Part shown: one piece after another, positions 1 through 64,000 of the stretch
Position numbering within the stretch: the stretch's first letter is position 1
How the letters are laid out: each line of letters starts with the position of its first letter
DNA from: Clostridiales bacterium
GTDB taxonomy: Bacteria > Bacillota > Clostridia > Lachnospirales > Lachnospiraceae
DNA: 64,000 nt
Assembly (NCBI GenBank): GCA_020859985.1
Contig: JAJBVD010000042.1
Span: 62,001 to 126,000 of the forward strand
Reading direction: 5' to 3'
The notes under the pieces: generated by a model
Seen by the model: only the letters and a program-made list of their open reading frames with translations
What the model was told of the DNA's origin: nothing
The model's database searches: none
Made by a program: the position numbers and the translations under genes

Positions 1-614
1 CCAGCATCCTGCTCCTGCGGCTCCGCAAACGTCCACGCCACCGATCGGTTATTTACGCAGGTCTCGTTCACGACCGGAAGCGGCATGCTCTTTTCGGTCA
101 TTTCAAACAGCTCGTCTCCCATGCGCGCACCGAGCACCGCCAGATGCGGCTCCTGCGTGCGTTCTTTCGGCTGAAACGCTTTGCAAAATGCTTCATAATC
201 GAATTCGCGGCCCTTGTACTCGCCATATTTCTGCGCCAGATCTTTCAGCTGCGCCGCGACTCGCTCACGGCTGCAGATGGTATCGGCGCGGGCTGCGTCG
301 CCGGTATCTGCCGAAACCGGCGACATAGTATGCAGCATATCGAGCATATAGAGGAAGTCCAGCTGACCGCTGTCCTCCAACAGATCATAGACACTGCGGA
401 TGGTGTCGCAGCAGTTGACCAGCACAAGCTCCTTTACCTGTCCGGCAAGCACCGCTTCCAACACCGATTTCCCAAAGCCGCAAATATTCGGGTGCGCGAT
501 CTCATCCGCATAGTCAAAGCCCTCCGGCATTGTATTCAGATTTTCACATTCGCCGCCGAACGCTGTCAGCAGCTCCAGCGGCGTATATTTACAGACATAA
601 TACGTTTTTTTCAA
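1..614 (-). CDS. 2-hydroxyacyl-CoA dehydratase family protein, second subunit (partial)
   Basis: Reading starts at a TTG (614-612) preceded by GGGGA at 7 nt spacing. The frame is open to the window edge, so about 204 N-terminal residues are visible and the C-terminus is missing. The protein resembles the D-component (HgdB/BcrC) fold: an early NICGFGKSVLEA segment, then LVLVNCCDTIRSVYDLL, the part that usually holds cluster-binding cysteines. Known members use a [4Fe-4S] cluster, fed electrons by an ATP-dependent activase, to dehydrate 2-hydroxyacyl-CoAs or to reduce other difficult substrates. It lies 199 nt downstream of a related gene (814-2148) and is probably its operon partner. An activase gene may lie beyond the left edge. 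The substrate cannot be inferred; a double-cubane cluster protein is an alternative. Confidence 0.72.
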   Translation of the reverse strand, partial: MKKTYYVCKYTPLELLTAFGGECENLNTMPEGFDYADEIAHPNICGFGKSVLEAVLAGQVKELVLVNCCDTIRSVYDLLEDSGQLDFLYMLDMLHTMSPVSADTGDAARADTICSRERVAAQLKDLAQKYGEYKGREFDYEAFCKAFQPKERTQEPHLAVLGARMGDELFEMTEKSMPLPVVNETCVNNRSVAWTFAEPQEQDA

Positions 615-640
615 GTTCGTTTCCCCACATGTTATATACG

Positions 641-684
641 TTCATACGTGCCTCGCAGCAAGTGCAAGGTACTGTCCTAAACAG
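641..684. repeat. Partial copy of the composite repeat (right-end hairpin)
   Basis: Resembles 55882-55922: TTCATACGTG, then a hairpin with loop GCAAG (648-672), then ACTGTCCTAAACAG. The stem differs from the 55.9 kb copy by changes that include a compensated T-A to C-G pair, as expected for a conserved hairpin. The same right-end segment recurs without the left arm at about 4458-4487. Confidence 0.65.
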
Positions 685-709
685 ATATATTCTTTCTTCG
701 TAATTGTTC

Positions 710-736
710 GTAACTGTTCAGTATCTTCACAGTTAT
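710..736. repeat. 27-nt palindromic repeat, copy 1
   Basis: Arms GTAACTGT and ACAGTTAT around an 11-nt centre. It lies between the two dehydratase-like genes, 25 nt after a partial copy of the larger composite element (641-684). Confidence 0.85.
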
Positions 737-813
737 CAGACCTTCTAATGTCTGTATGCCTGTTCAGACATCTCTGTATACATGACCCTTCTGATTTTGG
801 CTTTGCCGCGTTT

Positions 814-2148
814 TCACACTTTAAACGCCTCAGCGCCGCCAGCATTCAGCATCTCCAGAAAAGCCCCCAGCCGCGTTGACGTCTGTCCCTCACCGCCGTG
901 GCTCCGGTCACAGCCGTCCCCATCCAGAATCAGAGTAGGAATACCGGCTGCTTCAAACCGTTTCTTTGCAAGCTGCGAGCCGCCGAGCGTATGCTTGCAG
1001 CCCCAGTGGTTAAACCAGACGACGCCGTCCGCTTTCGTCTCTTTTGCGTGGCGGATGCCCGCTTCGATCCGGCGGCTGATACTGCCGTTCAATGCATTAT
1101 AAAGCAGCCGCATCGCCATATCCTCATACGGATCATCCGAATGCGCCTCCAGATTCGCGACCTGTGCCAGCTCACAGCCGACAATCTGCGCATTTTCATT
1201 CAGCCGAAACACATTCTTTACCGCATCTGACCAGAACGGGATGATGTGCATCCAGTAAATGCGCTTTCCCCGGGCCGGACCGGCCTTTTCCAGATCAGCC
1301 AGCAGTTTTTCTGTATAGGCCTCTTCCTCTTTTGTCCCCAGCAAAATATTGTTGGTCATGCCGCAGTACAGCGGCGACACCAGATCCGCCGGGATATATT
1401 TATCCACCCGTTCTTTCTGAAAACGGTCATAATTTGCAAGCGTCCGTCTGCTCCGTGCCAGGCGTTCCCGCAGGCTGTCCTCGTTAATTTTTTTACCGGT
1501 ATGTTTCTCCAGAAAAGCCGCCAGTTCACGCAGCTGCTCCGCCACGTAAGCTACGTTCGCGTCATCCGGCGACAACAACCCGTCATCTTTCGTAATTGGC
1601 ATTTTCGTCCGGCACGCGGGTATATCGATTGCAAAACATGGCACTCCGTACAGTTCCGCCAGCTCGCGGAACGTCAGCAGGTTCGCATCGCATGCAAGCG
1701 TCGTGTAGACAATACAGCGCGGTGCTGGCAAAAGTCCCTTTTTTGCTGCTCCGATAAACGTCTTATGATAGCTGCACAGCGTCTCCGAAATGCCGCAGTC
1801 CTCAGCAGTCTGCAGAAACGCCCGCTCCGCTTTTGAAGCGGACAGATAACAGGAAAAGCTCTCCACATTGTACGGAGACAGTCCCACCTCCTGCATCAGC
1901 TCACAGGGCGTAAACACGCTGACCAAAACACTCTGATCCGGGTTTTTCAGCGGCCGCAGCATCGTATCCATCATCAGCCGCGCCAGATACCGGTCTGCCG
2001 GAAGCAGCTCTTTATCCGGCGTAAACCGGAACTTCAGATTCTGAGCCTGCCAGCCTGTCTTTAAAAGAACCCGCGCTTTCGCCGGGTCGGTATCACTCAA
2101 TTTTTCCACATAGTGGCCAAATGTCTCTATAACCTGCAAATCTTTCAT
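814..2148 (-). CDS. 2-hydroxyacyl-CoA dehydratase family protein, first subunit
   Basis: A 444-residue cytoplasmic protein. The C-terminal half has the family signature: a WGCKHTLGGSQ segment, then ILDGDGCDRSH and a GQTSTRLGAFLEML tail, typical of HgdB-like iron-sulfur subunits. Cysteines spread through the chain (VFTPCELM, TLACDANL, HWGCKH, DGCDRS) could ligate a cluster. I place the start at the ATG at 2148, although its SD-like GGAAGG directly abuts the codon. The frame continues upstream to 2214, but those codons simply read through a 27-nt palindromic repeat and have no ribosome binding site. The downstream gene is a related subunit, so the pair probably forms the heterodimer of a dehydratase or reductase. 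Substrate unknown. Confidence 0.78.
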   Translation of the reverse strand: MKDLQVIETFGHYVEKLSDTDPAKARVLLKTGWQAQNLKFRFTPDKELLPADRYLARLMMDTMLRPLKNPDQSVLVSVFTPCELMQEVGLSPYNVESFSCYLSASKAERAFLQTAEDCGISETLCSYHKTFIGAAKKGLLPAPRCIVYTTLACDANLLTFRELAELYGVPCFAIDIPACRTKMPITKDDGLLSPDDANVAYVAEQLRELAAFLEKHTGKKINEDSLRERLARSRRTLANYDRFQKERVDKYIPADLVSPLYCGMTNNILLGTKEEEAYTEKLLADLEKAGPARGKRIYWMHIIPFWSDAVKNVFRLNENAQIVGCELAQVANLEAHSDDPYEDMAMRLLYNALNGSISRRIEAGIRHAKETKADGVVWFNHWGCKHTLGGSQLAKKRFEAAGIPTLILDGDGCDRSHGGEGQTSTRLGAFLEMLNAGGAEAFKV

Positions 2149-2168
2149 CCTTCCATTGCACTTTTTTC

Positions 2169-2195
2169 GTAACTGTTCAATACCTTCACAGTTAC
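2169..2195. repeat. 27-nt palindromic repeat, copy 2
   Basis: Perfect arms GTAACTGT and ACAGTTAC. It lies 21 nt upstream of the ATG of the dehydratase-like gene, so it would form a hairpin in the 5' leader. Confidence 0.9.
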
Positions 2196-2215
2196 GAGCA
2201 CAAACACTGCGCATT

Positions 2216-2706
2216 ATACGATAATTTACAGAAATTGTAAAGGCTGGCGGAAGGCGCAGTCAGAGATATAACGGACTATCAGTCAGAAATATTATCTACG
2301 GATCAGGTCAGAACAAACACAGTAATAAAGAACCGACTAAATATATCTGCGCTTTTTTCAATCAATATATTATATATTTTATTATTTTTTATGTTGACAT
2401 TCGCATTTTGAGATGATATATTGTAGTCATATAAGACTTTGGTGGGCGTTTTTACGCAATCGCATTTCCTGAATATCAGAATTCCTGCGGCCGCTCAAAA
2501 GACATTTTGGACGACAGCAGTCTCTTTCATTCTCAATAATCTTTCCATCAAAGCATTCCAACCTGATGCAGCCTTAGCATTTACCTCATTCTACAAAAGA
2601 AAAATAAATCGCCTTATCCGTTTGCTATTCAGATAAAAGTAACTCATTAATTTTCAAAAACCAATTGTAATTTAGCACGATTTATTGTAGAATGGAGACA
2701 GAATAA
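2216..2706. other. Intergenic region, no convincing gene
   Basis: An AT-rich 490-nt stretch between divergent genes. It holds a strong promoter (2394-2422) facing right. A 65-codon open frame at 2439-2636 has no ribosome binding site and no recognisable features, so I do not call it. Confidence 0.6.
2394..2422 (+). promoter_or_regulatory. Sigma-A type promoter upstream of the Rpn gene
   Basis: TTGACA at 2394-2399, a 17-nt spacer and TATATT at 2417-2422, embedded in AT-rich DNA. It points at the Rpn-like gene, whose start is about 285 nt downstream, so the transcript would have a long leader. Confidence 0.7.
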
Positions 2707-3693
2707 ATGACAGGAAGAAAGCGATCTGTCAGGAAAAAACACAGTTCCGGCAAAAATACAATCCGGGCGAAGCAACTCCCGCTATCCCATACAAATGATG
2801 ACAGTCCTGCTAACCAGATTGAAGATGGAGTGATGAAGACAATGATGGAATTCTTCGCGGAAGAAATGCTGCCGATATTTGGAATCACTCAGAAAGTAAA
2901 AGCGTTTGCTCCCACCGAAGAAATACATCTTGATCTCAAAAAGGGGTATCAGGATTTTAATCTCCTGATGGAGGACGGCAGCATAGCACATTTCGAATTC
3001 CAGTCCACAAACGGCGGAGTCAAAGATCTGCGCAGGTTCCGGGCCTATGAGGCCAACCTCAGCTATCTGCTGCAAAGACCTGTGACTACATACGTACTGT
3101 TTTCCGGAAAGATTAAGCATCCCATGACAGAGCTAAAGGAAGGACTCTATACCTACCGGGTGCAGGCTATTATCATGAGCGAGCGCAATGCGGATGAGCT
3201 TTTGGAGAGGCTGCGCGATAAAGTCAACAGGAAAGAACTACTTACCCGTGAAGATCTGGTCGTGCTGCCGCTGCTCCCGGTATATGGCGGAGAAAGCTCC
3301 CAGTTGGAACGGATTCAGAATGCTTTTGAGATTGTCTCGAAAGCAGAGCAGGTATCGCACGAAGATATCCAGAAAATAGAAGCCGCTATTTATGCTATGG
3401 CAACAAAGTTTCTCAATCACAACGAACTGGAAAGCATCAAAGGAGGGGTCAAAATGACATATCTCGGACAACTGCTGGTAGCTGACGGGCGTAAAGAAGG
3501 ACGTCTGGAAGGACGCCTGGAAGGGCGTAAAGAAGGGCGCCTGGAAGGACGCTTGGAAGGCCACAAAGAAGGACGCCTGGAGGAACAAAAATATACCGAG
3601 CGGGAACGGCTCCGCGCAGATAAAGCAGAAGCCGATGCCCGAAAGCTGGCCGCCGAATTAAAAGAGTTAAAGAAGCAATATGGATTAAACTAA
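2707..3693 (+). CDS. Rpn family recombination-promoting nuclease-like protein (PD-(D/E)XK)
   Basis: 328 residues. The N-terminal two thirds resemble Rpn/YhgA-type nucleases: a Lys/Arg-rich leader, a helical segment, then a nuclease core with an aspartate in GYQDFNLLMEDG followed by HFEFQS, the D...E-x-Q pattern of this PD-(D/E)XK group. Residues after about 250 form a separate cassette: MTYLGQLL, then a four-residue periodic run of GRKE, GRLE and GHKE units, then a charged coiled-coil tail ending KKQYGLN. Rpn proteins cut DNA; some were reported as toxic, anti-phage proteins inhibited by a short product translated from the 3' end of the same gene. A strong internal start lies at exactly the cassette boundary (3454). 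No transposon ends are visible, so 'transposase' is a family label only. Confidence 0.68.
   Translation: MTGRKRSVRKKHSSGKNTIRAKQLPLSHTNDDSPANQIEDGVMKTMMEFFAEEMLPIFGITQKVKAFAPTEEIHLDLKKGYQDFNLLMEDGSIAHFEFQSTNGGVKDLRRFRAYEANLSYLLQRPVTTYVLFSGKIKHPMTELKEGLYTYRVQAIIMSERNADELLERLRDKVNRKELLTREDLVVLPLLPVYGGESSQLERIQNAFEIVSKAEQVSHEDIQKIEAAIYAMATKFLNHNELESIKGGVKMTYLGQLLVADGRKEGRLEGRLEGRKEGRLEGRLEGHKEGRLEEQKYTERERLRADKAEADARKLAAELKELKKQYGLN
3441..3456 (+). promoter_or_regulatory. Internal ribosome binding site and start codon inside the Rpn gene
   Basis: AGGAGG at 3441-3446, a 7-nt spacer, then ATG at 3454-3456, in frame with the large gene. This is a better initiation signal than the one at the annotated start of the full-length protein, and it sits at the junction between nuclease core and C-terminal cassette. 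Confidence 0.7.
3454..3693 (+). CDS. Putative intragenic short product of the Rpn gene (RpnS-like)
   Basis: Initiation at the internal ATG would give a 79-residue protein consisting only of the MTYLG segment, the RLEG/RKEG repeats and the charged coiled-coil tail. In enterobacterial rpn genes a similar in-frame short product was reported to bind and silence the full-length nuclease. Here the evidence is the strong Shine-Dalgarno sequence and the precise match of its boundaries to the cassette duplicated at 3721-3936. Translation is inferred, not shown. Confidence 0.5.
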   Translation: MTYLGQLLVADGRKEGRLEGRLEGRKEGRLEGRLEGHKEGRLEEQKYTERERLRADKAEADARKLAAELKELKKQYGLN

Positions 3694-3720
3694 AGCCTGA
3701 AGATGAATCGAGGGATGAAC

Positions 3721-3936
3721 ATGACGTATCTTGGAAAGCTTCTGGTGGAAGAAGGGCGTATGGAAGGACGTTTGGAAGAACGCCTAGAAGGCCACAAAGA
3801 AGGACGCTTGGAAGGACGCCTGGAAGAACAAAAAATCACCGAGCGGGAACGGCTCCGCGCAGATAAAGCGGAAGCGAAAGTCCTTAAAATCGGTGCGGAA
3901 ATCCAGGAACTGAAAAAGAAATACGGGCTTGCGTAA
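3721..3936 (+). CDS. Free-standing copy of the Rpn C-terminal cassette
   Basis: 71 residues. It starts MTYLGKLLVEEGR, continues with RLEE, RLEG and HKEG units, then a TERERLRADKAEA segment identical to the upstream gene, and ends KKKYGLA. It is thus a diverged duplicate of the last 79 residues of the 2707-3693 protein with no nuclease domain. ATG 3721 follows GAGGGA (3710-3715), 27 nt after the stop of the large gene. The frame also has an upstream ATG at 3703 without a good SD. If the cassette is an inhibitor of the nuclease, this is a second, independently expressed copy. Alternatively it is the remnant of a second Rpn gene that lost its 5' part. Confidence 0.6.
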   Translation: MTYLGKLLVEEGRMEGRLEERLEGHKEGRLEGRLEEQKITERERLRADKAEAKVLKIGAEIQELKKKYGLA

Positions 3937-3941
3937 ACGAT

Positions 3942-4367
3942 TTATATCACGTAGGAATTCGCTTTCGCCATCTGCCATTCCAACAGATCCTCCAGCGTCA
4001 CGTGGTCTACAACATCATTGATCGCGCTGTTAAGGCGATCCCAGAGGATGGAAGTCGCGCTGTCTGCCTCGCCGTCTGAGCCATCCTCAGCATACTCCAC
4101 CGGACACAGACTGCCTTCCGTAAGACGCAGGATCATACCTGCAGTATAGTTTGCAGGGCGGTTCGCAAGCACGTAGCCGCCCTGAGGACCGCGAATACTG
4201 CGTACATAGCCGGCTTTATTCAGAATGGCTATGATCTGCTCCAGATATTTTTCGGAAATATTCTGCCTTCGGGCCGCATCCTTTAAGCGGATCGGCTCGC
4301 CTGAGTCATTGATCGCCAGATCGAGCATCAGGCGAAGCGCATATCTTCCTTTTGTTGAAATCCTCAT
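3942..4367 (-). CDS. Rrf2 family transcriptional regulator (CymR-like)
   Basis: 141 residues with the Rrf2 winged helix at the N-terminus (MRISTKGRYALRLMLDLA, then ISEKYLEQII and IRGPQGGY wing). IscR-type members bind an iron-sulfur cluster through three cysteines near residues 90-105; this protein has a single cysteine in that area (about residue 88, LCPVEYAEDG). That fits CymR-like proteins that sense cysteine synthase or O-acetylserine status. cysK lies immediately upstream in the same orientation, 128 nt away, supporting a role in cysteine metabolism. Whether it represses cysK directly is inference. Confidence 0.85.
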   Translation of the reverse strand: MRISTKGRYALRLMLDLAINDSGEPIRLKDAARRQNISEKYLEQIIAILNKAGYVRSIRGPQGGYVLANRPANYTAGMILRLTEGSLCPVEYAEDGSDGEADSATSILWDRLNSAINDVVDHVTLEDLLEWQMAKANSYVI

Positions 4368-4457
4368 TTTCCTCTGTCTCCTTTTGCAATCTGCTGTCGT
4401 TCCGGCGCCTCAACTACGATTCAAAAAATAATATACGTTATCAAACTTGCTTCTCTA

Positions 4458-4487
4458 CAGATGCGAAGTACTGTCATGAATAGTTAC
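4458..4487. repeat. Right-end fragment of the composite repeat
   Basis: GATGCGAAGTACTG followed by TCATGAATAGTTAC, closely matching the last 30 nt of the composite element at 55754-55927. The left portion is absent. It lies between cysK and the Rrf2 gene. Confidence 0.6.
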
Positions 4488-4495
4488 AAAAATGC

Positions 4496-5431
4496 TTACT
4501 TTCCTGCGTAAAGCGGCGTTGAGTAATAACGGTCTCCGCTGTCCGGCAGCAGCACAACGATAGTCTTACCCTGATTCTCCGAGCGTTTTGCCAGCTGTAC
4601 CGCCGCCTGCAGTGCCGCTCCGGAGGAAATACCGGTCAGGATGCCTTCCGCCTTTCCAAGCGCTTTCGCCATCTCGAACGCGTCTTCATTTTCAATCGGA
4701 AGAACTTCGTCATAAATCTCTGTATTCAATGTTCCCGGGACAAACCCTGCTCCGATTCCCTGAATCTTATGCGCACCGGGGCGGCCTCCGGAAAGTACCG
4801 GGGATGTCGCAGGCTCCACTGCTACGATCTGTACTTCCGGCTTCTGGGACTTCAGATATTCCCCGACCCCGGAAAGCGTGCCGCCGGTACCGACACCCGC
4901 TACGAAAATATCAACCTCACCATCCGTGTCACGCCAGATCTCCGGGCCGGTCGAACGCAGATGCTCTGCCGGGTTCGCCGGATTTTCAAACTGCTCCGGG
5001 ATAAAACTGCCCTCAATCTCCTCCGCGAGCTGCGCAGCTTTCTCAATCGCACCCTTCATCCCTTTCAAACCGTCTGTCAGCACCACCTCGGCGCCATATG
5101 CCTTCAGGATATTCCGGCGCTCCACGCTCATTGTCTCCGGCATGGTAAGGATCACCCGATATCCTTTTGACGCAGCGATCGCTGCCAGACCAATTCCGGT
5201 ATTGCCGGACGTCGGCTCAATGATCGTACTTCCTGCTCGAAGCAGCCCCTTCTGCTCCGCATCCTCGATCATGGATTTTGCGATCCGGTCTTTCACGCTG
5301 CCCGCCGGATTCAGATATTCCAGCTTCGCCAGCAACGTGACATTCAGTTCCTTTTCCTTCGCAAAACGCTTCAGGTTCAAAAGCGGCGTACCGCCGATCA
5401 AATCCGTAATGCTGTCAAAAATTCTGCTCAT
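4496..5431 (-). CDS. cysK: Cysteine synthase A (O-acetylserine sulfhydrylase)
   Basis: 311 residues. This PLP enzyme makes cysteine from O-acetylserine and sulfide in the cytoplasm. The N-terminal GGTPLLNL and the NPAGSVKDR motif with the PLP-binding lysine are intact, as are the [10 protein letters not shown] substrate loop and the [10 protein letters not shown] phosphate-binding loop. I chose ATG 5431, which follows GGGG at about 8 nt; a GTG at 5446 is in frame but lacks its own SD. The adjacent Rrf2 gene (3942-4367) is a likely regulator. Length is normal for CysK/CysM. Confidence 0.95.
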
Positions 5432-5587
5432 TTTTTCTTTCCCCACTTATTCACTAGGATAACAAGTCTATTATTAGGGTAACTCGCGAACCTATATTTG
5501 TCAACCTCTTTTTGTTCGCAAATCTTAACCCGGATTCCGATTCGGGTCTGCCAAGACAATTCCCTTTGCACGAAGTTTCCTATATCT

Positions 5588-5611
5588 AAAAACCCGGGTC
5601 CAGGACCCGGG
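5588..5611 (-). terminator. Rho-independent terminator of the MacAB-like operon
   Basis: Arms CCCGGGT (5593-5599) and ACCCGGG (5605-5611) with a 5-nt loop, followed on the minus strand by five T (5592-5588). It lies about 130 nt downstream of the last operon gene (5739-6410). Confidence 0.8.
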
Positions 5612-5649
5612 CAGCTTTCTGCTCAATACGCATTTAGTGACTCCCATTC

Positions 5650-5676
5650 GTAACTGTTCCGTCCCTTCACTGTTAC
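5650..5676. repeat. 27-nt palindromic repeat, copy 3
   Basis: GTAACTGT ... ACTGTTAC, with one mismatched pair in the arm. It is followed directly by a degenerate copy of the middle hairpin of the composite element (ATCCCGCAC TTTGTGCGAGAT, about 5683-5704). It lies downstream of the ABC ATPase gene. Confidence 0.8.
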
Positions 5677-5738
5677 GAAGCTTATCCCGCACTTTGTGCG
5701 AGATGCCGCCTCAGCGATGGGGAAAAACCCAATTAAAA

Positions 5739-6410
5739 TTACTCATGGAGCTCGCCGTCAATGATCCGCACGATACGCTTCGCGTTCTCTGCAACGCCAA
5801 GGTCATGTGTAATCATTACAATGGTGTTTCCCATCTCGTTCAGGCGCCGGAAAAGCTTCAGTACTTCTTTTCCGCTTCCCTGATCAAGAGCTCCCGTCGG
5901 CTCGTCAGCCAGAAGAATCGCCGGCTCCCCGACCAGTGCGCGCGCGATCGCCACACGCTGCTGCTGCCCGCCGGAAAGCTCGCGCGGCTTATGGTGCACA
6001 CGATCCTGAAGTCCCAGCATATTGATGATATCCTCGCTCTCTTCCTCCGCTTCGTCCAGCGTCATACCGCGCATCAGAAGCGGCATCACGATATTCTGTA
6101 CGACGTTGTAGGTTGGGATCAGATGGTATTTCTGAAAAATAAAGCCGATCTTTTCATTCCGGATCTGCGTCAACTGCCGTTCCTTCGCGTTGTGCACCTC
6201 AATCCCATCGAGAATGTATGTGCCGCCGTCTGCATGATCCATACAGCCGATAATATTCATCAGCGTACTTTTTCCAGAACCGGACGGCCCCAGAATTGCC
6301 AGAAATTCCCCTTCCTCCACATCCAGTGAAACTGATTTCAATGCATGGAGCTGTGAATTACCGATCTGGTAAAATTTATCGATGTCGCGCATTTCTATGA
6401 TATGACCCAT
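5739..6410 (-). CDS. ABC transporter ATP-binding protein (MacB/LolD type)
   Basis: 223 residues. Walker [10 protein letters not shown] at 41-49, Q-loop glutamine near 93, signature LSGGQQQR at 145-152, Walker B ILLADE at 165-170 and a switch histidine in MITHD. The MNIIGCMD segment after Walker A and the [13 protein letters not shown]-like region are typical of the MacB/LolD/FtsE-like group that works with FtsX-type permeases. It is the last gene of a five-gene operon encoding two adaptors, the permease and a lipoprotein. It would energise the permease at 7900-9678 for extrusion or mechanotransmission at the cell surface. The cargo (peptide, drug or lipoprotein) is unknown. Confidence 0.92.
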
Positions 6411-6448
6411 ATGTTCCGCCTCGCTGTCGTTCTATCCCGCTATTCTTC

Positions 6449-6475
6449 GTAACCGTTCAGTACCTTCATGGTTAC
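6449..6475. repeat. 27-nt palindromic repeat, copy 4 (compensated stem)
   Basis: Arms GTAACCGT and ATGGTTAC. Relative to the consensus, T to C in the left arm is matched by A to G in the right arm, so the stem is kept with one G-T wobble. It lies between the lipoprotein and ATPase genes. Confidence 0.88.
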
Positions 6476-6552
6476 TTTCCGATACCGCCATTCTGTACAA
6501 TAATCCTGTTCCCGCCCTGTTGCTGCAGAAGGTTGGCATTGGTTTCAAACCA

Positions 6553-7758
6553 TTACTCTGTACTCACGATCCAGATCTTCGTGATTACTTCATTTCCATC
6601 CGCATCTGTCTCAAAAAGTACCTCAAGCTCATCGCCCGCCTCCAGGATGGAGAAGTTTTTTTCTTTTCCGGTGGAAGTGTAGACCGTCACGCCAACCTGG
6701 AGATACACCGTCGTCGTCTCTTGCGTCGATTCGCCAACGAGTTCGGAAAGATCGGTATCGCCGCTCATAACATCCGCGATGTCGCTCAGATCCACATCAC
6801 CGCTCGAAAATGCCTCCGCCATATCGCTCAAATCCACATCACCGCCTGAAAATGCTTCCGCTATACTGTCCACGTCAATATCGCTGTCGGCAAACGCTTC
6901 CGCCATATCGCTTACGTCAATATCGCTCACATCAATATCACTCATATCCATGCCGCCCATCTGGCCGCCGCCGCGCATACCGCCGCGTCCAGATGAATCA
7001 TCTGTGCTGCTGTCCGCAGATTCTTCTGAACTATCTTCCGATTCTGTAGAAGTCTCTGCCTCTGTCTCTTCTTCGGCTTCTGCATTTGCAGCATTATCCG
7101 TAGTTTCCTCAGAGCTGATCACAGCCTCTTCGCCATCATTCTTTCCATCGGATTCACTCATACCAGACATATTTTCAGAGTCAGAATCTCCCATATCCGG
7201 CATATTTTCAGAATCAAAATCCCCCATATCCGGCGCGTTTTCGGAATCAAAATCTCCCATGTCAGGCATATTCCCGGAACCAAAATTCCCTTCCTGCGGC
7301 ATACCGGAGGTCGCCTCAGAATCGTCTGTCTCCGATTCGATTTCCGTTTCATCGTCCTCACCGGAAACAGTCTCCTTCCCGCTTTCCGTCTCGGTTTCGA
7401 TTTCCGCATTCGCCTCAGTCTCAGAGCCTGACTCTTCCTTTGCTTCCGTTCCGGTCTCAGTTTCACTTTCCGTTCCGGCTTCGGACTCAGCCTCCGTCTC
7501 CGCTCCCTCCTCGGTTTCCTCGATATATGTCAGTTCATTGCCCGTGATCGAGACGACCTGAATAGTTGCTTTCCGCTGCCCCTCGGCCAATTCTGTTTCC
7601 GTCTCTTCACTCGAAAAACCCAGTTTTTCACTAACGGTTCCCACAGCGCCGCTGACCGCACTCTGCGCGGAACCGGCCACTTCGCTTACACTCTCACAGC
7701 CGGTCAGTGAAATTGTCATCACCGCTGCCAGCAGCAGGCTCAAAGATCTTCTTTTCAT
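6553..7758 (-). CDS. Acidic low-complexity lipoprotein of the MacAB-like operon
   Basis: 401 residues from the ATG at 7758; in-frame codons further upstream read through a palindromic repeat. A basic n-region, hydrophobic core and LTGC lipobox mark it as a membrane-anchored lipoprotein. A short beta-type N-terminal segment (KATIQVVSITGNELTYIE) and a C-terminal segment (YLQVGVTVYTSTG ... LEVLFETDADGNEVITKIWI) look like two halves of one domain. Between them lie about 300 residues rich in Glu, Asp, Ser and Thr. These include MGDFDSEN repeats and a run of DxSDMAEAF-like units also found inside the permease next door. It probably acts at the outer face of the membrane with the transporter. No assigned function. 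Confidence 0.75.
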   Translation of the reverse strand: MKRRSLSLLLAAVMTISLTGCESVSEVAGSAQSAVSGAVGTVSEKLGFSSEETETELAEGQRKATIQVVSITGNELTYIEETEEGAETEAESEAGTESETETGTEAKEESGSETEANAEIETETESGKETVSGEDDETEIESETDDSEATSGMPQEGNFGSGNMPDMGDFDSENAPDMGDFDSENMPDMGDSDSENMSGMSESDGKNDGEEAVISSEETTDNAANAEAEEETEAETSTESEDSSEESADSSTDDSSGRGGMRGGGQMGGMDMSDIDVSDIDVSDMAEAFADSDIDVDSIAEAFSGGDVDLSDMAEAFSSGDVDLSDIADVMSGDTDLSELVGESTQETTTVYLQVGVTVYTSTGKEKNFSILEAGDELEVLFETDADGNEVITKIWIVSTE

Positions 7759-7811
7759 AGTTTTCCTCTTTTCTCCGCTTTTCTGACGCGGCCGAGTTAT
7801 GAACCATATTT

Positions 7812-7838
7812 GTAACTGTGAAGGTACTAAACAGTTAC
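7812..7838. repeat. 27-nt palindromic repeat, copy 5 (opposite orientation)
   Basis: Perfect arms with centre GAAGGTACTAA, the reverse orientation of copies 1-4. It lies between the permease and lipoprotein genes. Confidence 0.9.
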
Positions 7839-7899
7839 CCATATTTTAGAAAAACATTCTGTCACCATTCTGCCCTTAACTCAGATCCGCCACACGCAC

Positions 7900-9678
7900 T
7901 TAGTCCGAATTCAGCGCCTCCACCGGCACCAGTTTGGATGCCTGCCACGCCGGATAAAATCCGAAGATCGTACCGGTCAGGATAGAAAACGCAAGTGCCG
8001 CTGCCCAGGCATTGATATTCGCCTCCACGCGAATCCCGTTGTATTCCACGATCGGTGTCACCAGAAAACTGGCTCCGACTCCGAGGAATCCTCCGATCAG
8101 ACTGATCGCAGCCGACTCAAACAGGAACTCAAACAAAATCGTGCTCCGTGACGCACCAAGCGATTTCAGGATACCGATCTCGCCGGTCCGCTCTTTAACA
8201 GAGACGAACAAGACGTTCATAATGCCGATTCCGCCGACGATAAAGACGATCACCGCCATCGCCGAGAGCAGCATGGTCAGAATCTCATTCGAAGACTCCG
8301 CTGCCTCCAGCTTGCTGCTCGCATCGGAAAACGTGAATTCCGCTGTGCTGTAGTTTTCCTCCAGAACGGTTTCCACATTCGCTTTTACCGTATCTACCAG
8401 ATCCACATCATTGCAGATCACCGTGATCACCGGGCTGATGTCCTCGCCCGTAATATATTTGATGCTGGTCTCATAGGGCACAAAGATCGACTCATCCGGC
8501 GTAATACTACCGGAAACCGTTGACGAAGAAGAAAGCACGCCGACAATCTCATACGCGCGGTCGTCCAGATAAAGCGTCTCTCCATAAGCCTCCGCAGCGC
8601 TGCCGAACAGTTCTTTCGCCACGCTGCTTCCGAGTACGCAGACTCTTGAGCAGCTGTCGCTTTCGTCATCCGTAATAAATTCCCCTTCCGCCATGGACAG
8701 GTTACTGACCGTATAATAGCTGTAATATACACCGGCCACAGTATAGGTCTCCGCCTCGGTCAGGTCACCGCCCTCAACCGAAGAACGGGTAGTATAGGAA
8801 ATCGTTGCGTCGTCCACACCGCTCACAAAGGTCTGGATGTCTTCTACATCGTCAATCGTGAGAATGATATTTTCCTGATTCAGACGGTCGTCCGTTAAGT
8901 CTGTTTCGGATTCATTCTCCTCATCCTCAGCAATCGCAGCGGCCGCAGCCTCTGTCTCTTCCTCCGCAGAACCGCTTTCTGCCTCAGCCGCATCTTCCCC
9001 TTCTTCCGCAGCCTCACCAGATACGCCTGCGCCGTTCGAATCGTCAGCCACTTCGTCACTGTCATCTGCAGCGCCGACATCCTCCGTTTCGTCATCTTCA
9101 GAGCCGTCCGCCTCGCCGGAAAACATTTCCTCGATATCGCTCATATCCATCTCGCCGCTCGCGAACGCTTCCGCCATATCACTGATGTCGCTGTCGGAAA
9201 AATCTGAAAAATTACCCATGCCGCCCCGACCACCGCTGCTGTCTCCCGACGCGTCGCTGTCTCCGGAAGCATCGGCGGAAAAATCTCCGCCCATCGTCAT
9301 ACTGCCGCCCATCGTCATATCCCGGCCGCCGGACGAAGAAGCACCATCTGAATCCATGGAGCCCCTGCCACCGCTGTTCCCTCCGCCAAAAAGGTTGCTG
9401 ATATTGCTCATGATCGAACTGCCAAAATCAGAAAACGAAAAGCTGCTGTCTCCTCCCGCTGACGTCTCCTCACCCGCATAGTCATAGGTGATATCAATCG
9501 ATCCGGCATTCAGGCTGGCAAACTGCTCCGCAACATCCATTTGTCCTCCGCGTCCGATGGCGATCACCATCACAATCGTAGCCGCTCCGACAATGATTCC
9601 GATGGATGTCATTACGGTTTTAAACCGATTCTGGTTGATGTTGAGCCAGACAAGCCTTAAAAGCTCTGATAATCTCAT
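7900..9678 (-). CDS. MacB-like ABC transporter permease with acidic extracellular insertion
   Basis: 592 residues. The N-terminus (LLRLVWLNINQNRFKTVMTSIGIIVGAATIV) is the first membrane helix of MacB-type permeases. The C-terminal third has the other three helices with the FtsX-family pattern (VKERTGEIGILKSLGAS, then FYPAWQASKLVPVEAL). The outside domain is enlarged between about residues 75 and 270 by Gly/Ser/Met and then Asp/Glu-rich sequence. Part of it, SDISDMAEAFASGEMDMSDI, matches repeats in the lipoprotein encoded next. Its start overlaps the stop of the adaptor gene by 4 nt, indicating translational coupling. It pairs with the ATPase at 5739-6410. Confidence 0.9.
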   Translation of the reverse strand: MRLSELLRLVWLNINQNRFKTVMTSIGIIVGAATIVMVIAIGRGGQMDVAEQFASLNAGSIDITYDYAGEETSAGGDSSFSFSDFGSSIMSNISNLFGGGNSGGRGSMDSDGASSSGGRDMTMGGSMTMGGDFSADASGDSDASGDSSGGRGGMGNFSDFSDSDISDMAEAFASGEMDMSDIEEMFSGEADGSEDDETEDVGAADDSDEVADDSNGAGVSGEAAEEGEDAAEAESGSAEEETEAAAAAIAEDEENESETDLTDDRLNQENIILTIDDVEDIQTFVSGVDDATISYTTRSSVEGGDLTEAETYTVAGVYYSYYTVSNLSMAEGEFITDDESDSCSRVCVLGSSVAKELFGSAAEAYGETLYLDDRAYEIVGVLSSSSTVSGSITPDESIFVPYETSIKYITGEDISPVITVICNDVDLVDTVKANVETVLEENYSTAEFTFSDASSKLEAAESSNEILTMLLSAMAVIVFIVGGIGIMNVLFVSVKERTGEIGILKSLGASRSTILFEFLFESAAISLIGGFLGVGASFLVTPIVEYNGIRVEANINAWAAALAFSILTGTIFGFYPAWQASKLVPVEALNSD

Positions 9679-11207
9679 TCTGTCACCTGACTTTCTATCA
9701 GCACTGTCTGCCCTTCCTCAAGTCCGGAGGTCACCGCGACCGTCGTGCCGTTGGAATAGCCGGTCGAGATCGTCACTTCCTCGATCGTCCCGTCGTCATT
9801 TAACACCTTCACATAGGAGGTTGCTCCGTCCGTATAGACCGCACGATTGGAAATATAAAGCGTATCTGCTTCCTCTTTCGTAATAAAGGTCACCTCGCCG
9901 GTCATATCAGCATACACCTTGCTGATGTCACCGGTAAAGGTTACCGTCACTTCATAGTTTACCGTCGAAGAACCGGTCGTCGCCGATGTGGAGATTGACG
10001 TCACTTCACCATCAAAGGTCTCATCCTCATATGCGGTCAGCGTGATCGACACGGTATCCCCTGTAGAAATATCCGCAATATCATTCTGAGAAACCGCCAC
10101 AGTCATCGTCACTGCGTCTGAATCCGAAAATGTCACCACCGTCGAATCACTTGAGAGACTGTCTCCCGCGCTATAGGAAATCGACATCACCGTCCCGGAA
10201 TATTCGGAATAAATCACGCCGTCGCCAATCTGCTCCTCAAATTCCGCCAGAGCCTCCTCTGCCTCCTCAAGCGTCTCCTGCGCATCCTCCAGATCATCCG
10301 TCAGGCCGTCCGTGTCAATCTCGTAAAGCTGATCGGCATATTCATAATTGGTCATGGCATTCTCATAGGTCTGCTTTGCCTCGATCGACTGCGTCGTCAG
10401 ATTGTTCTTCGCAATCTCCAGATTCGCCTCGATCGTATCATAATTCAGCTGGGCATCCTCCAGATCGTCCTCCACGTCCTCACCATCGTCGTACTCCGAC
10501 TGCAGCTCTTCCAGCTCTTCCGCAGCCTCCTCCAGCTCCTCTTCCAGTTCTGTCACCGTATTTTCCAGACTCGTGATTGTCGCATTGTAAGTCGCCTCAG
10601 CGGTCTCCCCCTCTGCTATGTAGGTAGCATATGTGTAATCCGCCTCCGCCTGTTTTGTCTCGACGTTGATCTCTTCCTGCTTTACCGTCAGCTCCGCACT
10701 CGTGACAGCCGCCTCCAGTTCTTCCCGGTATGCTTCAATGCTCTCATCCGTGATCTTCATCAGCGCGTCGCCCTCGGCAACCACCTGGCCGACTGCTACA
10801 TAGACCTCCTCAATCTCCAGAGAGGTCGAAGAACTCGAAGAAGACGAGCTTGTGGTAGTGGTCGAAGCAGCAGTTGAAGCCATGCTGGTCATACTGCTCA
10901 TATCGATGCTCGAACTGCTCGATGAGCTGGACCCCGACGAACTGGAGCTTGATGACGAAACCACCTCCGCCACCTCAAACTCCTGATCTGCAGTGCCATA
11001 AGTCACCGACCCACTCTCCGTAATGCCGGTGATAACGGAGCCGTATTTCACGGTTTCCTGCTTATAGGAAGTCGTTGTTTCCGTCTCTGTCGTCTGCTGA
11101 TCCTGATAGACCACAAAAGCGCCCGCTCCTGCTGCCACAACTACAAGAAGAAGAAAAAGATTCCTCAGATAATGATGCTTTTTTTTACGCTTTTTGCTGT
11201 TGGCCAT
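9675..11207 (-). CDS. HlyD/MacA-like periplasmic-adaptor type protein with Ser-rich insertion
   Basis: 510 residues. A Lys/Arg-rich start (KKRKKKHHY), one membrane helix (residues about 14-34), then a split biotinyl-lipoyl domain. The first half is around residues 50-85, and the second is at LEIEEVYVAVGQVVAEGDALMKI. The halves are separated by about 70 residues that are mostly Ser and Thr. A long coiled coil (about 175-320), a barrel domain and a membrane-proximal domain follow (ISYSAGDSL ... VSQNDIADISTGDTVSI). Such adaptors bridge MacB-type permeases to partners. In a single-membrane cell the adaptor would project into the cell wall. The gene is coupled to the permease by a 4-nt overlap. 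Confidence 0.88.
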   Translation of the reverse strand: MANSKKRKKKHHYLRNLFLLLVVVAAGAGAFVVYQDQQTTETETTTSYKQETVKYGSVITGITESGSVTYGTADQEFEVAEVVSSSSSSSSGSSSSSSSSIDMSSMTSMASTAASTTTTSSSSSSSSTSLEIEEVYVAVGQVVAEGDALMKITDESIEAYREELEAAVTSAELTVKQEEINVETKQAEADYTYATYIAEGETAEATYNATITSLENTVTELEEELEEAAEELEELQSEYDDGEDVEDDLEDAQLNYDTIEANLEIAKNNLTTQSIEAKQTYENAMTNYEYADQLYEIDTDGLTDDLEDAQETLEEAEEALAEFEEQIGDGVIYSEYSGTVMSISYSAGDSLSSDSTVVTFSDSDAVTMTVAVSQNDIADISTGDTVSITLTAYEDETFDGEVTSISTSATTGSSTVNYEVTVTFTGDISKVYADMTGEVTFITKEEADTLYISNRAVYTDGATSYVKVLNDDGTIEEVTISTGYSNGTTVAVTSGLEEGQTVLIESQVTE

Positions 11208-11236
11208 GGCCGCCCGCCTCCTTATTCCGTCATCTC

Positions 11237-11263
11237 ATAACTGTTCCGTACCTTCACAGTTAC
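11237..11263. repeat. 27-nt palindromic repeat, copy 6
   Basis: ATAACTGT ... ACAGTTAC between the two adaptor genes. The TAA stop codon of the upstream adaptor (complement of 11260-11262) lies inside this repeat. Confidence 0.88.
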
Positions 11264-14037
11264 GTTGTTTCACTCTCTGCCGCATCCGTATCATCTGCTG
11301 TCACCGTGACCGTCGCTCCGATGCCTGCACTCAGCAGACCACGGCTGTTGTCGATGGAGACGACCACCTGATAATTTACCGTCGTACGGGATGTACCGTC
11401 CTCCGCCTCCGTGCTCTTCTCGGAAATCGTTCCTTCGTATGTCCCATAGCCGGACAGCACCACACTTACCGTATCACCAACCGCCATCTTTGCAATCTCA
11501 TACTGAGACACCTCGATCGTCACCGTCACTACATCTGTCTCATAGATGCTGTAAAGTGCCGTCGCGGAACTTAAGGTATCGTCCGCCTCATAATTGACCG
11601 CCGACAGACTGCCCGCCGCCGCGGCCGTCACTGTAGCGTCTTCCAGACTCTCCAGTTCTTCCAATGCTTCTTCCAGTTCGGTTACCGCATCCTCATAGGA
11701 CTGCAGATCCTCCTCCAGCGACTCGACTGTCTGCTGATAAGTGATCTCCGCCAGCTCTCCGTCAAGGATCGTCGTATCATAGGTATATTGAATATCCAAC
11801 TCCGTCGTTGTCTTAATCCGCATCAGTTCCTCGTACTGAAGCTGCACATCCTCCAGCACTTCATAGAGCTGCTCCAGCACCTCTTCTGCCTCGTCAGAAT
11901 CTGTCGCTGTCAGGTCCAGTGCCGTCTCCGCAGCGGACAGATCATACGTATTTCCAAAGAGACTGTCGCTGCTGCTTCCTGTAGAACCTCCTGACACTGA
12001 CGACAGTGCAGACGAGACATCCGTGTCGCTCGAAGACGCTGCTGAAGAAGTGTCGGTTCCTGAACTTGCCGATGCCAGAGCAGAAGCCACATCTGAAGAA
12101 GATACAGACGAGGAATCGGTGCTTCCCGACTGTGATGATGAGGAAGAGTCCGAACTGCCTGATGCGGATGCCATGGCAGACGCAAGTGCAGAAGACCAAT
12201 CAGAAGAATCTGAAGACGAACTGCCGCTCTTGCCGGACGCCGAGGATCCGGTTGTGCTCGTGGAATCCGAAGTTCCGGTTGTTGAATCACTGCTCGAAGA
12301 ACCGGTAGTCCCGGAAGCATCTGTCGCAGCGCTCGTGTCTGTGGTGCCGCTCGTATCCGTGGAATCGCTTGAATCCGTAGACTCACCCGACTCTGTGGAA
12401 TCACTCGACTCTGAAGAGTCACTCGTATCTGTCGAATCACTCGTATCCGTAGAACTGCCCGAGCCCGAAGAGAACGAGTCCGCAGTTGTCGTACTGCTGC
12501 CTGTGCCGGAAATGCCAGTTACAGAACCCGAGGACATCGCCGAAGAAGATCCCGATGTCGTTCCGCTGCTCAACGCTGCCAATTGCTGTTCAACTGCGGC
12601 AATCTGTTCTGCAACATCCTCTTCCGAGTGAATCACTTCGTAATAATTCAGATAGAGCTGTTGTCTGACGGATTCCAGTGCATAGAGTTCGGCGAGCAGC
12701 GATTCCAATGTAACTGCCTCTGTCTCTGACTCCTCCGTTGTGTCTGATGTGTCAGATTCCGTCTCCTCCGGGCTCGCCGTGGAGGTATTGCCGGCATCCG
12801 TTACTTCCTCGATATCTTCTATAATAATCGTCGCTTCTGTCTCTGTCGTTTCCTCTGTGGCTTCAGTCGACGTCTCCGTCTCTGTCGCGGAAGCCTCAGT
12901 CGTCGCCTCTGTTGTAGTTGTTTCGGTTTCCTCCGTTGTCGCTTCCGTTGTTTCCTCCGATACTGTGGAAACATCCATATCCGCCGATGCCAGGGAAAGC
13001 AGCGATGTGGAATCCACCAATGTCTCCTGTGGTAAATCCGAAGAACTGGTCATCGTTGTTAACACACTCGCAAGGCTTGCAGAAGAATCCGTCTCCTCTT
13101 CTTCCGTATCCAGCACCAGATGCCCGGCCCCGGCCAAAACAGATGTATCATATTCTTCCAGAGCATACATCTGTTCCAGAATCTCATTGTACTCTTCATT
13201 CTTTTCCAGAAGTTCTGACTCCAGCTCAGCTTCTGACTCCGCCAGAAGCTCCGACTCATTCTGAAGTGCCAGAAGCTCCAGCTGCAATGTTGCAGCTGCG
13301 TCTTCCGTTTCAGATTCGCTTTCTGATTCCGTCTCGGTCACCGCAGTGGTCTGCGACTCACTCTGCGCTTCTGTGGACTCCGAAGAAGAAGAGCTTGATG
13401 AACTTGATGAACTGCTGCTCGAAGAAGAGTCATCGTCGTCATCGTCATACTCGCCATTTTCCAGATCCTCAATCCGATCCTCCAGTTCAGCAAGGATCTC
13501 TTCATGCTCCTCTATCGTATCTTCCAGCTCCGCTTCAGACTGATCACGGACAAATTCTGCCTGATCAGCTTCCGCCTGCGCCAGCTCCAGCGTATACTCT
13601 GCCGACTGCATTCCCTGCGCGTAAGTAAGCTGCGCATCTGTCAGGTTATTCTCAGCACGTATGATTGCCGCCTTATAATAAGAAATCGCACTCTCGTAGC
13701 TGTCATCTGTTATTTTAAGAATACTGGTACCTTCACGCACATAAGAGCCGGAAGATACATATACCTCCTCGACCACAAGCTCCACCGCCGTCGTATCAAA
13801 TTCTGCGTAATAGTCCGTCGAGGCAATCTGCGTCGTCCCCTCATATTCAAGCGTTTCCGCCTCTGCAAACGCCGTCATGCATCCGGCCGTCTGCGTAAAA
13901 AAAACAGCCAGCGACAAAAAGCCGCTTAGCGCCGCCTTTACGCCTGACTTTCTGCATCTGCTGCATGTTTGTTTTTGGTGCTGTATCCTCTGTATGTGTT
14001 TTTTATCCCCTTTAAATTCTATCCGGTAATTACCCAT
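11260..14037 (-). CDS. Very large HlyD-like adaptor with Ser/Thr/Asp-rich insertions
   Basis: 925 residues from ATG 14037, which has GGAGG at 6 nt. An N-terminal signal or anchor segment (ALSGFLSLAVFFTQTAGC) is followed by an adaptor layout: a biotinyl-lipoyl half around VEEVYVSSGSYVREGTSILKI, long helices, a second coiled coil near the C-terminus and a closing barrel (VSQYEIAKMAVGDTVSVVLSGYG). Several hundred residues of Ser/Thr/Asp/Glu repeats interrupt the helical part, with many SDSTDTSDSTE-type units. The family is usually 350-500 residues, so about half of this protein is insertion. It is the first gene of the operon. The mature protein would be long and flexible enough to cross peptidoglycan; that role is inferred. 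Confidence 0.8.
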   Translation of the reverse strand: MGNYRIEFKGDKKHIQRIQHQKQTCSRCRKSGVKAALSGFLSLAVFFTQTAGCMTAFAEAETLEYEGTTQIASTDYYAEFDTTAVELVVEEVYVSSGSYVREGTSILKITDDSYESAISYYKAAIIRAENNLTDAQLTYAQGMQSAEYTLELAQAEADQAEFVRDQSEAELEDTIEEHEEILAELEDRIEDLENGEYDDDDDDSSSSSSSSSSSSSSSSESTEAQSESQTTAVTETESESESETEDAAATLQLELLALQNESELLAESEAELESELLEKNEEYNEILEQMYALEEYDTSVLAGAGHLVLDTEEEETDSSASLASVLTTMTSSSDLPQETLVDSTSLLSLASADMDVSTVSEETTEATTEETETTTTEATTEASATETETSTEATEETTETEATIIIEDIEEVTDAGNTSTASPEETESDTSDTTEESETEAVTLESLLAELYALESVRQQLYLNYYEVIHSEEDVAEQIAAVEQQLAALSSGTTSGSSSAMSSGSVTGISGTGSSTTTADSFSSGSGSSTDTSDSTDTSDSSESSDSTESGESTDSSDSTDTSGTTDTSAATDASGTTGSSSSDSTTGTSDSTSTTGSSASGKSGSSSSDSSDWSSALASAMASASGSSDSSSSSQSGSTDSSSVSSSDVASALASASSGTDTSSAASSSDTDVSSALSSVSGGSTGSSSDSLFGNTYDLSAAETALDLTATDSDEAEEVLEQLYEVLEDVQLQYEELMRIKTTTELDIQYTYDTTILDGELAEITYQQTVESLEEDLQSYEDAVTELEEALEELESLEDATVTAAAAGSLSAVNYEADDTLSSATALYSIYETDVVTVTIEVSQYEIAKMAVGDTVSVVLSGYGTYEGTISEKSTEAEDGTSRTTVNYQVVVSIDNSRGLLSAGIGATVTVTADDTDAAESETT

Positions 14038-14066
14038 ATACTGCCTCCCACTCCGATAAATCCGTC

Positions 14067-14093
14067 GTAACTGTTCCGTTTCTTTGCAGTTAC
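14067..14093. repeat. 27-nt palindromic repeat, copy 7
   Basis: GTAACTGT ... GCAGTTAC with centre TCCGTTTCTTT. It lies 30 nt upstream of the start codon of the first MacAB-like operon gene, inside the leader. Confidence 0.85.
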
Positions 14094-14254
14094 AATCCGT
14101 CAGGATTTCCATATTGCCCCCTGCTGCAGCGATACCCCCCTGCTCCTGTCAGTGCATACAGATTTACGAAACTGCCATGAGCATACAAGTATTGTGTGTT
14201 TATTTATGGGGAAAAGTTTGAAAAAAATGTGAACAATAGCATCTGCGTGCAAAT

Positions 14255-14279
14255 CGAGTAGGGTGATTTTCCCTACTCG
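14255..14279. repeat. Hairpin CGAGTAGGG / CCCTACTCG
   Basis: A perfect 9-bp stem with a 7-nt loop (14264-14270). It lies between ftsH and the MacAB-like operon, next to a GC-rich repeat (14287-14338) that recurs at 19977-20032. A terminator or leader structure; no T-run on the minus strand. Confidence 0.55.
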
Positions 14280-14286
14280 CCGCGCG

Positions 14287-14338
14287 GGCTGCGTCCGGCG
14301 TCAGCCGGAAAAACTCCATACGCAGCCCTGCGCATACA
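14287..14338. repeat. GC-rich repeat GGCTGCGTCCGGC, copy 1
   Basis: Begins GGCTGCGTCCGGC and ends with GCGCATA. The same framework, with a different middle, is found at 19977-20032. Both copies sit immediately beside a transcription terminator. Confidence 0.55.
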
Positions 14339-14365
14339 AAAGGACCGCATCATGAAAGCGGTCCT
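14338..14365 (-). terminator. ftsH: Terminator downstream of ftsH
   Basis: Arms AGGACCGC (14341-14348) and GCGGTCCT (14358-14365), followed by four T on the minus strand. The plus-strand side has TTTTTGTTT, so it may also stop rightward transcripts. Confidence 0.75.
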
Positions 14366-14378
14366 TTTTGTTTAAAGC

Positions 14379-16586
14379 CTATGATTCTATTTCTTCCGAT
14401 TCACTTACCTGTTCCTCAGTCTGTGCCACTGAATCTGCAGCATCCATATTCTCCTGAACTGGAGTACCAGCAGTTATCGAAGTATTTGCAGCCGTCTGCA
14501 CCTGATCCGCGCCATCTGAATTCGCTTCCGGCTGTGCCTGAGTGCTCTCGTCCGTCTTCGCTTCCGGCTGTGCCTGAATGCTCTCGTCTGCTTTCGCTTT
14601 CGGCTGTGCCTGAACATTCTCGTCCGTCTTTGCTTCCGGCTGTACCGTCCGCTCAACAATCCTCGCGGTCGGCTTTTCCTCCTCTGTCTTCTCGCCTTCG
14701 CACTCACGGAAGATCTTCATGAACTCCTTGCCTGTGATCGTCTCTTTCTCAATCAGGAATTCCGCGATCTTGTCCATGGTCCTGCGGTGCTCAGTGAGCA
14801 GACGCTTCGCCTCGTCATAGGAATCCTTCAGGATCTGCATGACTTCCTTATCGACCTCAGCTGCTGTCGCATCCGAACAGTTCATCACCGGACGGTTATC
14901 CAGATACTGAGATGCTGTCACTTCCAGGCCGATCAGACCAAACTTCTTCGACATACCGTATTGCGTCACCATCGCGCGCGCAACCCGCGTTGCCTGCTCG
15001 ATATCATTTGCAGCGCCGGTCGTCACCGTATCAAAGACAATCTCTTCCGCCGCACGCCCGGCCACATACTCAACCAGCATCGCGCGGATCTCTTTCTCAG
15101 TATTGAGATATTTCTCCTCCTCCGGCACATTCATGACATAGCCAAGCGCACCCATCGTACGCGGCACGATCGTGATCTTCTGCACCGGCTCGGAATCCTT
15201 CTGCAGTGCGCTGACCAGAGCATGACCAACCTCGTGGTAGGAAACGATACGGCGTTCTTCCTTGCTAAGCACACGGTTCTTCTTCTCCTGACCGACCAGA
15301 ACGACTTCCACTGCTTCAAACAGATCCTGCTGCGAAACGGCCTTGCGCCCCTTCTTAACCGCAAGAATCGCGGCCTCGTTGATCATATTTGCCAGATCAG
15401 AACCCACCGCGCCGGACGTCGCCAGAGCGATTGCGTCCAGATCGACGGTCTCATCCATGCTGACGTCCTTCGAGTGTACCTTCAGCGTCTCAACACGCCC
15501 CTTCAGATCCGGCTTATCCACCACAACCCGGCGGTCAAAACGTCCCGGACGCAGAAGCGCCTGATCCAACACCTCCGGACGGTTCGTCGCCGCCAGCACG
15601 ATCAGTCCCTTGGATGGCTCAAATCCATCCATCTCCGCGAGCAGCTGGTTCAGCGTCTGCTCACGCTCATCATTTCCTCCGCCAAAACGGGTATCACGGC
15701 TCTTCGCCACCGCGTCGATCTCATCAATGAAAATAATACACGGCGCGTTCTTTTTCGCTTCGTCAAACAGGTCACGCACACGGGATGCACCAACGCCAAC
15801 GAACATCTCTACAAAGTCAGAACCTGACAGAGAGAAAAACGGGCACTTCGCCTCGCCGGCGATGGCTCTCGCCAACAGCGTCTTGCCGGTACCAGGAGGG
15901 CCGACAAGCAGCGCGCCTTTCGGCAGCTTCGCGCCAATCTCTGTATACTTCTGCGGATTCTCCAGAAAGTCTACAACCTCCTGCAGCGACTCCTTTGCCT
16001 CATCCTGTCCGGCCACATCCTTGAATGTCACGCCGGTCTCTTTCTGAATATAGACCTTTGCCTTGCTCTTGCCGACACCCATCATGCCGCCGCTTCCATT
16101 CGTCATCCGGCGCATCGCAAAAGCGAAGATCACCCAAATGATGATCAACGGGACAAAGCTTAAGATCAGACTCCAGATATAGCTCGAAGTCGTATCCGGT
16201 ATGTTCTGTGTAAAAGACACGCCTGCCTGATCCAGACGCGCCACCAGATTCGGATCGTCCGGATTGCCTGTATAATAAGTCACTGACCCCGACGCAGAGC
16301 CGAGATACTCGGAGAGTGTATCGCTTTTCAGTGTAATCTCGATCTCGTCTGAATAAATCGTGACGGAGCTTACCTGCCCCTCATCGAGCAGCTCGAGAAA
16401 CTCATCATACGTAATTTCCACGGAGGACGTGCCGCTTCCAAGGCTGCTGTTCACCAGCGCCATGATAAGCAGTGTGACAAGTGTGACCGCCAGAAAAATA
16501 ATAAAGGTATTATTATTCCTGCCGGGTCGGTTATTTGGTCCCTGATCCCGGTCATTCCGGCGGTTATCATTTTGATTGTTATCCAT
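14379..16586 (-). CDS. ftsH: ATP-dependent zinc metalloprotease FtsH
   Basis: 735 residues from ATG 16586, which has AGGAGG at 7 nt; an in-frame ATG 21 nt further up lacks this. Layout: an Asn/Asp/Arg-rich cytosolic start, a first membrane helix ([18 protein letters not shown]), a short outside domain, a second helix ([15 protein letters not shown]), the AAA module with GPPGTGKT and FIDEIDA, an arginine-finger region ([17 protein letters not shown]) and the zinc site HEVGH. It degrades misfolded membrane and regulatory proteins. The C-terminal 90 residues are an unusual tail with repeats of QAQPxAK(T/A)DE type, probably disordered. Confidence 0.96.
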
Positions 16587-16841
16587 TCGGTTGCCTCCTG
16601 ATTTCACTGTAACGTGGAAAACGTTCTTAATTCATCCGGCTTTCTCCCGCACAGGCGGTACCAATCATTCCTGTGCCGCCCTAACCTTGAAAATCTCCCG
16701 CGGGCACCGGTCCGGATTATTGTGACAAATTACGATTTCCAGTTCTCCTCATTATAATTTGCTCCCGAATAGAAATCAATACCGCAATTCTAAATGTTTT
16801 GTGAAAAAAATTTATATGTACCAGCCCCATTGCCTCAAAAA

Positions 16842-17960
16842 TCATTCTATCGTCGATGCTGTGGTCGGCGTAGCCGGATACAAACTTGTGTCAATCGCAT
16901 CGTAAGCGCCATATTCCTCAAAATAAGCTGTCATCTCCGCATCCGTCGCCAGAAAAAAGGTCGCACCGCTCTGCCTTGGCGTCGCATCCAGATGATACCA
17001 GCCATCCCCGACATTAACCAGGCTCCAGTAATGGCATGAGCTGGTCACATTCGTCTTTTCCACATCTATATTCGGAATCCCGGCTTGTGTCAACAGAGCT
17101 TTTGTCGTACTAAAATAGGTGAAACCGTCGCCTGTACCTGTCGTAAACCCGATGTGTGCGCCATTCGTCCAGCTTTCATTATAATCCGACTCCGAATAAG
17201 AAAGATGAGCACGGACCCAGCTATAAATTGCTCTGGTCTTCTGCTTCTGCGTCATATCATCATTCAAAATCCCGTCCAGGATTTCCCGGGCTTCCTCTAA
17301 TACCACCGATTCCTCAACGTAGTCCTGCGGTTTTTCCGAAAAAGTGACCGTCGTAGAAGCCGATGCGGTATGTCCTGCCTCATCTGCGGCGGTATAAGTG
17401 ATGTCATAAGTTCCTGCCTCATCCGCATTCACTTCGCTCGTATCCACGGTAACTTCCACATCCGGATCGCAGTCGTCCGTCACGACAAGATTGGCAGTAT
17501 AAGAAACCTCCGTGCCAACAAAAGCACTTAACGGCACCACGCCGCTGATCTCCGGAGCCTCTTCATCTGCAGCAGTCTGCTTCTGTGCTTCACCTGTCCC
17601 CCCAGCTGTTGCTTCTTCTCCTGCTTCAGCGTCCTGATTGCCTGTATTCTGTCCACCGGCGGTCTGCTCTCCCATGACCAATTCTGTCAGTGAAGAAAGA
17701 GAAACGTCGAAATAAAGCGAACAGACCACCGCTACAACAGCGCATACCATGCAGACACTTCCGGCCGCAAGCAGTCTGAGACGCCTTTTCCTGCGGGCTT
17801 CCTCGCGCTTGCGCCTCTCACGCCGCCTCCTCTGTCTTTCCAGAAACTCCTGATCTTCATACGGATCTTCATACGGATCCTCATAAGAGTTCTCATAAGA
17901 ATCTTCGTACAGTTTATTAAACCGATTCCCGGCTTCTGTCTGTTCACGCAGTACTCCCAT
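16842..17960 (-). CDS. Membrane-anchored Ig-like plus transglutaminase-fold protein (probable pseudoenzyme)
   Basis: 372 residues. An N-terminal cytosolic stretch with YEDSYENSYEDPYED repeats and a run of Arg/Lys leads into one membrane helix (about 66-88). A linker, a bacterial Ig-like domain (PEISGVVPLSAFVGTEVSY ... TVTFSEKP) and a transglutaminase-like domain follow outside the cell. In relatives known to me the active-site segment reads GDC-FTYYA; here it is GDGFTYFST, so the nucleophilic cysteine is a glycine. The histidine (SCHYWSLV) and aspartate (WYHLDATP) parts are kept. It may bind peptidoglycan or peptides without catalysis. Start at ATG 17960. Confidence 0.82.
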   Translation of the reverse strand: MGVLREQTEAGNRFNKLYEDSYENSYEDPYEDPYEDQEFLERQRRRRERRKREEARRKRRLRLLAAGSVCMVCAVVAVVCSLYFDVSLSSLTELVMGEQTAGGQNTGNQDAEAGEEATAGGTGEAQKQTAADEEAPEISGVVPLSAFVGTEVSYTANLVVTDDCDPDVEVTVDTSEVNADEAGTYDITYTAADEAGHTASASTTVTFSEKPQDYVEESVVLEEAREILDGILNDDMTQKQKTRAIYSWVRAHLSYSESDYNESWTNGAHIGFTTGTGDGFTYFSTTKALLTQAGIPNIDVEKTNVTSSCHYWSLVNVGDGWYHLDATPRQSGATFFLATDAEMTAYFEEYGAYDAIDTSLYPATPTTASTIE

Positions 17961-18027
17961 TTCTCACACATTCCCCATACTGTTTTCACAAAATAACACT
18001 CGCAGCATTGCTGCTATTGATTCTGTC

Positions 18028-18128
18028 ACTGACTTATCGGTTCCGAGTGCGCAAGCGCCCGTCTACGCTCCGCTTCGGTCGGCGCTAAACGGACATCCAC
18101 TGGATGTCCAGCGCCCTTCCGATAAGTC
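18028..18128. repeat. GC-rich palindromic repeat, family 2, copy 1
   Basis: The outer arms are GACTTATCGG (18028-18037) and CCGATAAGTC (18119-18128), a 10-bp inverted pair. Inside is the core GGCGCT, GGACATCC, ACT, GGATGTCC, AGCGCC (18081-18115), which folds into a long hairpin. The flank CTACGCTCCGCTTCGGTC is shared with the other copies at 26880-27011 and about 57022-57078. It lies between the divergent 17960 and 18333 genes. Confidence 0.8.
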
Positions 18129-18224
18129 ATATTATAACAAATTTTCATTGGTCTGCAATCGGAAGATTCCCGTTTTCTTTCATTGTTTTTTGAAAAAAGA
18201 ATAGCTTTTCATCTGCACAGGTTG

Positions 18225-18230
18225 TATAAT
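18225..18230 (+). promoter_or_regulatory. Possible -10 element for pyrG
   Basis: TATAAT, about 105 nt upstream of the pyrG start. No good -35 hexamer is visible at 16-18 nt. The transcript leader would then contain palindromic repeat copy 8. No GGGC start of the kind used in Bacillus pyrG attenuation is evident. Confidence 0.4.
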
Positions 18231-18254
18231 GTGGTATGTTGTTCAAAAATCATC

Positions 18255-18281
18255 GTAGCTGTGAAAATACTGAACAGCTAC
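18255..18281. repeat. 27-nt palindromic repeat, copy 8 (compensated stem)
   Basis: Arms GTAGCTGT and ACAGCTAC. A to G in one arm and T to C in the other keep the stem fully paired, an independent covariation from copy 4. It sits in the leader of pyrG, 51 nt before the start codon. Confidence 0.88.
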
Positions 18282-18332
18282 AAATTATTCAGAAAGCAGT
18301 ATCCACAGTTTTATACCCACCAGGAGGAGAAC

Positions 18333-19949
18333 ATGGCAGTAAAATACGTTTTTGTCACCGGCGGCGTCGTTTCCGGACTTGGAAAAGGCATTACCGCAGC
18401 GTCCCTCGGCCGTCTTTTGAAGGCCAGAGGCTACAAAGTTACCATGCAGAAGCTTGACCCCTATATCAATATCGATCCCGGCACGATGAACCCGATCCAG
18501 CACGGCGAAGTGTTCGTCACGGACGACGGAGCGGAGACGGATCTCGACCTGGGACATTATGAGCGTTTTATTGATGAAAGCCTGAATAAAAATTCTAACG
18601 TTACGACTGGTAAGATTTACTGGACAGTTCTTCAGAAAGAACGCCGCGGCGACTACGGCGGAGGTACAGTTCAGGTCATCCCGCATATTACAAATGAGAT
18701 TAAGAGCCGCTTTTTCCGCGACTATACGACCGACGAAACGCAGATTGCGATCATCGAGGTCGGCGGCACAGTCGGCGATATCGAAAGCCAGCCGTTTCTG
18801 GAAGCGATTCGGCAGTTTCAGCATGAGGTGGGACATGAGAACGCCATTCTGATCCACGTCACACTGATCCCTTACTTACGCGCTTCGGGCGAGATGAAGA
18901 CCAAGCCGACTCAGGCCAGCGTCAAGCAGCTGCAGGGTATGGGTATCTGGCCGGACGTCATCGTCTGCCGCTCCGAACACCCTATGAGCAAGCAGATCAA
19001 GGACAAGATTGCTCTGTTCTGTAACGTTCCGAGCACGCATGTTCTTCAGAATCTGGATGTGGAATATCTGTATGAAGCACCGCTCGCGATGGAAGAAGAG
19101 CAGCTGGCACAGGTAGCCTGTGAATGCCTGCATCTTGACTGTCCGGAACCGGATCTTACTGACTGGAAAGAGATGGTGAACGCTCTGTGCACACCTACTC
19201 ATGAAGTAGAAATTGCTCTGGTCGGTAAATATATCCAGCTTCATGACGCATATATCAGCGTTGTCGAAGCTCTTAAGCACGGCGGCATCGCAACACATGC
19301 TACCGTCAATATCCGTTGGATCAATTCCGAGGATGTTACCCGTGAAAACGCCGACGAGCTGCTTGCCGGTGCGGACGGCATCCTTGTACCGGGCGGCTTT
19401 GGAGACCGCGGCATCGAGGGAAAGATTGAAGCTATCCGCTACGCCCGCATGAACAAAATCCCCTATCTCGGCCTTTGCCTTGGCCTGCAGCTGGCGATCG
19501 TGGAATACGCGCGCAATGTCATCGGTCTGGATGGCGCACACAGCATCGAGCTGGATCCGCAGACCAAATATCCAGTCATCGCACTGATGCCGGATCAGAA
19601 CGGTGTAGAAGACATCGGAGGCACACTCCGCCTTGGCTCCTATCCCTGTGTATTGGATACAACGACCAAAGCCTACGAGCTCTACGGCACCGAGGAGATT
19701 CATGAGCGCCATCGCCATCGCTATGAGGTGAACAACGATTTCCGCCAGATTCTTGAGCAGAATGGCATGACTCTCTCCGGTCTCTCACCGGATCGCCGCA
19801 TCGTCGAGATGATTGAGTTGAAGGATCACCCGTTCTTCCTCGCAACACAGGCTCATCCGGAATTCAAGTCGCGTCCAAACCGTCCGCATCCACTGTTCCG
19901 CGGATTCATCGAGGCGGCTGATGAGCAGCACAAAAAAGTAAATAGATAG
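18333..19949 (+). CDS. pyrG: CTP synthase
   Basis: 538 residues from the ATG at 18333, which follows AGGAGG. Codons upstream in the same frame only translate the palindromic repeat. The N-terminal synthetase domain ([19 protein letters not shown]) binds ATP and UTP. The C-terminal class I glutaminase has the nucleophile elbow GLCLGLQ and the PGGFGDRG oxyanion region. It converts UTP, ATP and glutamine to CTP, the last step of pyrimidine nucleotide synthesis. Length is normal. Confidence 0.98.
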
Positions 19950-19976
19950 TTTTTAACAGTACTCCTTACATGCACG

Positions 19977-20032
19977 CGGCTGCGTCCGGCAACTACCGAA
20001 AAATACTTCTTGCGGCCCGTGCCGTGCGCATA
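19977..20032. repeat. GC-rich repeat GGCTGCGTCCGGC, copy 2
   Basis: GCGGCTGCGTCCGGC, then ACTACCGAAAAATAC, and an end with GCGCATA, related to 14287-14338. It sits between the pyrG stop and the shared terminator. Confidence 0.55.
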
Positions 20033-20038
20033 AAAAAA

Positions 20039-20076
20039 CATCCCCACAGCCAGACTTTACAAAGGCTGTAGGGATG
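20039..20076. terminator. Bidirectional terminator between pyrG and araA
   Basis: Arms CATCCCCACAGCC (20039-20051) and GGCTGTAGGGATG (20064-20076), a 13-nt stem with one G-T type mismatch. The minus side is followed by seven T and the plus side by TTTT. It serves convergent pyrG and araA. Confidence 0.88.
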
Positions 20077-20084
20077 TTTTCATT

Positions 20085-21581
20085 TTATCTAAAGTATACG
20101 GAATTCCAGCGCAGCTCGTTCTTAAAATTCCGGATGGTGGTATCTTTGTCGATCACGACCGTTTCGATACCCATTGCAGCACCCCAATCGACCATCTGAT
20201 CTACCGTAAGGTCATAGGAGAACGCAGTATGATGAGCACCGCCTGCCAAAATCCATGCCTCTGCACCTGTCGCCAGATCCGGCTGCGGCGTCCAGAACGC
20301 AGTCGCCACCGGAAGCTTCGGCATCGGCTTCTCCGTCTTCTTGCAGTCTACCGCATTGATAATCAAACGGAAACGATTGCCAAGATCGATCAGAGAAGTC
20401 GCCACGCCCGGTCCCTCTTTTGCTGTAAATACAAGACGCGCCGGATCTTCTCTGTCGCCCATGGAAAGCGGATTGACCTTAATGCTGATCGGACCGTCTG
20501 CGATAGACGGGCAAACCTCCAGCATATGCGCTTCCAGAATTCCTTCTTTGCCCGGAATGAGATTATAAGTATAATCCTCCATAAAAGAAGTACCCTTCGC
20601 ATTCGGCGTATTCTGTGCCATGATCTTCATCAACCGCACCATAGCAGCGGTCTTCCAGTCGCCTTCACCGCCGAAGCCGTAGCCCTTCTCCATCAGCCGC
20701 TGAATCGCAAGACCCGGAAGCTGCTTTAACGCGCCGAGATCACCAAAGTGTGTCACGATTGCCTGATAATCTTTTTCCTCCAGGAACCGTTCCAGACCAA
20801 GCTCAATCTGTGCCTGCACAGCCACATGTTTCCTGAATTCCGCTTCATCTCTTCCTTCAAGCAGAATCTCGTATTTGTCATAATATTCCTCTACCAATGC
20901 ATTCGTATCCGCTTCGGACACAGCCGCTACCGCTTCCGCAACCTCATTTACCGGATAAGCGTCGATCTCCCAGCCAAATTTGATCTGTGCTTCTACCTTG
21001 TCGCCTTCTGTAACGGCCACATTTCTCATGTTATCCGCCATACGCATCACACGGATATGGCTGCTCTCCATAATGCCGATCGCTGTGCGCATCCAGGACG
21101 CGATCTTCTCCTGAACGGCTTTGTCGTTCCAATGACCCACGATGATCTTGCGCTCAATGCCCATCCGGGTCACAATATGTCCATACTCGCGGTCGCCATG
21201 CGCGGACTGATTCTCGTTCATGAAATCCATATCAATGGTATCATACGGAATCTCTTCGTTGAACTGTGTATGCAGATGAAGCAGCGGCTTGCGGAACTCC
21301 TGCAGGCCGAGGATCCAGGACTTTGCCGGTGAAAACGTATGCATCCAGGTGATCACACCCGCGCATTCCTCGTCCGCGTTCGCTTCGTTGAAAGTCTTAC
21401 GAATCACCTCATTCGTGATCAAAGTCGGCTTCCACACAACCTCGTACGGAAGAACACCGGATTCGTTCAGCTTGCTGACAATAATCCTGGAATGCTCCGC
21501 TACTTTCGCGAGGCATTCATCTCCATACAGATCCTGAGAGCCGGTTGCAAACCAAAACTTGTAATTTTTTGCTGGTTTCAT
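20085..21581 (-). CDS. araA: L-arabinose isomerase
   Basis: 498 residues, full length for AraA. It converts L-arabinose to L-ribulose in the cytoplasm using a divalent metal. The family start (FWFATGSQDLYGDE) is present, as are the central HTQFNEEIP and NENQSAHGDREYG segments and metal-ligand regions (GFGGEGDWK, and the histidine in GGAHHTAF). It stands alone, without araB or araD nearby, with its own promoter-like sequence and a terminator. No operator for an arabinose regulator was recognised. Start ATG 21581 has GGGGAT at short spacing. Confidence 0.96.
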   Translation of the reverse strand: MKPAKNYKFWFATGSQDLYGDECLAKVAEHSRIIVSKLNESGVLPYEVVWKPTLITNEVIRKTFNEANADEECAGVITWMHTFSPAKSWILGLQEFRKPLLHLHTQFNEEIPYDTIDMDFMNENQSAHGDREYGHIVTRMGIERKIIVGHWNDKAVQEKIASWMRTAIGIMESSHIRVMRMADNMRNVAVTEGDKVEAQIKFGWEIDAYPVNEVAEAVAAVSEADTNALVEEYYDKYEILLEGRDEAEFRKHVAVQAQIELGLERFLEEKDYQAIVTHFGDLGALKQLPGLAIQRLMEKGYGFGGEGDWKTAAMVRLMKIMAQNTPNAKGTSFMEDYTYNLIPGKEGILEAHMLEVCPSIADGPISIKVNPLSMGDREDPARLVFTAKEGPGVATSLIDLGNRFRLIINAVDCKKTEKPMPKLPVATAFWTPQPDLATGAEAWILAGGAHHTAFSYDLTVDQMVDWGAAMGIETVVIDKDTTIRNFKNELRWNSVYFR

Positions 21582-21643
21582 AGCATATCCCCTTTCTTAA
21601 ATTCGTTTTTGATATTGTCCAGTTCCTTTACTTTCTGAATTTT

Positions 21644-21671
21644 ATTATAATGGATAATTATTTTTACGCAA
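21644..21671 (-). promoter_or_regulatory. Probable araA promoter
   Basis: On the minus strand TTGCGT (21671-21666), a 16-nt spacer and TATAAT (21649-21644), about 65 nt upstream of the araA start. No inverted repeat suggesting an operator overlaps it. Confidence 0.5.
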
Positions 21672-21702
21672 GAAAAAGTTTCGGAATTAATAATAGAATT
21701 GT

Positions 21703-24700
21703 TTACTTCGAAATCTTCACTTTCTTCTTGCTGCTCCACGCACTATAATAGGTTTTTCCATTTATCTTCTTATACGTGCGGACCCGCACATAATAGGTCT
21801 TGCCCTTTTTGAGCTTCGAAAGAACCTTGCTCACCTTTTTCGCGCCGGAAACTTTAACAGTCTTATTTCCGCTCTTGAAGGTTTTACTCGTGGAATACTG
21901 GATCTGATATCCAGTCACCTTCGTCGTCTTTTTCCACTTTACTGTAGCTTTTTTCGAAGAAGTATTCTTCACGCTGGAAAGTTTGGTTCCGGTCAGCCTT
22001 ACAATAGACGTCTCCGTAAAAGAGCCCGTAAGATTGCCCGAATAAGGTACTACCTTGTAGGTGTAAAGCGTTCCGTTCTTGCTCTTTACATTTTTATCCG
22101 TATAACTGACCGTCGCCCCGCTCGCGATCGTGGCGATTACCTGATAGCTGCCGGATGCAGTCCTGCGGGAAATATAATAACCGGATGCCCCCGTAACCGC
22201 GTCCCACTTTATAGTGATACCCTGGGACGTATTCGTCAGGCTGGATATTTTGCCGGCTGCAAGCTGCGTCGTTCCGGTATTGCTGCCGGATGCATTGCTT
22301 GAACCGCTTCCTGTCGTGCTGCTTCCCGTCGTGCTTCCCGAATCACTTCCCGTTGTTCCACTTCCCGACGTGTTGCCCGAATCACTTCCTGTCGTTCCAC
22401 TTCCCGTCGTGCTGCCCGAATCGCTTCCTGCCGTTCCACTTCCCGTCGTGCTGCCCGAATCACTTCCTGTTGTTCCGCTTCCCGTCGTGCTTCCCGAATC
22501 TCCTCCTGTTGAACCGCTTCCTGCTGTTCCGCTTCCCGACGTGCTGCCCGAATCACCTCCTGTTGTTCCGCTCCCTGCCGTTCCGCTCCCCGAAGAATCA
22601 TCAGAACTGTCGTCCGGAGAAGCAGCGGCTTCTGTAACAGTAATGTTCACAGTTATTCTGGCTGCATTGTAATTGTTATCTCCTGCCGCCGCTATGGTAA
22701 GAGTCGCATTTCCTTTATTAATACCCGTAATTACTCCGCTGCTCACTGTCGCCACAGATGAATCGCTGATTTCGTAGGTGATCGTTCCTGCCGCACTTAC
22801 GGTAAGAGAAACCGTCTTTCCTGCTTCTACAGATGGCGCTTCCGGGCTTACTGTTATCGTCTGATCTGCCTTGTTAATTGTAAACGCCGCCTCTAATGAA
22901 CCAGTATAGTTTCCTTTTCCTGTGATCATTACTTTTGCCGTGCCGGCATTTGTATTGTCCAAATACGCCACCGCGTAATCGCCGTCTTCAATCAGCGTCG
23001 TATTTCCAGTTTTCACCGTAACATCCGGTGTTTTAGCATCTCCATCGTAAGTGAAATTTGTATCCGAAACAGCCACTGTACTGCTCGAAATATCCGCCTG
23101 ATTGATACGGAATGTTTTTGTCACTGTCCCTGTATAATTACCCTTACCTGTCACAGTCACCGTCGCAGTGCCGACATCTATGTTGTTGGAATAAGATACT
23201 GTAAAATCTGTTTCCTCTGTCAGATCACTCGTCCCATCATTCACTGTCACAGCAAGGGTTTGCGCTGCTCCTGTATAGGTGCAGCTTGTCGCAGAAAGAG
23301 TTGTCGTATAGTACGAAATATCGTTGACATGGAATGTGTAGGATTTCGACAGATCCGGATTATACGTCGGATACACCGTGATCGTCGCCGTTCCCGGTCC
23401 CATCATAGTTAAAGTACCATACTTGTTTAAAGCATTCTGAGTCACGGAAACGATACTGTCATCAGAAGACTCCACCACATAATTTGTATCATAGGAAGTA
23501 ATCGTATCATTTCCTCCCGCTGTTGCTTCAGCCCAGTACTGCACCTGATCTCCTATCGTATAATTACTGCTGTAACTATTGCGATAAGAAGTTGAACTGG
23601 AGGTCGTATTTCTCCACCACATACCATACGCGGTAACTACGCCAACCTCCTTTGTACCACCGCAAACACTGCAGGTAATTGTTGTAACACCGTCCGTCAC
23701 TGTGCCTGCGGTATACTTATGTGCCGACACGGATTTCGACGTTGTCGCTCCGGTATCAGTCGTAACCGTATAAATAATATTCTCAGACGTCGTACATAAC
23801 CCATCCTCCGGATAGATTGCCGCTGTATGAGTCTTTGTATACGTCTCCCCGCAAGTACAGGTATAGGTAATATCCGCGCTGAGATAATCCGGCGCCCAGG
23901 ATATGGTTCCAATACTGTAATTATGTGTATGCCAATACTGATCCAGCTCAAAAAATGTAACCGTATAAGAAATTGTCTCCTCAAGCCCGGTAATCGTCAC
24001 ATCAAATACATCTCCATCGGAGTAGCTGATGCTGCTCGGGCGGAACACAATGTAGCCATTATCCTCACTCGCATAGAAATATCCATCATTCGAATTTTCT
24101 TCCGAAAAAGTCCACACAGTACCATCGCTCTCCCGGGTCATGGTAACCGTTACTGCGGACGAATCCGTCACGCTGATGCTTGAGACAGACCATGGCGTAG
24201 TACTCGCAAAATACTCCAGCGGCATCACCTGTGCCGGCCACGCAACCGCAGTCTCTGCTGCAGAAGAATTGCTGGAGTCAAACGCATACATGGCGGAATA
24301 CTTTCCGGTTTTTCCAAACGCCGTCTTTCCCATATAAGGATTTAAAATCCAGCGTCTGTGTCCAACTGCCTGAAGATTGCTTTCACTGCTGCTATCAGCC
24401 ATCCATCCGGTTACAATGGCTTTCGTAAGAGAACTGTAACCGCTGGCGATATTACTGCTGCTGCAGCCGGAATACGCAAGGCTGTAAAGGTCATCCGACA
24501 TATCTGACGGCTGTGTCGGATAATGAGTGAGACTTCCATTGACCGCATTCACCAGCGTCCCCGCCTGCACCATTTCTTCATGCGCTGTGTCCCAGGTCAG
24601 ATCCGCGGACAGACCAGCGATATAGCGAACATTATTCAGCATGGCCAAAGCATCCGCCTTTGAATCCTCACTCAGAGAACCGACGCTGTACGGCGCGGTC

Positions 24701-25143
24701 AGAACCGGCTCTTCCTCATAGGTTACCAGTTCGTTTATGCCTACGCCATTATTTTTCAAAAAGCTTACAATCTCTTCAACTGTATGCGACGCCACACCCA
24801 ATCCGCCCGCTGCTGAATCCGCTTCCTCTGAGATGATTGCCGCCTCATCTTCTTCCACACTGACAGCCGAAGGAACGTTTGCCTCATCAATCTCCGTGAT
24901 CTCTTCAATCACAAGCGTATCAGATGCCTCATCTTCCGACTGCAGATCTGCATCTCCTGCCTCCGCTTCGGATGATGTCTCATTTTCCGCTGCGTCTTCT
25001 GTGATGATCGCAATTTCCTCCGAATCCTCCGCGATCACAACAGCCTCTTCCACGTCACTCCCGTACACTGTAACCGCAGATGCCGTGACTACAGATGTCG
25101 CCAGCAATGCAGAAAGTGTCAAAACTGCCCATTTTCTTTTCAT
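21703..25143 (-). CDS. Large secreted CAP-domain surface protein with Ig-like and fibronectin type III modules
   Basis: 1146 residues. Order: signal peptide (WAVLTLSALLATSVVTASA), an acidic stretch to about residue 120, and a CAP/SCP-like domain (about 155-290; LNNVRYIAGLSADLTWD, then QAVGHRRWILNP). Next come Ig-like segments, two MBG-type repeats with a GKGNYTG signature (near 640-800), a Big_2-like domain, and a Ser/Gly/Thr/Asp linker of GSGTTGSDSGSTT units (about 860-960). Two fibronectin type III-like domains and a Lys-rich end close the protein. There is no LPXTG motif, so it may be secreted or held by its basic tail (KKKVKISK). CAP domains bind sterols, peptides or divalent ions; the role here is unknown. 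Confidence 0.85.
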   Translation of the reverse strand: MKRKWAVLTLSALLATSVVTASAVTVYGSDVEEAVVIAEDSEEIAIITEDAAENETSSEAEAGDADLQSEDEASDTLVIEEITEIDEANVPSAVSVEEDEAAIISEEADSAAGGLGVASHTVEEIVSFLKNNGVGINELVTYEEEPVLTAPYSVGSLSEDSKADALAMLNNVRYIAGLSADLTWDTAHEEMVQAGTLVNAVNGSLTHYPTQPSDMSDDLYSLAYSGCSSSNIASGYSSLTKAIVTGWMADSSSESNLQAVGHRRWILNPYMGKTAFGKTGKYSAMYAFDSSNSSAAETAVAWPAQVMPLEYFASTTPWSVSSISVTDSSAVTVTMTRESDGTVWTFSEENSNDGYFYASEDNGYIVFRPSSISYSDGDVFDVTITGLEETISYTVTFFELDQYWHTHNYSIGTISWAPDYLSADITYTCTCGETYTKTHTAAIYPEDGLCTTSENIIYTVTTDTGATTSKSVSAHKYTAGTVTDGVTTITCSVCGGTKEVGVVTAYGMWWRNTTSSSTSYRNSYSSNYTIGDQVQYWAEATAGGNDTITSYDTNYVVESSDDSIVSVTQNALNKYGTLTMMGPGTATITVYPTYNPDLSKSYTFHVNDISYYTTTLSATSCTYTGAAQTLAVTVNDGTSDLTEETDFTVSYSNNIDVGTATVTVTGKGNYTGTVTKTFRINQADISSSTVAVSDTNFTYDGDAKTPDVTVKTGNTTLIEDGDYAVAYLDNTNAGTAKVMITGKGNYTGSLEAAFTINKADQTITVSPEAPSVEAGKTVSLTVSAAGTITYEISDSSVATVSSGVITGINKGNATLTIAAAGDNNYNAARITVNITVTEAAASPDDSSDDSSGSGTAGSGTTGGDSGSTSGSGTAGSGSTGGDSGSTTGSGTTGSDSGSTTGSGTAGSDSGSTTGSGTTGSDSGNTSGSGTTGSDSGSTTGSSTTGSGSSNASGSNTGTTQLAAGKISSLTNTSQGITIKWDAVTGASGYYISRRTASGSYQVIATIASGATVSYTDKNVKSKNGTLYTYKVVPYSGNLTGSFTETSIVRLTGTKLSSVKNTSSKKATVKWKKTTKVTGYQIQYSTSKTFKSGNKTVKVSGAKKVSKVLSKLKKGKTYYVRVRTYKKINGKTYYSAWSSKKKVKISK

Positions 25144-25201
25144 ATCCTCGGCCCTCCCTTTTACTGAAAGAATCCACTTTGAAATGTGAATCCCCTGCTT
25201 A

Positions 25202-25447
25202 TTACCAGTTTTTCATAACCTCCAGCATCTCGCTCTCGTAGTCTCCAAAAAGATCCTCGTTGCGTCCGCCATGCCGCAGATTTGTTTCTACGCCGCGCCC
25301 GCCATCTTCAAATTCCCAGATATGATAGGCAAGACCGCGATATTCAAAATCTATGCTTCCGCAACCGTCCTCTTCCGAATAATTGTAATTCCAACCGCGT
25401 TCTTCTATGAAAGAACGCACTCTTGCTAATCGTGTCTCTTTCTCCAT
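25202..25447 (-). CDS. Small conserved-type protein of unknown function
   Basis: 81 residues from ATG 25447, preceded by GAGG; a TTG start 39 nt upstream has no SD. The protein is rich in Glu, Arg, Trp and Tyr (ERGWNYNYSEEDGCGSIDFEYRG, written here in two parts: ERGWNYNYSEEDG and CGSIDFEYRG). It has no signal peptide or membrane helix and is probably a small alpha/beta cytosolic protein. I do not recognise a named family. It stands alone upstream of the CAP protein in the same direction, 58 nt away. Confidence 0.6.
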   Translation of the reverse strand: MEKETRLARVRSFIEERGWNYNYSEEDGCGSIDFEYRGLAYHIWEFEDGGRGVETNLRHGGRNEDLFGDYESEMLEVMKNW

Positions 25448-25592
25448 AAAAATCCGTTCCTCTTTCTCGACATATTCTTCCTGCAATTTTTCATTATCTT
25501 TCTGTTCCCCTGCGCATCATTACGCATATTATAACCTTTTTTCCTTTTATTGAGAAGATAGCAACTGAAACAAATATCATCCATTCATAACG

Positions 25593-25618
25593 AAAAAGAG
25601 CCAACAGCGGCTCTTTTT
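25593..25618. terminator. Terminator downstream of the sirtuin operon
   Basis: AAAAAGAGCC (25593-25602), a 6-nt loop and GGCTCTTTTT (25609-25618), a perfect 10-bp stem with T-runs on both strands. Confidence 0.85.
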
Positions 25619-25669
25619 ATCTGGTTCATGTGGTTACGAAACTGTCATTTTATGAGAATCGCATTTTTA

Positions 25670-26590
25670 TTATAATTTTTTCAGCTTCTCTAATGCTTTG
25701 CTAATATCTTCATCAATGCAAATGGATTGCTCATTTATTTCTCGCGGACAGAATGCTTCGTTTTGATTAATGCAGGCATAGACCGCTTTCGGATTTTTTG
25801 CTGTCATACGCCAGAAGGGATACTTGATAATCACCGGGGTATTTGCGCCCACACCCAGTTCCAGAAACAGGACATGCATGTTTTCATGCCGTCGGATAAA
25901 CTCGTTGTACCGTTCGGCTGCTTTATGCCATCCCTCATCCTCTACAAACGTATCGTCGCAGCGCAGGTTCACATTCATCGGCGCGCCGCAGACCGGACAG
26001 TGCGGAATCAATTCCGAAGGGATCTTCATGTCCTTCTGCTCGGCAGCCATTTGTCTTACCGCTTCTTCGTTGTCGTAAGTTTTGTCATGGCAGGGCTTTG
26101 AGCACTGCCACAGACCATAGTCGCCCTGGGTGTAGAACAGTCGTTTTTTATCAAATCCGGCCAACTGGAACTGATGATCTACATTGGTGGTCAACACAAA
26201 ATAATCCTTATCCTTTACCAGCTCCAACAGGTCGGTATATGGTTTTCCGACACCGGCCTCATAGCGGTTGAGCAGAATATGCCGCGACCACCACGCCCAG
26301 TATTCCTCAAGCGTATCAAAAGGATAGAAGCCGCCGGAATACATATCGGTGATGCCATATTTCTGATGAAAATCCGCAAATATTTTTTCAAACCTCTCCC
26401 CGCTGTAGCTCATTCCTGCTGATGCGGACAGTCCGGCTCCCGCACCGATCACAATTGCATCCGCTGTCTCGATTTCTTTTTTCAGCAGTGCTGTTTTATC
26501 CGACGCCTTTGTATGCGTGGAAAATGCCTTGCTGAATGTTTCACCGAAGGATGTTCCGGTAGATTTGTAAGTCGTCGTCCTTAAAGACAT
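25670..26590 (-). CDS. SIR2 family protein, SirTM class (macrodomain-linked sirtuin)
   Basis: 306 residues. NAD-binding GAGAGLSASAGMS near residues 49-61, TTNVD around 145 and zinc cysteines CSKPC and CPVCG. The position of the canonical catalytic histidine reads YTQGDYG, with glutamine, as described for SirTM enzymes that ADP-ribosylate a lipoylated GcvH-like protein rather than deacetylate. The start overlaps the macrodomain gene by 50 nt; ATG 26590 has GAGGTGAT in front, so the two are coupled. The usual GcvH-L and LplA partner genes are not adjacent, so the substrate may be encoded elsewhere or differ. Confidence 0.88.
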   Translation of the reverse strand: MSLRTTTYKSTGTSFGETFSKAFSTHTKASDKTALLKKEIETADAIVIGAGAGLSASAGMSYSGERFEKIFADFHQKYGITDMYSGGFYPFDTLEEYWAWWSRHILLNRYEAGVGKPYTDLLELVKDKDYFVLTTNVDHQFQLAGFDKKRLFYTQGDYGLWQCSKPCHDKTYDNEEAVRQMAAEQKDMKIPSELIPHCPVCGAPMNVNLRCDDTFVEDEGWHKAAERYNEFIRRHENMHVLFLELGVGANTPVIIKYPFWRMTAKNPKAVYACINQNEAFCPREINEQSICIDEDISKALEKLKKL

Positions 26591-27443
26591 TGAGGATCAC
26601 CTCGATTTCACTATGCGTCTGTTCTTTATATTTCTTTACCGTTTTGACTGCGATCTGCGCCGCCCTTTCATTTGGAAAATGAAATTCTCCGGTGGAGATA
26701 CAGCAAAAGGCAATACTTCTGATGCCGTTCTGATCCGCAAGCTCCAGACAGGAGCGGTAACAGGAAGCAAGCAGTTCTTTGTCTCTTACCGTCAGCCGTC
26801 CGCTGACAATCGGCCCGACTGTGTGGATCACATAATCGCAGGGCAGATTAAACGCGGGCGTAATTTTTGCATCTCCGGTTCGAGCTTCGCCCCAACGCGA
26901 AGCGTTATCTAATTGGGCGAAGCGATCTGCCGCCGAACGTAGGTGAGGGCGCTGGACATCCAGTGGATGTCCGTTTAGCGCCGACCGAAGCGGAGCGGAG
27001 AGCGTTTCCATTTCCTCATGCCCCTGCTGTGCCATCAATTCGGCGCATGCAGCCCGAAGCTGCACACCTGCATAAGTATGAATCGCATTGTCAATGCATC
27101 CATGATTTGGGCAGAAGCAGCCAAGCATTTGAGAGTTAGCAGCATTCACGATCGCCCCGCATCGAAGCGTGGTAATGTCTCCCTGCCAGAGATAAATGCC
27201 GTCCTGCACCGGAGTGAGATCAGCAACATCTGTAATGCCTTTTTGCTGAAGCTCCTCCTGCAGATATTGATCCTGCACTTCCAGAAAATCCGAACTGACC
27301 AATTTGGGCATCCGTATATTGAACAGCGCACGCAGAAGCCGTTTCTGCTGCTGTTCATCTGCCGGAATTTCCATATCCCGGTACTGTTTTTCCTCAGAAA
27401 GAAGTTCCCCGATTAAATAAATCCTGCGTTCGTCCTGTGTCAT
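26541..27443 (-). CDS. Macrodomain ADP-ribosylhydrolase (zinc-macro type) with in-frame repeat insertion
   Basis: 300 residues. An N-terminal helical extension precedes the macrodomain: GAIVNAANSQMLGCFCPNHGCIDNAIHTYAGVQL, given as GAIVNAANSQMLGC then FCPNHGCIDNAIHTYAG, which holds the ribose-binding asparagines and the cysteine/histidine zinc ligands. CDYVIHTVGP and CISTGEFHFPNERAA follow. Between GHEE and TGDAKIT, contiguous in relatives, lie 44 extra residues encoded by a copy of a palindromic repeat (26880-27011). The enzyme would remove ADP-ribose added by the coupled SirTM. The insertion falls in a loop just before a conserved strand, so the fold may survive. Confidence 0.88.
   Translation of the reverse strand: MTQDERRIYLIGELLSEEKQYRDMEIPADEQQQKRLLRALFNIRMPKLVSSDFLEVQDQYLQEELQQKGITDVADLTPVQDGIYLWQGDITTLRCGAIVNAANSQMLGCFCPNHGCIDNAIHTYAGVQLRAACAELMAQQGHEEMETLSAPLRSALNGHPLDVQRPHLRSAADRFAQLDNASRWGEARTGDAKITPAFNLPCDYVIHTVGPIVSGRLTVRDKELLASCYRSCLELADQNGIRSIAFCCISTGEFHFPNERAAQIAVKTVKKYKEQTHSEIEVILNVFKDDDLQIYRNILR
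26880..27011. repeat. GC-rich palindromic repeat, family 2, copy 2, inserted in a coding region
   Basis: 132 nt, exactly 44 codons. It contains GGCGCT, GGACATCC, AGT, GGATGTCC and AGCGCC (26948-26982) plus the flank shared with 18028-18128. A second inverted pair, TTCGCCC and GGGCGAA, lies at the other end. It reads through without a stop in the macrodomain frame. Confidence 0.82.
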
Positions 27444-27471
27444 GGTTCCACACTGTCCCTCTCTTACAATC

Positions 27472-27530
27472 CCTGGTGATTCCTGATAATCTCCTGTAAT
27501 CTCCTGTTGATCACCTGTGATCTCTTATGC
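27472..27530. repeat. Degenerate tandem repeat of about 10-11 nt
   Basis: Five successive units of CCTG(G/A/T)(T/A)(G/A)AT type precede the macrodomain gene (CCTGGTGATT, CCTGATAATCT, CCTGTAATCT, CCTGTTGATCA, CCTGTGATCT). Period close to one helical turn, so it could present a protein-binding face. Function unknown. Confidence 0.5.
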
Positions 27531-27546
27531 CCCATAATAATAATTT

Positions 27547-27575
27547 TTGCTTTTCCCTTTCGCTGCTTATATAAT
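27547..27575 (+). promoter_or_regulatory. Promoter of the HxlR gene
   Basis: TTGCTT (27547-27552), a 17-nt spacer and TATAAT (27570-27575), about 93 nt upstream of the HxlR start. Confidence 0.6.
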
Positions 27576-27621
27576 AAGGCCGAACACCGAGCCTGTAAAG
27601 TAAGCACAAAAAAGTGCCATA

Positions 27622-27637
27622 GTTACCAAATGGAAAC
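27622..27637 (+). promoter_or_regulatory. Putative HxlR operator
   Basis: GTTACC AAAT GGAAAC, an imperfect palindrome between promoter and start of the HxlR gene. HxlR-family repressors often autoregulate at palindromes of this kind; the assignment is inference. Confidence 0.45.
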
Positions 27638-27667
27638 CATATAACATCTCTGAGGAGGATTTTTATC

Positions 27668-28021
27668 ATGGAAACAGAAAAAGATATCAAAACAACGCCG
27701 GCAAAAGAACTGCCGACCTGTCCGGTAGAAACAACACTGACTCTAATCAGTGATAAATGGAAGGTACTGATTCTCCGGGACTTGCTGCCCGGAACAAAAC
27801 GGTTTGGGGAATTGAGAAAATCCATCGGGCATATTTCGCAGAAAGTGCTGACTGCCCAGCTCCGCCAGATGGAAGAAAGCGGGCTGGTGATCCGGACCGT
27901 TTTCCCGGAAGTCCCACCTCATGTAGAATATACCCTGACCGATTTGGGCTACAGTCTGAAACCGATTCTGGATGCCATGTGGGACTGGGGCGAGAACTAC
28001 AAAGCACAGAATGGACAGTAA
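27668..28021 (+). CDS. HxlR family winged-helix transcriptional regulator
   Basis: 117 residues. CPVETTLTLISDKWKVLILRDLL followed by RFGELRKSIGHISQKVLTAQL (cited in parts: TLISDKWKVLILRDLL and RFGELRKSIGHISQKVL) is the HxlR helix-turn-helix; ESGLVIRTVFPEVPPHVEYTL is the wing region. A conserved N-terminal cysteine (LPTCPVE) is present, as in thiol- or aldehyde-responsive members. GAGGAGG lies 9 nt before the start. It is divergent from the macrodomain-sirtuin operon and may control it. No other target gene is adjacent. Confidence 0.88.
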   Translation: METEKDIKTTPAKELPTCPVETTLTLISDKWKVLILRDLLPGTKRFGELRKSIGHISQKVLTAQLRQMEESGLVIRTVFPEVPPHVEYTLTDLGYSLKPILDAMWDWGENYKAQNGQ

Positions 28022-28066
28022 GATATATTTGTTCGCTTTACATCCAGATATAGAAGAACTTACGTT

Positions 28067-28110
28067 GTAACCGTGCATTATCAGGAGAGTCCAGTCGAAT
28101 GCACGGTTAC
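28067..28110. repeat. Inverted repeat with 13-nt arms
   Basis: GTAACCGTGCATT (28067-28079) and AATGCACGGTTAC (28098-28110), perfect arms around an 18-nt centre, 45 nt downstream of the HxlR stop. No T-run. The outer GTAAC/GTTAC resembles the 27-nt repeats but the rest differs. Confidence 0.7.
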
Positions 28111-28527
28111 AGACATAAGCCACAACAACATCATCGTTTTCAATCGGGCTGACCTTTCAGCATTTTCAGTTTCCCTGATCTCAATGACAGCCAGCAAACC
28201 CTCGCATTCCTCAATAGCCACAGTAATCAGGTTGCAGAAACGTGAGAGGGCATTTCCAGCTGCGGGCCATTCACGGAATATCTCGTAATAATTCTGTGCT
28301 GTATAGTATACGGATTCCGAGCCTTCAAAAGAGTAGCCATCGTACCAGCATCTCATTTTCTCATAATCGGCTCGCATGAAAAAGAACATCAGCTGTACAG
28401 ATTTATACACCTCCAAATGATCTAAAAATGGTAAAGATAAGGGTTGAAAATTCAAAATATATATGGTTGAAATTGGCAAATCTTTGTGGATGAGATAAAA
28501 TGTATACAACTTGAAATTTGAGTTCAA
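28111..28527 (-). pseudogene. Degraded open frame with an AAA-ATPase-like fragment
   Basis: The frame encodes ADYEKMRCWYDGYSFEGSESVYY, cited as EKMRCWYDGYSF, which resembles the WYDGY region of PF09820-type AAA-ATPase proteins. The rest does not continue the family and the C-terminus runs into the inverted repeat. A remnant is the best reading, with limited certainty. Confidence 0.35.
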
Positions 28528-28550
28528 GGAGACTGTGCTATGAAAAATGA

Positions 28551-28811
28551 GGTATATATCAGGATTATGCCAATCGTGAGATTGATGCGGTTGTAGAACT
28601 TGAAAATGGGGATTGGTGTGCTTTTGAAATCAAACTTGGTGCAAACAAAATTGATGAGGCTGCTAAGAGCTTAAAGAAGATTCGAGATAAAATTACTGCT
28701 GATGGCGGAAAGCCACCGAAGATTTGCTGTGTCATTTGCGGATTAACCAATGCTGCATATCAAAGGGAAGATGGCGTGTATGTTGTTCCGTTGACTGCAC
28801 TGAAAAACTAA
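28551..28811 (+). pseudogene. C-terminal remnant of an ATPase with DUF4143-type domain
   Basis: 86 codons without a start. They read GIYQDYANREIDAVVELENG, then WCAFEIKLGANKIDEAAKSL and a REDGVYVVPLTALKN end. The DAVVEL...FEIKLG pattern is the nuclease-like C-terminus of DUF4143 ATPases. A TGA at 28548-28550 closes the frame upstream and the ATPase part is gone. Confidence 0.65.
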
Positions 28812-28817
28812 ACTTAG

Positions 28818-28919
28818 AAAGCGGAACCGTTTTTTCGTGTCACTTAACACGATTTTAACCGATTCCGCTCATTTTTCCGTCCCTGGCGGGATTCGAACCC
28901 ACGGCCTTCCGCTTAGGAG
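28818..28919. repeat. Distal attachment-site repeat (tRNA-Arg 3' fragment)
   Basis: The last 43 nt (28877-28919) match the tRNA from anticodon loop to beyond the acceptor end. The preceding 59 nt match the tRNA terminator region with scattered differences. After 28919 the sequence departs from tRNA (GTCGGGGC in place of GCGGACGC), so this copy is not a gene. Confidence 0.8.
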
Positions 28920-29073
28920 TCGGGGCATTTACTGTACGGTATGTACCAATCCTGTTCAATTTAGCTCGATCCTGCAAGGAATTTTTCAGGATCCGAGTTC
29001 ATTTCTGTTCGTTCCTGTGACCGGTCTGGTTCATTAGAAATCAGCCTGTCATTTTAGACAAATTTTAGAAATT

Positions 29074-29118
29074 CTAAAAAAGTTCTCAACCAAACTGTAC
29101 GGTAGAGAACTTTTTTAG
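29074..29118 (-). terminator. Terminator of the AbiE-like operon
   Basis: CTAAAAAAGTTCTC (29074-29087) and GAGAACTTTTTTAG (29105-29118), a perfect 14-bp stem containing its own T-runs on both strands. It lies 12 nt beyond the stop of the 52-residue gene. Confidence 0.82.
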
Positions 29119-29129
29119 ATAATTTCATC

Positions 29130-29288
29130 TTATTTCAACATATATTCTTTAGCCTGTTTTTCCGTAAGGTCAAAACATTTCATAATATCTGTAAGAATTG
29201 TACCCTCCGGAATATTATAAAATCTTGCTGTTCCAATCGCCGATAAAATAGCTGCTTCATTTCTCATGTCTTCCATCAATTTGCTCAT
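29130..29288 (-). CDS. Small protein of unknown function downstream of AbiEii
   Basis: 52 residues from ATG 29288, with AAAGGAG at about 10 nt; an ATG 27 nt upstream lacks an SD. The sequence is mostly helical (MSKLMEDMRNEAAILSAIG ... LTEKQAKEYMLK) with no signal peptide. It is the last gene of the AbiE-like unit, 58 nt after the toxin gene. I do not recognise a family. Confidence 0.5.
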   Translation of the reverse strand: MSKLMEDMRNEAAILSAIGTARFYNIPEGTILTDIMKCFDLTEKQAKEYMLK

Positions 29289-29346
29289 ATAATGAATACT
29301 CCTTTTCGTCTCCATAAATGCAGGAAATTTGTTTTAATACAATCTA

Positions 29347-30060
29347 TTATTGGGGAAGCACATCCTGTATATAAGTTTTAACTGCGGAATAGATTTTTTC
29401 AAACGGGGGCTTTTCTACATCACCAGTCAAACGGAATTTTTCATAAGCATGTCTTAAATCATCTGAGCGATTAAGAAAACCGGAAAATTGCTCCAGACTT
29501 CTTCCGCTGTTTTCCAGTGTCTGCATTATCTCTATCGTGTCAAAGTCGAACACTTTGGATAAATAATATAGATCTACGACATCTTTTATTCTACGAAAAA
29601 CCTTGTCGGTGGAAATTGCAAAAATTTTATCTGCAAGCATCTGCGATGGAGTAACACCACGAAACCGAAATCCTTCTATTTCATATATCTGCGTCGGCAC
29701 TACAGGCCTATTCACATCAATATCCATAGAAAACAATATTTCACCCGTGGAACATTCTGCCAATTCAAATCCTGCGGATCGGCCTTCACCATACATACGG
29801 TAGATGCTTACTTCCAAATCAATATTCTCGTCTCTGAGTGCTTTTTGTAGTGATTCTATCATTTGGCTGGCAGTTGGTGCTGTTTCTGAACACCAGTTTG
29901 CATCAATATCCACTGTGTGCCTGATTTCCTCCATATAACCTGCTTCTAACAAACAGGCTTTCAGCACCATTGATCCCTTGAAGTCTATAGGGATACCACT
30001 ATCGTATATAGCTTTCATTACTTTATACATCAGTTTTTCTTCTGCTGTGATCATAAACAT
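29347..30060 (-). CDS. AbiEii-type nucleotidyltransferase toxin
   Basis: 237 residues with the AbiEii / DUF1814 pattern: FKGSMVLKACLLEAG near the start, then RHTVDIDANW with the catalytic D-x-D, and PSQMLADKIFAISTD and DVVDLYYL in the middle. AbiEii-like proteins are nucleotidyltransferases that block growth and abort phage infection; related enzymes modify tRNA or nucleotides. It begins immediately after the stop of the XRE-type gene upstream, whose last codons contain its SD (TTAGGAG), so the two are co-translated. Two start codons lie 6 nt apart (30060 and 30054). Confidence 0.8.
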   Translation of the reverse strand: MFMITAEEKLMYKVMKAIYDSGIPIDFKGSMVLKACLLEAGYMEEIRHTVDIDANWCSETAPTASQMIESLQKALRDENIDLEVSIYRMYGEGRSAGFELAECSTGEILFSMDIDVNRPVVPTQIYEIEGFRFRGVTPSQMLADKIFAISTDKVFRRIKDVVDLYYLSKVFDFDTIEIMQTLENSGRSLEQFSGFLNRSDDLRHAYEKFRLTGDVEKPPFEKIYSAVKTYIQDVLPQ

Positions 30061-30063
30061 CTC

Positions 30064-30714
30064 CTAATTTGCATAATAATCCACTGCTGCATCTGCCAGT
30101 TCCGCAAATCTATCCTGATACTCAGGAACAACAAATATCCCTGTAAAGCTGTCCCCATTTTTGTAATAATATCGGCTAAGTGCTTCCGTAATACCCTGCA
30201 TATCCAAAATGGATTCATTCGCAAGTGCATCCGCAACTGTCCGATTAAAATCAGTGTACCGTAAGCCATTTTTTTCCGCTACATTATAAGAACTGACCTG
30301 ATTGCCAAGCAAAACAATACCATTAAAACGGGAAACCGCATCACTACCATAACCCCATATAATAAACTCATCGCTTCTTCCACCAAAATTGCCTTGGCAC
30401 ATCAATGCCTCATCCAAAGCAAAGACAAATGGCTCTCCAATACATTCTTGAACTGCCCGAAGCCATGATATAGCCCCTACAAAATTGCTACGCTTTGGAA
30501 GGTCATACTTACGGGAATCATATTTAGGCAGGTTTACTGTCTTTTTATTTACAAGATCAGATTGGATGCGTCGCTCCAATAGATTGAGCATGTATTCAGG
30601 AGGTTTGCGAACACCGGTTTCCCAATTCTGAATAGTACGAAATGGGATATGATATCGCTCGGCAAATTTGCTTTGCGTATCACCCAAACGTATTCTCATT
30701 TCACGAATATTCAT
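30064..30714 (-). CDS. XRE-type helix-turn-helix protein, probable antitoxin partner of AbiEii
   Basis: 216 residues from ATG 30714, with GAGG 8 nt upstream. The N-terminus (IREMRIRLGDTQSKFAERYHIPFRTIQNWETG, cited as LGDTQSKFAERYHI and FRTIQNWETG) is an XRE helix-turn-helix. The remaining 150 residues are a separate alpha/beta domain I do not recognise. Classic AbiEi antitoxins have a winged helix; here an XRE protein takes that place. A promoter with an overlapping perfect palindrome sits just upstream, suggesting autoregulation. Confidence 0.68.
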   Translation of the reverse strand: MNIREMRIRLGDTQSKFAERYHIPFRTIQNWETGVRKPPEYMLNLLERRIQSDLVNKKTVNLPKYDSRKYDLPKRSNFVGAISWLRAVQECIGEPFVFALDEALMCQGNFGGRSDEFIIWGYGSDAVSRFNGIVLLGNQVSSYNVAEKNGLRYTDFNRTVADALANESILDMQGITEALSRYYYKNGDSFTGIFVVPEYQDRFAELADAAVDYYAN

Positions 30715-30732
30715 TTTCATCACCTCAGCATT

Positions 30733-30762
30733 ATAATACACTCAATGGGGTGTATTAGTCAA
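30733..30762 (-). promoter_or_regulatory. AbiE-like operon promoter with palindromic operator
   Basis: On the minus strand TTGACT (30762-30757), an 18-nt spacer and TATTAT (30738-30733). TAATACAC (30734-30741) and GTGTATTA (30750-30757) form a perfect 8-bp inverted repeat with an 8-nt gap covering the spacer. A repressor bound there would block polymerase. Confidence 0.68.
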
Positions 30763-30957
30763 GGGTGTGATTCACCTGTACTTCCAGAAAAATTATTACT
30801 CAAATAGCTATTTTTCGCCATTTTCACCCAATTCCCCATCTGTTTTAGGTATCGTCTGTGTATAAAATCATTTCCGCCTCCGCTTCAGTTTGTTTACATG
30901 CTTAACGACTTTTCTTCGCTTTAATCCTTCCCTTTTTGAGATGAATCGCCCATCAGC

Positions 30958-31266
30958 TTATTGATGACCCATGAGATAATGGAACTGTTCCTCAGTCAGG
31001 TCAGCTGCCTCTTCCTGTGTCCGCGGCCACGTAAGCGAACCGTTCTCGAACCGCTTATACAGCAGAAGAAAACCTTCTCCCATCCAGAGCAGTCCTTTCA
31101 TGCGGTCTGAACGTCTGCCGCAAAACAGGAAGAGCGTTCCCTGCTCAAATGGGTTCTGGTTATAACGGGCGCCAATGATCTGTGCGAGTCCGTCAATTCC
31201 CTTGCGCAGATCAACATATCCTGTCGCAATGACGACGCGGCGGATTTTCGCCGCATCCTCAAGCAT
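30958..31266 (-). CDS. tnpB: IS66 family accessory protein TnpB
   Basis: 102 residues of the IS66 Orf2 family: VVIATGYVDLRKGIDGLAQII, cited as ATGYVDLRKGIDGLA, then QGTLFLFCGRRSDRMKGLLW with conserved GRRSDRMK. It overlaps the tnpA stop by 8 nt. The tnpC transposase that should follow on the left is missing, so the element is truncated and not autonomous. Confidence 0.9.
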   Translation of the reverse strand: MLEDAAKIRRVVIATGYVDLRKGIDGLAQIIGARYNQNPFEQGTLFLFCGRRSDRMKGLLWMGEGFLLLYKRFENGSLTWPRTQEEAADLTEEQFHYLMGHQ

Positions 31267-31660
31267 TTTTGAGAACCTCCCAGATGATTGCAGCCATTAG
31301 TTCCGGTGTGGCTCCATTTGAGAATGCAATGGATGCGCGGTCAGTTTTGACAACCGCGGTCGGCTGAAAAGCCGATTTGTCAGAACCGCAGGAAGATTCG
31401 TTTCCAACGCTGAATGGGATTTCAGCAAATGAAACCGGAGCTTCCGCCTCTGATGCAACAGTGGAGACAGCGGTGTTTGTTCCTGCGGACTGGTCGTATG
31501 CGAGCTTCCGGATCTTTCGGAGCCAGTAGTAATACGATTTGCTGCTGATTCCATTATCGTCAAGCCACTGCCTTGTGGTCTGTCCTTCAGGACGAGCTTG
31601 GCATCGTTCAACAATCTTTTTCCAGTTGGCAAGGCGTACCTCATGAGTGATTTTATCCAT
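31259..31660 (-). CDS. tnpA: IS66 family protein TnpA
   Basis: 133 residues. The N-terminal half has a transposase-type HTH (VRLANWKKIVERCQARP, then TRQWLDDNGISSKSYYYW), followed by a variable linker and a short C-terminal motif (GATPELMAAIIWEVLKNA). It is the first gene of a truncated IS66 copy. The sequence beyond its start joins directly to an IS110 fragment at about 31710, marking nested or colliding insertions. Confidence 0.82.
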   Translation of the reverse strand: MDKITHEVRLANWKKIVERCQARPEGQTTRQWLDDNGISSKSYYYWLRKIRKLAYDQSAGTNTAVSTVASEAEAPVSFAEIPFSVGNESSCGSDKSAFQPTAVVKTDRASIAFSNGATPELMAAIIWEVLKNA

Positions 31661-31671
31661 CGTGGACCTTC

Positions 31672-32666
31672 TTGAAAAAAACTATTAGTTTTTTGAGTTT
31701 TTTCAAGTATGTTACCATGCCGCCTGCTGATATCCGTGACCTTAGGGAGTTGTGCCGCTACCGGCTCAAACTCACCTATATGAGGACTTCTGAAAAAAAC
31801 CGTTTCCAGAATTCCATGACAATCTCCAAGGTACGACTGGACAGTATATTTTCAGATCCTTTTGGGAAATCAGCTTCCGCCATCATGGAATACCTCATCT
31901 CCACAGAACCGGATAAAGTAAAAGACACCGAAATCCTGGGGCTGATAAGCCATCGTGGGAATGTGAAAGCATCGGACGAGGATATCCTGGGGAGCATCCA
32001 CGGCTATGAATTCATAGGCGTGCAGCGGGACAAACTCCAGATCATAAATATGCACCTTTCTCAGATCAACCAGTGCATTGCTATGATTGATGAGAAGCTG
32101 GATTATTATCGCCAAAAATATGCCAGTATCATCAGCCATCTCACTACAGTGATCGGGATCACATCAGAATCCGCCTTATACATCCTTGGAGAGATCGGCA
32201 CAGATATGTCCATCTGGAGGGATGATGCTTCCCTTGCATGCTGGGCAGGCCTTTCACCTGCAAACAACGCAAGCGCGGGAAAGAAAAAATCCACGAAGGT
32301 AGGTAACGGTGGACATTACCTCAAACCGCTGCTCGTGCAGTGTGCACTTGCCGCTGCAAAAAGTACGAAAAAAGATCCCTACTTTCATAATAAATACGAA
32401 ACGCTGAAAAAGCGCCGCGGCCATAAAAGGCCATCATTGCCATAGCAAGGAAAATGCTCGTGGCTATTTATCACATGATCAAAGATGACGAGGACTTCCT
32501 TCCAGTCGATCATGAAGATGTTACACAAAACACCAGAAAAACAAAAGGGCTGAATTTAAATAATGTTATCGCTTTCTTAAAAGAACAGGGTGCTGATGAA
32601 AGCACGATCCGCCTTGTGGAGAAACAGTGTTCCGGCAAGGAGGAGGACCCAAAACGAATTATCTGA
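31672..32666 (+). pseudogene. IS110 family transposase, 5'-truncated and frameshifted
   Basis: From about 31714 the frame reads as the middle and C-terminal parts of an IS110 transposase: DIRDLRELCRYRLKLT, the coiled middle and the transposase_20 domain (HLTTVIGITSESALYILGEIG, then WAGLSPANNASAGKK). The N-terminal DEDD domain is missing. At 32425-32428 the expected CATAAAAAGGCC reads CATAAAAGGCC. One A is lost, and the C-terminus (KAIIAIARKMLVAIYHM ...) continues in another frame to 32666. The element is inactive. Confidence 0.85.
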
Positions 32667-33071
32667 TGCTCAGGATGCAAAAGAAAAGCAATCCACCTCA
32701 GGAAGTGCAGATGCATCCCATCAAATACAGGAATCTGTAAATGGGAATCCGGTACTCGTCTCCGACTCCCAACAGGATCGTGCCCTACATCATCATCCAA
32801 AAGATCCTGCAATGGTAACTGCTACAGCCTAAATTGGATTGCTGTAGCTTATTGTACCATACTGCATCGCATTTAGAAAGCCCCTTTTTGTGGGGAGGGG
32901 GATTTTGTGCTCTTTTTACACCCTGTTGCTATCAAAAAGCTTTCATACTTGCCACAAAGTTTAACCCAAAAACAGGCGAGTGGTTTTACATTTATGGAAA
33001 CACGGCATTTCCAAGACTTTTTTCACTGCGTTTTCAAATTTGAGAAATAATTTTTCTGGAAGTTAAGGATT

Positions 33072-33351
33072 AATAAAGGTTATGCTGTAGACAACAGCAC
33101 TGGCTTCCGCACCATTAATGGAAAAAAATGGGTGGTGATCATCACCATCCGCGGAGCCGAGACCAGCGCCATCCTTTATAACCTTGTGGAGACATCTAGG
33201 ACCAACAACCTTAGAACATATGAATGATATGACCTTGTTTCTGAAAGAACTGGTAAAGCATGCCAGTGACACAAACCTCAATTTCATCCGTGATTTGACG
33301 CCCTGGTCGGAAAAGGTCAAGTCACAATGCCACAGCCTCAAAAAAGCCTGA
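33072..33351 (+). pseudogene. tnpC: IS66 TnpC transposase C-terminal remnant
   Basis: AVDNSTGFRTINGKKW, then IRGAETSAILYNLVETSRTN, then in another frame a LTPWSEKVKSQC end. This is the C-terminal signature of IS66 TnpC (IGRKNW, GA.SSAI.YS..ETAK, LLPWS). It is on the opposite strand from tnpA/tnpB at 30958-31660, so it comes from a different or inverted copy. It is frameshifted near 33225. Confidence 0.65.
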
Positions 33352-33498
33352 TATAATTATCAATGTTCAAAATCTATGGGACTCCACCTGGTTGGCGAGT
33401 TCTTGCTTTATATGGTACTCATGATGGAGTACTTACCAGCTTTCTCAAGATAATATTTATCCATCAAAAACAGCTGATCCGCACAGAATACAGCAAGT

Positions 33499-34649
33499 TT
33501 ACCCCTGCAACTTTTTTGCCATTTCTACTACTTCGTAAAAATTTTTTAATATCTCCGTTTTTTCGGAATCTGCTCCCCAACTTATTCTAACGGAGCTTTC
33601 AATATCATCTACAGGCATTCCCATCGCAGAAAGGACATAACTTGGTGAATAACTTTTGGATGTACAAGCGGAACCGTTTGAAATGCCACAAAACCGTTTA
33701 GTAGAAATCATTAAAGCCTCTGATGAAACTCCCTCAAAACAAATATTTAATGTTGTATCAACACAAAAATTTTGATCACCATTTAAATGATATTTCAACC
33801 CGGAATTATTCAAGATCGACAATAGCCCATTTTTAATTTCCTTTGCCTTTGCCTGATTAGCTTGATATTCTTTAGCAGCAATATTGCAGGCCACTCCCAT
33901 ACCTGCTACTAACGCAACAGGTGTTGTTCCGGGGCGTATACCATGTTCCTGCTGTCCACCATACATAATATTTTTTACCGGGGGTAGCTTATATGCCTGC
34001 CTTCTAAGTATCAATGCACCTATTCCTTGAGGCCCTTGCAATTTATGCGCGCTAAAGGAAAGCATATTGTATTTAATTGTCTGCAATTCTTTAACTAATT
34101 TCCCACAACTTTGAGTTGCATCAATGTGAAATAGCACTTTTTTTTCAGTTAAAAATTCTCCAATCTCATTAACCGGCTGAATAATTCCCGTTTCATTATT
34201 TACGTACATAAGGCTCACCAGCAATGTGTCGTCTCTTACTAAACTTTTTATTTCACTTACTCTTACTCTACCTGACAAATCCGGATCCACAAAATCAACT
34301 TCATATCCCTGCTTCTTCAGACTCTTAACAGTCTCCAGGACAGCTTTATGTTCAATTGAAGAAGTAATTATATGCTTCTTCCCCGTAGTTTCTGCATATT
34401 CACGCAGCCCCAAAATTGCAATATTATTGCTTTCGGTTGCACCGCTAGTAAAAAAACTTCTGAAACATTTATATTCAACAAATCCGCAACTTGTTTACGC
34501 GCATTCTCTACAATTTTGCGTGCATCTTCACCAAAATCATGTGTCCTACTATCTGCATTACCCGGATTGTTACGATATACATCAATCATCGTATCCAACA
34601 CTCTTGAATCCACAGGGGTAGTTGCATTATAATCCAAATAAATACTCAT
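33499..34649 (-). pseudogene. dndA: DndA, cysteine desulfurase of DNA phosphorothioation (single-base frameshift)
   Basis: Two overlapping frames together give a full IscS/DndA-type PLP enzyme: MSIYLDYNATTPVDSRVLD start, the cofactor lysine in FSAHKLQGPQG and the catalytic cysteine in NGSACTSKS. The frame breaks at a run of seven A on the plus strand (34450-34456). One more base would restore EVFFTSGATESNN and a 383-residue protein, the normal DndA size. The start overlaps dndE by 4 nt. DndA supplies sulfur to DndC; a host IscS can substitute in some bacteria. Loss, slippage or a sequencing error are all possible. Confidence 0.85.
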
Positions 34650-35035
34650 TTTTGCTTGTCCTTTACTGCTAATGTTATTAAGTCATCCAGATTTTTGATA
34701 AAACCGGTTCCTGTTAAATGAGCAATACCTCTCTCTAAATTGAGTCGAAAATACTTCTCTAATGTATGTTCATCAATCGGAAGCTCCATTTCTATACACC
34801 AGGCTTTCATTAATGCTTCATATAGTTCACTGTACTCTCCACCGAAAGTATACCAGGACATTTCCAAATTACTGTCGGATTGAATATCTAAATCAGTTGG
34901 AACGGTCTTTTCACTCAAGGAATAACATAACGCCCATCTACACAAAATATTCCAGTTTTTAATCCCCGTCTTAGCCTTCAGCCGTGATAATTTTTCTTTC
35001 GACCGTTGTGACAATCTAACCTGTTTAACTATCAT
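34646..35035 (-). CDS. dndE: DndE, DNA sulfur modification protein
   Basis: 129 residues, small and basic at the N-terminus (VKQVRLSQRSKEKLSRLKAKTG), typical of DndE, which binds nicked double-stranded DNA and is part of the modification complex. WYTFGGEYSELYEALMKAW and the RGIAHLTG segment are family features. The start overlaps dndD and the stop overlaps dndA by 4 nt each, a tightly coupled set. Confidence 0.92.
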   Translation of the reverse strand: MIVKQVRLSQRSKEKLSRLKAKTGIKNWNILCRWALCYSLSEKTVPTDLDIQSDSNLEMSWYTFGGEYSELYEALMKAWCIEMELPIDEHTLEKYFRLNLERGIAHLTGTGFIKNLDDLITLAVKDKQK

Positions 35036-36984
35036 ATATCGTTACCTCTGAAGTAGCCCTTCTGGATGGTTGTACTCTTTTCGTCATCATTATAACTAAG
35101 GGTAAACTCATCTCCTACATTATCCTTCATTAGCTCATAGTATCGTTTGTCAATCTCTGAGTCCGTTGACAAAATAATCGTTTGATCACTTGCCTGAGGA
35201 AAATAAATTTGAATTAATGCTTTACGATGATTTGAATCCAATCTTGAAAGAGGGGTATCAATAATAACCGGCAATTTCTTTTTGGAACAAATTGCCAATG
35301 ACCACAAAATTGAAATAACCATTAACTGCTTCTCACCTGCAGATAACGCTGTTTTTTCCACTTCATTTCCTTCAGAATTAAGATATTTCAAATCAAGCGT
35401 TACCGGATCCATTACAATTTTATCAATCAGGTTTTTCTTATTGGCCAACTTCTTATAGCACGATGTAATTGTCTCGCCAAGAATTCCTGTTTTCCTCTGC
35501 TGAAGCCTCACTGAATATTCATTCAGAACTCTCAAAGCCATCTCTGCATATTTTACTGCACGTTTATTGTCATCATCAGCTTCCATTTCACTCAAAAGGG
35601 CAGTGACATTTTTATTAAATTCTGAAGACGCTTTGATGAGTTCTCCATTTGTAGAACTTCTCTTTTGTTCAAGAACAACAAGCTCAGCCTCAACCTCAGA
35701 AATTTGTGCTTCATATATTTTTATTTCTTTATAAATCTTCTGAAGCTCTTCTTCATTAATGTCTATTGCAAGATAATTATCTATCTCATCTTCTTTACGT
35801 TTAAACGTTCTTGCACATTCTAATTCTTTGGTGGCTTCCTCCTCAATATGTTGAAGCCCCACATCTGAAAGTTGTTTAGCCTGGAGTAATCCATGTTCTG
35901 AAAGTTGATAAATTCTAGAATTAACTTCAAATGCCGAATCTTGTCGAATATATTCGATAAAGTCTGAAAGCTCTTCAGAACCTTCTTTTTCTTGAACATA
36001 CTTTCTCATCATAAGGTTGATATAATTCGACGCTTGTTCCCGAACTTCAGCATGTTTTTCATTTTCCGACTGCTCAGCTATCTTTAATAACAAATCCTTT
36101 ACTAACGCTAACGGTAGTTCGCCTGCAGCCAAAGCTAACAATTTTTCGTGACTTTTCTGTATATTTTCTGAAATTCTTGCTTTCTCTAATAACAAATTCT
36201 CCCGCTTGCCTATAGAATCTCCACCTTGAGACGAATACTCTATTTTTTTCTGTTCATACTTTTCATTTAACTGATTCAATAAATCTTCTTTTTCAGAAAT
36301 ATCAGACAAAATTTCATTTAACCGTTGTTCAGCAATATCTTTTTTATTTCTTAATTTTTCAACCTCATTATGTCCATTTAAAGTGTTAGTAGAATTTTGC
36401 AACCTTCGTATATTTCTCTTTAGATCATTGCCCAATGTATCTAGTACGGAGATTCCAAGCATTGCCCTAATAGACTCTTTCAGTTGAGCATTAGTTGTAT
36501 CTACCGCCAATTCAGCTATTTTTTCACCATCAAAAAAGAAAAAATTAGATAGTGCACTCGGCAAAATATTTTCAATGAACATAGCCCAATTTTGGGTAAG
36601 AAACTCATTATAAACACCATTCTTGTAAACGGTTATTTTTTCAGATGTACGAACTTTATTTAGAGCATTCCAATTTCTTCGAATGAGGTAACAATCTTTT
36701 TCAATATTATCAATCTTAAATTCCAATTCTACGTATGTCTGTTTGCTACCATCTGAAATATTGACATACGATCTTAAATATTGACCATATGTTTTAAATG
36801 CACTTTCCTGATAAGCAAATGAATTTGCACCATACAATGCTAATAACACAGCCTCAAGGAAAGTGGTCTTTCCTCGACCATTTAGTCCTCCAATGAGAAC
36901 TATCGGTTTTTCTCCAGAAAATTCAAAAGTATTTGTAGATGCATATACACCAAAATTATGCATCGTTAAGCGTTTTATTATCAT
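35032..36984 (-). CDS. dndD: DndD, SMC/Rad50-like ATPase of DNA phosphorothioation
   Basis: 650 residues. Walker A GLNGRGKTTFLEAVLLALYG near residue 34, long coiled coils in the middle (about 190-450), and the ABC signature with Walker B near the C-terminus (LSAGEKQLMVISILWSLA, then LPVIIDTPLSRLD). DndD hydrolyses ATP and is thought to open or nick DNA for sulfur insertion. It overlaps dndC and dndE by 4 nt. Confidence 0.93.
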   Translation of the reverse strand: MIIKRLTMHNFGVYASTNTFEFSGEKPIVLIGGLNGRGKTTFLEAVLLALYGANSFAYQESAFKTYGQYLRSYVNISDGSKQTYVELEFKIDNIEKDCYLIRRNWNALNKVRTSEKITVYKNGVYNEFLTQNWAMFIENILPSALSNFFFFDGEKIAELAVDTTNAQLKESIRAMLGISVLDTLGNDLKRNIRRLQNSTNTLNGHNEVEKLRNKKDIAEQRLNEILSDISEKEDLLNQLNEKYEQKKIEYSSQGGDSIGKRENLLLEKARISENIQKSHEKLLALAAGELPLALVKDLLLKIAEQSENEKHAEVREQASNYINLMMRKYVQEKEGSEELSDFIEYIRQDSAFEVNSRIYQLSEHGLLQAKQLSDVGLQHIEEEATKELECARTFKRKEDEIDNYLAIDINEEELQKIYKEIKIYEAQISEVEAELVVLEQKRSSTNGELIKASSEFNKNVTALLSEMEADDDNKRAVKYAEMALRVLNEYSVRLQQRKTGILGETITSCYKKLANKKNLIDKIVMDPVTLDLKYLNSEGNEVEKTALSAGEKQLMVISILWSLAICSKKKLPVIIDTPLSRLDSNHRKALIQIYFPQASDQTIILSTDSEIDKRYYELMKDNVGDEFTLSYNDDEKSTTIQKGYFRGNDI

Positions 36985-38507
36985 GCGTCTACATCCTCGC
37001 TATCGAAAACAGTTCCATAAGAATCTTCATGTTCTCGAACATACTCTTCCAAAAACTTTTCATCATATTTTCCGCCAACATCTTTTTGTCGATTAACTCT
37101 CTTTAAATAAAATTCCTTAGCATCAGTTTCATTCTTATAAAAGGTTTTCCTCACACAGGTGTCGATTTTTTCAAGAACCCCTTTCCTCTCTGCCATTACT
37201 TTAGCCCTTAGCTCAACATCCATGATACTTGACATTAATTCAGGCATTAATTCCTCTTCCTTAAACAAATCCTTACATGTTTCCATAAGAATATTCCATT
37301 CTTCCTTCCCAAAGGATTCATTACCTATCCATTCCGGGTCAGAGAATTCTATTCCCATTACTTCTTGATATATTCCCGGTAGAGAATCGTCAAACTCATG
37401 TTTATCTTTAACCCAAATTCGTCTTATTTCACGCATTTCCGGAACAGTGATTAATTCCAGGTTCCGAAAATCCTCTGGTCCGTTATTTTGAATATCTACC
37501 TGTATTTCTAATAATCGGCGTAACCACTTTTCACGATATTCTTTTTTATAAGGTCCATGATAAAGTTGACCGTAGCTTCCTCTTAAAGTTCCATTCATCC
37601 GACGGAAACTTCTTCGCTCCCGATCTCCTTCTTCTGCACCAAATTCATTTCTAAATTCAAGTAAAGGTGTCATCCATGTTTTTTCGTAATCATTAGCTAT
37701 CATGGCCTCCATGGATTTATCTTTTTCAACCATCGTACAAACCCAGCAACCAAATCTACTTTTTCCGCAACTTGGAAGATTTTTTTCTGTCTGAAATGGG
37801 CATTCATTATCTGCTGTTGCACCTCGGTATAATGTTAATAAATCCATATTTGAATAACCCCAAGGATTTTTATATTGCATGAGGAATATCCAGACATCAT
37901 CATCTGTCCAATCTTCTAACGGCGAAAAGACCAGTTCATTCGCCATTGTAGGATTCGGGCTCAACAGTTCCCGTACCCTCTTTTTTTCATAGTATGCCAT
38001 TGTCCTAGCTCTTCTTGAACTCTCCGCCTTTCGTGTGCCAAGTACCAGAATAATTTCTCCATGTTCAGCAATTTTGTCTTTAATAAATTTGTTTACCGGC
38101 TGTATCTTAAGACGGTCTGTGCACCATCTATATTTCATACGCGGAAAAGGATATCCTCTACCAATCAAATTTACCCAAAATGTATTATTAGTTTCCGGAG
38201 TAATACGATGAGTCACAAATGGCATTCCACTTTTTTGGGCTTCCTCTTTCATATGATCAAGCGATTTTTCTACCCACTTTGATACTACTGGAGACTCGAC
38301 AAGAGTATCTGTATTAATAATATGAACAGTCTTATTTCTCTGTTCAACAGGAAGTCCTTGAAGCGACAGCCAAACCAACTCTAAGGTTGCCGTACTATCT
38401 TTTCCACCGGAGTATCCAATTACCCATGGAATATCATCTGCTAAATATAAATTTCGTATTGTTTCCATCAATCCATTAATTGTTTTTTTTGTAATTGTAT
38501 TTGCCAT
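36981..38507 (-). CDS. dndC: DndC, PAPS reductase-like sulfurtransferase
   Basis: 508 residues. PP-loop WVIGYSGGKDSTATLELVW near residue 33, and the cluster region NECPFQ, LPSCGK, FGCWVC with four cysteines that bind [4Fe-4S]. DndC takes sulfur from DndA or IscS and places it in the DNA backbone with DndD and DndE. It starts 9 nt after the dndB stop and overlaps dndD. Confidence 0.95.
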   Translation of the reverse strand: MANTITKKTINGLMETIRNLYLADDIPWVIGYSGGKDSTATLELVWLSLQGLPVEQRNKTVHIINTDTLVESPVVSKWVEKSLDHMKEEAQKSGMPFVTHRITPETNNTFWVNLIGRGYPFPRMKYRWCTDRLKIQPVNKFIKDKIAEHGEIILVLGTRKAESSRRARTMAYYEKKRVRELLSPNPTMANELVFSPLEDWTDDDVWIFLMQYKNPWGYSNMDLLTLYRGATADNECPFQTEKNLPSCGKSRFGCWVCTMVEKDKSMEAMIANDYEKTWMTPLLEFRNEFGAEEGDRERRSFRRMNGTLRGSYGQLYHGPYKKEYREKWLRRLLEIQVDIQNNGPEDFRNLELITVPEMREIRRIWVKDKHEFDDSLPGIYQEVMGIEFSDPEWIGNESFGKEEWNILMETCKDLFKEEELMPELMSSIMDVELRAKVMAERKGVLEKIDTCVRKTFYKNETDAKEFYLKRVNRQKDVGGKYDEKFLEEYVREHEDSYGTVFDSEDVDA

Positions 38508-38516
38508 GTTTTCACT

Positions 38517-39599
38517 CTACTTTATAGTTGTATTCTTCTTGAACTTTTCTTCTGCCAGATTTTCATCTTCTGACAAAGGAAGCCCTAATTCCCTTTTAAT
38601 CTCATTTGCAATAAGTATAGCTGCATTTTTATTTGTAATAATCCTGCCATTTTCTCGAATCGCTCTAAATCTCCATTTTGGCGCATTGCGTTTCCAATTT
38701 ATGGTTCTCAAAGAAATCAGCACCTGCTCCATGTCTAGACATGGGTTATCATAAAAATAACGACCCACTCGACCCAATGCCTGAATTACAATTCCTTGTG
38801 TTGCAATATAATTTTCTCTAAGATCTATTTTAGATAACTCTTTCTTCTGTAATTCATTCCACTGAGTCATATTTTGGGCAACAGCATTCCAATATTTTTT
38901 CAGGAATTTCTCTGCATCTTTCCTGTTTTTTATTTCACCTACTGGAAAAATGTACCTATTTGCAGTATAAAATGTATTTAATGTAAAGAGATTTGATGAA
39001 TATTTACCCAGAATATCTTTCTCTTTATCCGTATATGCATTTAAAAATTCATTTCCATTAATTGCATTTCGTGTAGTTACAGCTAAAGAATCTCTGGAAT
39101 CATAAAGCTCTGCAATAGAATTTGACGTTTTTACTGCATTCTTATTTAAATCTGTAAATATTTGCTGGCTTCGCGATAGCCCTTTATCTTCGTAAAAGAC
39201 AATTGATATTGTCTCATTCCCAAGTGATTCATCTTCCTTAATAGCTTCTAAAATAGCAGCTTTACGATGTTGACCGTCATTGATTAGGAAATGAGCATCC
39301 ATGGATACTTCTAAGACACCTGTGTTTTCATTATCTACGTTTGGCTTATAAGAAAACTTTCCGTCAATTGATGCCGCTAATGCAGAAAATACATAATTAT
39401 CCCTGTTTTCTATAATATATTTACTAATTACCGGAACTCTTGGTTCATTTAATTTCCTTTGTGCTCTAAATTCTGGCAACACATATTCTTCATTATCTGG
39501 AAATAATCTTGAGATCATTTTTAGTGGAACCATGGCAATATAATATTCTTTCTTAGCCTGAACTCCACGAACAACTGGAAACTTAAAAACAAAATCCAT
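38517..39599 (-). CDS. dndB: DndB, DGQHR-domain regulator of DNA phosphorothioation
   Basis: 360 residues with the LINDGQHRKAAILEAI signature near residue 100 that defines the family. DndB is dispensable for modification but controls its frequency and, in Salmonella, represses the dnd operon. It is the first gene of the dnd operon here, beginning 24 nt after a 41-nt palindrome. Confidence 0.93.
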   Translation of the reverse strand: MDFVFKFPVVRGVQAKKEYYIAMVPLKMISRLFPDNEEYVLPEFRAQRKLNEPRVPVISKYIIENRDNYVFSALAASIDGKFSYKPNVDNENTGVLEVSMDAHFLINDGQHRKAAILEAIKEDESLGNETISIVFYEDKGLSRSQQIFTDLNKNAVKTSNSIAELYDSRDSLAVTTRNAINGNEFLNAYTDKEKDILGKYSSNLFTLNTFYTANRYIFPVGEIKNRKDAEKFLKKYWNAVAQNMTQWNELQKKELSKIDLRENYIATQGIVIQALGRVGRYFYDNPCLDMEQVLISLRTINWKRNAPKWRFRAIRENGRIITNKNAAILIANEIKRELGLPLSEDENLAEEKFKKNTTIK

Positions 39600-39622
39600 A
39601 ATAGCTGGTCTCTTTCACGATA

Positions 39623-39663
39623 AAAGCGATATACTTAAGTAGGCTACTTAAGTATATCGCTTT
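39623..39663. terminator. 41-nt perfect palindrome between dptH and dndB
   Basis: Arms AAAGCGATATACTTAAGTAG (39623-39642) and its exact complement (39644-39663) around a single base. On the minus strand it is followed by TTTTATC. It could end the dpt transcript, serve as an operator for dndB, or both. The Salmonella DndB site described as TACG-N10-CGTA is not present. Confidence 0.65.
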
Positions 39664-39711
39664 CTGAATAATAAATCAATAATTTTTTACATACCATATT
39701 ACAAAACCTGG

Positions 39712-42700
39712 CTAAATATTATTTACCAACTTCCAAAATGGTAAATCTTCCGTATAGACCGGTTTCTCAGTACCGATTTTGACAATACTATTATGCTTTT
39801 GAAGTTTCTTAATATCATTAAACAATTTCTGTTCTTCTGTACTCTTTGCCTCAATGTTAAATACGAAATCCACATCCGATTGTTTGAGGTCCGCAACATT
39901 GTGCACAACCCATGTGAGAATATACTTCGCATAGTCATCGTTACCTAAGCCAAAATGTTTTAAAAATTGAGTAGATAATATTGTTCCTACTCCGAACTCT
40001 CGGCCTTCCTTCAATATTTTCTTTAACGCCGGAAATCCCTGACTCATAAAATTATCTGCTTCATCAACCAAAATTATCTTGCTTAATTGCCTATAGCTAC
40101 CACACAACTTACTAGATCCCGCTGCCTGCATCTGTGAATAGAATAAATCAAGCGTAATTGCAATGACCAAACTTTGTATATCAGGATCATAACCTGATAC
40201 ATCAATAACAACAACGCCGCTAATCAATTCAAACAACGATTTTGTATCTGAGGAATTTCCCTCAAATACTTGAAATTGATGAAGTTTATTCATAGCAGCT
40301 GCTAAAGAATCGTTTTTCTTAATATCCTCATCATTACTATAAATTTGATACACTGTTTCAAATGTAGGTGCTTTCTCATCCCAAGATTTAGGATCGTTTT
40401 CCCAAATTCCAACCCTATGGTATGCTTCTAGAATGCACTGGAAAAGAGTATCCTGCTGCTTTGGTCCTAATCCATAAACCTTTGCCAGTGTGTCCTTAAA
40501 CGCATTCGCAGTATGGATGGGCAATAGCGGTTTAAATACTGACGATTTTGTCAACGCCAACGGATTGAATGGCAAATGATATGGTTTTAAAACAGTTGCA
40601 TCGGTTGCTTCTACAAAATCGACTTTACTTTCGTTGTAATCACCTTTGTAATCAAAAATCAATATACCAATAGGAATATTGTCAAGATTCTTACTTTGCT
40701 CACGATAGAGCTGCGTAATTAATGATTTTGTAAATTGCGTTTTACCTGTACCCATTGTGCCAATAATTCCAGTATTCGTATGAAAAATTCGATCCGTATT
40801 GTTTGGCTCCCATAACACAGGATCTCCATTCAGTTTATTCTTACCAAATTGGACAACTATCCCATTGCTATCCGATCCTTCACTTAAACGTTTTGAATCA
40901 TCTAATAATTTATCTACAATATTGTCGTGTGCATCCGTCAACATAACTTCATCAAGTGTTGGTTGATCGTTCTGCTCCGGTTTTTCTGTCGATTTTTCAT
41001 ACTTTGAGACATCAGTTTTATTTTCAGATCCGTGCACACCCGACACTTTCTCCTTAAACAAAGGATTCAAGTCGCCTTCCGCATCGTCATTAAGCTTTTC
41101 TAGAATTTCTTCAACTGATGCCAAAATAAGAGCATATTCATCTGTTTCCGGCACTTCGATAAAGTTAATGACGTCCTCTTTAAAAGAAGTTTTTCTTTGC
41201 ACCAATCCTTTTTTAAAAGAGAGAACGGCACCATTGCCAATGACCTGTTTTATATTATCTGATATCTCATAATCTTCATTCAATAACTTTTCTCTCAATT
41301 CATCGAGAACAAGATCCCAATTTTGTGAATCATCAACATGATAAACCTGCACTTTTTTACAACTATTAATTACAAGTTGCATCATGAAATTTCTATTCAC
41401 TTTGTATGTTAATTCATTAACATTATTATCTGTAACGTTTAATGCCTCTTGTAAACCCTTTGCCGTATTTGCAGTTTGTTCAAATGCCTTTGCAATTACG
41501 TTCGATTGATTATTCCCTGTCTTTACCTCCGTCGGGTAAAAATAAACTTTGATACCATCTGGGTCATTGTGAATTCCTACAAACAGAAGATCGTCACAAG
41601 TCGGTCCTTTTTCAAATCCGAGATTTTTAGCCGAAAGAACTCCCTCTCTCTGAGATAAACCAGCACCGCCGGATACACGAAGCATTTCCTCCATAGAGAT
41701 TGGAACCCATAAGATATCCTGATGTTTCAGATATGCCAACATCAATTTTATGGCCGCAACAATACTTATTTTTTCTCTGGAAAAAGTTGATTCTCTATTC
41801 ACACCTACTACCTTTTTTGAAGAAACAAGGCGTAATAACCAATCTCCATTTATTGCATTCATCAAATTGATAATTTTTGCTATATCAGAAGTTCCAGCAT
41901 CCACTCCCTTTTCCAGGAGATAGTCTTGAATTACTTTCATGTACTGCTTAGATTTGCGGGTAACCGTAATGGCATCATATCCACTACTGGATGTATATTG
42001 ATCGCTATAGTGAATAATCAATAAATCAGATTTTGCCTCTTCCTCAAAAAAGAAATTCAAGTCGACTTTCGGATCAACAAATACAACCCAATTTGAGGAT
42101 TCATAAATTTGATCCATCTTACTTTCTGCGCTACTATCAATTTGTGTTGAAATTCCAACCCCTGATTGATATGGATTTCCAGAATCATTTACTTGAAATA
42201 ACGAATTCAAAAGTTCCGCAACTTCCACAAGTTTTGTCTTGCGAGCATATTTTAAACCAAATCCCGTTCTATACTTAATCCCATATTGACTTGACGGAAC
42301 TCCCGATAAAATTCCACCTAATGACACTCCCGTCGCAATTTGATCCATTGCAGCCATTTCCGAAGTAATCTCAGACTCCATTTCATAAAAGGTCAAATGT
42401 GAATAGGCATAACTCCCCTCACTGTCTGGGCAGAAATAACAATCAATTAATTTGGCCATAATATCTTCCAGACTATTCATGGCGATTCCAGATTCAATTG
42501 ATAATTTTTCATTATCTAAAAATTTTTTAAGCCTAGAGTGATCCTTTAAATAATTAAATGCATTATCATATGAATTGTCTGTGTAAACATGTATTTCAAA
42601 CCTTAATAATTTTTCAATATCAGGATTCTTTTTTACTGTATGACAATAATATTGAGCAATACCTTGAAGGATTTCCCTGCAGTCACCCATATTTATGAGA

Positions 42701-43176
42701 TTAATCTTGATAATTCGATTATTAATTTCGTCAAATATATACCGGAAATGGCCAGTAAATTCGGTTACCTTATCTTCTACAAGTTTTGGAACATATTTTC
42801 TGCCGCCCATATACTTTTTATTTTCTACCGGTGCATAATGTTTCCATTCCGTCGAAAATAATTGATCCGAAACTTTATATACTTTTTTACTTCGCTGTAT
42901 ATAAGGTAATAAATATACGGAATTTAATTTATCAATTATAACATCTGATGCCTGATCAAACCCGATTTCGTCAATCAAAGAGAGCTGATAGGCTATATTT
43001 AAAGGATGAAATGGTGTCATTAATATTTCTGTAGCTTTATCACCAACCGATAATGTTCCCAATAATAATGCATCTTGCTGTTCTATTGTCAAAGGATGCT
43101 TATCCCTTACGGTGCTAAACTGAGCCATAAAAGTATCAAGATAATTAGTGGCCGCCAACAATAAAGAACCATCCAA
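39712..43176 (-). CDS. dptH: DptH, restriction ATPase, C-terminal part of a split gene
   Basis: 1154 residues if begun at the TTG at 43176. The same frame is open and protein-like upstream to about 43290 (IKKIDLILGDDLRNAYLIL, then LGAFANAETTPTLAYLDG), so this start is artificial. An FtsK/HerA-type NTPase occupies the last third: IGTMGTGKTQFTKSL Walker A, ILIFDYKGDY, and IILVDEADNFMSQGF Walker B. DptH is the motor of phosphorothioation-dependent restriction with DptF and DptG. One extra base in the A-run described for the upstream part would join both frames into one 1773-residue protein. Confidence 0.85.
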   Translation of the reverse strand: MDGSLLLAATNYLDTFMAQFSTVRDKHPLTIEQQDALLLGTLSVGDKATEILMTPFHPLNIAYQLSLIDEIGFDQASDVIIDKLNSVYLLPYIQRSKKVYKVSDQLFSTEWKHYAPVENKKYMGGRKYVPKLVEDKVTEFTGHFRYIFDEINNRIIKINLINMGDCREILQGIAQYYCHTVKKNPDIEKLLRFEIHVYTDNSYDNAFNYLKDHSRLKKFLDNEKLSIESGIAMNSLEDIMAKLIDCYFCPDSEGSYAYSHLTFYEMESEITSEMAAMDQIATGVSLGGILSGVPSSQYGIKYRTGFGLKYARKTKLVEVAELLNSLFQVNDSGNPYQSGVGISTQIDSSAESKMDQIYESSNWVVFVDPKVDLNFFFEEEAKSDLLIIHYSDQYTSSSGYDAITVTRKSKQYMKVIQDYLLEKGVDAGTSDIAKIINLMNAINGDWLLRLVSSKKVVGVNRESTFSREKISIVAAIKLMLAYLKHQDILWVPISMEEMLRVSGGAGLSQREGVLSAKNLGFEKGPTCDDLLFVGIHNDPDGIKVYFYPTEVKTGNNQSNVIAKAFEQTANTAKGLQEALNVTDNNVNELTYKVNRNFMMQLVINSCKKVQVYHVDDSQNWDLVLDELREKLLNEDYEISDNIKQVIGNGAVLSFKKGLVQRKTSFKEDVINFIEVPETDEYALILASVEEILEKLNDDAEGDLNPLFKEKVSGVHGSENKTDVSKYEKSTEKPEQNDQPTLDEVMLTDAHDNIVDKLLDDSKRLSEGSDSNGIVVQFGKNKLNGDPVLWEPNNTDRIFHTNTGIIGTMGTGKTQFTKSLITQLYREQSKNLDNIPIGILIFDYKGDYNESKVDFVEATDATVLKPYHLPFNPLALTKSSVFKPLLPIHTANAFKDTLAKVYGLGPKQQDTLFQCILEAYHRVGIWENDPKSWDEKAPTFETVYQIYSNDEDIKKNDSLAAAMNKLHQFQVFEGNSSDTKSLFELISGVVVIDVSGYDPDIQSLVIAITLDLFYSQMQAAGSSKLCGSYRQLSKIILVDEADNFMSQGFPALKKILKEGREFGVGTILSTQFLKHFGLGNDDYAKYILTWVVHNVADLKQSDVDFVFNIEAKSTEEQKLFNDIKKLQKHNSIVKIGTEKPVYTEDLPFWKLVNNI

Positions 43177-43274
43177 ATACGCTAAAGTAGGAGTTGTCTC
43201 TGCGTTTGCAAAAGCACCAAGTAGAATTAAATATGCATTTCTAAGGTCATCACCCAGTATTAAATCTATCTTTT

Positions 43275-45032
43275 TTATAGATGGATTTTTTCTTCATGAT
43301 ATTTATTTACAATACCCGAAAAAACGTGATTCCTTATAATATTATTTTCGAGATTTATCTCTCGTTGAAGATTTCCTTTTACAAAGTATTCCTGTGAATC
43401 ACGTTGAATCTGACCATCACCAGTTATTGTAAAGCTTTTTTGATCTGCAAATTTTTCGCGAAGGATTCTTTTTCCAGTTATTTCCTGGCTTTTGATCTCA
43501 TCCGGATATAAAACAAACGGAACTTCAATACCTGCAAAAGAAACATTAATATTAATTCCATTGCCATAATTAGCTAGTTCTTCCTCAGGTGCAAAAACAT
43601 TTAGTCTTGTTTGATAGTCACAGTAATAAGTCTCATTATTTCCTAATTTCTGCGAAATCACGGTCGGAGCCGACTGATTAAAACTCAAATCTGTTCCGAC
43701 TGCTAATAATTTTATTCTGCATTTCTTTTTATTGCTTTTATAATCAATTACGAAACTTGTTTTGATGGTTGGAATTAAATAATTTGCAGAGATTCCCAGA
43801 ATGCATACTTTAAAGATATAGGAAATCTTATTTGTTACATCCTCTATTTTAAACCTATGAAAGGCCAGTTCTTCTCCCGCAAACTTAAATATTAAATCAG
43901 TTCTTTCCCTTTCAAATAATCCTATATCACTAGTTATTCCACTATTTGGAATGCGAATATTACACTCCACTTTTAGAGAGATTTCATTGTAATTATCGGA
44001 ATTAAAAATTATAATACTTCTGGTTCTTTTCTTTGCCCTTTGAGAGCCCTCATTTCTAATAAACAATTCGGAGCCTTCAATATACGGATTTAAAGGGATA
44101 TTACGATATGCCGTAATCCCGTCCTTCTCAATCTGCAAAGGTTTGTCTTTTTTAGCCTGCTTTTTTTCCATCGACGATATTACTTCGTAATATTTAATCA
44201 ATCCACTCCATTGATCAGGATTTTTATTCTTTTCAATAGTAATCCTTCCGATAAATTTATCATCAAAATCAGCAGATAAATCTGCTTCTATATTTCCAAA
44301 ACGCACACTCCGATCAATTCTTTCAAACAGTTCATGATTTTTTCGGATGGACTTTCGAATTTGAGAATAACTTTCCCCTTTAAAATCATTTTTAGCATCA
44401 ACCGCAAACAATCTAAACCCAGGATAGATATCATCACTAATCCTTCCACTACTCATAATTGCAAGTAGTTCCTTATATTCATATAAAGAGGACCGATCGC
44501 TAAAAACATCGTCTTCTCTTCGTTCAAGTTCAAACTGCAAAATTTCCTTCTCGGCATCTGTAAGTTTAGTACTGTTAGAAATCATACTTGTTATTTCCTT
44601 GACGAGGTTTTCTGAATAGAACGGCATTCCTGCTGATGACATATTCCTAGACCCACTTAATGCGCTATCAATAGGATTTGCTGTAATCATTAAAAGCGGT
44701 TTTCTTTCTTCGTTTGCAGCATTCCTAAGAGTAGCACCTAAAAAATCACTCGTCATTCCAGAATCCTGGGTAGCAATAATAATTTCAGTATTCTTCGCAA
44801 GCAAAGTAAATGTCTCATAAATAGAGCCATCCATACACTTAAGCTTATAAGTGCCTCTACTGTTATTCTGTAATAATAGTCTCTGAAGAGATGCACTGAC
44901 ATTTTTAACCATCTCTTCATCATCAAGTTTTAAGCAAAAACTCTCTGCCTCTTGAAGAGTCCCCTGATCAGATTGTACTTGGAAAAAACTAAAAATTCTC
45001 TTTGAAATAAAGTCATAAAATTCGTTTAACAT
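43275..45032 (-). CDS. dptH: DptH, N-terminal part of a split gene
   Basis: 585 residues from ATG 45032 (GGAG at 9 nt), overlapping the end of dptG by 20 nt. It has no motif I recognise, but position and size fit the N-terminal region of DptH, which in proteobacteria is (from memory) about 1700 residues. It ends EEKIHL-stop. Inserting one A in the six-A run at 43286-43291 (plus-strand T6) changes the end to EEKNPSIKKIDLILGDDL and continues in the DptH C-terminal frame. A real two-gene arrangement is possible but less likely. Confidence 0.72.
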   Translation of the reverse strand: MLNEFYDFISKRIFSFFQVQSDQGTLQEAESFCLKLDDEEMVKNVSASLQRLLLQNNSRGTYKLKCMDGSIYETFTLLAKNTEIIIATQDSGMTSDFLGATLRNAANEERKPLLMITANPIDSALSGSRNMSSAGMPFYSENLVKEITSMISNSTKLTDAEKEILQFELERREDDVFSDRSSLYEYKELLAIMSSGRISDDIYPGFRLFAVDAKNDFKGESYSQIRKSIRKNHELFERIDRSVRFGNIEADLSADFDDKFIGRITIEKNKNPDQWSGLIKYYEVISSMEKKQAKKDKPLQIEKDGITAYRNIPLNPYIEGSELFIRNEGSQRAKKRTRSIIIFNSDNYNEISLKVECNIRIPNSGITSDIGLFERERTDLIFKFAGEELAFHRFKIEDVTNKISYIFKVCILGISANYLIPTIKTSFVIDYKSNKKKCRIKLLAVGTDLSFNQSAPTVISQKLGNNETYYCDYQTRLNVFAPEEELANYGNGININVSFAGIEVPFVLYPDEIKSQEITGKRILREKFADQKSFTITGDGQIQRDSQEYFVKGNLQREINLENNIIRNHVFSGIVNKYHEEKIHL

Positions 45033-46428
45033 ACTGAGCATCTCCGCTATCACTTTTTTTATCCAATAGATTCAATCGTGTAAAAAATTCCTGTAATAAT
45101 CCCTTTGAAATATGATCAAGATAGATCCCCCGCTTTTCATATTCTGTAAAAAGATCAACCAAACGAATTCTATCTCTATTCTGAATCGAAATCTTAGTTA
45201 AAAAAATGATGTCACTTTCTGTCAAGTTAAAAACAAGGCCTGCTTTCCTTCTGTTTTTCAACCAGCGGTGTTTATAAAATTCCGTAAGCTTCTCCACATA
45301 CGCTTCATTTGCCCTTTTTCTGTCTGTATTAAGGAACTGTCGTTTTACACACTCAAACAAATGCTGTATTGCTGTATCTGTACTACTATTACTTTGGTGA
45401 AAAGCAATAGAATTAAAATCCGAATAATCACCAATGGCATCAATATAAAATTGTTCAATATTTTCTACTTCTTTGGCAGTTTTCTCATCATCAATCACAC
45501 TCTGTTTAATCATCTCAGAAAGTTTTATGTAATCGACCATCATATCTGTATCATCAATTTGATTAAGCAATTCAAGGGTAATCGCATGGCAAAAAATATT
45601 ATTTACATTCTCATGTAATAATTTCCAACCACCCCTACAGCACTCCCTGTTTGCACTAACCTTCTCCCAATCCAATGCAAAAAATAATTTTGTCTGATTA
45701 GTTCTACTGCCGCTTCCGAAATGGTCAAGTGCAATACATGTCTGTGATGTATAGTAGAGATAATATAAAGCTAATAGATTTGATAATTCTTGTGGCGAAC
45801 TCAACTCATTCTTTAGCATAAAATGTAAGTCATTCTTAAATTTATTAGATGCATCTTCATATACAACAAAATATGAACTATTATCACTTTCTTCAGATTT
45901 TTTGTTGGTACCAATACAATCCGCCATTAACTGCTCAAGGGCATTATAAGAATAGGAATTCATTGTGGTGCTTATTGCTTGTTTATCTACATCGTCAATT
46001 CTAAGCACATCATTCAGAAATGCAGCAAGCCGTTGGACAGATTTATTATCTGAATCACCTTTAAATACATACATCCCAATATTATTTGCAACAAATTGAT
46101 CATCCTTGTAAAAGAAAATTTTTATTATATTTGAAAGGCTTTGAATATCTTCTTCTTCAATTTCTGTCTCTTCTATGACTTTATTAATGATCGAATCAAA
46201 ATCGGTATCTGGAGTTGTTACATTCATCGCAATCTTGATAAATTCTCCAATTACATCTTCCATCTCCGTCACAATTGGCGATTGTGCTTTCCCTGTCGCT
46301 TTATAAGGGAATAATTTAAATCTCTGATCTGGAATATGATAAATACGACAAGAGTCCAAACTCTTTTCATCTAAAGATTTCCATTTGAAATTTTTCTTAA
46401 ATTCTTCTTCAGAAAAATGATACCTCAT
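45013..46428 (-). CDS. dptG: DptG, phosphorothioation-dependent restriction protein
   Basis: 471 residues, assigned mainly by its place between dptF and dptH and by its size. Mostly helical, with no catalytic motif that I can name. The RYHFSEEEFKKNF start and the basic HRWLKNRRKAG segment near the C-terminus are visible. It overlaps dptF by 4 nt (ATGA) and dptH by 20 nt, so all three are co-translated. Confidence 0.78.
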   Translation of the reverse strand: MRYHFSEEEFKKNFKWKSLDEKSLDSCRIYHIPDQRFKLFPYKATGKAQSPIVTEMEDVIGEFIKIAMNVTTPDTDFDSIINKVIEETEIEEEDIQSLSNIIKIFFYKDDQFVANNIGMYVFKGDSDNKSVQRLAAFLNDVLRIDDVDKQAISTTMNSYSYNALEQLMADCIGTNKKSEESDNSSYFVVYEDASNKFKNDLHFMLKNELSSPQELSNLLALYYLYYTSQTCIALDHFGSGSRTNQTKLFFALDWEKVSANRECCRGGWKLLHENVNNIFCHAITLELLNQIDDTDMMVDYIKLSEMIKQSVIDDEKTAKEVENIEQFYIDAIGDYSDFNSIAFHQSNSSTDTAIQHLFECVKRQFLNTDRKRANEAYVEKLTEFYKHRWLKNRRKAGLVFNLTESDIIFLTKISIQNRDRIRLVDLFTEYEKRGIYLDHISKGLLQEFFTRLNLLDKKSDSGDAQYVKRIL

Positions 46429-48152
46429 CTTATCACCTCAAACTTATAACCAAACTTTGTTTTCTTTAAAGTGGATTTTTCTCCGGAAGATGCAACAATA
46501 AACACTTCTTGCTTTGCATTTCCCGTCTTTAACATCCTCTTAACAAAGCCAATGAAATCAGCATGACTGTTCATGTCAGCTGTTGTATGAATGTATCCAT
46601 GATTTAGTTGATAAATCATTTGATATAACAAAAAATCAATATTTAACACAATATTAGTGTGCAATTTTTCATTTATAAATCCAACTTTTAATTCCGGAAT
46701 AAATCGCTGCAGTTCATTTTTATCAACAGCTACTGGAATTACACTAAGGTCTTCATCAAAATCCACTTTCTCATATAAAAAGTATGGTTGGTTATCTTGG
46801 TCTAAACACGGGTGATTATCATTATCTATTCCACACCACTGTAATAAAGCTTCTTCTACTGCATTATATAATTCTCTAAGTTTTTTTCCTTGTCCAGAAT
46901 TAAATAAAAATAAAGTTTTTACGAATTTATTATAGATAACATCATTAAAAGAGTTTGTTTTCATTGCTCTAATCCGGAGCAGCAATCTAAATATACAACT
47001 CTTTATATCTTTATCCATATTTATTGTATTAACAATTTCTTTTTCCAATAAATACTCACCATAAATGGTGTCATTTAAATCATTTTTTATAAGATCAGTA
47101 ACATCTGTCGATACATAAAACTCTACAGCAAACTCATCCCCTAACTCATCTCTATATAATACTGGATCACATTCTCTAACATCATCCATAAGTCCTGATA
47201 CGCCAATCTGCTCAAATATTAATTCCGGAGTAATTCCCTTTAAAAATCTCTTAATTGCAGTATCAGGATTCGACAATGCATCGCTTGTAGCAGAATAACT
47301 AAAATCCTGTGGAACAATAATGTCATAGAAATAATTGAGGATTTCTCTTGTCGTAAGAATTTCCTTCTTTTTTATGATTGTCATTACAAGCAAATTAGAA
47401 ATATACTTTTGAATATTCTCATTCTGCAGAAACACAAAATTATATCTAACTTCACATTTTGTCTGCAATGGACACCTTGAACATTTATTGTAATAAGCAT
47501 TCGCAAAAGGGGTTTCTGAAGTCGAGTTAAAAATTCTCCTTAATATTTGCTGTATATATTCTGAGGTCGCTCCATCCGCAGAAAGCGTATAAAGCTGATA
47601 ATCTGCAAAACTAACATGTTGAAAACTACTATTTTTATCATATCCATTTTCTACAATTTTGGTAGAAAGAATACAGTGATCCTGCACATAAGCGCGAAGT
47701 TTGCTAAATCTTTTTCCATACTCCGATTCAATAAAATTATTCAAGACACCAAGATTAATTGCCAGAATAAAATTTTCACCATCTGCATCAATATTCTGAT
47801 CAGAAAACTCGTCTAATACATCATTTAACGTTTCAATTGCAGTCTTACTAGGCGAGCTGCTTTCTGTTGCATCATTATGAATTTTATATCCAGAAAGCAG
47901 ATGCTCTTCATCTAAATTTTTCAAATAAGACAACAAATGAGATTTTCCATCTCCCGCACTACCACAAAGCAAAACTAACGTTTTTCTATTAGACGCATTA
48001 ACACATCTGAGAATGTCTTTTAAGTCATCTTCCAGAGCTCTTCTGATATGCATGTATTTTTTAAAATCATCAAAATTCTTATCACTGTCTATAGAATCTA
48101 CAGATGATTTTCTCAATCTATTCAATTCATCTACAAGCGCACATACACCCAT
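46425..48152 (-). CDS. dptF: DptF, phosphorothioation-dependent restriction NTPase
   Basis: 575 residues from ATG 48152, with GGGGGAA about 9 nt upstream; a GTG 18 nt further up is in frame. Walker A VLLCGSAGDGKSHLLSYL near residue 65, and a four-cysteine zinc-like cluster CSRCPLQTKC in the middle. DptF is the first gene of the restriction set. With DptG and DptH it damages DNA that lacks phosphorothioate marks. There is no obvious promoter in the preceding 20 nt. Confidence 0.88.
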   Translation of the reverse strand: MGVCALVDELNRLRKSSVDSIDSDKNFDDFKKYMHIRRALEDDLKDILRCVNASNRKTLVLLCGSAGDGKSHLLSYLKNLDEEHLLSGYKIHNDATESSSPSKTAIETLNDVLDEFSDQNIDADGENFILAINLGVLNNFIESEYGKRFSKLRAYVQDHCILSTKIVENGYDKNSSFQHVSFADYQLYTLSADGATSEYIQQILRRIFNSTSETPFANAYYNKCSRCPLQTKCEVRYNFVFLQNENIQKYISNLLVMTIIKKKEILTTREILNYFYDIIVPQDFSYSATSDALSNPDTAIKRFLKGITPELIFEQIGVSGLMDDVRECDPVLYRDELGDEFAVEFYVSTDVTDLIKNDLNDTIYGEYLLEKEIVNTINMDKDIKSCIFRLLLRIRAMKTNSFNDVIYNKFVKTLFLFNSGQGKKLRELYNAVEEALLQWCGIDNDNHPCLDQDNQPYFLYEKVDFDEDLSVIPVAVDKNELQRFIPELKVGFINEKLHTNIVLNIDFLLYQMIYQLNHGYIHTTADMNSHADFIGFVKRMLKTGNAKQEVFIVASSGEKSTLKKTKFGYKFEVIR

Positions 48153-48172
48153 TATATTTACTTCCCCCACAA

Positions 48173-48304
48173 CTATTTCTTGGTATAGCTAATAAAATCT
48201 TCAAAATCACAATTTTCGCTTTCATATTCAACGAACACTCTATGATCAAATCCGGCTTGTTCAAAACCTAATGCCTGTCCGCCGGCACCCGCACAAATTT
48301 CAAT
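48173..48304 (-). pseudogene. Stub of a DNA cytosine-5 methyltransferase (N-terminal motif I)
   Basis: IEICAGAGGQALGFEQAGFD is motif I of m5C methyltransferases (F/ICAGAGG), followed by FVEYE, then unrelated codons to a stop: 43 codons in all. It follows the small HTH gene and joins the dptF leader. The rest of the enzyme, including the catalytic PC motif, is absent. Confidence 0.65.
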
Positions 48305-48323
48305 TTAATTCCCGTTTCAAAGC

Positions 48324-48527
48324 TCATAATAAAGTTTTGCCATTGGTTTTAATGTATCTGCCGCTTTTGATTCTCTCACCCTTCGGTTTCTCTGCATCTA
48401 CAGGAATCGCCCAATAGAAACCTATCTTTATCGCGCCTTCAATGCAGCCTTCAAAACACAACGTATTAATCTTTCTCGTGGAAAGTCCCCATTTTTCTGA
48501 TACCTGTTTAATTGATAAGTATTCCAT
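48324..48527 (-). CDS. Small helix-turn-helix DNA-binding protein
   Basis: 67 residues: MEYLSIKQVSEKWGLSTRKI, a MerR/excisionase-like helix-turn-helix, then GAIKIGFYWAIPVDAEKP and RIKSGRYIKTN. GGAGG lies 7 nt before the ATG. Proteins of this type commonly precede a cytosine methyltransferase gene in Firmicutes mobile elements, and a methyltransferase stub follows here. It could also act as an excisionase. Confidence 0.7.
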   Translation of the reverse strand: MEYLSIKQVSEKWGLSTRKINTLCFEGCIEGAIKIGFYWAIPVDAEKPKGERIKSGRYIKTNGKTLL

Positions 48528-48781
48528 CTATGTTCCTCCGTTAATTAGGAGACAAATTAAAATAATCTTTCTACAGTATAATCTAAACCTCGAACAAAAT
48601 CAATATGGTTTATGGTATCTGTTGTCCAATCCAAAACAAGCTGTCGCACATCCGTGACACCTCATCATGAAATTTAAAATAATTGACCATGCCGGATTTC
48701 TTTTCCACTCTCTCTATTAATTAAATCAGTATTTATTTCTTCTTTACTTATTACTTCTTTAATTAATTGTGTGCGATTTTC
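48528..48781. other. Region with the in-frame tail of the replication initiator, no intact gene
   Basis: Beyond the TAA of the 48782-49267 gene, the same frame stays open for 37 codons (ENRTQLIKEVISKEEINTDL ...). These resemble the Asn/Ile-rich linker of related initiators, then stop. The remainder shows nothing further. Confidence 0.45.
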
Positions 48782-49267
48782 TTACGCAGGTTTTTCTTCC
48801 GCCGGATTTTCCTGCGCAGGATTTTCCGATGCTGGATCTTCCAGTGCTGGATTTTCCAATGTTGGATTTTCTGCTTCTGGACTCTCCACCACCTGATTAC
48901 CTGATGCGGAACTCCCTGTTTCCGAATCATCCAAAAGCTGTTTTTCTGACACTGGCTTTTCCGCTTTTGGCAACACCGGACGCTCGTAGATAACATAGAC
49001 ATTATCCCGAAACATTCCTTTCTCATCCCTTCTGCGTTCGCGGCGAAGATAGCCTTTGTCCTCCAGCTCTTTGAGTGCGGAAGCCACACCGCTCCGCCCC
49101 TCCCTGCAGATAGCCACCAGACCGTTGATGCTGTAAATCCAGCTCTCCGGCAGACTTAAAAAGAGAAACAGCATTCCTTTTGCTTTCAGCGTCAGGTTTT
49201 TGTCTCTCAAATGATAATTGCTCATGGTTGTATAATTCGTATTTTTTTCAATGCGTATCACCGGCAT
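48782..49267 (-). CDS. Replication initiator / HTH protein of mobile elements, truncated
   Basis: 161 residues. The N-terminal winged helix (MPVIRIEKNTNYTTMSNYHL, then LTLKAKGMLFLFLSLPESW and VASALKELEDKGYLRRER) is the common start of ICE and plasmid initiators in Clostridia. It is followed by a Pro/Glu/Asn repeat (ENPALEDPASENPAQENPAE). The family normally has a second domain of 100 or more residues. Here a TAA after EEKPA, possibly from a CAA codon, cuts it off. Probably a remnant of the island's replication or transfer module. Confidence 0.7.
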   Translation of the reverse strand: MPVIRIEKNTNYTTMSNYHLRDKNLTLKAKGMLFLFLSLPESWIYSINGLVAICREGRSGVASALKELEDKGYLRRERRRDEKGMFRDNVYVIYERPVLPKAEKPVSEKQLLDDSETGSSASGNQVVESPEAENPTLENPALEDPASENPAQENPAEEKPA

Positions 49268-49337
49268 AAATTCATCACCCCCTTTCCCGACAGATCATGC
49301 GGAAGAAAAATATGGAGGACAGTACATAAGACAACAC

Positions 49338-49595
49338 TTATGAATACCGGTCTCTGACGTGAGGTTTACGCCGGAAAACATCGACATCTTTCTTGTAAAA
49401 GCACTCGGCAAAAAGGCATTTACGATACTTAAAACGCGGCTGATAATATTCGCATTGTTTGCAGGAACGTGGATAAGAACTGCTTTTCACCTCTGGGCTG
49501 ACGCTGCTCTGTTCCGATGTTTTTTCCGCTTTCCGCACCATCCGGTCGTAATGGCAAAATTCGCCGTTGTCATTCTTTTTCTCATTCCTGCTCAT
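49338..49595 (-). CDS. Small cysteine-rich protein, mobile-element type
   Basis: 85 residues, charged N-terminus and a C-terminal CKQCEYYQPRFKYRKCLFAEC pattern likely to bind a metal (cited pieces: SCKQCEYYQ and KYRKCLFAEC). The start overlaps the stop of the next cysteine-rich gene by 4 nt. Genes of this kind lie beside the replication initiator in Lachnospiraceae conjugative elements. Function unknown. Confidence 0.65.
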   Translation of the reverse strand: MSRNEKKNDNGEFCHYDRMVRKAEKTSEQSSVSPEVKSSSYPRSCKQCEYYQPRFKYRKCLFAECFYKKDVDVFRRKPHVRDRYS

Positions 49596-49858
49596 CTGTT
49601 CCGCCCCCTTGCCATTGCATCCAGATCCTTATAGCAGGATACCGTCACACAGGGACGACCTTTCGCATAGGGACAACCATCGCATTTCGTCTTTTTGGGA
49701 GTCTCTGCCAGATAGTAGCAGTTGTTTTCTCCGAGAACACATCCGACCTTTTTGTTTTTCCAGAAATAGCAGCCCTTACAGGAAGATGGACGGTCTGCAT
49801 AGTACCGGATGCCTTCAATTACAATCGTTTTTTTCTGTCTTTTCTGACTCTGGGACAT
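49592..49858 (-). CDS. Small cysteine-rich protein, mobile-element type
   Basis: 88 residues from ATG 49858 with GGAGG at 9 nt. Eight cysteines in pairs (SCKGCYFW, GCVLGENNCYY, KCDGCPYAKGRPC, VSCYKD) suggest two zinc-binding knuckles. First of two coupled cysteine-rich genes. No named family recognised. Confidence 0.68.
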   Translation of the reverse strand: MSQSQKRQKKTIVIEGIRYYADRPSSCKGCYFWKNKKVGCVLGENNCYYLAETPKKTKCDGCPYAKGRPCVTVSCYKDLDAMARGRNR

Positions 49859-50285
49859 AAAAGAATACCTCCATGAATTTTGATTTTGTTTCCGGATGCT
49901 CGCCACCGAAAACGTAAAAGCCCGCCTGTGTGCTGCTTTTAAGCAGAAACAGACGGACTATGTACAGCTAAGAAAGAATTGTGTTCTGTTAGCAAAATGG
50001 AATTTTTATTAGATGGAGCACCGATTTCAGCTAACCGATCTTAGCCAGAGGAAGTATGTACGAAACTTGAGAATTTTTTTAGATAGGTAAATCAGAACTG
50101 ATTTTCGCTGATTTTGAATGAATCTGAATGGATTTTTCAACCAACAACTTTCTTAGCTGGAAACCGGCAAAAATCGCCGATTTTCAGATTCTTAGCTGGA
50201 AGCCCTTTTTTCTTAGCTGGCCGGCTAAGAAATCCTCAAAATCTTAGCTGGGACTGAACCTGACGACTTTCGTTAGCCAATAAAA

Positions 50286-50389
50286 AAAGCGGAACCTGTT
50301 TTCGTGTCAGCTAACACGTTCTTAGCAGATTTCCGCTTAAAAAATCCCGTCCCTGGCGGGATTCGAACCCACGGCCTTCCGCTTAGGAG
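50286..50389. repeat. Proximal attachment-site repeat (with intact tRNA)
   Basis: Matches 28818-28919. The identical core is 50347-50389, running from the tRNA acceptor end to the anticodon loop. Confidence 0.8.
50287..50338 (-). terminator. tRNA-Arg terminator
   Basis: AAGCGGAA (50287-50294) pairs with TTCCGCTT (50331-50338), with an inner CGTGT/ACACG stem. The minus strand continues in TTTTT (50286-50282). Confidence 0.65.
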
Positions 50390-50421
50390 GCGGACGCTCT
50401 ATCCTACTGAGCTACAGAGAC
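50348..50421 (-). tRNA. tRNA-Arg (anticodon CCU)
   Basis: 74 nt without encoded CCA. Acceptor GTCTCTG pairs with CAGGGAC; D-arm GCTC/GAGC; anticodon stem TCCGC/GCGGA around loop CTCCTAA, anticodon CCU for AGG codons; T-arm GTGGG/CCCGC with TTCGAAT loop. All stems pair. This gene is the integration target of the island. Confidence 0.96.
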
Positions 50422-50652
50422 ATAATACGAATTTTCCTTGATTTTACAGGGTTTTTTGAAATTACCCAATCACCATTTCCGGTCTTTTTTTCATTAGCTG
50501 GTCGCCCTTTTTCTTAGCTGCAGCTAATACGGGGCGACCGGTTCAATGGTAAACAAAATTTTTCAGGATTGCGTTCTTATGGAACTCTTGTCTATTTCAT
50601 AACCATTTCGAACTGCAAACTCATTTTTTCAAACTACTCTCAGCCTTCATGT

Positions 50653-50702
50653 CGTCCCTGTTCTTAGGAGGCGGACGCTCTATCCTGCTGAGCTACAGAG
50701 AC
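50653..50702 (-). pseudogene. tRNA-Arg relic with internal deletion
   Basis: Has the acceptor 5' strand, D-arm, anticodon 5' strand and CTCCTAA loop of tRNA-Arg(CCU), then jumps to CAGGGACG of the acceptor 3' strand. The anticodon 3' strand, variable region and T-arm (26 nt) are missing. It lies about 230 nt upstream of the intact gene in the same orientation and looks like a decayed tandem copy. Confidence 0.8.
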
Positions 50703-50756
50703 TTTTTAGTGCCTGTCAAGTATACTATATCCATCCGCAAATTACAAGATAACTTT

Positions 50757-51632
50757 TCACGCAAAATTTATCTTCCCCTGCAGCCAGATATTGCCCTTGA
50801 AACGGCGGCCGACCTCCGGCTCACCGAGAAGGTCGCTTTTGTTGATGCAGACGTCAAAGTACATATCATTGCACTCCAGATGCAGCACATAGATCTGCTC
50901 GTCGGTGGCGGTATTGGTCACCTTTTCATACTGCATGATATTGCCTATGACCTGATACTGGTCACACTCGGTGCCGCATGGCATGAAACAGGTATCGACG
51001 ATGGAATAGAGATCTTCCGTATACATTCTCCGGGAAATCATGGTGTAGAGATCCATGTCCTCGATGGTCAGACTTTCGATAGCATCCTCATCGCCATTTT
51101 TCGCCGCGGAAAGAAGCTGGCTGCGCTTAGCCGTACTCTTTTGCTGCTGGTCAATTTGTTTGCTGTCTTTCAAAACAGGAAATAGAATCTTTCCGCTGCA
51201 GGAAAGTCCGGACAGAGTGGCAGACATTTTCCGGCCAAAAATCTGGTTCAAAATCTGCTCACGCTGGCATTCCACTGTATTCTGTACAAAAAAGATGAGT
51301 GAAACGCCGACACGCCCGTCGTCGCAGGCTCCGGACCAGGAAAGGCCATCTACCCGTTTTTCGAGGGAGAGTTCCTCCTGCGTCGTTACCTGTGTTCCTC
51401 TTATGCATGGAAAATAATACTGCCTGTGGAAACCATTTCCGTCCAGATTTCCGCCGATGATGATTCCCATATTCGGCGCATATTCCTTATACATCTGCAT
51501 GCAGGCGGTGTTTTCTTCCCCTTTGGCGATGACCCGTTCCGTGTAATCATGAAAGGTCTCGTCCAGATATTTCTCCGCCTCGGATTCTTTATTTAGTTTT
51601 CCAAAACCAATTGCCCTTAAATAAGAATGCAT
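50757..51632 (-). CDS. DUF3881 family protein
   Basis: 291 residues; start MHSYLRAIGFGKLN, typical of a Lachnospiraceae-restricted family of unknown role. ATG 51632 has GGGGAG at 5 nt. No signal peptide or membrane helix. Middle segments such as YAPNMGIIIGGNLDGNGFHRQ (cited as PNMGIIIGGNLDGNGF) and CDDGRVGVSLIFFVQN suggest an alpha/beta cytosolic protein. It follows serS in the same direction. Confidence 0.75.
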   Translation of the reverse strand: MHSYLRAIGFGKLNKESEAEKYLDETFHDYTERVIAKGEENTACMQMYKEYAPNMGIIIGGNLDGNGFHRQYYFPCIRGTQVTTQEELSLEKRVDGLSWSGACDDGRVGVSLIFFVQNTVECQREQILNQIFGRKMSATLSGLSCSGKILFPVLKDSKQIDQQQKSTAKRSQLLSAAKNGDEDAIESLTIEDMDLYTMISRRMYTEDLYSIVDTCFMPCGTECDQYQVIGNIMQYEKVTNTATDEQIYVLHLECNDMYFDVCINKSDLLGEPEVGRRFKGNIWLQGKINFA

Positions 51633-51651
51633 GTGTTCTCCCCGGAGATGT

Positions 51652-51752
51652 TGTAACTGTTCTATACGATGATTGTTCGTTCCATACAGCGAACGTTCTG
51701 GCTATGACTCTTCTGTGTACAAACTCTTCAATCCGGATAATTACAGTTACGT
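51652..51752. repeat. Possible split copy of the 27-nt repeat
   Basis: GTAACTGTTC at 51652-51661 and TTACAGTTAC at 51743-51752 match the two ends of the repeat but are about 80 nt apart. Either an expanded copy or chance. Confidence 0.35.
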
Positions 51753-51797
51753 GATTTCTTATTTTTTTCTTTTGTATCCTGTTTTTACAGTTTTTCT

Positions 51798-53093
51798 TTA
51801 TCTCTTGTTTTCCGGCACCGGGATCAGCTCCATGCCGCCCATGTACGGGCGAAGCGCTTCCGGAATGCGCACGGAACCGTCCTCGTTCAGGTTGTTCTCG
51901 AGGAACGCGATCAGCATACGCGGCGGCGCCACGCAGGTGTTGTTCAGGGTGTGCGCGAGGTATTTGCCGTTCTTGCCGTTGACGCGGATCTTCAGGCGGC
52001 GTGCCTGTGCGTCTCCAAGATTCGAGCAGCTACCAACCTCAAAATATTTCTTTTGACGCGGAGACCAGGCCTCGACGTCACAAGATTTCACCTTCAGGTC
52101 CGCGAGGTCACCGGAGCAGCATTCCAGTGTGCGGACAGGAATATCCAGTGTGCGGAAATAATCTACCGTATTTTGCCACAGACGGTCATACCACATCATA
52201 CTGTCTTCCGGCTTGCAGACCACGATCATCTCCTGCTTTTCAAACTGGTGAATGCGGTATACACCTCTTTCCTCGATACCGTGCGCACCTTTTTCCTTGC
52301 GGAAGCAGGGAGAATAGCTGGTCAGCGTTTTCGGAAGCTCTTCTTCCGGAATGATAGTGTCAATAAATTTACCGATCATGGAGTGCTCGCTCGTTCCGAT
52401 CAAAAACAGATCCTCGCCCTCAATCTTATACATCATGGCGTCCATCTCGGCAAAGCTCATAACGCCGGTCACGACATTGCTGCGGATCATGTACGGCGGG
52501 ATGCAGTAGGTGAAGCCGCGGTTGATCATAAAGTCGCGCGCATAGGAAAGCACTGCGGAATGCAGACGTGCAATGTCACCCATCAGATAGTAAAATCCAT
52601 TGCCGGCCACTCTGCCGGCCGCGTCCATGTCGATACCGTTCAGTTTTTCCATGATCTCGGTATGATACGGAATCTCAAAATCCGGCACGAACGGATCGCC
52701 AAAGCGCTGCAGTTCGACGTTCTCACTATCGTCCTTACCGATCGGTACAGAAGGATCAATAATATTGGGGATGATCAGCATGATTTCCCGGATTCTCGCC
52801 TCAACTTCCTTTTCCTTTGCGCTCAGTTCTTCCACGCGCTCGGCATTTGCCGTCACCTGACGCTTCACTTCCTCGGCTTCTTCCTTTTTGCCCTGGCCCA
52901 TCAGCATACCAATCTGCTTTGAGATCTTATTGCGGCTTGCGCGAAGCGCTTCCACTTCCTGCTTGATGTCGCGGTTCTGCTGATCAAGGTTAAGCACCTC
53001 ATCCACGAGCGGCAGCTTTTCATCCTGAAATTTATTTCGGATGTTCTGCTTTACAACTTCCGGGTTTTCTCTTACAAATTTGATGTCCAGCAT
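51798..53093 (-). CDS. serS: Seryl-tRNA synthetase
   Basis: 431 residues from ATG 53093, with GGAGG at 8 nt. An N-terminal coiled-coil arm (about 30-105) reads the tRNA-Ser long arm. The class II catalytic core has the TSEHSMIGKF motif, motif 2 (SPCFRKEKGAHG) and motif 3 (NNTCVAPPRMLIAFLEN, cited as NNTCVAPPRMLIAFL). It charges tRNA-Ser in the cytoplasm. Full length. The gene begins 1 nt after the DUF4446 stop, so the two are probably one transcript. Confidence 0.97.
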   Translation of the reverse strand: MLDIKFVRENPEVVKQNIRNKFQDEKLPLVDEVLNLDQQNRDIKQEVEALRASRNKISKQIGMLMGQGKKEEAEEVKRQVTANAERVEELSAKEKEVEARIREIMLIIPNIIDPSVPIGKDDSENVELQRFGDPFVPDFEIPYHTEIMEKLNGIDMDAAGRVAGNGFYYLMGDIARLHSAVLSYARDFMINRGFTYCIPPYMIRSNVVTGVMSFAEMDAMMYKIEGEDLFLIGTSEHSMIGKFIDTIIPEEELPKTLTSYSPCFRKEKGAHGIEERGVYRIHQFEKQEMIVVCKPEDSMMWYDRLWQNTVDYFRTLDIPVRTLECCSGDLADLKVKSCDVEAWSPRQKKYFEVGSCSNLGDAQARRLKIRVNGKNGKYLAHTLNNTCVAPPRMLIAFLENNLNEDGSVRIPEALRPYMGGMELIPVPENKR

Positions 53094-53094
53094 G

Positions 53095-53619
53095 TTATTG
53101 TCCTCCATTCATGTCGCTAAAATATGTTACCGCCTGGCGCAGAGCTTCTTTTTCCTCCGGTCCGAGAACGATATAGGATTCGCCTTTTACAATTTCCTTA
53201 ATATAAGTGTAGCAGCCGTCTCTGCCGTGTATCGTGTTCAGCACGAAGCCGGAATCGCTCTCATCCAGCATGGCAAGCGCAAAACTCAGTCTCCCGCCCA
53301 CATCCGGAAACGCGTCATACTTTACAATCCCGATCTTATTCGCGGATCGCTTCTGTATTTCCTTGATCCGATGAATCTCATCGTTGTGCAGACGGCTCAT
53401 CTCCGTAAGCTTGTCAACTTCAAGAAACTTCTGCGAAAATGCTTTTTCCAGCGACGCCGCATCCTTCCCCTTCATGAAGATGCGATACCGCTTCAGAAAT
53501 CTGGTCATTTTCATGGATACGTGTACCATATAAAGCAGCACCAGTATCAGGATACCCATCATGGCAATCACAAGAATGCCAGGATCAATCCCAAGCGAAT
53601 TCAAGATATTACTTTCCAT
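53095..53619 (-). CDS. DUF4446 family membrane protein
   Basis: 174 residues. An N-terminal membrane helix (ILVIAMMGILILVLLYMVHV, about 16-35), a helical region and a C-terminal domain with FPDVGGRLSFALAMLD and GCYTYIKEIVKGES. This family is conserved beside parAB and serS in Clostridia, including spore formers, with unknown function. Upstream of serS and directly adjacent to it. Confidence 0.85.
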   Translation of the reverse strand: MESNILNSLGIDPGILVIAMMGILILVLLYMVHVSMKMTRFLKRYRIFMKGKDAASLEKAFSQKFLEVDKLTEMSRLHNDEIHRIKEIQKRSANKIGIVKYDAFPDVGGRLSFALAMLDESDSGFVLNTIHGRDGCYTYIKEIVKGESYIVLGPEEKEALRQAVTYFSDMNGGQ

Positions 53620-53799
53620 TTTGTTTTCCCCTTATTGTTGTTATTTCATTCTTATATCTGGTAAAAAACATATGTTCGGGCAGGAGCATTCCCGTTGGAA
53701 AACCGTTTTTTGGAACCCCGGTTTCCCTCCGAATTCTACCATCATAGATAACAGATTTCAATCAAAATATATCAATCTGTACTTCCAGCCGCTTTAACG

Positions 53800-54750
53800 T
53801 TACTTTTCACCAGACAATGACTGAAACAGATACATCAGCCTCTCTAACTCTTCATTCGAATAATAATCGATCACGATTCTCCCCTTATTCTGATTTCTGT
53901 GGTCGATTGAAACCTTCGTGCCGAGCAGAGCTTTCATCCGTTCTTCAAGATCCTGATAAATAAAATCCTGTGAATCATCCTGTTTTGTCTTTTCCTTTCT
54001 GGGGGATGAAAGGACCTTTACCATGCGCTCCACATCACGTACACTAAGTTTCTTATCGTAGATTTCCTGCGCACATTGATATTGAAGTTCTGAATCCGTA
54101 ATCGCCAGAAGCGCCCTCGCATGACCGGTAGAAAGTTTACCTTCAATCACCATCTGCTGTACACGCTCATCCAGCTTCAAGAGACGCATAGAATTTGTCA
54201 CAGCAGTACGGCTCTTTGAAACACGGTCAGCTACTTCCTCCTGCGTCAGCTCAAATTCATTCAGCAAACGCTTATAGGCGACGGCCTCCTCAATTGGATT
54301 CAGATTCTCCCTCTGAATATTTTCAATCAGCGAAATCTCCACTGCCTGCTGATCAGAAAACTCACGAATAATAACCGGAACCTCTTTCAAGCCTGCCAGC
54401 TTTGCTGCCCGCCATCTGCGCTCTCCGGCAATAATTTCATAATAATCGCCCTTTTTCTGAACAATCAGCGGCTGAATCACACCAAACTGCCGGATAGAAT
54501 CTGCAAGCTCCATAAGAGTCTCTTCGTCAAAGCTTTTTCTGGGCTGCTCCCGGTTCGGTTCAATCTGTGTAAGCTTCAATTTTATTTCCTGATTGAATGC
54601 GGACTCCTTTTTTTCGGCTGTCTTAACATCCTTCTTAGCTGAAGCATCCCCGGAAGCATTTGCTGACGTACCCGTAGAACGCTTTGATGCCGTCTGTTTG
54701 GGAATCAGGGAGTCCAGCCCTTTTCCCAGCCCTGATTTTTTTACTGCCAT
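53800..54750 (-). CDS. parB: Chromosome partitioning protein ParB/Spo0J
   Basis: 316 residues. An N-terminal basic GLGKGLDSLIPK motif, the CTP-binding ParB domain with ENREQPRK-type sequence (PNREQPRKSF) and GERRWRAAKL, a helix-turn-helix (LTQEEVADRVSKSRTAVTN), and a C-terminal dimer domain. It binds parS, of which two copies lie at 55692 and 57256, and spreads by CTP-driven clamping. It overlaps parA by 10 nt. Confidence 0.95.
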   Translation of the reverse strand: MAVKKSGLGKGLDSLIPKQTASKRSTGTSANASGDASAKKDVKTAEKKESAFNQEIKLKLTQIEPNREQPRKSFDEETLMELADSIRQFGVIQPLIVQKKGDYYEIIAGERRWRAAKLAGLKEVPVIIREFSDQQAVEISLIENIQRENLNPIEEAVAYKRLLNEFELTQEEVADRVSKSRTAVTNSMRLLKLDERVQQMVIEGKLSTGHARALLAITDSELQYQCAQEIYDKKLSVRDVERMVKVLSSPRKEKTKQDDSQDFIYQDLEERMKALLGTKVSIDHRNQNKGRIVIDYYSNEELERLMYLFQSLSGEK

Positions 54751-55517
54751 TCTTCCTCTCCCCTGTGTATAACTTCTTCTGCAAGCAATCTGTATGCTTC
54801 TGCTCCAGCAGATTTTGTATCATACTGTGTCACAGGCAGCCCATAACTGGGTGCCTCCGCCAGTCTGACATTTCTTGGAATGATACTTTTATAGATATTC
54901 TGGTTCAGATTTTCCTTTACATTTTCCACAACCTGCAGCGACAGATTCGTGCGCGCATCGTACATGGTAAACACAACACCCTCGATCTCAATCTCCGGAT
55001 TCAGCCGCTCTTTTACCAGATCAATTGTATGGATCAGCTGACTCAACCCCTCCAGCGCGTAATATTCACACTGAATAGGAACAAGCACAGTATCCCCTGC
55101 ACACATAGAATTAATCGTGAGCATATTCAATGAAGGCGGACAATCTATTAGAATAAAATCGTATTCCGATTTTACTGCATCCAATGTATTTTTTAATAAA
55201 TACTCCTTTTCCTCTATCCCAATCAACTCAATTTCTGCCCCGGACAGATTAATATTCGAAGGAATCAGAGACAAATTATCGAAAACATCCTTTTGTATAC
55301 ATTCCTCAAGTGTGATATCTCCCAACAAGAGCTCATAGACCGTTTTCTCAGTATTATCTTTATCTACACCCAGACCACTGGTTGTATTACCCTGCGGATC
55401 CATGTCGACTACGAGTACCTTTTTCCCACTTTCGGCAATAGCAGCGGATAAATTAATCGTTGTAGTGGTTTTTCCAACTCCACCCTTCTGATTCGCCACC
55501 ACAATAGTTCTCCCCAT
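54741..55517 (-). CDS. parA: Chromosome partitioning ATPase ParA/Soj
   Basis: 258 residues. Deviant Walker A KGGVGKTTT at residues 11-19, DMDPQGN in Walker A', DCPPSLNMLT Walker B. It acts with ParB in origin segregation and, in Bacillus, regulates DnaA. First gene of the par pair. GGGGGA lies upstream with a long spacing. Two 27-nt repeats and a parS site lie in the 240 nt before it. Confidence 0.95.
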   Translation of the reverse strand: MGRTIVVANQKGGVGKTTTTINLSAAIAESGKKVLVVDMDPQGNTTSGLGVDKDNTEKTVYELLLGDITLEECIQKDVFDNLSLIPSNINLSGAEIELIGIEEKEYLLKNTLDAVKSEYDFILIDCPPSLNMLTINSMCAGDTVLVPIQCEYYALEGLSQLIHTIDLVKERLNPEIEIEGVVFTMYDARTNLSLQVVENVKENLNQNIYKSIIPRNVRLAEAPSYGLPVTQYDTKSAGAEAYRLLAEEVIHRGEEEWQ

Positions 55518-55599
55518 ACGCGATATTTTTCCCCCTTTTTATCCTATATCATGTTATAAAAACATCTGCTCATTTTTACAATATTTATCGTAACTGTTC

Positions 55600-55626
55600 A
55601 GTCCCTTCACAGTTACTATTTATCTT
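55600..55626. repeat. 27-nt palindromic repeat, copy 9
   Basis: Perfect arms, centre TCAGTCCCTTC. It lies 83 nt upstream of the parA start. Confidence 0.9.
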
Positions 55627-55691
55627 CAGATTTTCCTGTAACCATAAGCTTTTACAGTATAGCACTATATCTGTAAAATTTCTACATAAAA

Positions 55692-55707
55692 TGTTTCACG
55701 TGAAACA
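55692..55707. promoter_or_regulatory. parS site 1
   Basis: TGTTTCACGTGAAACA, the exact 16-bp palindrome bound by ParB/Spo0J, upstream of parA. Confidence 0.97.
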
Positions 55708-55753
55708 TTCCTCTGTTTTTCACAAAAAAACACATCGAAATAAACACATAATT

Positions 55754-55780
55754 GTAACTGTTCAGTACCTTCACAGTTAC
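55754..55780. repeat. 27-nt palindromic repeat, copy 10
   Basis: Matches the consensus: GTAACTGT, centre TCAGTACCTTC, ACAGTTAC. It forms the left end of the composite element. Confidence 0.92.
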
Positions 55781-55927
55781 GAGGGGAAAGCCCATTCAAA
55801 ATCGCTGCGCGATGGAGTTTATCCCGCACAAAGTGTGGGATGCCACCCGGCGAGGGCTTTCCCTTACAAAATATATGTCTTCATACGTACTTCGCAGCAA
55901 GTGCGAAGTACTGTCCTGAATAGTTAC
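55754..55927. repeat. 174-nt composite structured repeat with terminal inverted ends
   Basis: It starts with 27-nt repeat copy 10 (55754-55780) and ends CTGAATAGTTAC, the near-inverse of its own first 12 nt. Inside are nested stems: GGGAAAGCCC/GGGCTTTCCC (55784-55793 and 55854-55863), ATCGC/GCGAT, ATCCCGCAC/GTGTGGGAT (55821-55841), and a 10-bp stem with loop GCAAG (55887-55911). Parts recur at 641-684, 4458-4487, 5650-5704 and 56676-56740. It lies between parA and the coiled-coil gene. Confidence 0.75.
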
Positions 55928-55934
55928 ACATAAT

Positions 55935-56642
55935 TTACTTTTGAAGTTTCTGTGAAAAGTCTTTTATCATTTTAAGACAATTTTTCAGTTCACCTCTGCA
56001 TCGATTTTTATTACCATTTAGAAATGCAAGTGATGTTTCAGTTTTTTGATAGAGTGTATTTAAGAAATTCTGCAATTCTTCTTTATTTAAACAAAAATTT
56101 TCCGAATCAACAGCCAAGTCATTTGAATTGGATGTCTGTTCTTTTTCTGTGAACATCATTTTCTGCTGTGAGTTTCCGGAAAAACTTTCCGATGTAACTG
56201 AATCATCGAGAAGATGATTCAAATCTTCATCCTCGTATCTATTTTTTTCCTCATTAGATTCTTCTGTGTCAGCAGGACGAATCATCTCGCTTTTTATGTC
56301 CGCAATTTTCTCATGACTGCTTTTTTCATTCTCGATCTCATCTTCCAGCTTTTGATACTCTTCACGAGTATGAAGGTTTTCTTCGATCATTTTGGTTACA
56401 TATTCCATTTTTTGCTTGATTTGCCTGATTTCTTCCTTTTTTTCAGCAATATGCTCATCCAGCCTAAGATTTTGAGCCCTGGGTGAAAAGATATTGGTAT
56501 CAAGCCTTTTTTCCCGCTGCAGCTCCTCCATCATATGTTCAGAGCAGGTTAAATCTTCCGTCAATTCCTGCATTTCACGCTGCAGGTCACTTATTTTTTT
56601 ATCATTTTCATCTTGTAATCCCTGTATATATTCTTTTAACAT
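55935..56642 (-). CDS. Coiled-coil protein of unknown function
   Basis: 235 residues from ATG 56642 with GGAG at 9 nt; a second ATG lies 15 nt upstream. Two long coiled coils (about 5-50 and 60-115) rich in Glu, Lys and Gln are followed by a disordered acidic stretch and a helical C-terminus (LNKEELQNFLNTLYQKTET). No membrane helix, no known domain. It lies between the par locus and rsmG, where Clostridia often carry lineage-specific genes. Confidence 0.65.
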   Translation of the reverse strand: MLKEYIQGLQDENDKKISDLQREMQELTEDLTCSEHMMEELQREKRLDTNIFSPRAQNLRLDEHIAEKKEEIRQIKQKMEYVTKMIEENLHTREEYQKLEDEIENEKSSHEKIADIKSEMIRPADTEESNEEKNRYEDEDLNHLLDDSVTSESFSGNSQQKMMFTEKEQTSNSNDLAVDSENFCLNKEELQNFLNTLYQKTETSLAFLNGNKNRCRGELKNCLKMIKDFSQKLQK

Positions 56643-57021
56643 TACATAAAACTCCATTAAACATTATATTTTTATAAAATGTTCAGCACTTTCACAACTC
56701 CGAGGCTCACACGCACACTGTGCAGGATGCAGCCGACAGGAGAATTATTTCAAACCATGTTTACAATTATTGTAACATGTGAGGTTATGTTCTATCATAC
56801 TACATTCCCTGTTGAAACGGAAGATTTTTTTTCAAACCTATAATGATTGCAATTTAAGAAGAGTGTGAGCAAACCCATATCTACTCCACAGATTTCAAAT
56901 TTTGATGGGCTTGCACACTTTGCTGCACTCTTACTGAGGATCAAGTTGCGCTCGTTTAGCTGCGACCGATGTGGAACGTAGACGCGGTCACTTCAGCGAC
57001 ATAATTCTTTATACGCGTGTG

Positions 57022-57078
57022 CGCTCTCTACTCCGTTCCGGTCGGCGCTAAGCGGATGTCCACTGGCCATCCAGCGCC
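57022..57078. repeat. GC-rich palindromic repeat, family 2, copy 3 (diverged)
   Basis: GCTCTCTACTCCGTTCCGGTC, cited as CTCCGTTCCGGTC, then GGCGCTAAGCGGATGTCC, ACTGG, CCATCCAGCGCC. It keeps the outer GGCGCT/AGCGCC pair (57044-57078) but the inner stem is imperfect. Confidence 0.7.
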
Positions 57079-57140
57079 CGGCGAAACGTTTAATAATATA
57101 AAGAACGAAGTTTCCCATAATCGAGAAGAGATACTTGTTC

Positions 57141-57222
57141 CCTACTTGTCCGCGCGAGCCGGGCGCGGCTTTACCCGCAAACCTACTCGTCCGCACAAGC
57201 CAGGCGCGGCTTTAGCCGCAAA
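57141..57222. repeat. Tandem duplication, 41-nt unit
   Basis: 57141-57181 and 57182-57222 are two units of CCTACT.GTCCGC...AGCC.GGCGCGGCTTTA.CCGCAAA form differing at about five positions. 34 nt before parS site 2. Confidence 0.8.
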
Positions 57223-57255
57223 CCACCTTGCCCGGCTCTGCGCATCATAAAATAA

Positions 57256-57271
57256 TGTTTCACGTGAAACA
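57256..57271. promoter_or_regulatory. parS site 2
   Basis: A second perfect TGTTTCACGTGAAACA, inside a longer palindrome (AATAATGTTT...AAACATTATT). Confidence 0.97.
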
Positions 57272-57504
57272 TTATTTTAAATTTTTCCGTAAATGTTACG
57301 GTACCGAGCAGCAACCATTTTTAATAGTGACAGATTTTGAATCAGGATGTATAATAAATTGACAAACTGTAAAACTGTAAAACAATAGAATTAAAAAACC
57401 GTAAAAATACAAAATTGCAAAAAATGATAATAATATAATTTAAGCGATAAAAACAATAAAATAAGATTAGCCATAACTTTCATGAAAGGAGCCGGCCATA
57501 TATT

Positions 57505-58434
57505 ATGAAGAAAACGATTTTAAAACTAACAGCAGCCACTGCCGGGGCATTACACTGCATTAATAAATATATTGATAATACAGTAGAAAATAGCACTGTA
57601 AAATCAAGCGGCAGATATTATCACTGGAGAAACGGGGATATATTCTATCGGGTAATGGGAGAAGGAGAACCCATTCTATTGCTCCATGACCTGAATGTAT
57701 TTTCATCAGAAAGCGATTGGAATCAGGTATTAAGAAATCTTACCTCTACAAATAAGGTTTATGTCCCGGATTTTATCGGGTGTGGACGTTCCGATAAACC
57801 ATCTATCACATACACCGGATACTTTTATGTCCAGATGATCACTGACTTTGTTAAAAACATCATACAGGAAAAGACTGTCGTAGCTGCTTCTGGAATATCC
57901 GCGGCATATGTGTTGATGGCAGACTCTTTGGATAACCATTTATTTCAGAAAATCATGCTCATAAACCCGCCAACACTGTCATCGCTTAAAAAAATGCCAG
58001 ATGACCACTCCAGAATGCTGACGAAACTGTTTCATTTTCCGATCGTAGGAAAAACCTGCTACTATATTGCGGTAAATAAAACAAATACAGAGGATTATTT
58101 TTCCGAAAAATGCTTTTATAATCCGTTTTGTCTGAAACAGCAGACGATCAAAGCAGGGTATCAGGCTGCACACTATGGAAGTGGAAACGGCAGATATCTG
58201 TTTGCAAGTCAGCAGGGAGGATACCTGAACACAGATCCTACAGAGGCTCTGAGAAAAACAAATCAGGAGCTCGTACTTATTCTCAGTGAACACGAACCGG
58301 GCGCAAAGGAAATAGCAGAAAGCTATCAGAGAATAAATGACTCCCTTAAATTAGTATCCATCAAAGACACAAAGAAGCTTCCGGAATTGGAAGCTCCTGA
58401 ACGTGTTTCTGAAGCAATAAAAATATTTTTGTAA
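57505..58434 (+). CDS. Alpha/beta hydrolase fold protein, possibly inactive
   Basis: 309 residues; ATG 57505 follows AAAGGAG. Fold landmarks: ILLLHDLNVFSSESDW (oxyanion loop, usually HG), VYVPDFIGCGRSDKP, and a nucleophile elbow AASGISAAYVL that gives S in GISAA rather than G-x-S-x-G. At the C-terminus, where relatives read GHLP-x-LE-x-PE, this protein has TKKLPELEAPERV, so the catalytic histidine appears to be lysine. It may be a pseudohydrolase or use a different residue. The N-terminal 20 residues are hydrophobic but lack a clear signal site. Its TAA stop lies inside a 27-nt repeat. Only gene on the plus strand in this region. Confidence 0.8.
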   Translation: MKKTILKLTAATAGALHCINKYIDNTVENSTVKSSGRYYHWRNGDIFYRVMGEGEPILLLHDLNVFSSESDWNQVLRNLTSTNKVYVPDFIGCGRSDKPSITYTGYFYVQMITDFVKNIIQEKTVVAASGISAAYVLMADSLDNHLFQKIMLINPPTLSSLKKMPDDHSRMLTKLFHFPIVGKTCYYIAVNKTNTEDYFSEKCFYNPFCLKQQTIKAGYQAAHYGSGNGRYLFASQQGGYLNTDPTEALRKTNQELVLILSEHEPGAKEIAESYQRINDSLKLVSIKDTKKLPELEAPERVSEAIKIFL

Positions 58435-58457
58435 CTGTGAAGGTACTGAACAGTTAC
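58431..58457. repeat. 27-nt palindromic repeat, copy 11
   Basis: Perfect arms, reverse orientation (centre GAAGGTACTGA). The hydrolase stop codon TAA (58432-58434) is bases 2-4 of the repeat. It separates two convergent genes and is followed by TTTTTG (58461-58466), so it may act as a terminator. Confidence 0.92.
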
Positions 58458-58470
58458 GAATTTTTGTAAC

Positions 58471-59205
58471 CTATTTCAGGGGACTCTTGGTTGGAGTACC
58501 TGCTTTTCTGGGGTATTTTGCGGGAGTCCCCCGTTCTTTTCTGACCACAATAAAGGATCTCTCAATATCTGTACCCGGAATTCTGGTCTTTTCCCGTGAT
58601 TCAAGGACGCCGCCTAAGAGAAAAATTGCTTTTTTTGCATCCTGACATTCCTGATCGATTTCCACTGATTTATAGGCAATAAATACACCGCCGCGTTTGA
58701 CAAACGGAAGGCAATATTCCGAAAGTGAGGAAAGATTGGCGACCGCCCTGGATACACAAAAATCAAACTTTTCACGATAAAAGGAATCAGAAGCAAGATC
58801 CTCGGCTCTGCCGTGTACAGCAGAAACAGATGTCAGCTCCAGCTTTTCGATTAAAGTATCAAGAAAGGCGATTCTTTTATTCAAAGAATCCAGCAAAACG
58901 ACCTGTAATTCCGGAAATACGATTTTCAGAGGGATTCCCGGAAATCCGGCACCTGTACCGATATCGATCAACCTGCCTGGCGTCAAGGGAAACGTTTTCC
59001 ACACAAGAACACTGTCCAGAAAGTGTTTTTTCACAACATCCTCAAATTCTGTAATCGCTGTGAGATTTACCACACGATTTTTTTCAATAAGCAGATCATA
59101 ATAGATCAGAAATTGCTCGGCCTGCCGCTCAGAAAGAGGCAAACCAGCCTGATCAAAGCAATTTCGTATATATTGTTCTCTGTTGCCAGCATTTGTGGAA
59201 TTCAT
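58471..59205 (-). CDS. rsmG: 16S rRNA (guanine527-N7)-methyltransferase
   Basis: 244 residues. The SAM-binding loop LIDIGTGAGFPGIPLKIVF and the family segment NRVVNLTAI near residue 40 identify GidB/RsmG, which methylates G527 of 16S rRNA. The C-terminus has a short Lys/Pro tail with a repeated GTPAK/GTPTK motif beyond the usual end. It sits in the conserved mnmE-mnmG-rsmG order, 132 nt after mnmG. Confidence 0.96.
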   Translation of the reverse strand: MNSTNAGNREQYIRNCFDQAGLPLSERQAEQFLIYYDLLIEKNRVVNLTAITEFEDVVKKHFLDSVLVWKTFPLTPGRLIDIGTGAGFPGIPLKIVFPELQVVLLDSLNKRIAFLDTLIEKLELTSVSAVHGRAEDLASDSFYREKFDFCVSRAVANLSSLSEYCLPFVKRGGVFIAYKSVEIDQECQDAKKAIFLLGGVLESREKTRIPGTDIERSFIVVRKERGTPAKYPRKAGTPTKSPLK

Positions 59206-59283
59206 ATTTTTATACCCGTGATATTGATTATAATAGTTTTATATAAATTAAATAAATAAAATTCATATTATCGTACATTTTTC

Positions 59284-59310
59284 GTAACTGTGAAGGTATT
59301 GAACAGTTAC
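59284..59310. repeat. 27-nt palindromic repeat, copy 12
   Basis: Perfect arms, reverse orientation, between mnmG and rsmG. Confidence 0.92.
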
Positions 59311-59337
59311 CATTTTACTCTTTTTACGAAATACCCG

Positions 59338-61206
59338 TCACTGCTTCAGATGTATCAGCAGCACAGAGATATCTGCCGGGGAAACACCGGCTATCCGGGA
59401 AGCCTGACCGATGGAGGAAGGACGGAATTTTGCCAGCTTCTGTTGTGCCTCAAGACGTAATCCTGAAATCTGATTATAATCAATATTGTCAGGTATCCGC
59501 TTCTTTTCCAGCTTCTTAAACTGCTCCACCTGCTTCATCTGTCTTTCCAGATAACCCTTATATTTGATTGAAATATTGACCTGATCGCGTACATCTTCCG
59601 CCAGATCAGGACGAGACACATCAATATCTGAAAGAAGGTCGTATGTGAGCTCCGGACGGCGGATCAATTCTCCGAGTGAAATCGAGGATTTCAGCTCGGT
59701 GCTTTCGTGTGCGCGCAAAAATTCCTGCACTTCTTCGCGATCTCCGACAAAAGTATGCTCCACTCTATCAATTTCCGCAGAAATCTGCTCTTTTTTCTTT
59801 AAAAGCTTCTGATAACGCACTTCATCGATCAGCCCGATCTCATAACCTTTCTCTGTAAGGCGCAGATCTGCATTATCCTGACGGAGCAAAAGCCGATATT
59901 CCGCGCGCGACGTCATCATACGGTAAGGCTCTGTATTTTCCTTTGTGACAAGATCGTCGATCAGGACGCCGATATAAGCCTCTGAACGATCAAGTATCAG
60001 CGGCTCTCTGCCCTGAATTTTAAGAGCTGCATTGATCCCGGCGATCAGGCCCTGCGCCGCTGCCTCCTCATAACCGGAGCTGCCGTTAAACTGCCCGGCA
60101 GAATAGAGACCACTGATCTGTTTGAATTCCAGAGAAAGCTTCAGCTGACGCGCATCAATACAGTCATATTCAATTGCATAAGCATTTTTGACAATCTGTG
60201 CATGCTCCAGACCCGGCACAGAACGATACATCGCAATCTGTACATCCTCCGGAAGTGAGCTCGACATTCCGGAAATGTACATCTCATTGGTATGAATTCC
60301 TTCCGGTTCAATAAATACCTGATGACGCGGTTTATCCGCAAATTTAACAACCTTATCTTCAATCGAAGGACAGTAACGCGGCCCGGTTCCCTCAATTTGA
60401 CCGGAAAAAAGAGGAGAACGATCGATGTTCCTGCGTATAATATCATGCGTCGTCTCATTCGTATAGGTAAGCCAGCAGGAAACCTGCTCTTTCTGGACCG
60501 TTTCCGGATCCGTTGTAAAAGAAAACGGTACTACGCGTTCGTCACCCTTCTGCTCTTCCATTTTTGTATAATCAATCGAAGGACCTGCAATACGGGCAGG
60601 TGTACCGGTTTTAAAGCGCCGAAGCTCTATGCCAAGTGCCCGCATAGAGTCCGTCAGATAATTTGCCGCCGCCAATCCATTCGGACCAGTATGCATACTG
60701 ACATCACCATAAATACATCTTGCCTTAGAATAAGTACCCGCACACAAAATAACAGCCTTACTGTGAAAAACAGAACCAGAATATGTCCTGATACCAACAA
60801 TACGATCATCCTCGACAAGAAGATCTGTCACCTCAAGCTGCTTGATCATCAGATTTTCCGTCTGTTCCAGCACCTGACGCATGCTTCTGCTGTAATCTGA
60901 TTTATCTGCCTGCGCGCGAAGGGAATGAACAGCCGGACCCTTTGAACAGTTCAGCATTTTAGACTGAATAAAAGTCTTATCAATATTTTTACCCATTTCA
61001 CCGCCCAGAGCATCAACCTCACGTACAAGATGCCCTTTGGAACTGCCGCCAATATTCGGATTACACGGCATAAGTGCAATACTGTCTACACTTACGGTAA
61101 AAATAGCTGTCTTCATTCCCAGCCGTGCACTGGCCAGAGCTGCCTCACAGCCCGCATGGCCGGCGCCAACTACAACTACGTCTACATATTCCTCTACCAG
61201 ACTCAT
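59338..61206 (-). CDS. mnmG: tRNA uridine-5-carboxymethylaminomethyl modification enzyme MnmG
   Basis: 622 residues from ATG 61206 (AAAGG at 8 nt); an in-frame start 33 nt upstream is weaker. N-terminal FAD site [16 protein letters not shown], the [12 protein letters not shown] segment and [18 protein letters not shown] are family signatures. With MnmE it forms cmnm5U34 in tRNA wobble positions. It starts 36 nt after mnmE and is presumably co-transcribed. Confidence 0.97.
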
Positions 61207-61242
61207 TCTTTCAGCCTTTCCTGCTTTGCAGTTTTCCACACT

Positions 61243-62625
61243 CTACTTGCCCATGCAAAATCTTCCAAAAATCTCATCCACAAGATCCTCGCCAACCTCT
61301 TTTCCGATCAATCGGCCAAGAGAAGCATAGGCATCCATCAGATCAATAGAAAAAAAGTCCTCCGGCAATCCAATAGAAATACTTTCCAGCACCTTGCGGA
61401 TACTTTCAGCAGCTGACACAAGCTCCGCTTTCTGTCTGGCATTTGTAAGGATAACCTCATCGTTAAACGAAATCTCGCCCAGATAAAACATTTTTTTCAA
61501 CAGTTGTGCAAGCGCGTCAATCCCGCTTTCTTCCTTTGCAGACACCTCTATGACCGGAAACCGTCCCTGCGTATATACCTTCATGTCTTCTTTTGTAATG
61601 ACAGGCGACAAATCCGATTTATTCAAAAGAACAATCGTCTTTTTTCCATCTAAAATTCTAAGTATGGCCTCATCATTTTCATCCAGAATTCTGGAAGAAT
61701 CTGCAATATATAAAATCAAATCTGCTGATTCTGCCTTTATTTTTGCTTTTTCGACCCCTATCTGTTCAACTTTATCATCCGTGCTGCGGATACCTGCGGT
61801 ATCGATCACATTCAGTGTAATACCCCCAAGAGAAATCATTTCCTCAAGAGTATCTCTGGTCGTTCCCGCAATATCCGTGACGATTGCACGCTCTTCTCCG
61901 GCAAGAACATTTAAAAGAGAGGATTTTCCGGCATTTGGTTTGCCGAGAATTACAGTCTGAATGCCCTCCTTCATGATCCTGCCATTATCCGCCGAAGCAA
62001 TCAACGTCTGGAGAATTCGCTGAATTTCTTCCATACGGATCTGAAGCCCTTCCGCATACCCATCAAGCGAATAATGCTCCGGGTCATCCAGGGCAGACTC
62101 GATAAAAGCTGTTTCATACAAAATCCGCTCCCGCAGGTCATTTACTTTCCGGCTTAATGATCCCTTCAGCTGACTCACAGAACTCTGCAGTGCATATTCA
62201 TTCTTTGCCTGAATCACATCAATTACAGATTCAGCCTGCGTCAGATCAATCCTGCCGTTTAAAAAAGCACGTTTCGTAAATTCACCAGGCTCAGCCGGAC
62301 GCGCACCATTTTTCAGTACTGTCTCCAATACCCGTTTTGTCGCATAAACACCGCCGTGACAGTTAATTTCAACCGTATCCTCTGCCGTAAAACTTCTGGG
62401 AGCAAAAAAGAGCGTCACAAGCACTTCATCCACCGTCTGTCCTTCATCACGGATATAGCCATAGTGAACCGTATGGGACTTCTGATCGATAAGTTTCTTT
62501 TTACCACCGGGAGAAAAAAATACACGGTCGCCGACACGCAGGGCATCCGGTCCGCTGATTCTTACAATTCCAATCCCGGAACCGCCCATCGCCGTCGAAA
62601 TTGCGGCAATCGTATCATCCTGCAT
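61243..62625 (-). CDS. mnmE: tRNA modification GTPase MnmE
   Basis: 460 residues from ATG 62625, with AGGGG upstream. An N-terminal folate-binding domain, a helical domain, and an inserted GTPase with GKPNAGKSSLLN (G1), DIAGTTRD (G2), DTAGIR (G3) and NKSD (G4). The terminal FGRFCMGK carries the essential C-x-G-K motif. Partner of MnmG. A terminator separates it from khpB. Confidence 0.97.
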   Translation of the reverse strand: MQDDTIAAISTAMGGSGIGIVRISGPDALRVGDRVFFSPGGKKKLIDQKSHTVHYGYIRDEGQTVDEVLVTLFFAPRSFTAEDTVEINCHGGVYATKRVLETVLKNGARPAEPGEFTKRAFLNGRIDLTQAESVIDVIQAKNEYALQSSVSQLKGSLSRKVNDLRERILYETAFIESALDDPEHYSLDGYAEGLQIRMEEIQRILQTLIASADNGRIMKEGIQTVILGKPNAGKSSLLNVLAGEERAIVTDIAGTTRDTLEEMISLGGITLNVIDTAGIRSTDDKVEQIGVEKAKIKAESADLILYIADSSRILDENDEAILRILDGKKTIVLLNKSDLSPVITKEDMKVYTQGRFPVIEVSAKEESGIDALAQLLKKMFYLGEISFNDEVILTNARQKAELVSAAESIRKVLESISIGLPEDFFSIDLMDAYASLGRLIGKEVGEDLVDEIFGRFCMGK

Positions 62626-62679
62626 GAGCTCGCCCCTTTCTGTCACCTATTGAACATGTGCCTTTGGTATCTAAAACGT

Positions 62680-62721
62680 AAAAATCCTCCGAGTGTCTGC
62701 ATTTGAAACAATCGGAGGATT
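62680..62721 (-). terminator. Terminator downstream of khpB
   Basis: AATCCTCCGA (62683-62692) and TCGGAGGATT (62712-62721), a perfect 10-bp stem followed by TTTTT on the minus strand. Confidence 0.85.
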
Positions 62722-62747
62722 CTGTCATATACATAATTCAGAAAAAA

Positions 62748-63917
62748 TTACTCTGCGCCGCCCTCATTCTGATCTTCCGCCTGCGCAAATTCACTCTGCG
62801 CTGCTTCAATATCATAAGAAGAACTGTTATATCCTCCACGATTATAACGACCGCGTCTTCCGCCGTTACTGTTGTATCTTGAGGAATATCCGCCACCATA
62901 ATTTCTGTCACGATCCTTTTTCGGAGTGACAACAACCTTACGGAACGGCTCTTCTCCCTCGCTATGCGTTGTCACGTACGGGTCATTCTGCAGTGCGGAA
63001 TGGATAATCCTTCTCTCATAAGGATTCATCGGCTCCAGGAATACAGGTCTTCTGGTCTTTTTCACCTTGGAAGCAATATTCCTTGCCAGATTTTCAAGAG
63101 TCGCTTTGCGGCGTGCACGGTAGTCCTCTGTGTCAAGCTTTACTCTGACATAAGAAGCCTTTCCCTTATTTACCACCAGACTGGTCAGATACTGCAGAGA
63201 GTCAAGCGTCTGACCTCTTTTCCCGATCAAAACACCCATATCCTCGCCGTCGATATTTACACACAGCGTATCTTCCTCAAACTCTGCCGTGACCCCGGCC
63301 TCGATCTCCATCGCTTTCAGGATTTCTTTTATAAAATCAACTGCGCGGCTCTTTGCTACCTCCGGATCCGCAGGTACTCTCGGAGCACGGGGTTCCGTAT
63401 TTTCCTTTTCCGGATCACTGCCTTTCTTTCCTTCAAACTCCTTCTTCGGATCAGTCTCTTTCTTCGAATTGAATTCCTTCTCCGACTTTGCCTCAAACTC
63501 CTTTTTCGGCTTTGCTTTTGCTTCAGCAGGAGCATCCGCATTGTTTGATTCTTTTACCTTTTCCGGCTCTTTTTTTGCTTCTTTTTTCTGTTCCTTATTT
63601 TCTTTCTTTTCAGTTTTATACTCTTTTTTGTTTTCTTTCTTATTTTCTTTCTTAGAATTATTATCCTTTTTGTATTCCTTCTTTGACTCTTTCTTCGGTT
63701 TTTCCGGCTTGTCTTCGAAGATTTCTTTCATCAGCTCTTCATCTGAGACTTTTTTCTTTGCCTCAATGACAGCTTTTCTTCCCCCCAGACCGAGAAAGCC
63801 TTTTGATCCCTCGTCGATCACAGTATATTCTATATTGTCACTGCTTGTACCAAGCTGAATGGAAGCCTCTGTAAGCGCATCCGCCACTGTTTTTGCTGTT
63901 ACTCTGACTGTATCCAT
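62748..63917 (-). CDS. khpB: RNA-binding protein KhpB (Jag/EloR) with long charged linker
   Basis: 389 residues; ATG 63917 has GGGGG at 7 nt. A Jag N-terminal domain (about 1-52; DEGSKGFLGLGGRKAVIEAK) is followed by a linker of about 140 residues made almost entirely of Lys, Glu, Asn and Asp, with KKENKKENKKEYK-type repeats. Then come a KH domain with GVLIGKRGQTLDSLQYL and an R3H domain (ARNIASKVKKTRRP ... NPYERRIIHSAL), and a Gly/Arg/Tyr tail (YNRGGYNSSSYD) of RGG type. Jag is usually 200-300 residues. It binds RNA with KhpA and influences cell elongation. It follows yidC as usual. Confidence 0.93.
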   Translation of the reverse strand: MDTVRVTAKTVADALTEASIQLGTSSDNIEYTVIDEGSKGFLGLGGRKAVIEAKKKVSDEELMKEIFEDKPEKPKKESKKEYKKDNNSKKENKKENKKEYKTEKKENKEQKKEAKKEPEKVKESNNADAPAEAKAKPKKEFEAKSEKEFNSKKETDPKKEFEGKKGSDPEKENTEPRAPRVPADPEVAKSRAVDFIKEILKAMEIEAGVTAEFEEDTLCVNIDGEDMGVLIGKRGQTLDSLQYLTSLVVNKGKASYVRVKLDTEDYRARRKATLENLARNIASKVKKTRRPVFLEPMNPYERRIIHSALQNDPYVTTHSEGEEPFRKVVVTPKKDRDRNYGGGYSSRYNSNGGRRGRYNRGGYNSSSYDIEAAQSEFAQAEDQNEGGAE

Positions 63918-63946
63918 AAAATTACCCCCTGATTCTGATAAAGCTG

Positions 63947-64000
63947 CTATTTCTTTTTATTTTTTTCATTATACTGCTGTACCATCTGCGCTTTTGCGGC
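63947..64000 (-). CDS. yidC: C-terminal end of membrane insertase YidC (partial)
   Basis: 17 codons and a TAG: AKAQMVQQYNEKNKKK. The basic tail and position 29 nt upstream of khpB fit the YidC/SpoIIIJ C-terminus. The body of the gene is beyond the right edge, so the call rests on gene order. Confidence 0.7.
   Translation of the reverse strand, partial: AAKAQMVQQYNEKNKKK

Follow-up and report, generated by a model that had tools for sequence, protein, structure and literature searches.

How can a single gene encode both a toxic nuclease and the short protein that restrains it, and what is the role of a second copy of that short protein encoded directly downstream? These questions are raised by an rpn-like gene in a 64,000-nt stretch of DNA (here, the window), which is part of a 3.8-Mb draft genome of a member of the Lachnospiraceae (G000). 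The Rpn proteins of E. coli K-12 were reportedly the subject of a study from 2017. According to a preprint (PMC10327210, Zhong et al. 2023), all five E. coli rpn genes produce a short protein, RpnS, which blocks the long form, RpnL, where tested; inhibition was demonstrated for several proteins, RpnA and RpnB included, and nuclease activity for RpnA. The variable repeats described there are 4 aa long, and RpnCS with one added 4-aa repeat no longer inhibits RpnCL. The same source describes stand-alone rpnS genes downstream of rpnE (ypaA) and, in some strains, of rpnC, alongside the internal rpnS; these copies are of independent origin and fusions occur, and YpaA/RpnES of E. coli was found to be produced, as detected with a tag. 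The combination of an internal and a stand-alone cassette is, hence, less new than it seemed, since it has already been reported for rpnE/ypaA and rpnC. Among the literature matches listed, which were obtained with queries lacking a clade name, there was no report on the clade of the window gene.

Organisation of the Locus

The long form, designated L, is a protein of 328 aa encoded at 2707..3693 (+ strand), as defined by ORF translation and a match to the profile TIGR01784. Codon 250 of this ORF is an in-frame ATG at 3454, and an AGGAGG ribosome site (3441..3446, +) lies 7 nt 5' of it, so that the positions given in the earlier note are right. From this start, the internal short protein, S, would be produced, which comprises the 79-aa C-terminal cassette (3454..3693, +) and is proposed on the basis of Met conservation and synonymous constraint on the ribosome site. 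L and S have a tetrapeptide array of 8 units of 12 nt in common (3487..3582, +). A linker of 27 nt (3694..3720, +), carrying the ribosome site GAGGG (3710-3714) of the gene behind it, leads to the stand-alone cassette gene, S-prime (3721..3936, +), with an array of 6 units (3754..3825, +) and counterparts at two other loci (L045 and L046); that the cassette is repeated here as a gene of 71 aa had likewise been recognised before. While the ORF list gives an upstream S-prime start at ATG 3703 (77 aa), ATG 3721 is preferred because of its better ribosome site (RNAduplex energy −7.2 vs −3.1 at ATG 3703) and its homology to the internal start.

The locus is flanked by a 466-aa gene (814-2214, −) and by a gene at 3942-4367 (−), which we take to encode an Rrf2-like regulator. 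When relatives were fetched around the Rrf2-like gene (n = 8), both neighbours were seen in three of them. In two of these, the block 2155..3945 has no counterpart at the same gene junction, which is merely 57 nt long in G009 and 6 nt in G016; therefore, gain or loss affected the locus as one block. The third, G007, carries ~3.1 kb of other sequence at the junction, and in five of the eight relatives the counterpart of the 466-aa gene had no match within the fetched stretch. Inspection by eye revealed no terminal repeats.

Upstream of the rpn-like gene, a sigma-70-like promoter match (2394..2422, +; 11/12 positions, TG before the second hexamer) was found by consensus matching only, in a scan of 2200-4400 on both strands that returned 8 matches vs 3.2 expected from shuffles. 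If this match is real, the leader of the gene would be nearly 290 nt long (2423-2706). Promoters inside rpn genes have been reported for E. coli; within L, no + strand consensus match was present between 2694 and 3454. No Rfam family reached the gathering score in 2100-4450.

Farther along the window, a 429-aa protein (6553-7842, −) and the product of 7900-9678 (−), presumably an ABC-permease-like protein, have long acidic Glu/Asp/Ser-rich stretches in common, in which repeats including SENMPDMGDSD and DLSDMAEAFSSGD occur; next to an ABC-ATPase-like gene (5739-6410), the two have the appearance of a matched pair of low complexity. Elsewhere in the same genome, a 437-aa open frame (L004, around G000:C67:42824-43057) matches PF04754 and contains an internal ATG behind GCAGGAGGTACAAAT, from which a tail of 88 aa can be read that contains GIEQG repeats and finishes in a TERER coiled-coil-like part. 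The window gene has another relative in this genome, at G000:C52:140382-141139 (L006, L008, L010, L012, L078), which is broken and contains in-frame stops.

L as a Probable Divergent Rpn Nuclease

L matches TIGR01784 with E = 2.1e-4 and 21.2 bits, i.e., below the curated cutoff of 52.1 bits, and 13 of 35 homologues match this profile at E 0.001 (best 1.3e-8). The catalytic pattern of Rpn proteins, D ... E-x-Q, is common to E. coli RpnA, B, C and E (D63 ... E82-x-Q84 in RpnA numbering) and is present in L as D83 ... E97-x-Q99 (2953..3003, +), putative catalytic residues of the PD-(D/E)XK type. D83 and E97 are invariant in all 35 aligned homologues, while Q99 is replaced by E in some. The core of L is predicted to be PD-(D/E)XK-like, and dN/dS of the nuclease amounts to about 0.06-0.10 per pair among three species. 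L looks like a divergent Rpn nuclease (TIGR01784/COG5464), in line with the relationship that had been suggested from the letters of the DNA, and would act as a DNA nuclease.

A PDB profile search with the Lachnospiraceae alignment gave nothing at E 0.1; the E. coli alignment matched the RpnA C-terminal structure 7th0. Foldseek against viral structures returned weak matches, the first of which is named PD-(D/E)XK nuclease (E 0.0094). Structure matches to KDO8P synthase were disregarded with an rmsd near 17, and matches to flagellar FliH and Yae1_N, which lie in the repeat-rich part and far below cutoffs, were taken as composition. PADLOC-DB 2.0.0, a library that may lack Rpn, contained no family matching L or S-prime at E 0.01.

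The Internal Start

The internal ribosome site has an energy of −12.3 kcal/mol vs −7.9 at the start of L itself, and, being the stronger of the two, would favour the short product. Homologues were collected in a genus search, with matches in 31 of 47 genomes, and in a family search at E 1e-10, with matches in 25 of 397 genomes, including that of the window. Among the resulting 70 loci (L044-L113), 62 distinct ORFs with a length of 150 aa or more scored as homologues; two of these were left out, their junction having no alignment. The residue aligned with M250 is Met in all 60 remaining homologues, and an exact AGGAGG precedes it in 38 of them. Other in-frame Met codons of these genes average −2.83 kcal/mol (370 sites).

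A Lys/Glu/Gly-rich linker that leads to a conserved Met, itself required for folding, could bring about a ribosome site as a mere by-product, and synonymous recodings of the same peptides do average −6.80 kcal/mol, with 33% of them reaching −8; for the window gene alone, 2.8% of the recodings of its own peptide match or beat the real site. However, −8 kcal/mol is reached by 56 of the 60 real sites, and the observed mean of −11.06 by none of 1000 recoded sets, nor by any recoded set if just one gene per distinct junction peptide is considered (41 genes). Moreover, the site is constant while the residues encoded there vary (KEE 16, KGG 11, KEV 11, KGE 5 and 12 other triplets), and mutation demonstrated such a start in rpnA of E. 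coli and in an rpn gene from C. difficile that was cloned in E. coli (PMC10327210). A by-product is, thus, highly improbable, and the strong conservation at the synonymous level argues for selection on the internal start that the earlier note had surmised. Rpn relatives with 39-40% identity are also carried by the viral contigs L150-L153, of which L152 and L153 encode an identical protein; the AAAGGAGGAATTGA-Met arrangement, comprising the internal ribosome site and Met, is found in all four.

Two Variable Registers in the Cassette

The array of S begins at residue 12 of S, in agreement with the variable 4-aa repeats of Rpn proteins 8-20 residues after the internal Met, and the number of its units is 8, 9 and 10 across the three sister species. 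Among 17 sequences of the clade starting with MTYLG, the array part varies in 4-aa steps from 9 to 45 aa. In 16 of these sequences the cassette tail (L044-L074) varies in 7-aa steps (25, 32, 39, 46 and 53 aa), while the 17th, L053, ends differently. These 7-aa steps are a second variable register, which is not found in the main text of PMC10327210, where the words heptad and seven amino acid are absent.

The E. coli system RpnAL/RpnAS, together with its C. difficile homologue (PMC10327210), resembles the window locus in its internal start, its C-terminal short protein and its variable 4-aa repeats; unlike it, the window clade has a cassette varying also by 7-aa units, and whereas inhibition and nuclease activity were shown in the former system, the window locus is known from its sequence.

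Origin and Distribution of the Stand-Alone Cassette

The pair of L and S-prime is also present in two sister genomes (G010, G013), beside the same regulator. S-prime of the window is 69% identical to the cassette of L, and a comparison over the cassette in the three species gave 71-77%. The tblastn match of S-prime to L starts at residue 245, five before M250, which, together with the ribosome site 5' of S-prime, makes it probable that the copying included both the internal cistron and its ribosome site. If the arrays are left aside, each of the three S-prime genes resembles the other two more than it does L; therefore, the copy predates the split of the species. A check for gene conversion between the arrays gave a hint only: two of 15 types of 12-nt units are private to G013 and common to its L and S-prime, while in G000 and G010 unit sharing is no higher within than between genomes.

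A stand-alone cassette was identified in 4 of the 57 homologues whose downstream sequence spans 300 nt or more. One of them, in G012 (L053), is a cassette copy made separately; it immediately follows an rpn-like gene that belongs to the same clade as that in the window. In contrast to S-prime, it is very close to its own parent, with an equal tetrapeptide number and two more 7-aa tail units, and is read from an AGGAGG within the last codons of the parent. At L050 (G018:C15) and L091 (G398:C59), two full-length rpn-like genes per stretch were seen, with cassettes of unequal length.

Cassette Exchange in E. coli rpnE

A close known counterpart is rpnE/ypaA of E. coli K-12, where a full-length Rpn gene with an internal start is likewise followed directly by a stand-alone cassette, duplication of the cassette included the ribosome site (identical AAAAGGAGAGATTA before the rpnE internal start and the ypaA start), and L and copy differ in 4-aa repeats, ypaA having one more. 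The nuclease domains of RpnE and window L are, however, barely related in sequence (hhalign probability 8.7%); RpnE of K-12 is annotated inactive, whereas window L retains D83, E97 and Q99, and the window cassette, unlike that of RpnE, has a GRxE array with a TERER coiled-coil-like tail behind it.

For comparison, 27 rpnE loci were read, K-12 and 26 others picked non-randomly from 100 matches listed, several of which are near copies of each other; repeat numbers were derived from cassette lengths, and L128 and L130, where the tail of L ends slightly differently (scripted type '?'), were both counted as L type. The sample comprises 18 tandem and 9 single loci; a match was present in 5,371 E. 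coli genomes. In all 18 tandem loci the repeat numbers of the two cassettes differ, in 9 distinct combinations ranging from 0:1 to 8:6. Active avoidance of equal numbers was rejected, because no equal pair arises in 54% of trials when the members of the 9 combinations are paired at random; with a mismatch rate not above random pairing, the data show only that matching is not maintained.

The single-cassette rpnE genes carry the tail type of the stand-alone copy in nine of nine cases. The nuclease of L118 (single, no extra repeat) is identical over 700 nt to that of L123 (tandem, 5:0), and for two further single genes (L154, L157) a comparison of 410 nt showed no difference from L123. Identical nuclease DNA with different cassettes means that the cassette of one nuclease was exchanged, including the repeat number, and the idea of a cassette that recombines, put forward in the earlier note, is thereby corroborated. 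For the other single genes (L117, L124, L137, L155, L156, L136), none of the tandem strains in the sample has nuclease DNA identical to theirs. In an unrooted tree of 410 nt of the nuclease, the first five single-cassette genes fall at three places; the change could run from tandem to single or in reverse.

Proposed Mechanism and Competing Readings

We consider it probable that the locus is a divergent toxin-antitoxin gene of the Rpn type in which S, started at 3454, inhibits L, while S-prime is a diverged cassette that can recombine and is probably no second antitoxin. Full-length L would be the toxin, a DNA nuclease, and a ribosome starting at 3454 would make S, i.e., the C-terminal cassette alone. 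By analogy with E. coli Rpn, S would pair with the identical cassette in L and hold the nuclease off. S-prime would have arisen as a duplicate of the internal cistron and its ribosome site before the split of the three sister species, and its repeat number would since have diverged from that of L, which makes it a poor candidate for a second antitoxin that works on L as it is now. Recombination may carry it back into L, and it might also serve as an antitoxin for other length variants.

The earlier note had seen two antitoxin sources in this locus, with S-prime as a separately controlled second antitoxin of L. An open frame and a ribosome site of S-prime that are kept in three species, the production of tagged YpaA/RpnES in E. 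coli (PMC10327210), and parts of the cassette head and tail that are common to L and S-prime, through which inhibition might proceed via conserved cassette ends instead of the array, speak for this reading. Against it, the tetrapeptide numbers of L and S-prime are 8:6 in the window and 9:8 and 10:8 in the two sister species, so that the copy is off from its nuclease by 2, 1 and 2 repeats, and a single added repeat sufficed to abolish inhibition of RpnC (PMC10327210). With the 18 rpnE loci and these three, and with equal numbers in G012, 21 of the 22 tandem loci compared have unequal tetrapeptide counts. On this comparison, the role of S-prime as second antitoxin of the same L was set aside as unlikely.

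It is doubtful, too, that S-prime is a mere leftover, be it what remains at the 3' end of a second rpn gene after decay, or a functionless duplication. Its specific changes outside the array, 0-1 synonymous and 1-3 non-synonymous per species pair, are mostly of the latter kind, although too few to be informative on selection; broken rpn copies do occur in the genus (e.g., on C52 of the window genome and at L069), and the stand-alone cassette is rare among the homologues surveyed. What speaks for more than decay is that in three species S-prime has retained both an intact frame and a ribosome site of its own, that it begins at the internal start, and that copies arose independently in G012 and, per PMC10327210, in E. 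coli. A tentative possibility is that S-prime is an out-of-register spare, kept like a silent cassette for switching the specificity of toxin and antitoxin and not for neutralisation. A single recombination of the internal with the downstream cassette would exchange toxin C-terminus and antitoxin together, as the two are encoded by one and the same DNA.

Implications

The divergent Rpn-type reading, with S as the inhibitor of L, would extend the gene-within-gene arrangement of Rpn toxin-antitoxin systems to a divergent nuclease clade in the Lachnospiraceae, for whose internal start there is a clear evolutionary signal. That stand-alone copies mostly differ from their own toxin in tetrapeptide number is a point absent from the abstract, Results, Discussion and legends of PMC10327210; if the published repeat-number rule is general, such copies cannot be simple back-up antitoxins. 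The cassette exchanges in E. coli suggest, instead, that stand-alone copies can be donors for a change of specificity. Should S-prime indeed be a spare cassette, recombination would yield a self-matched pair with a new repeat number and, hence, a new specificity, and in the clade of the window gene two repeat registers, of 4 aa and 7 aa, would be open to such change.
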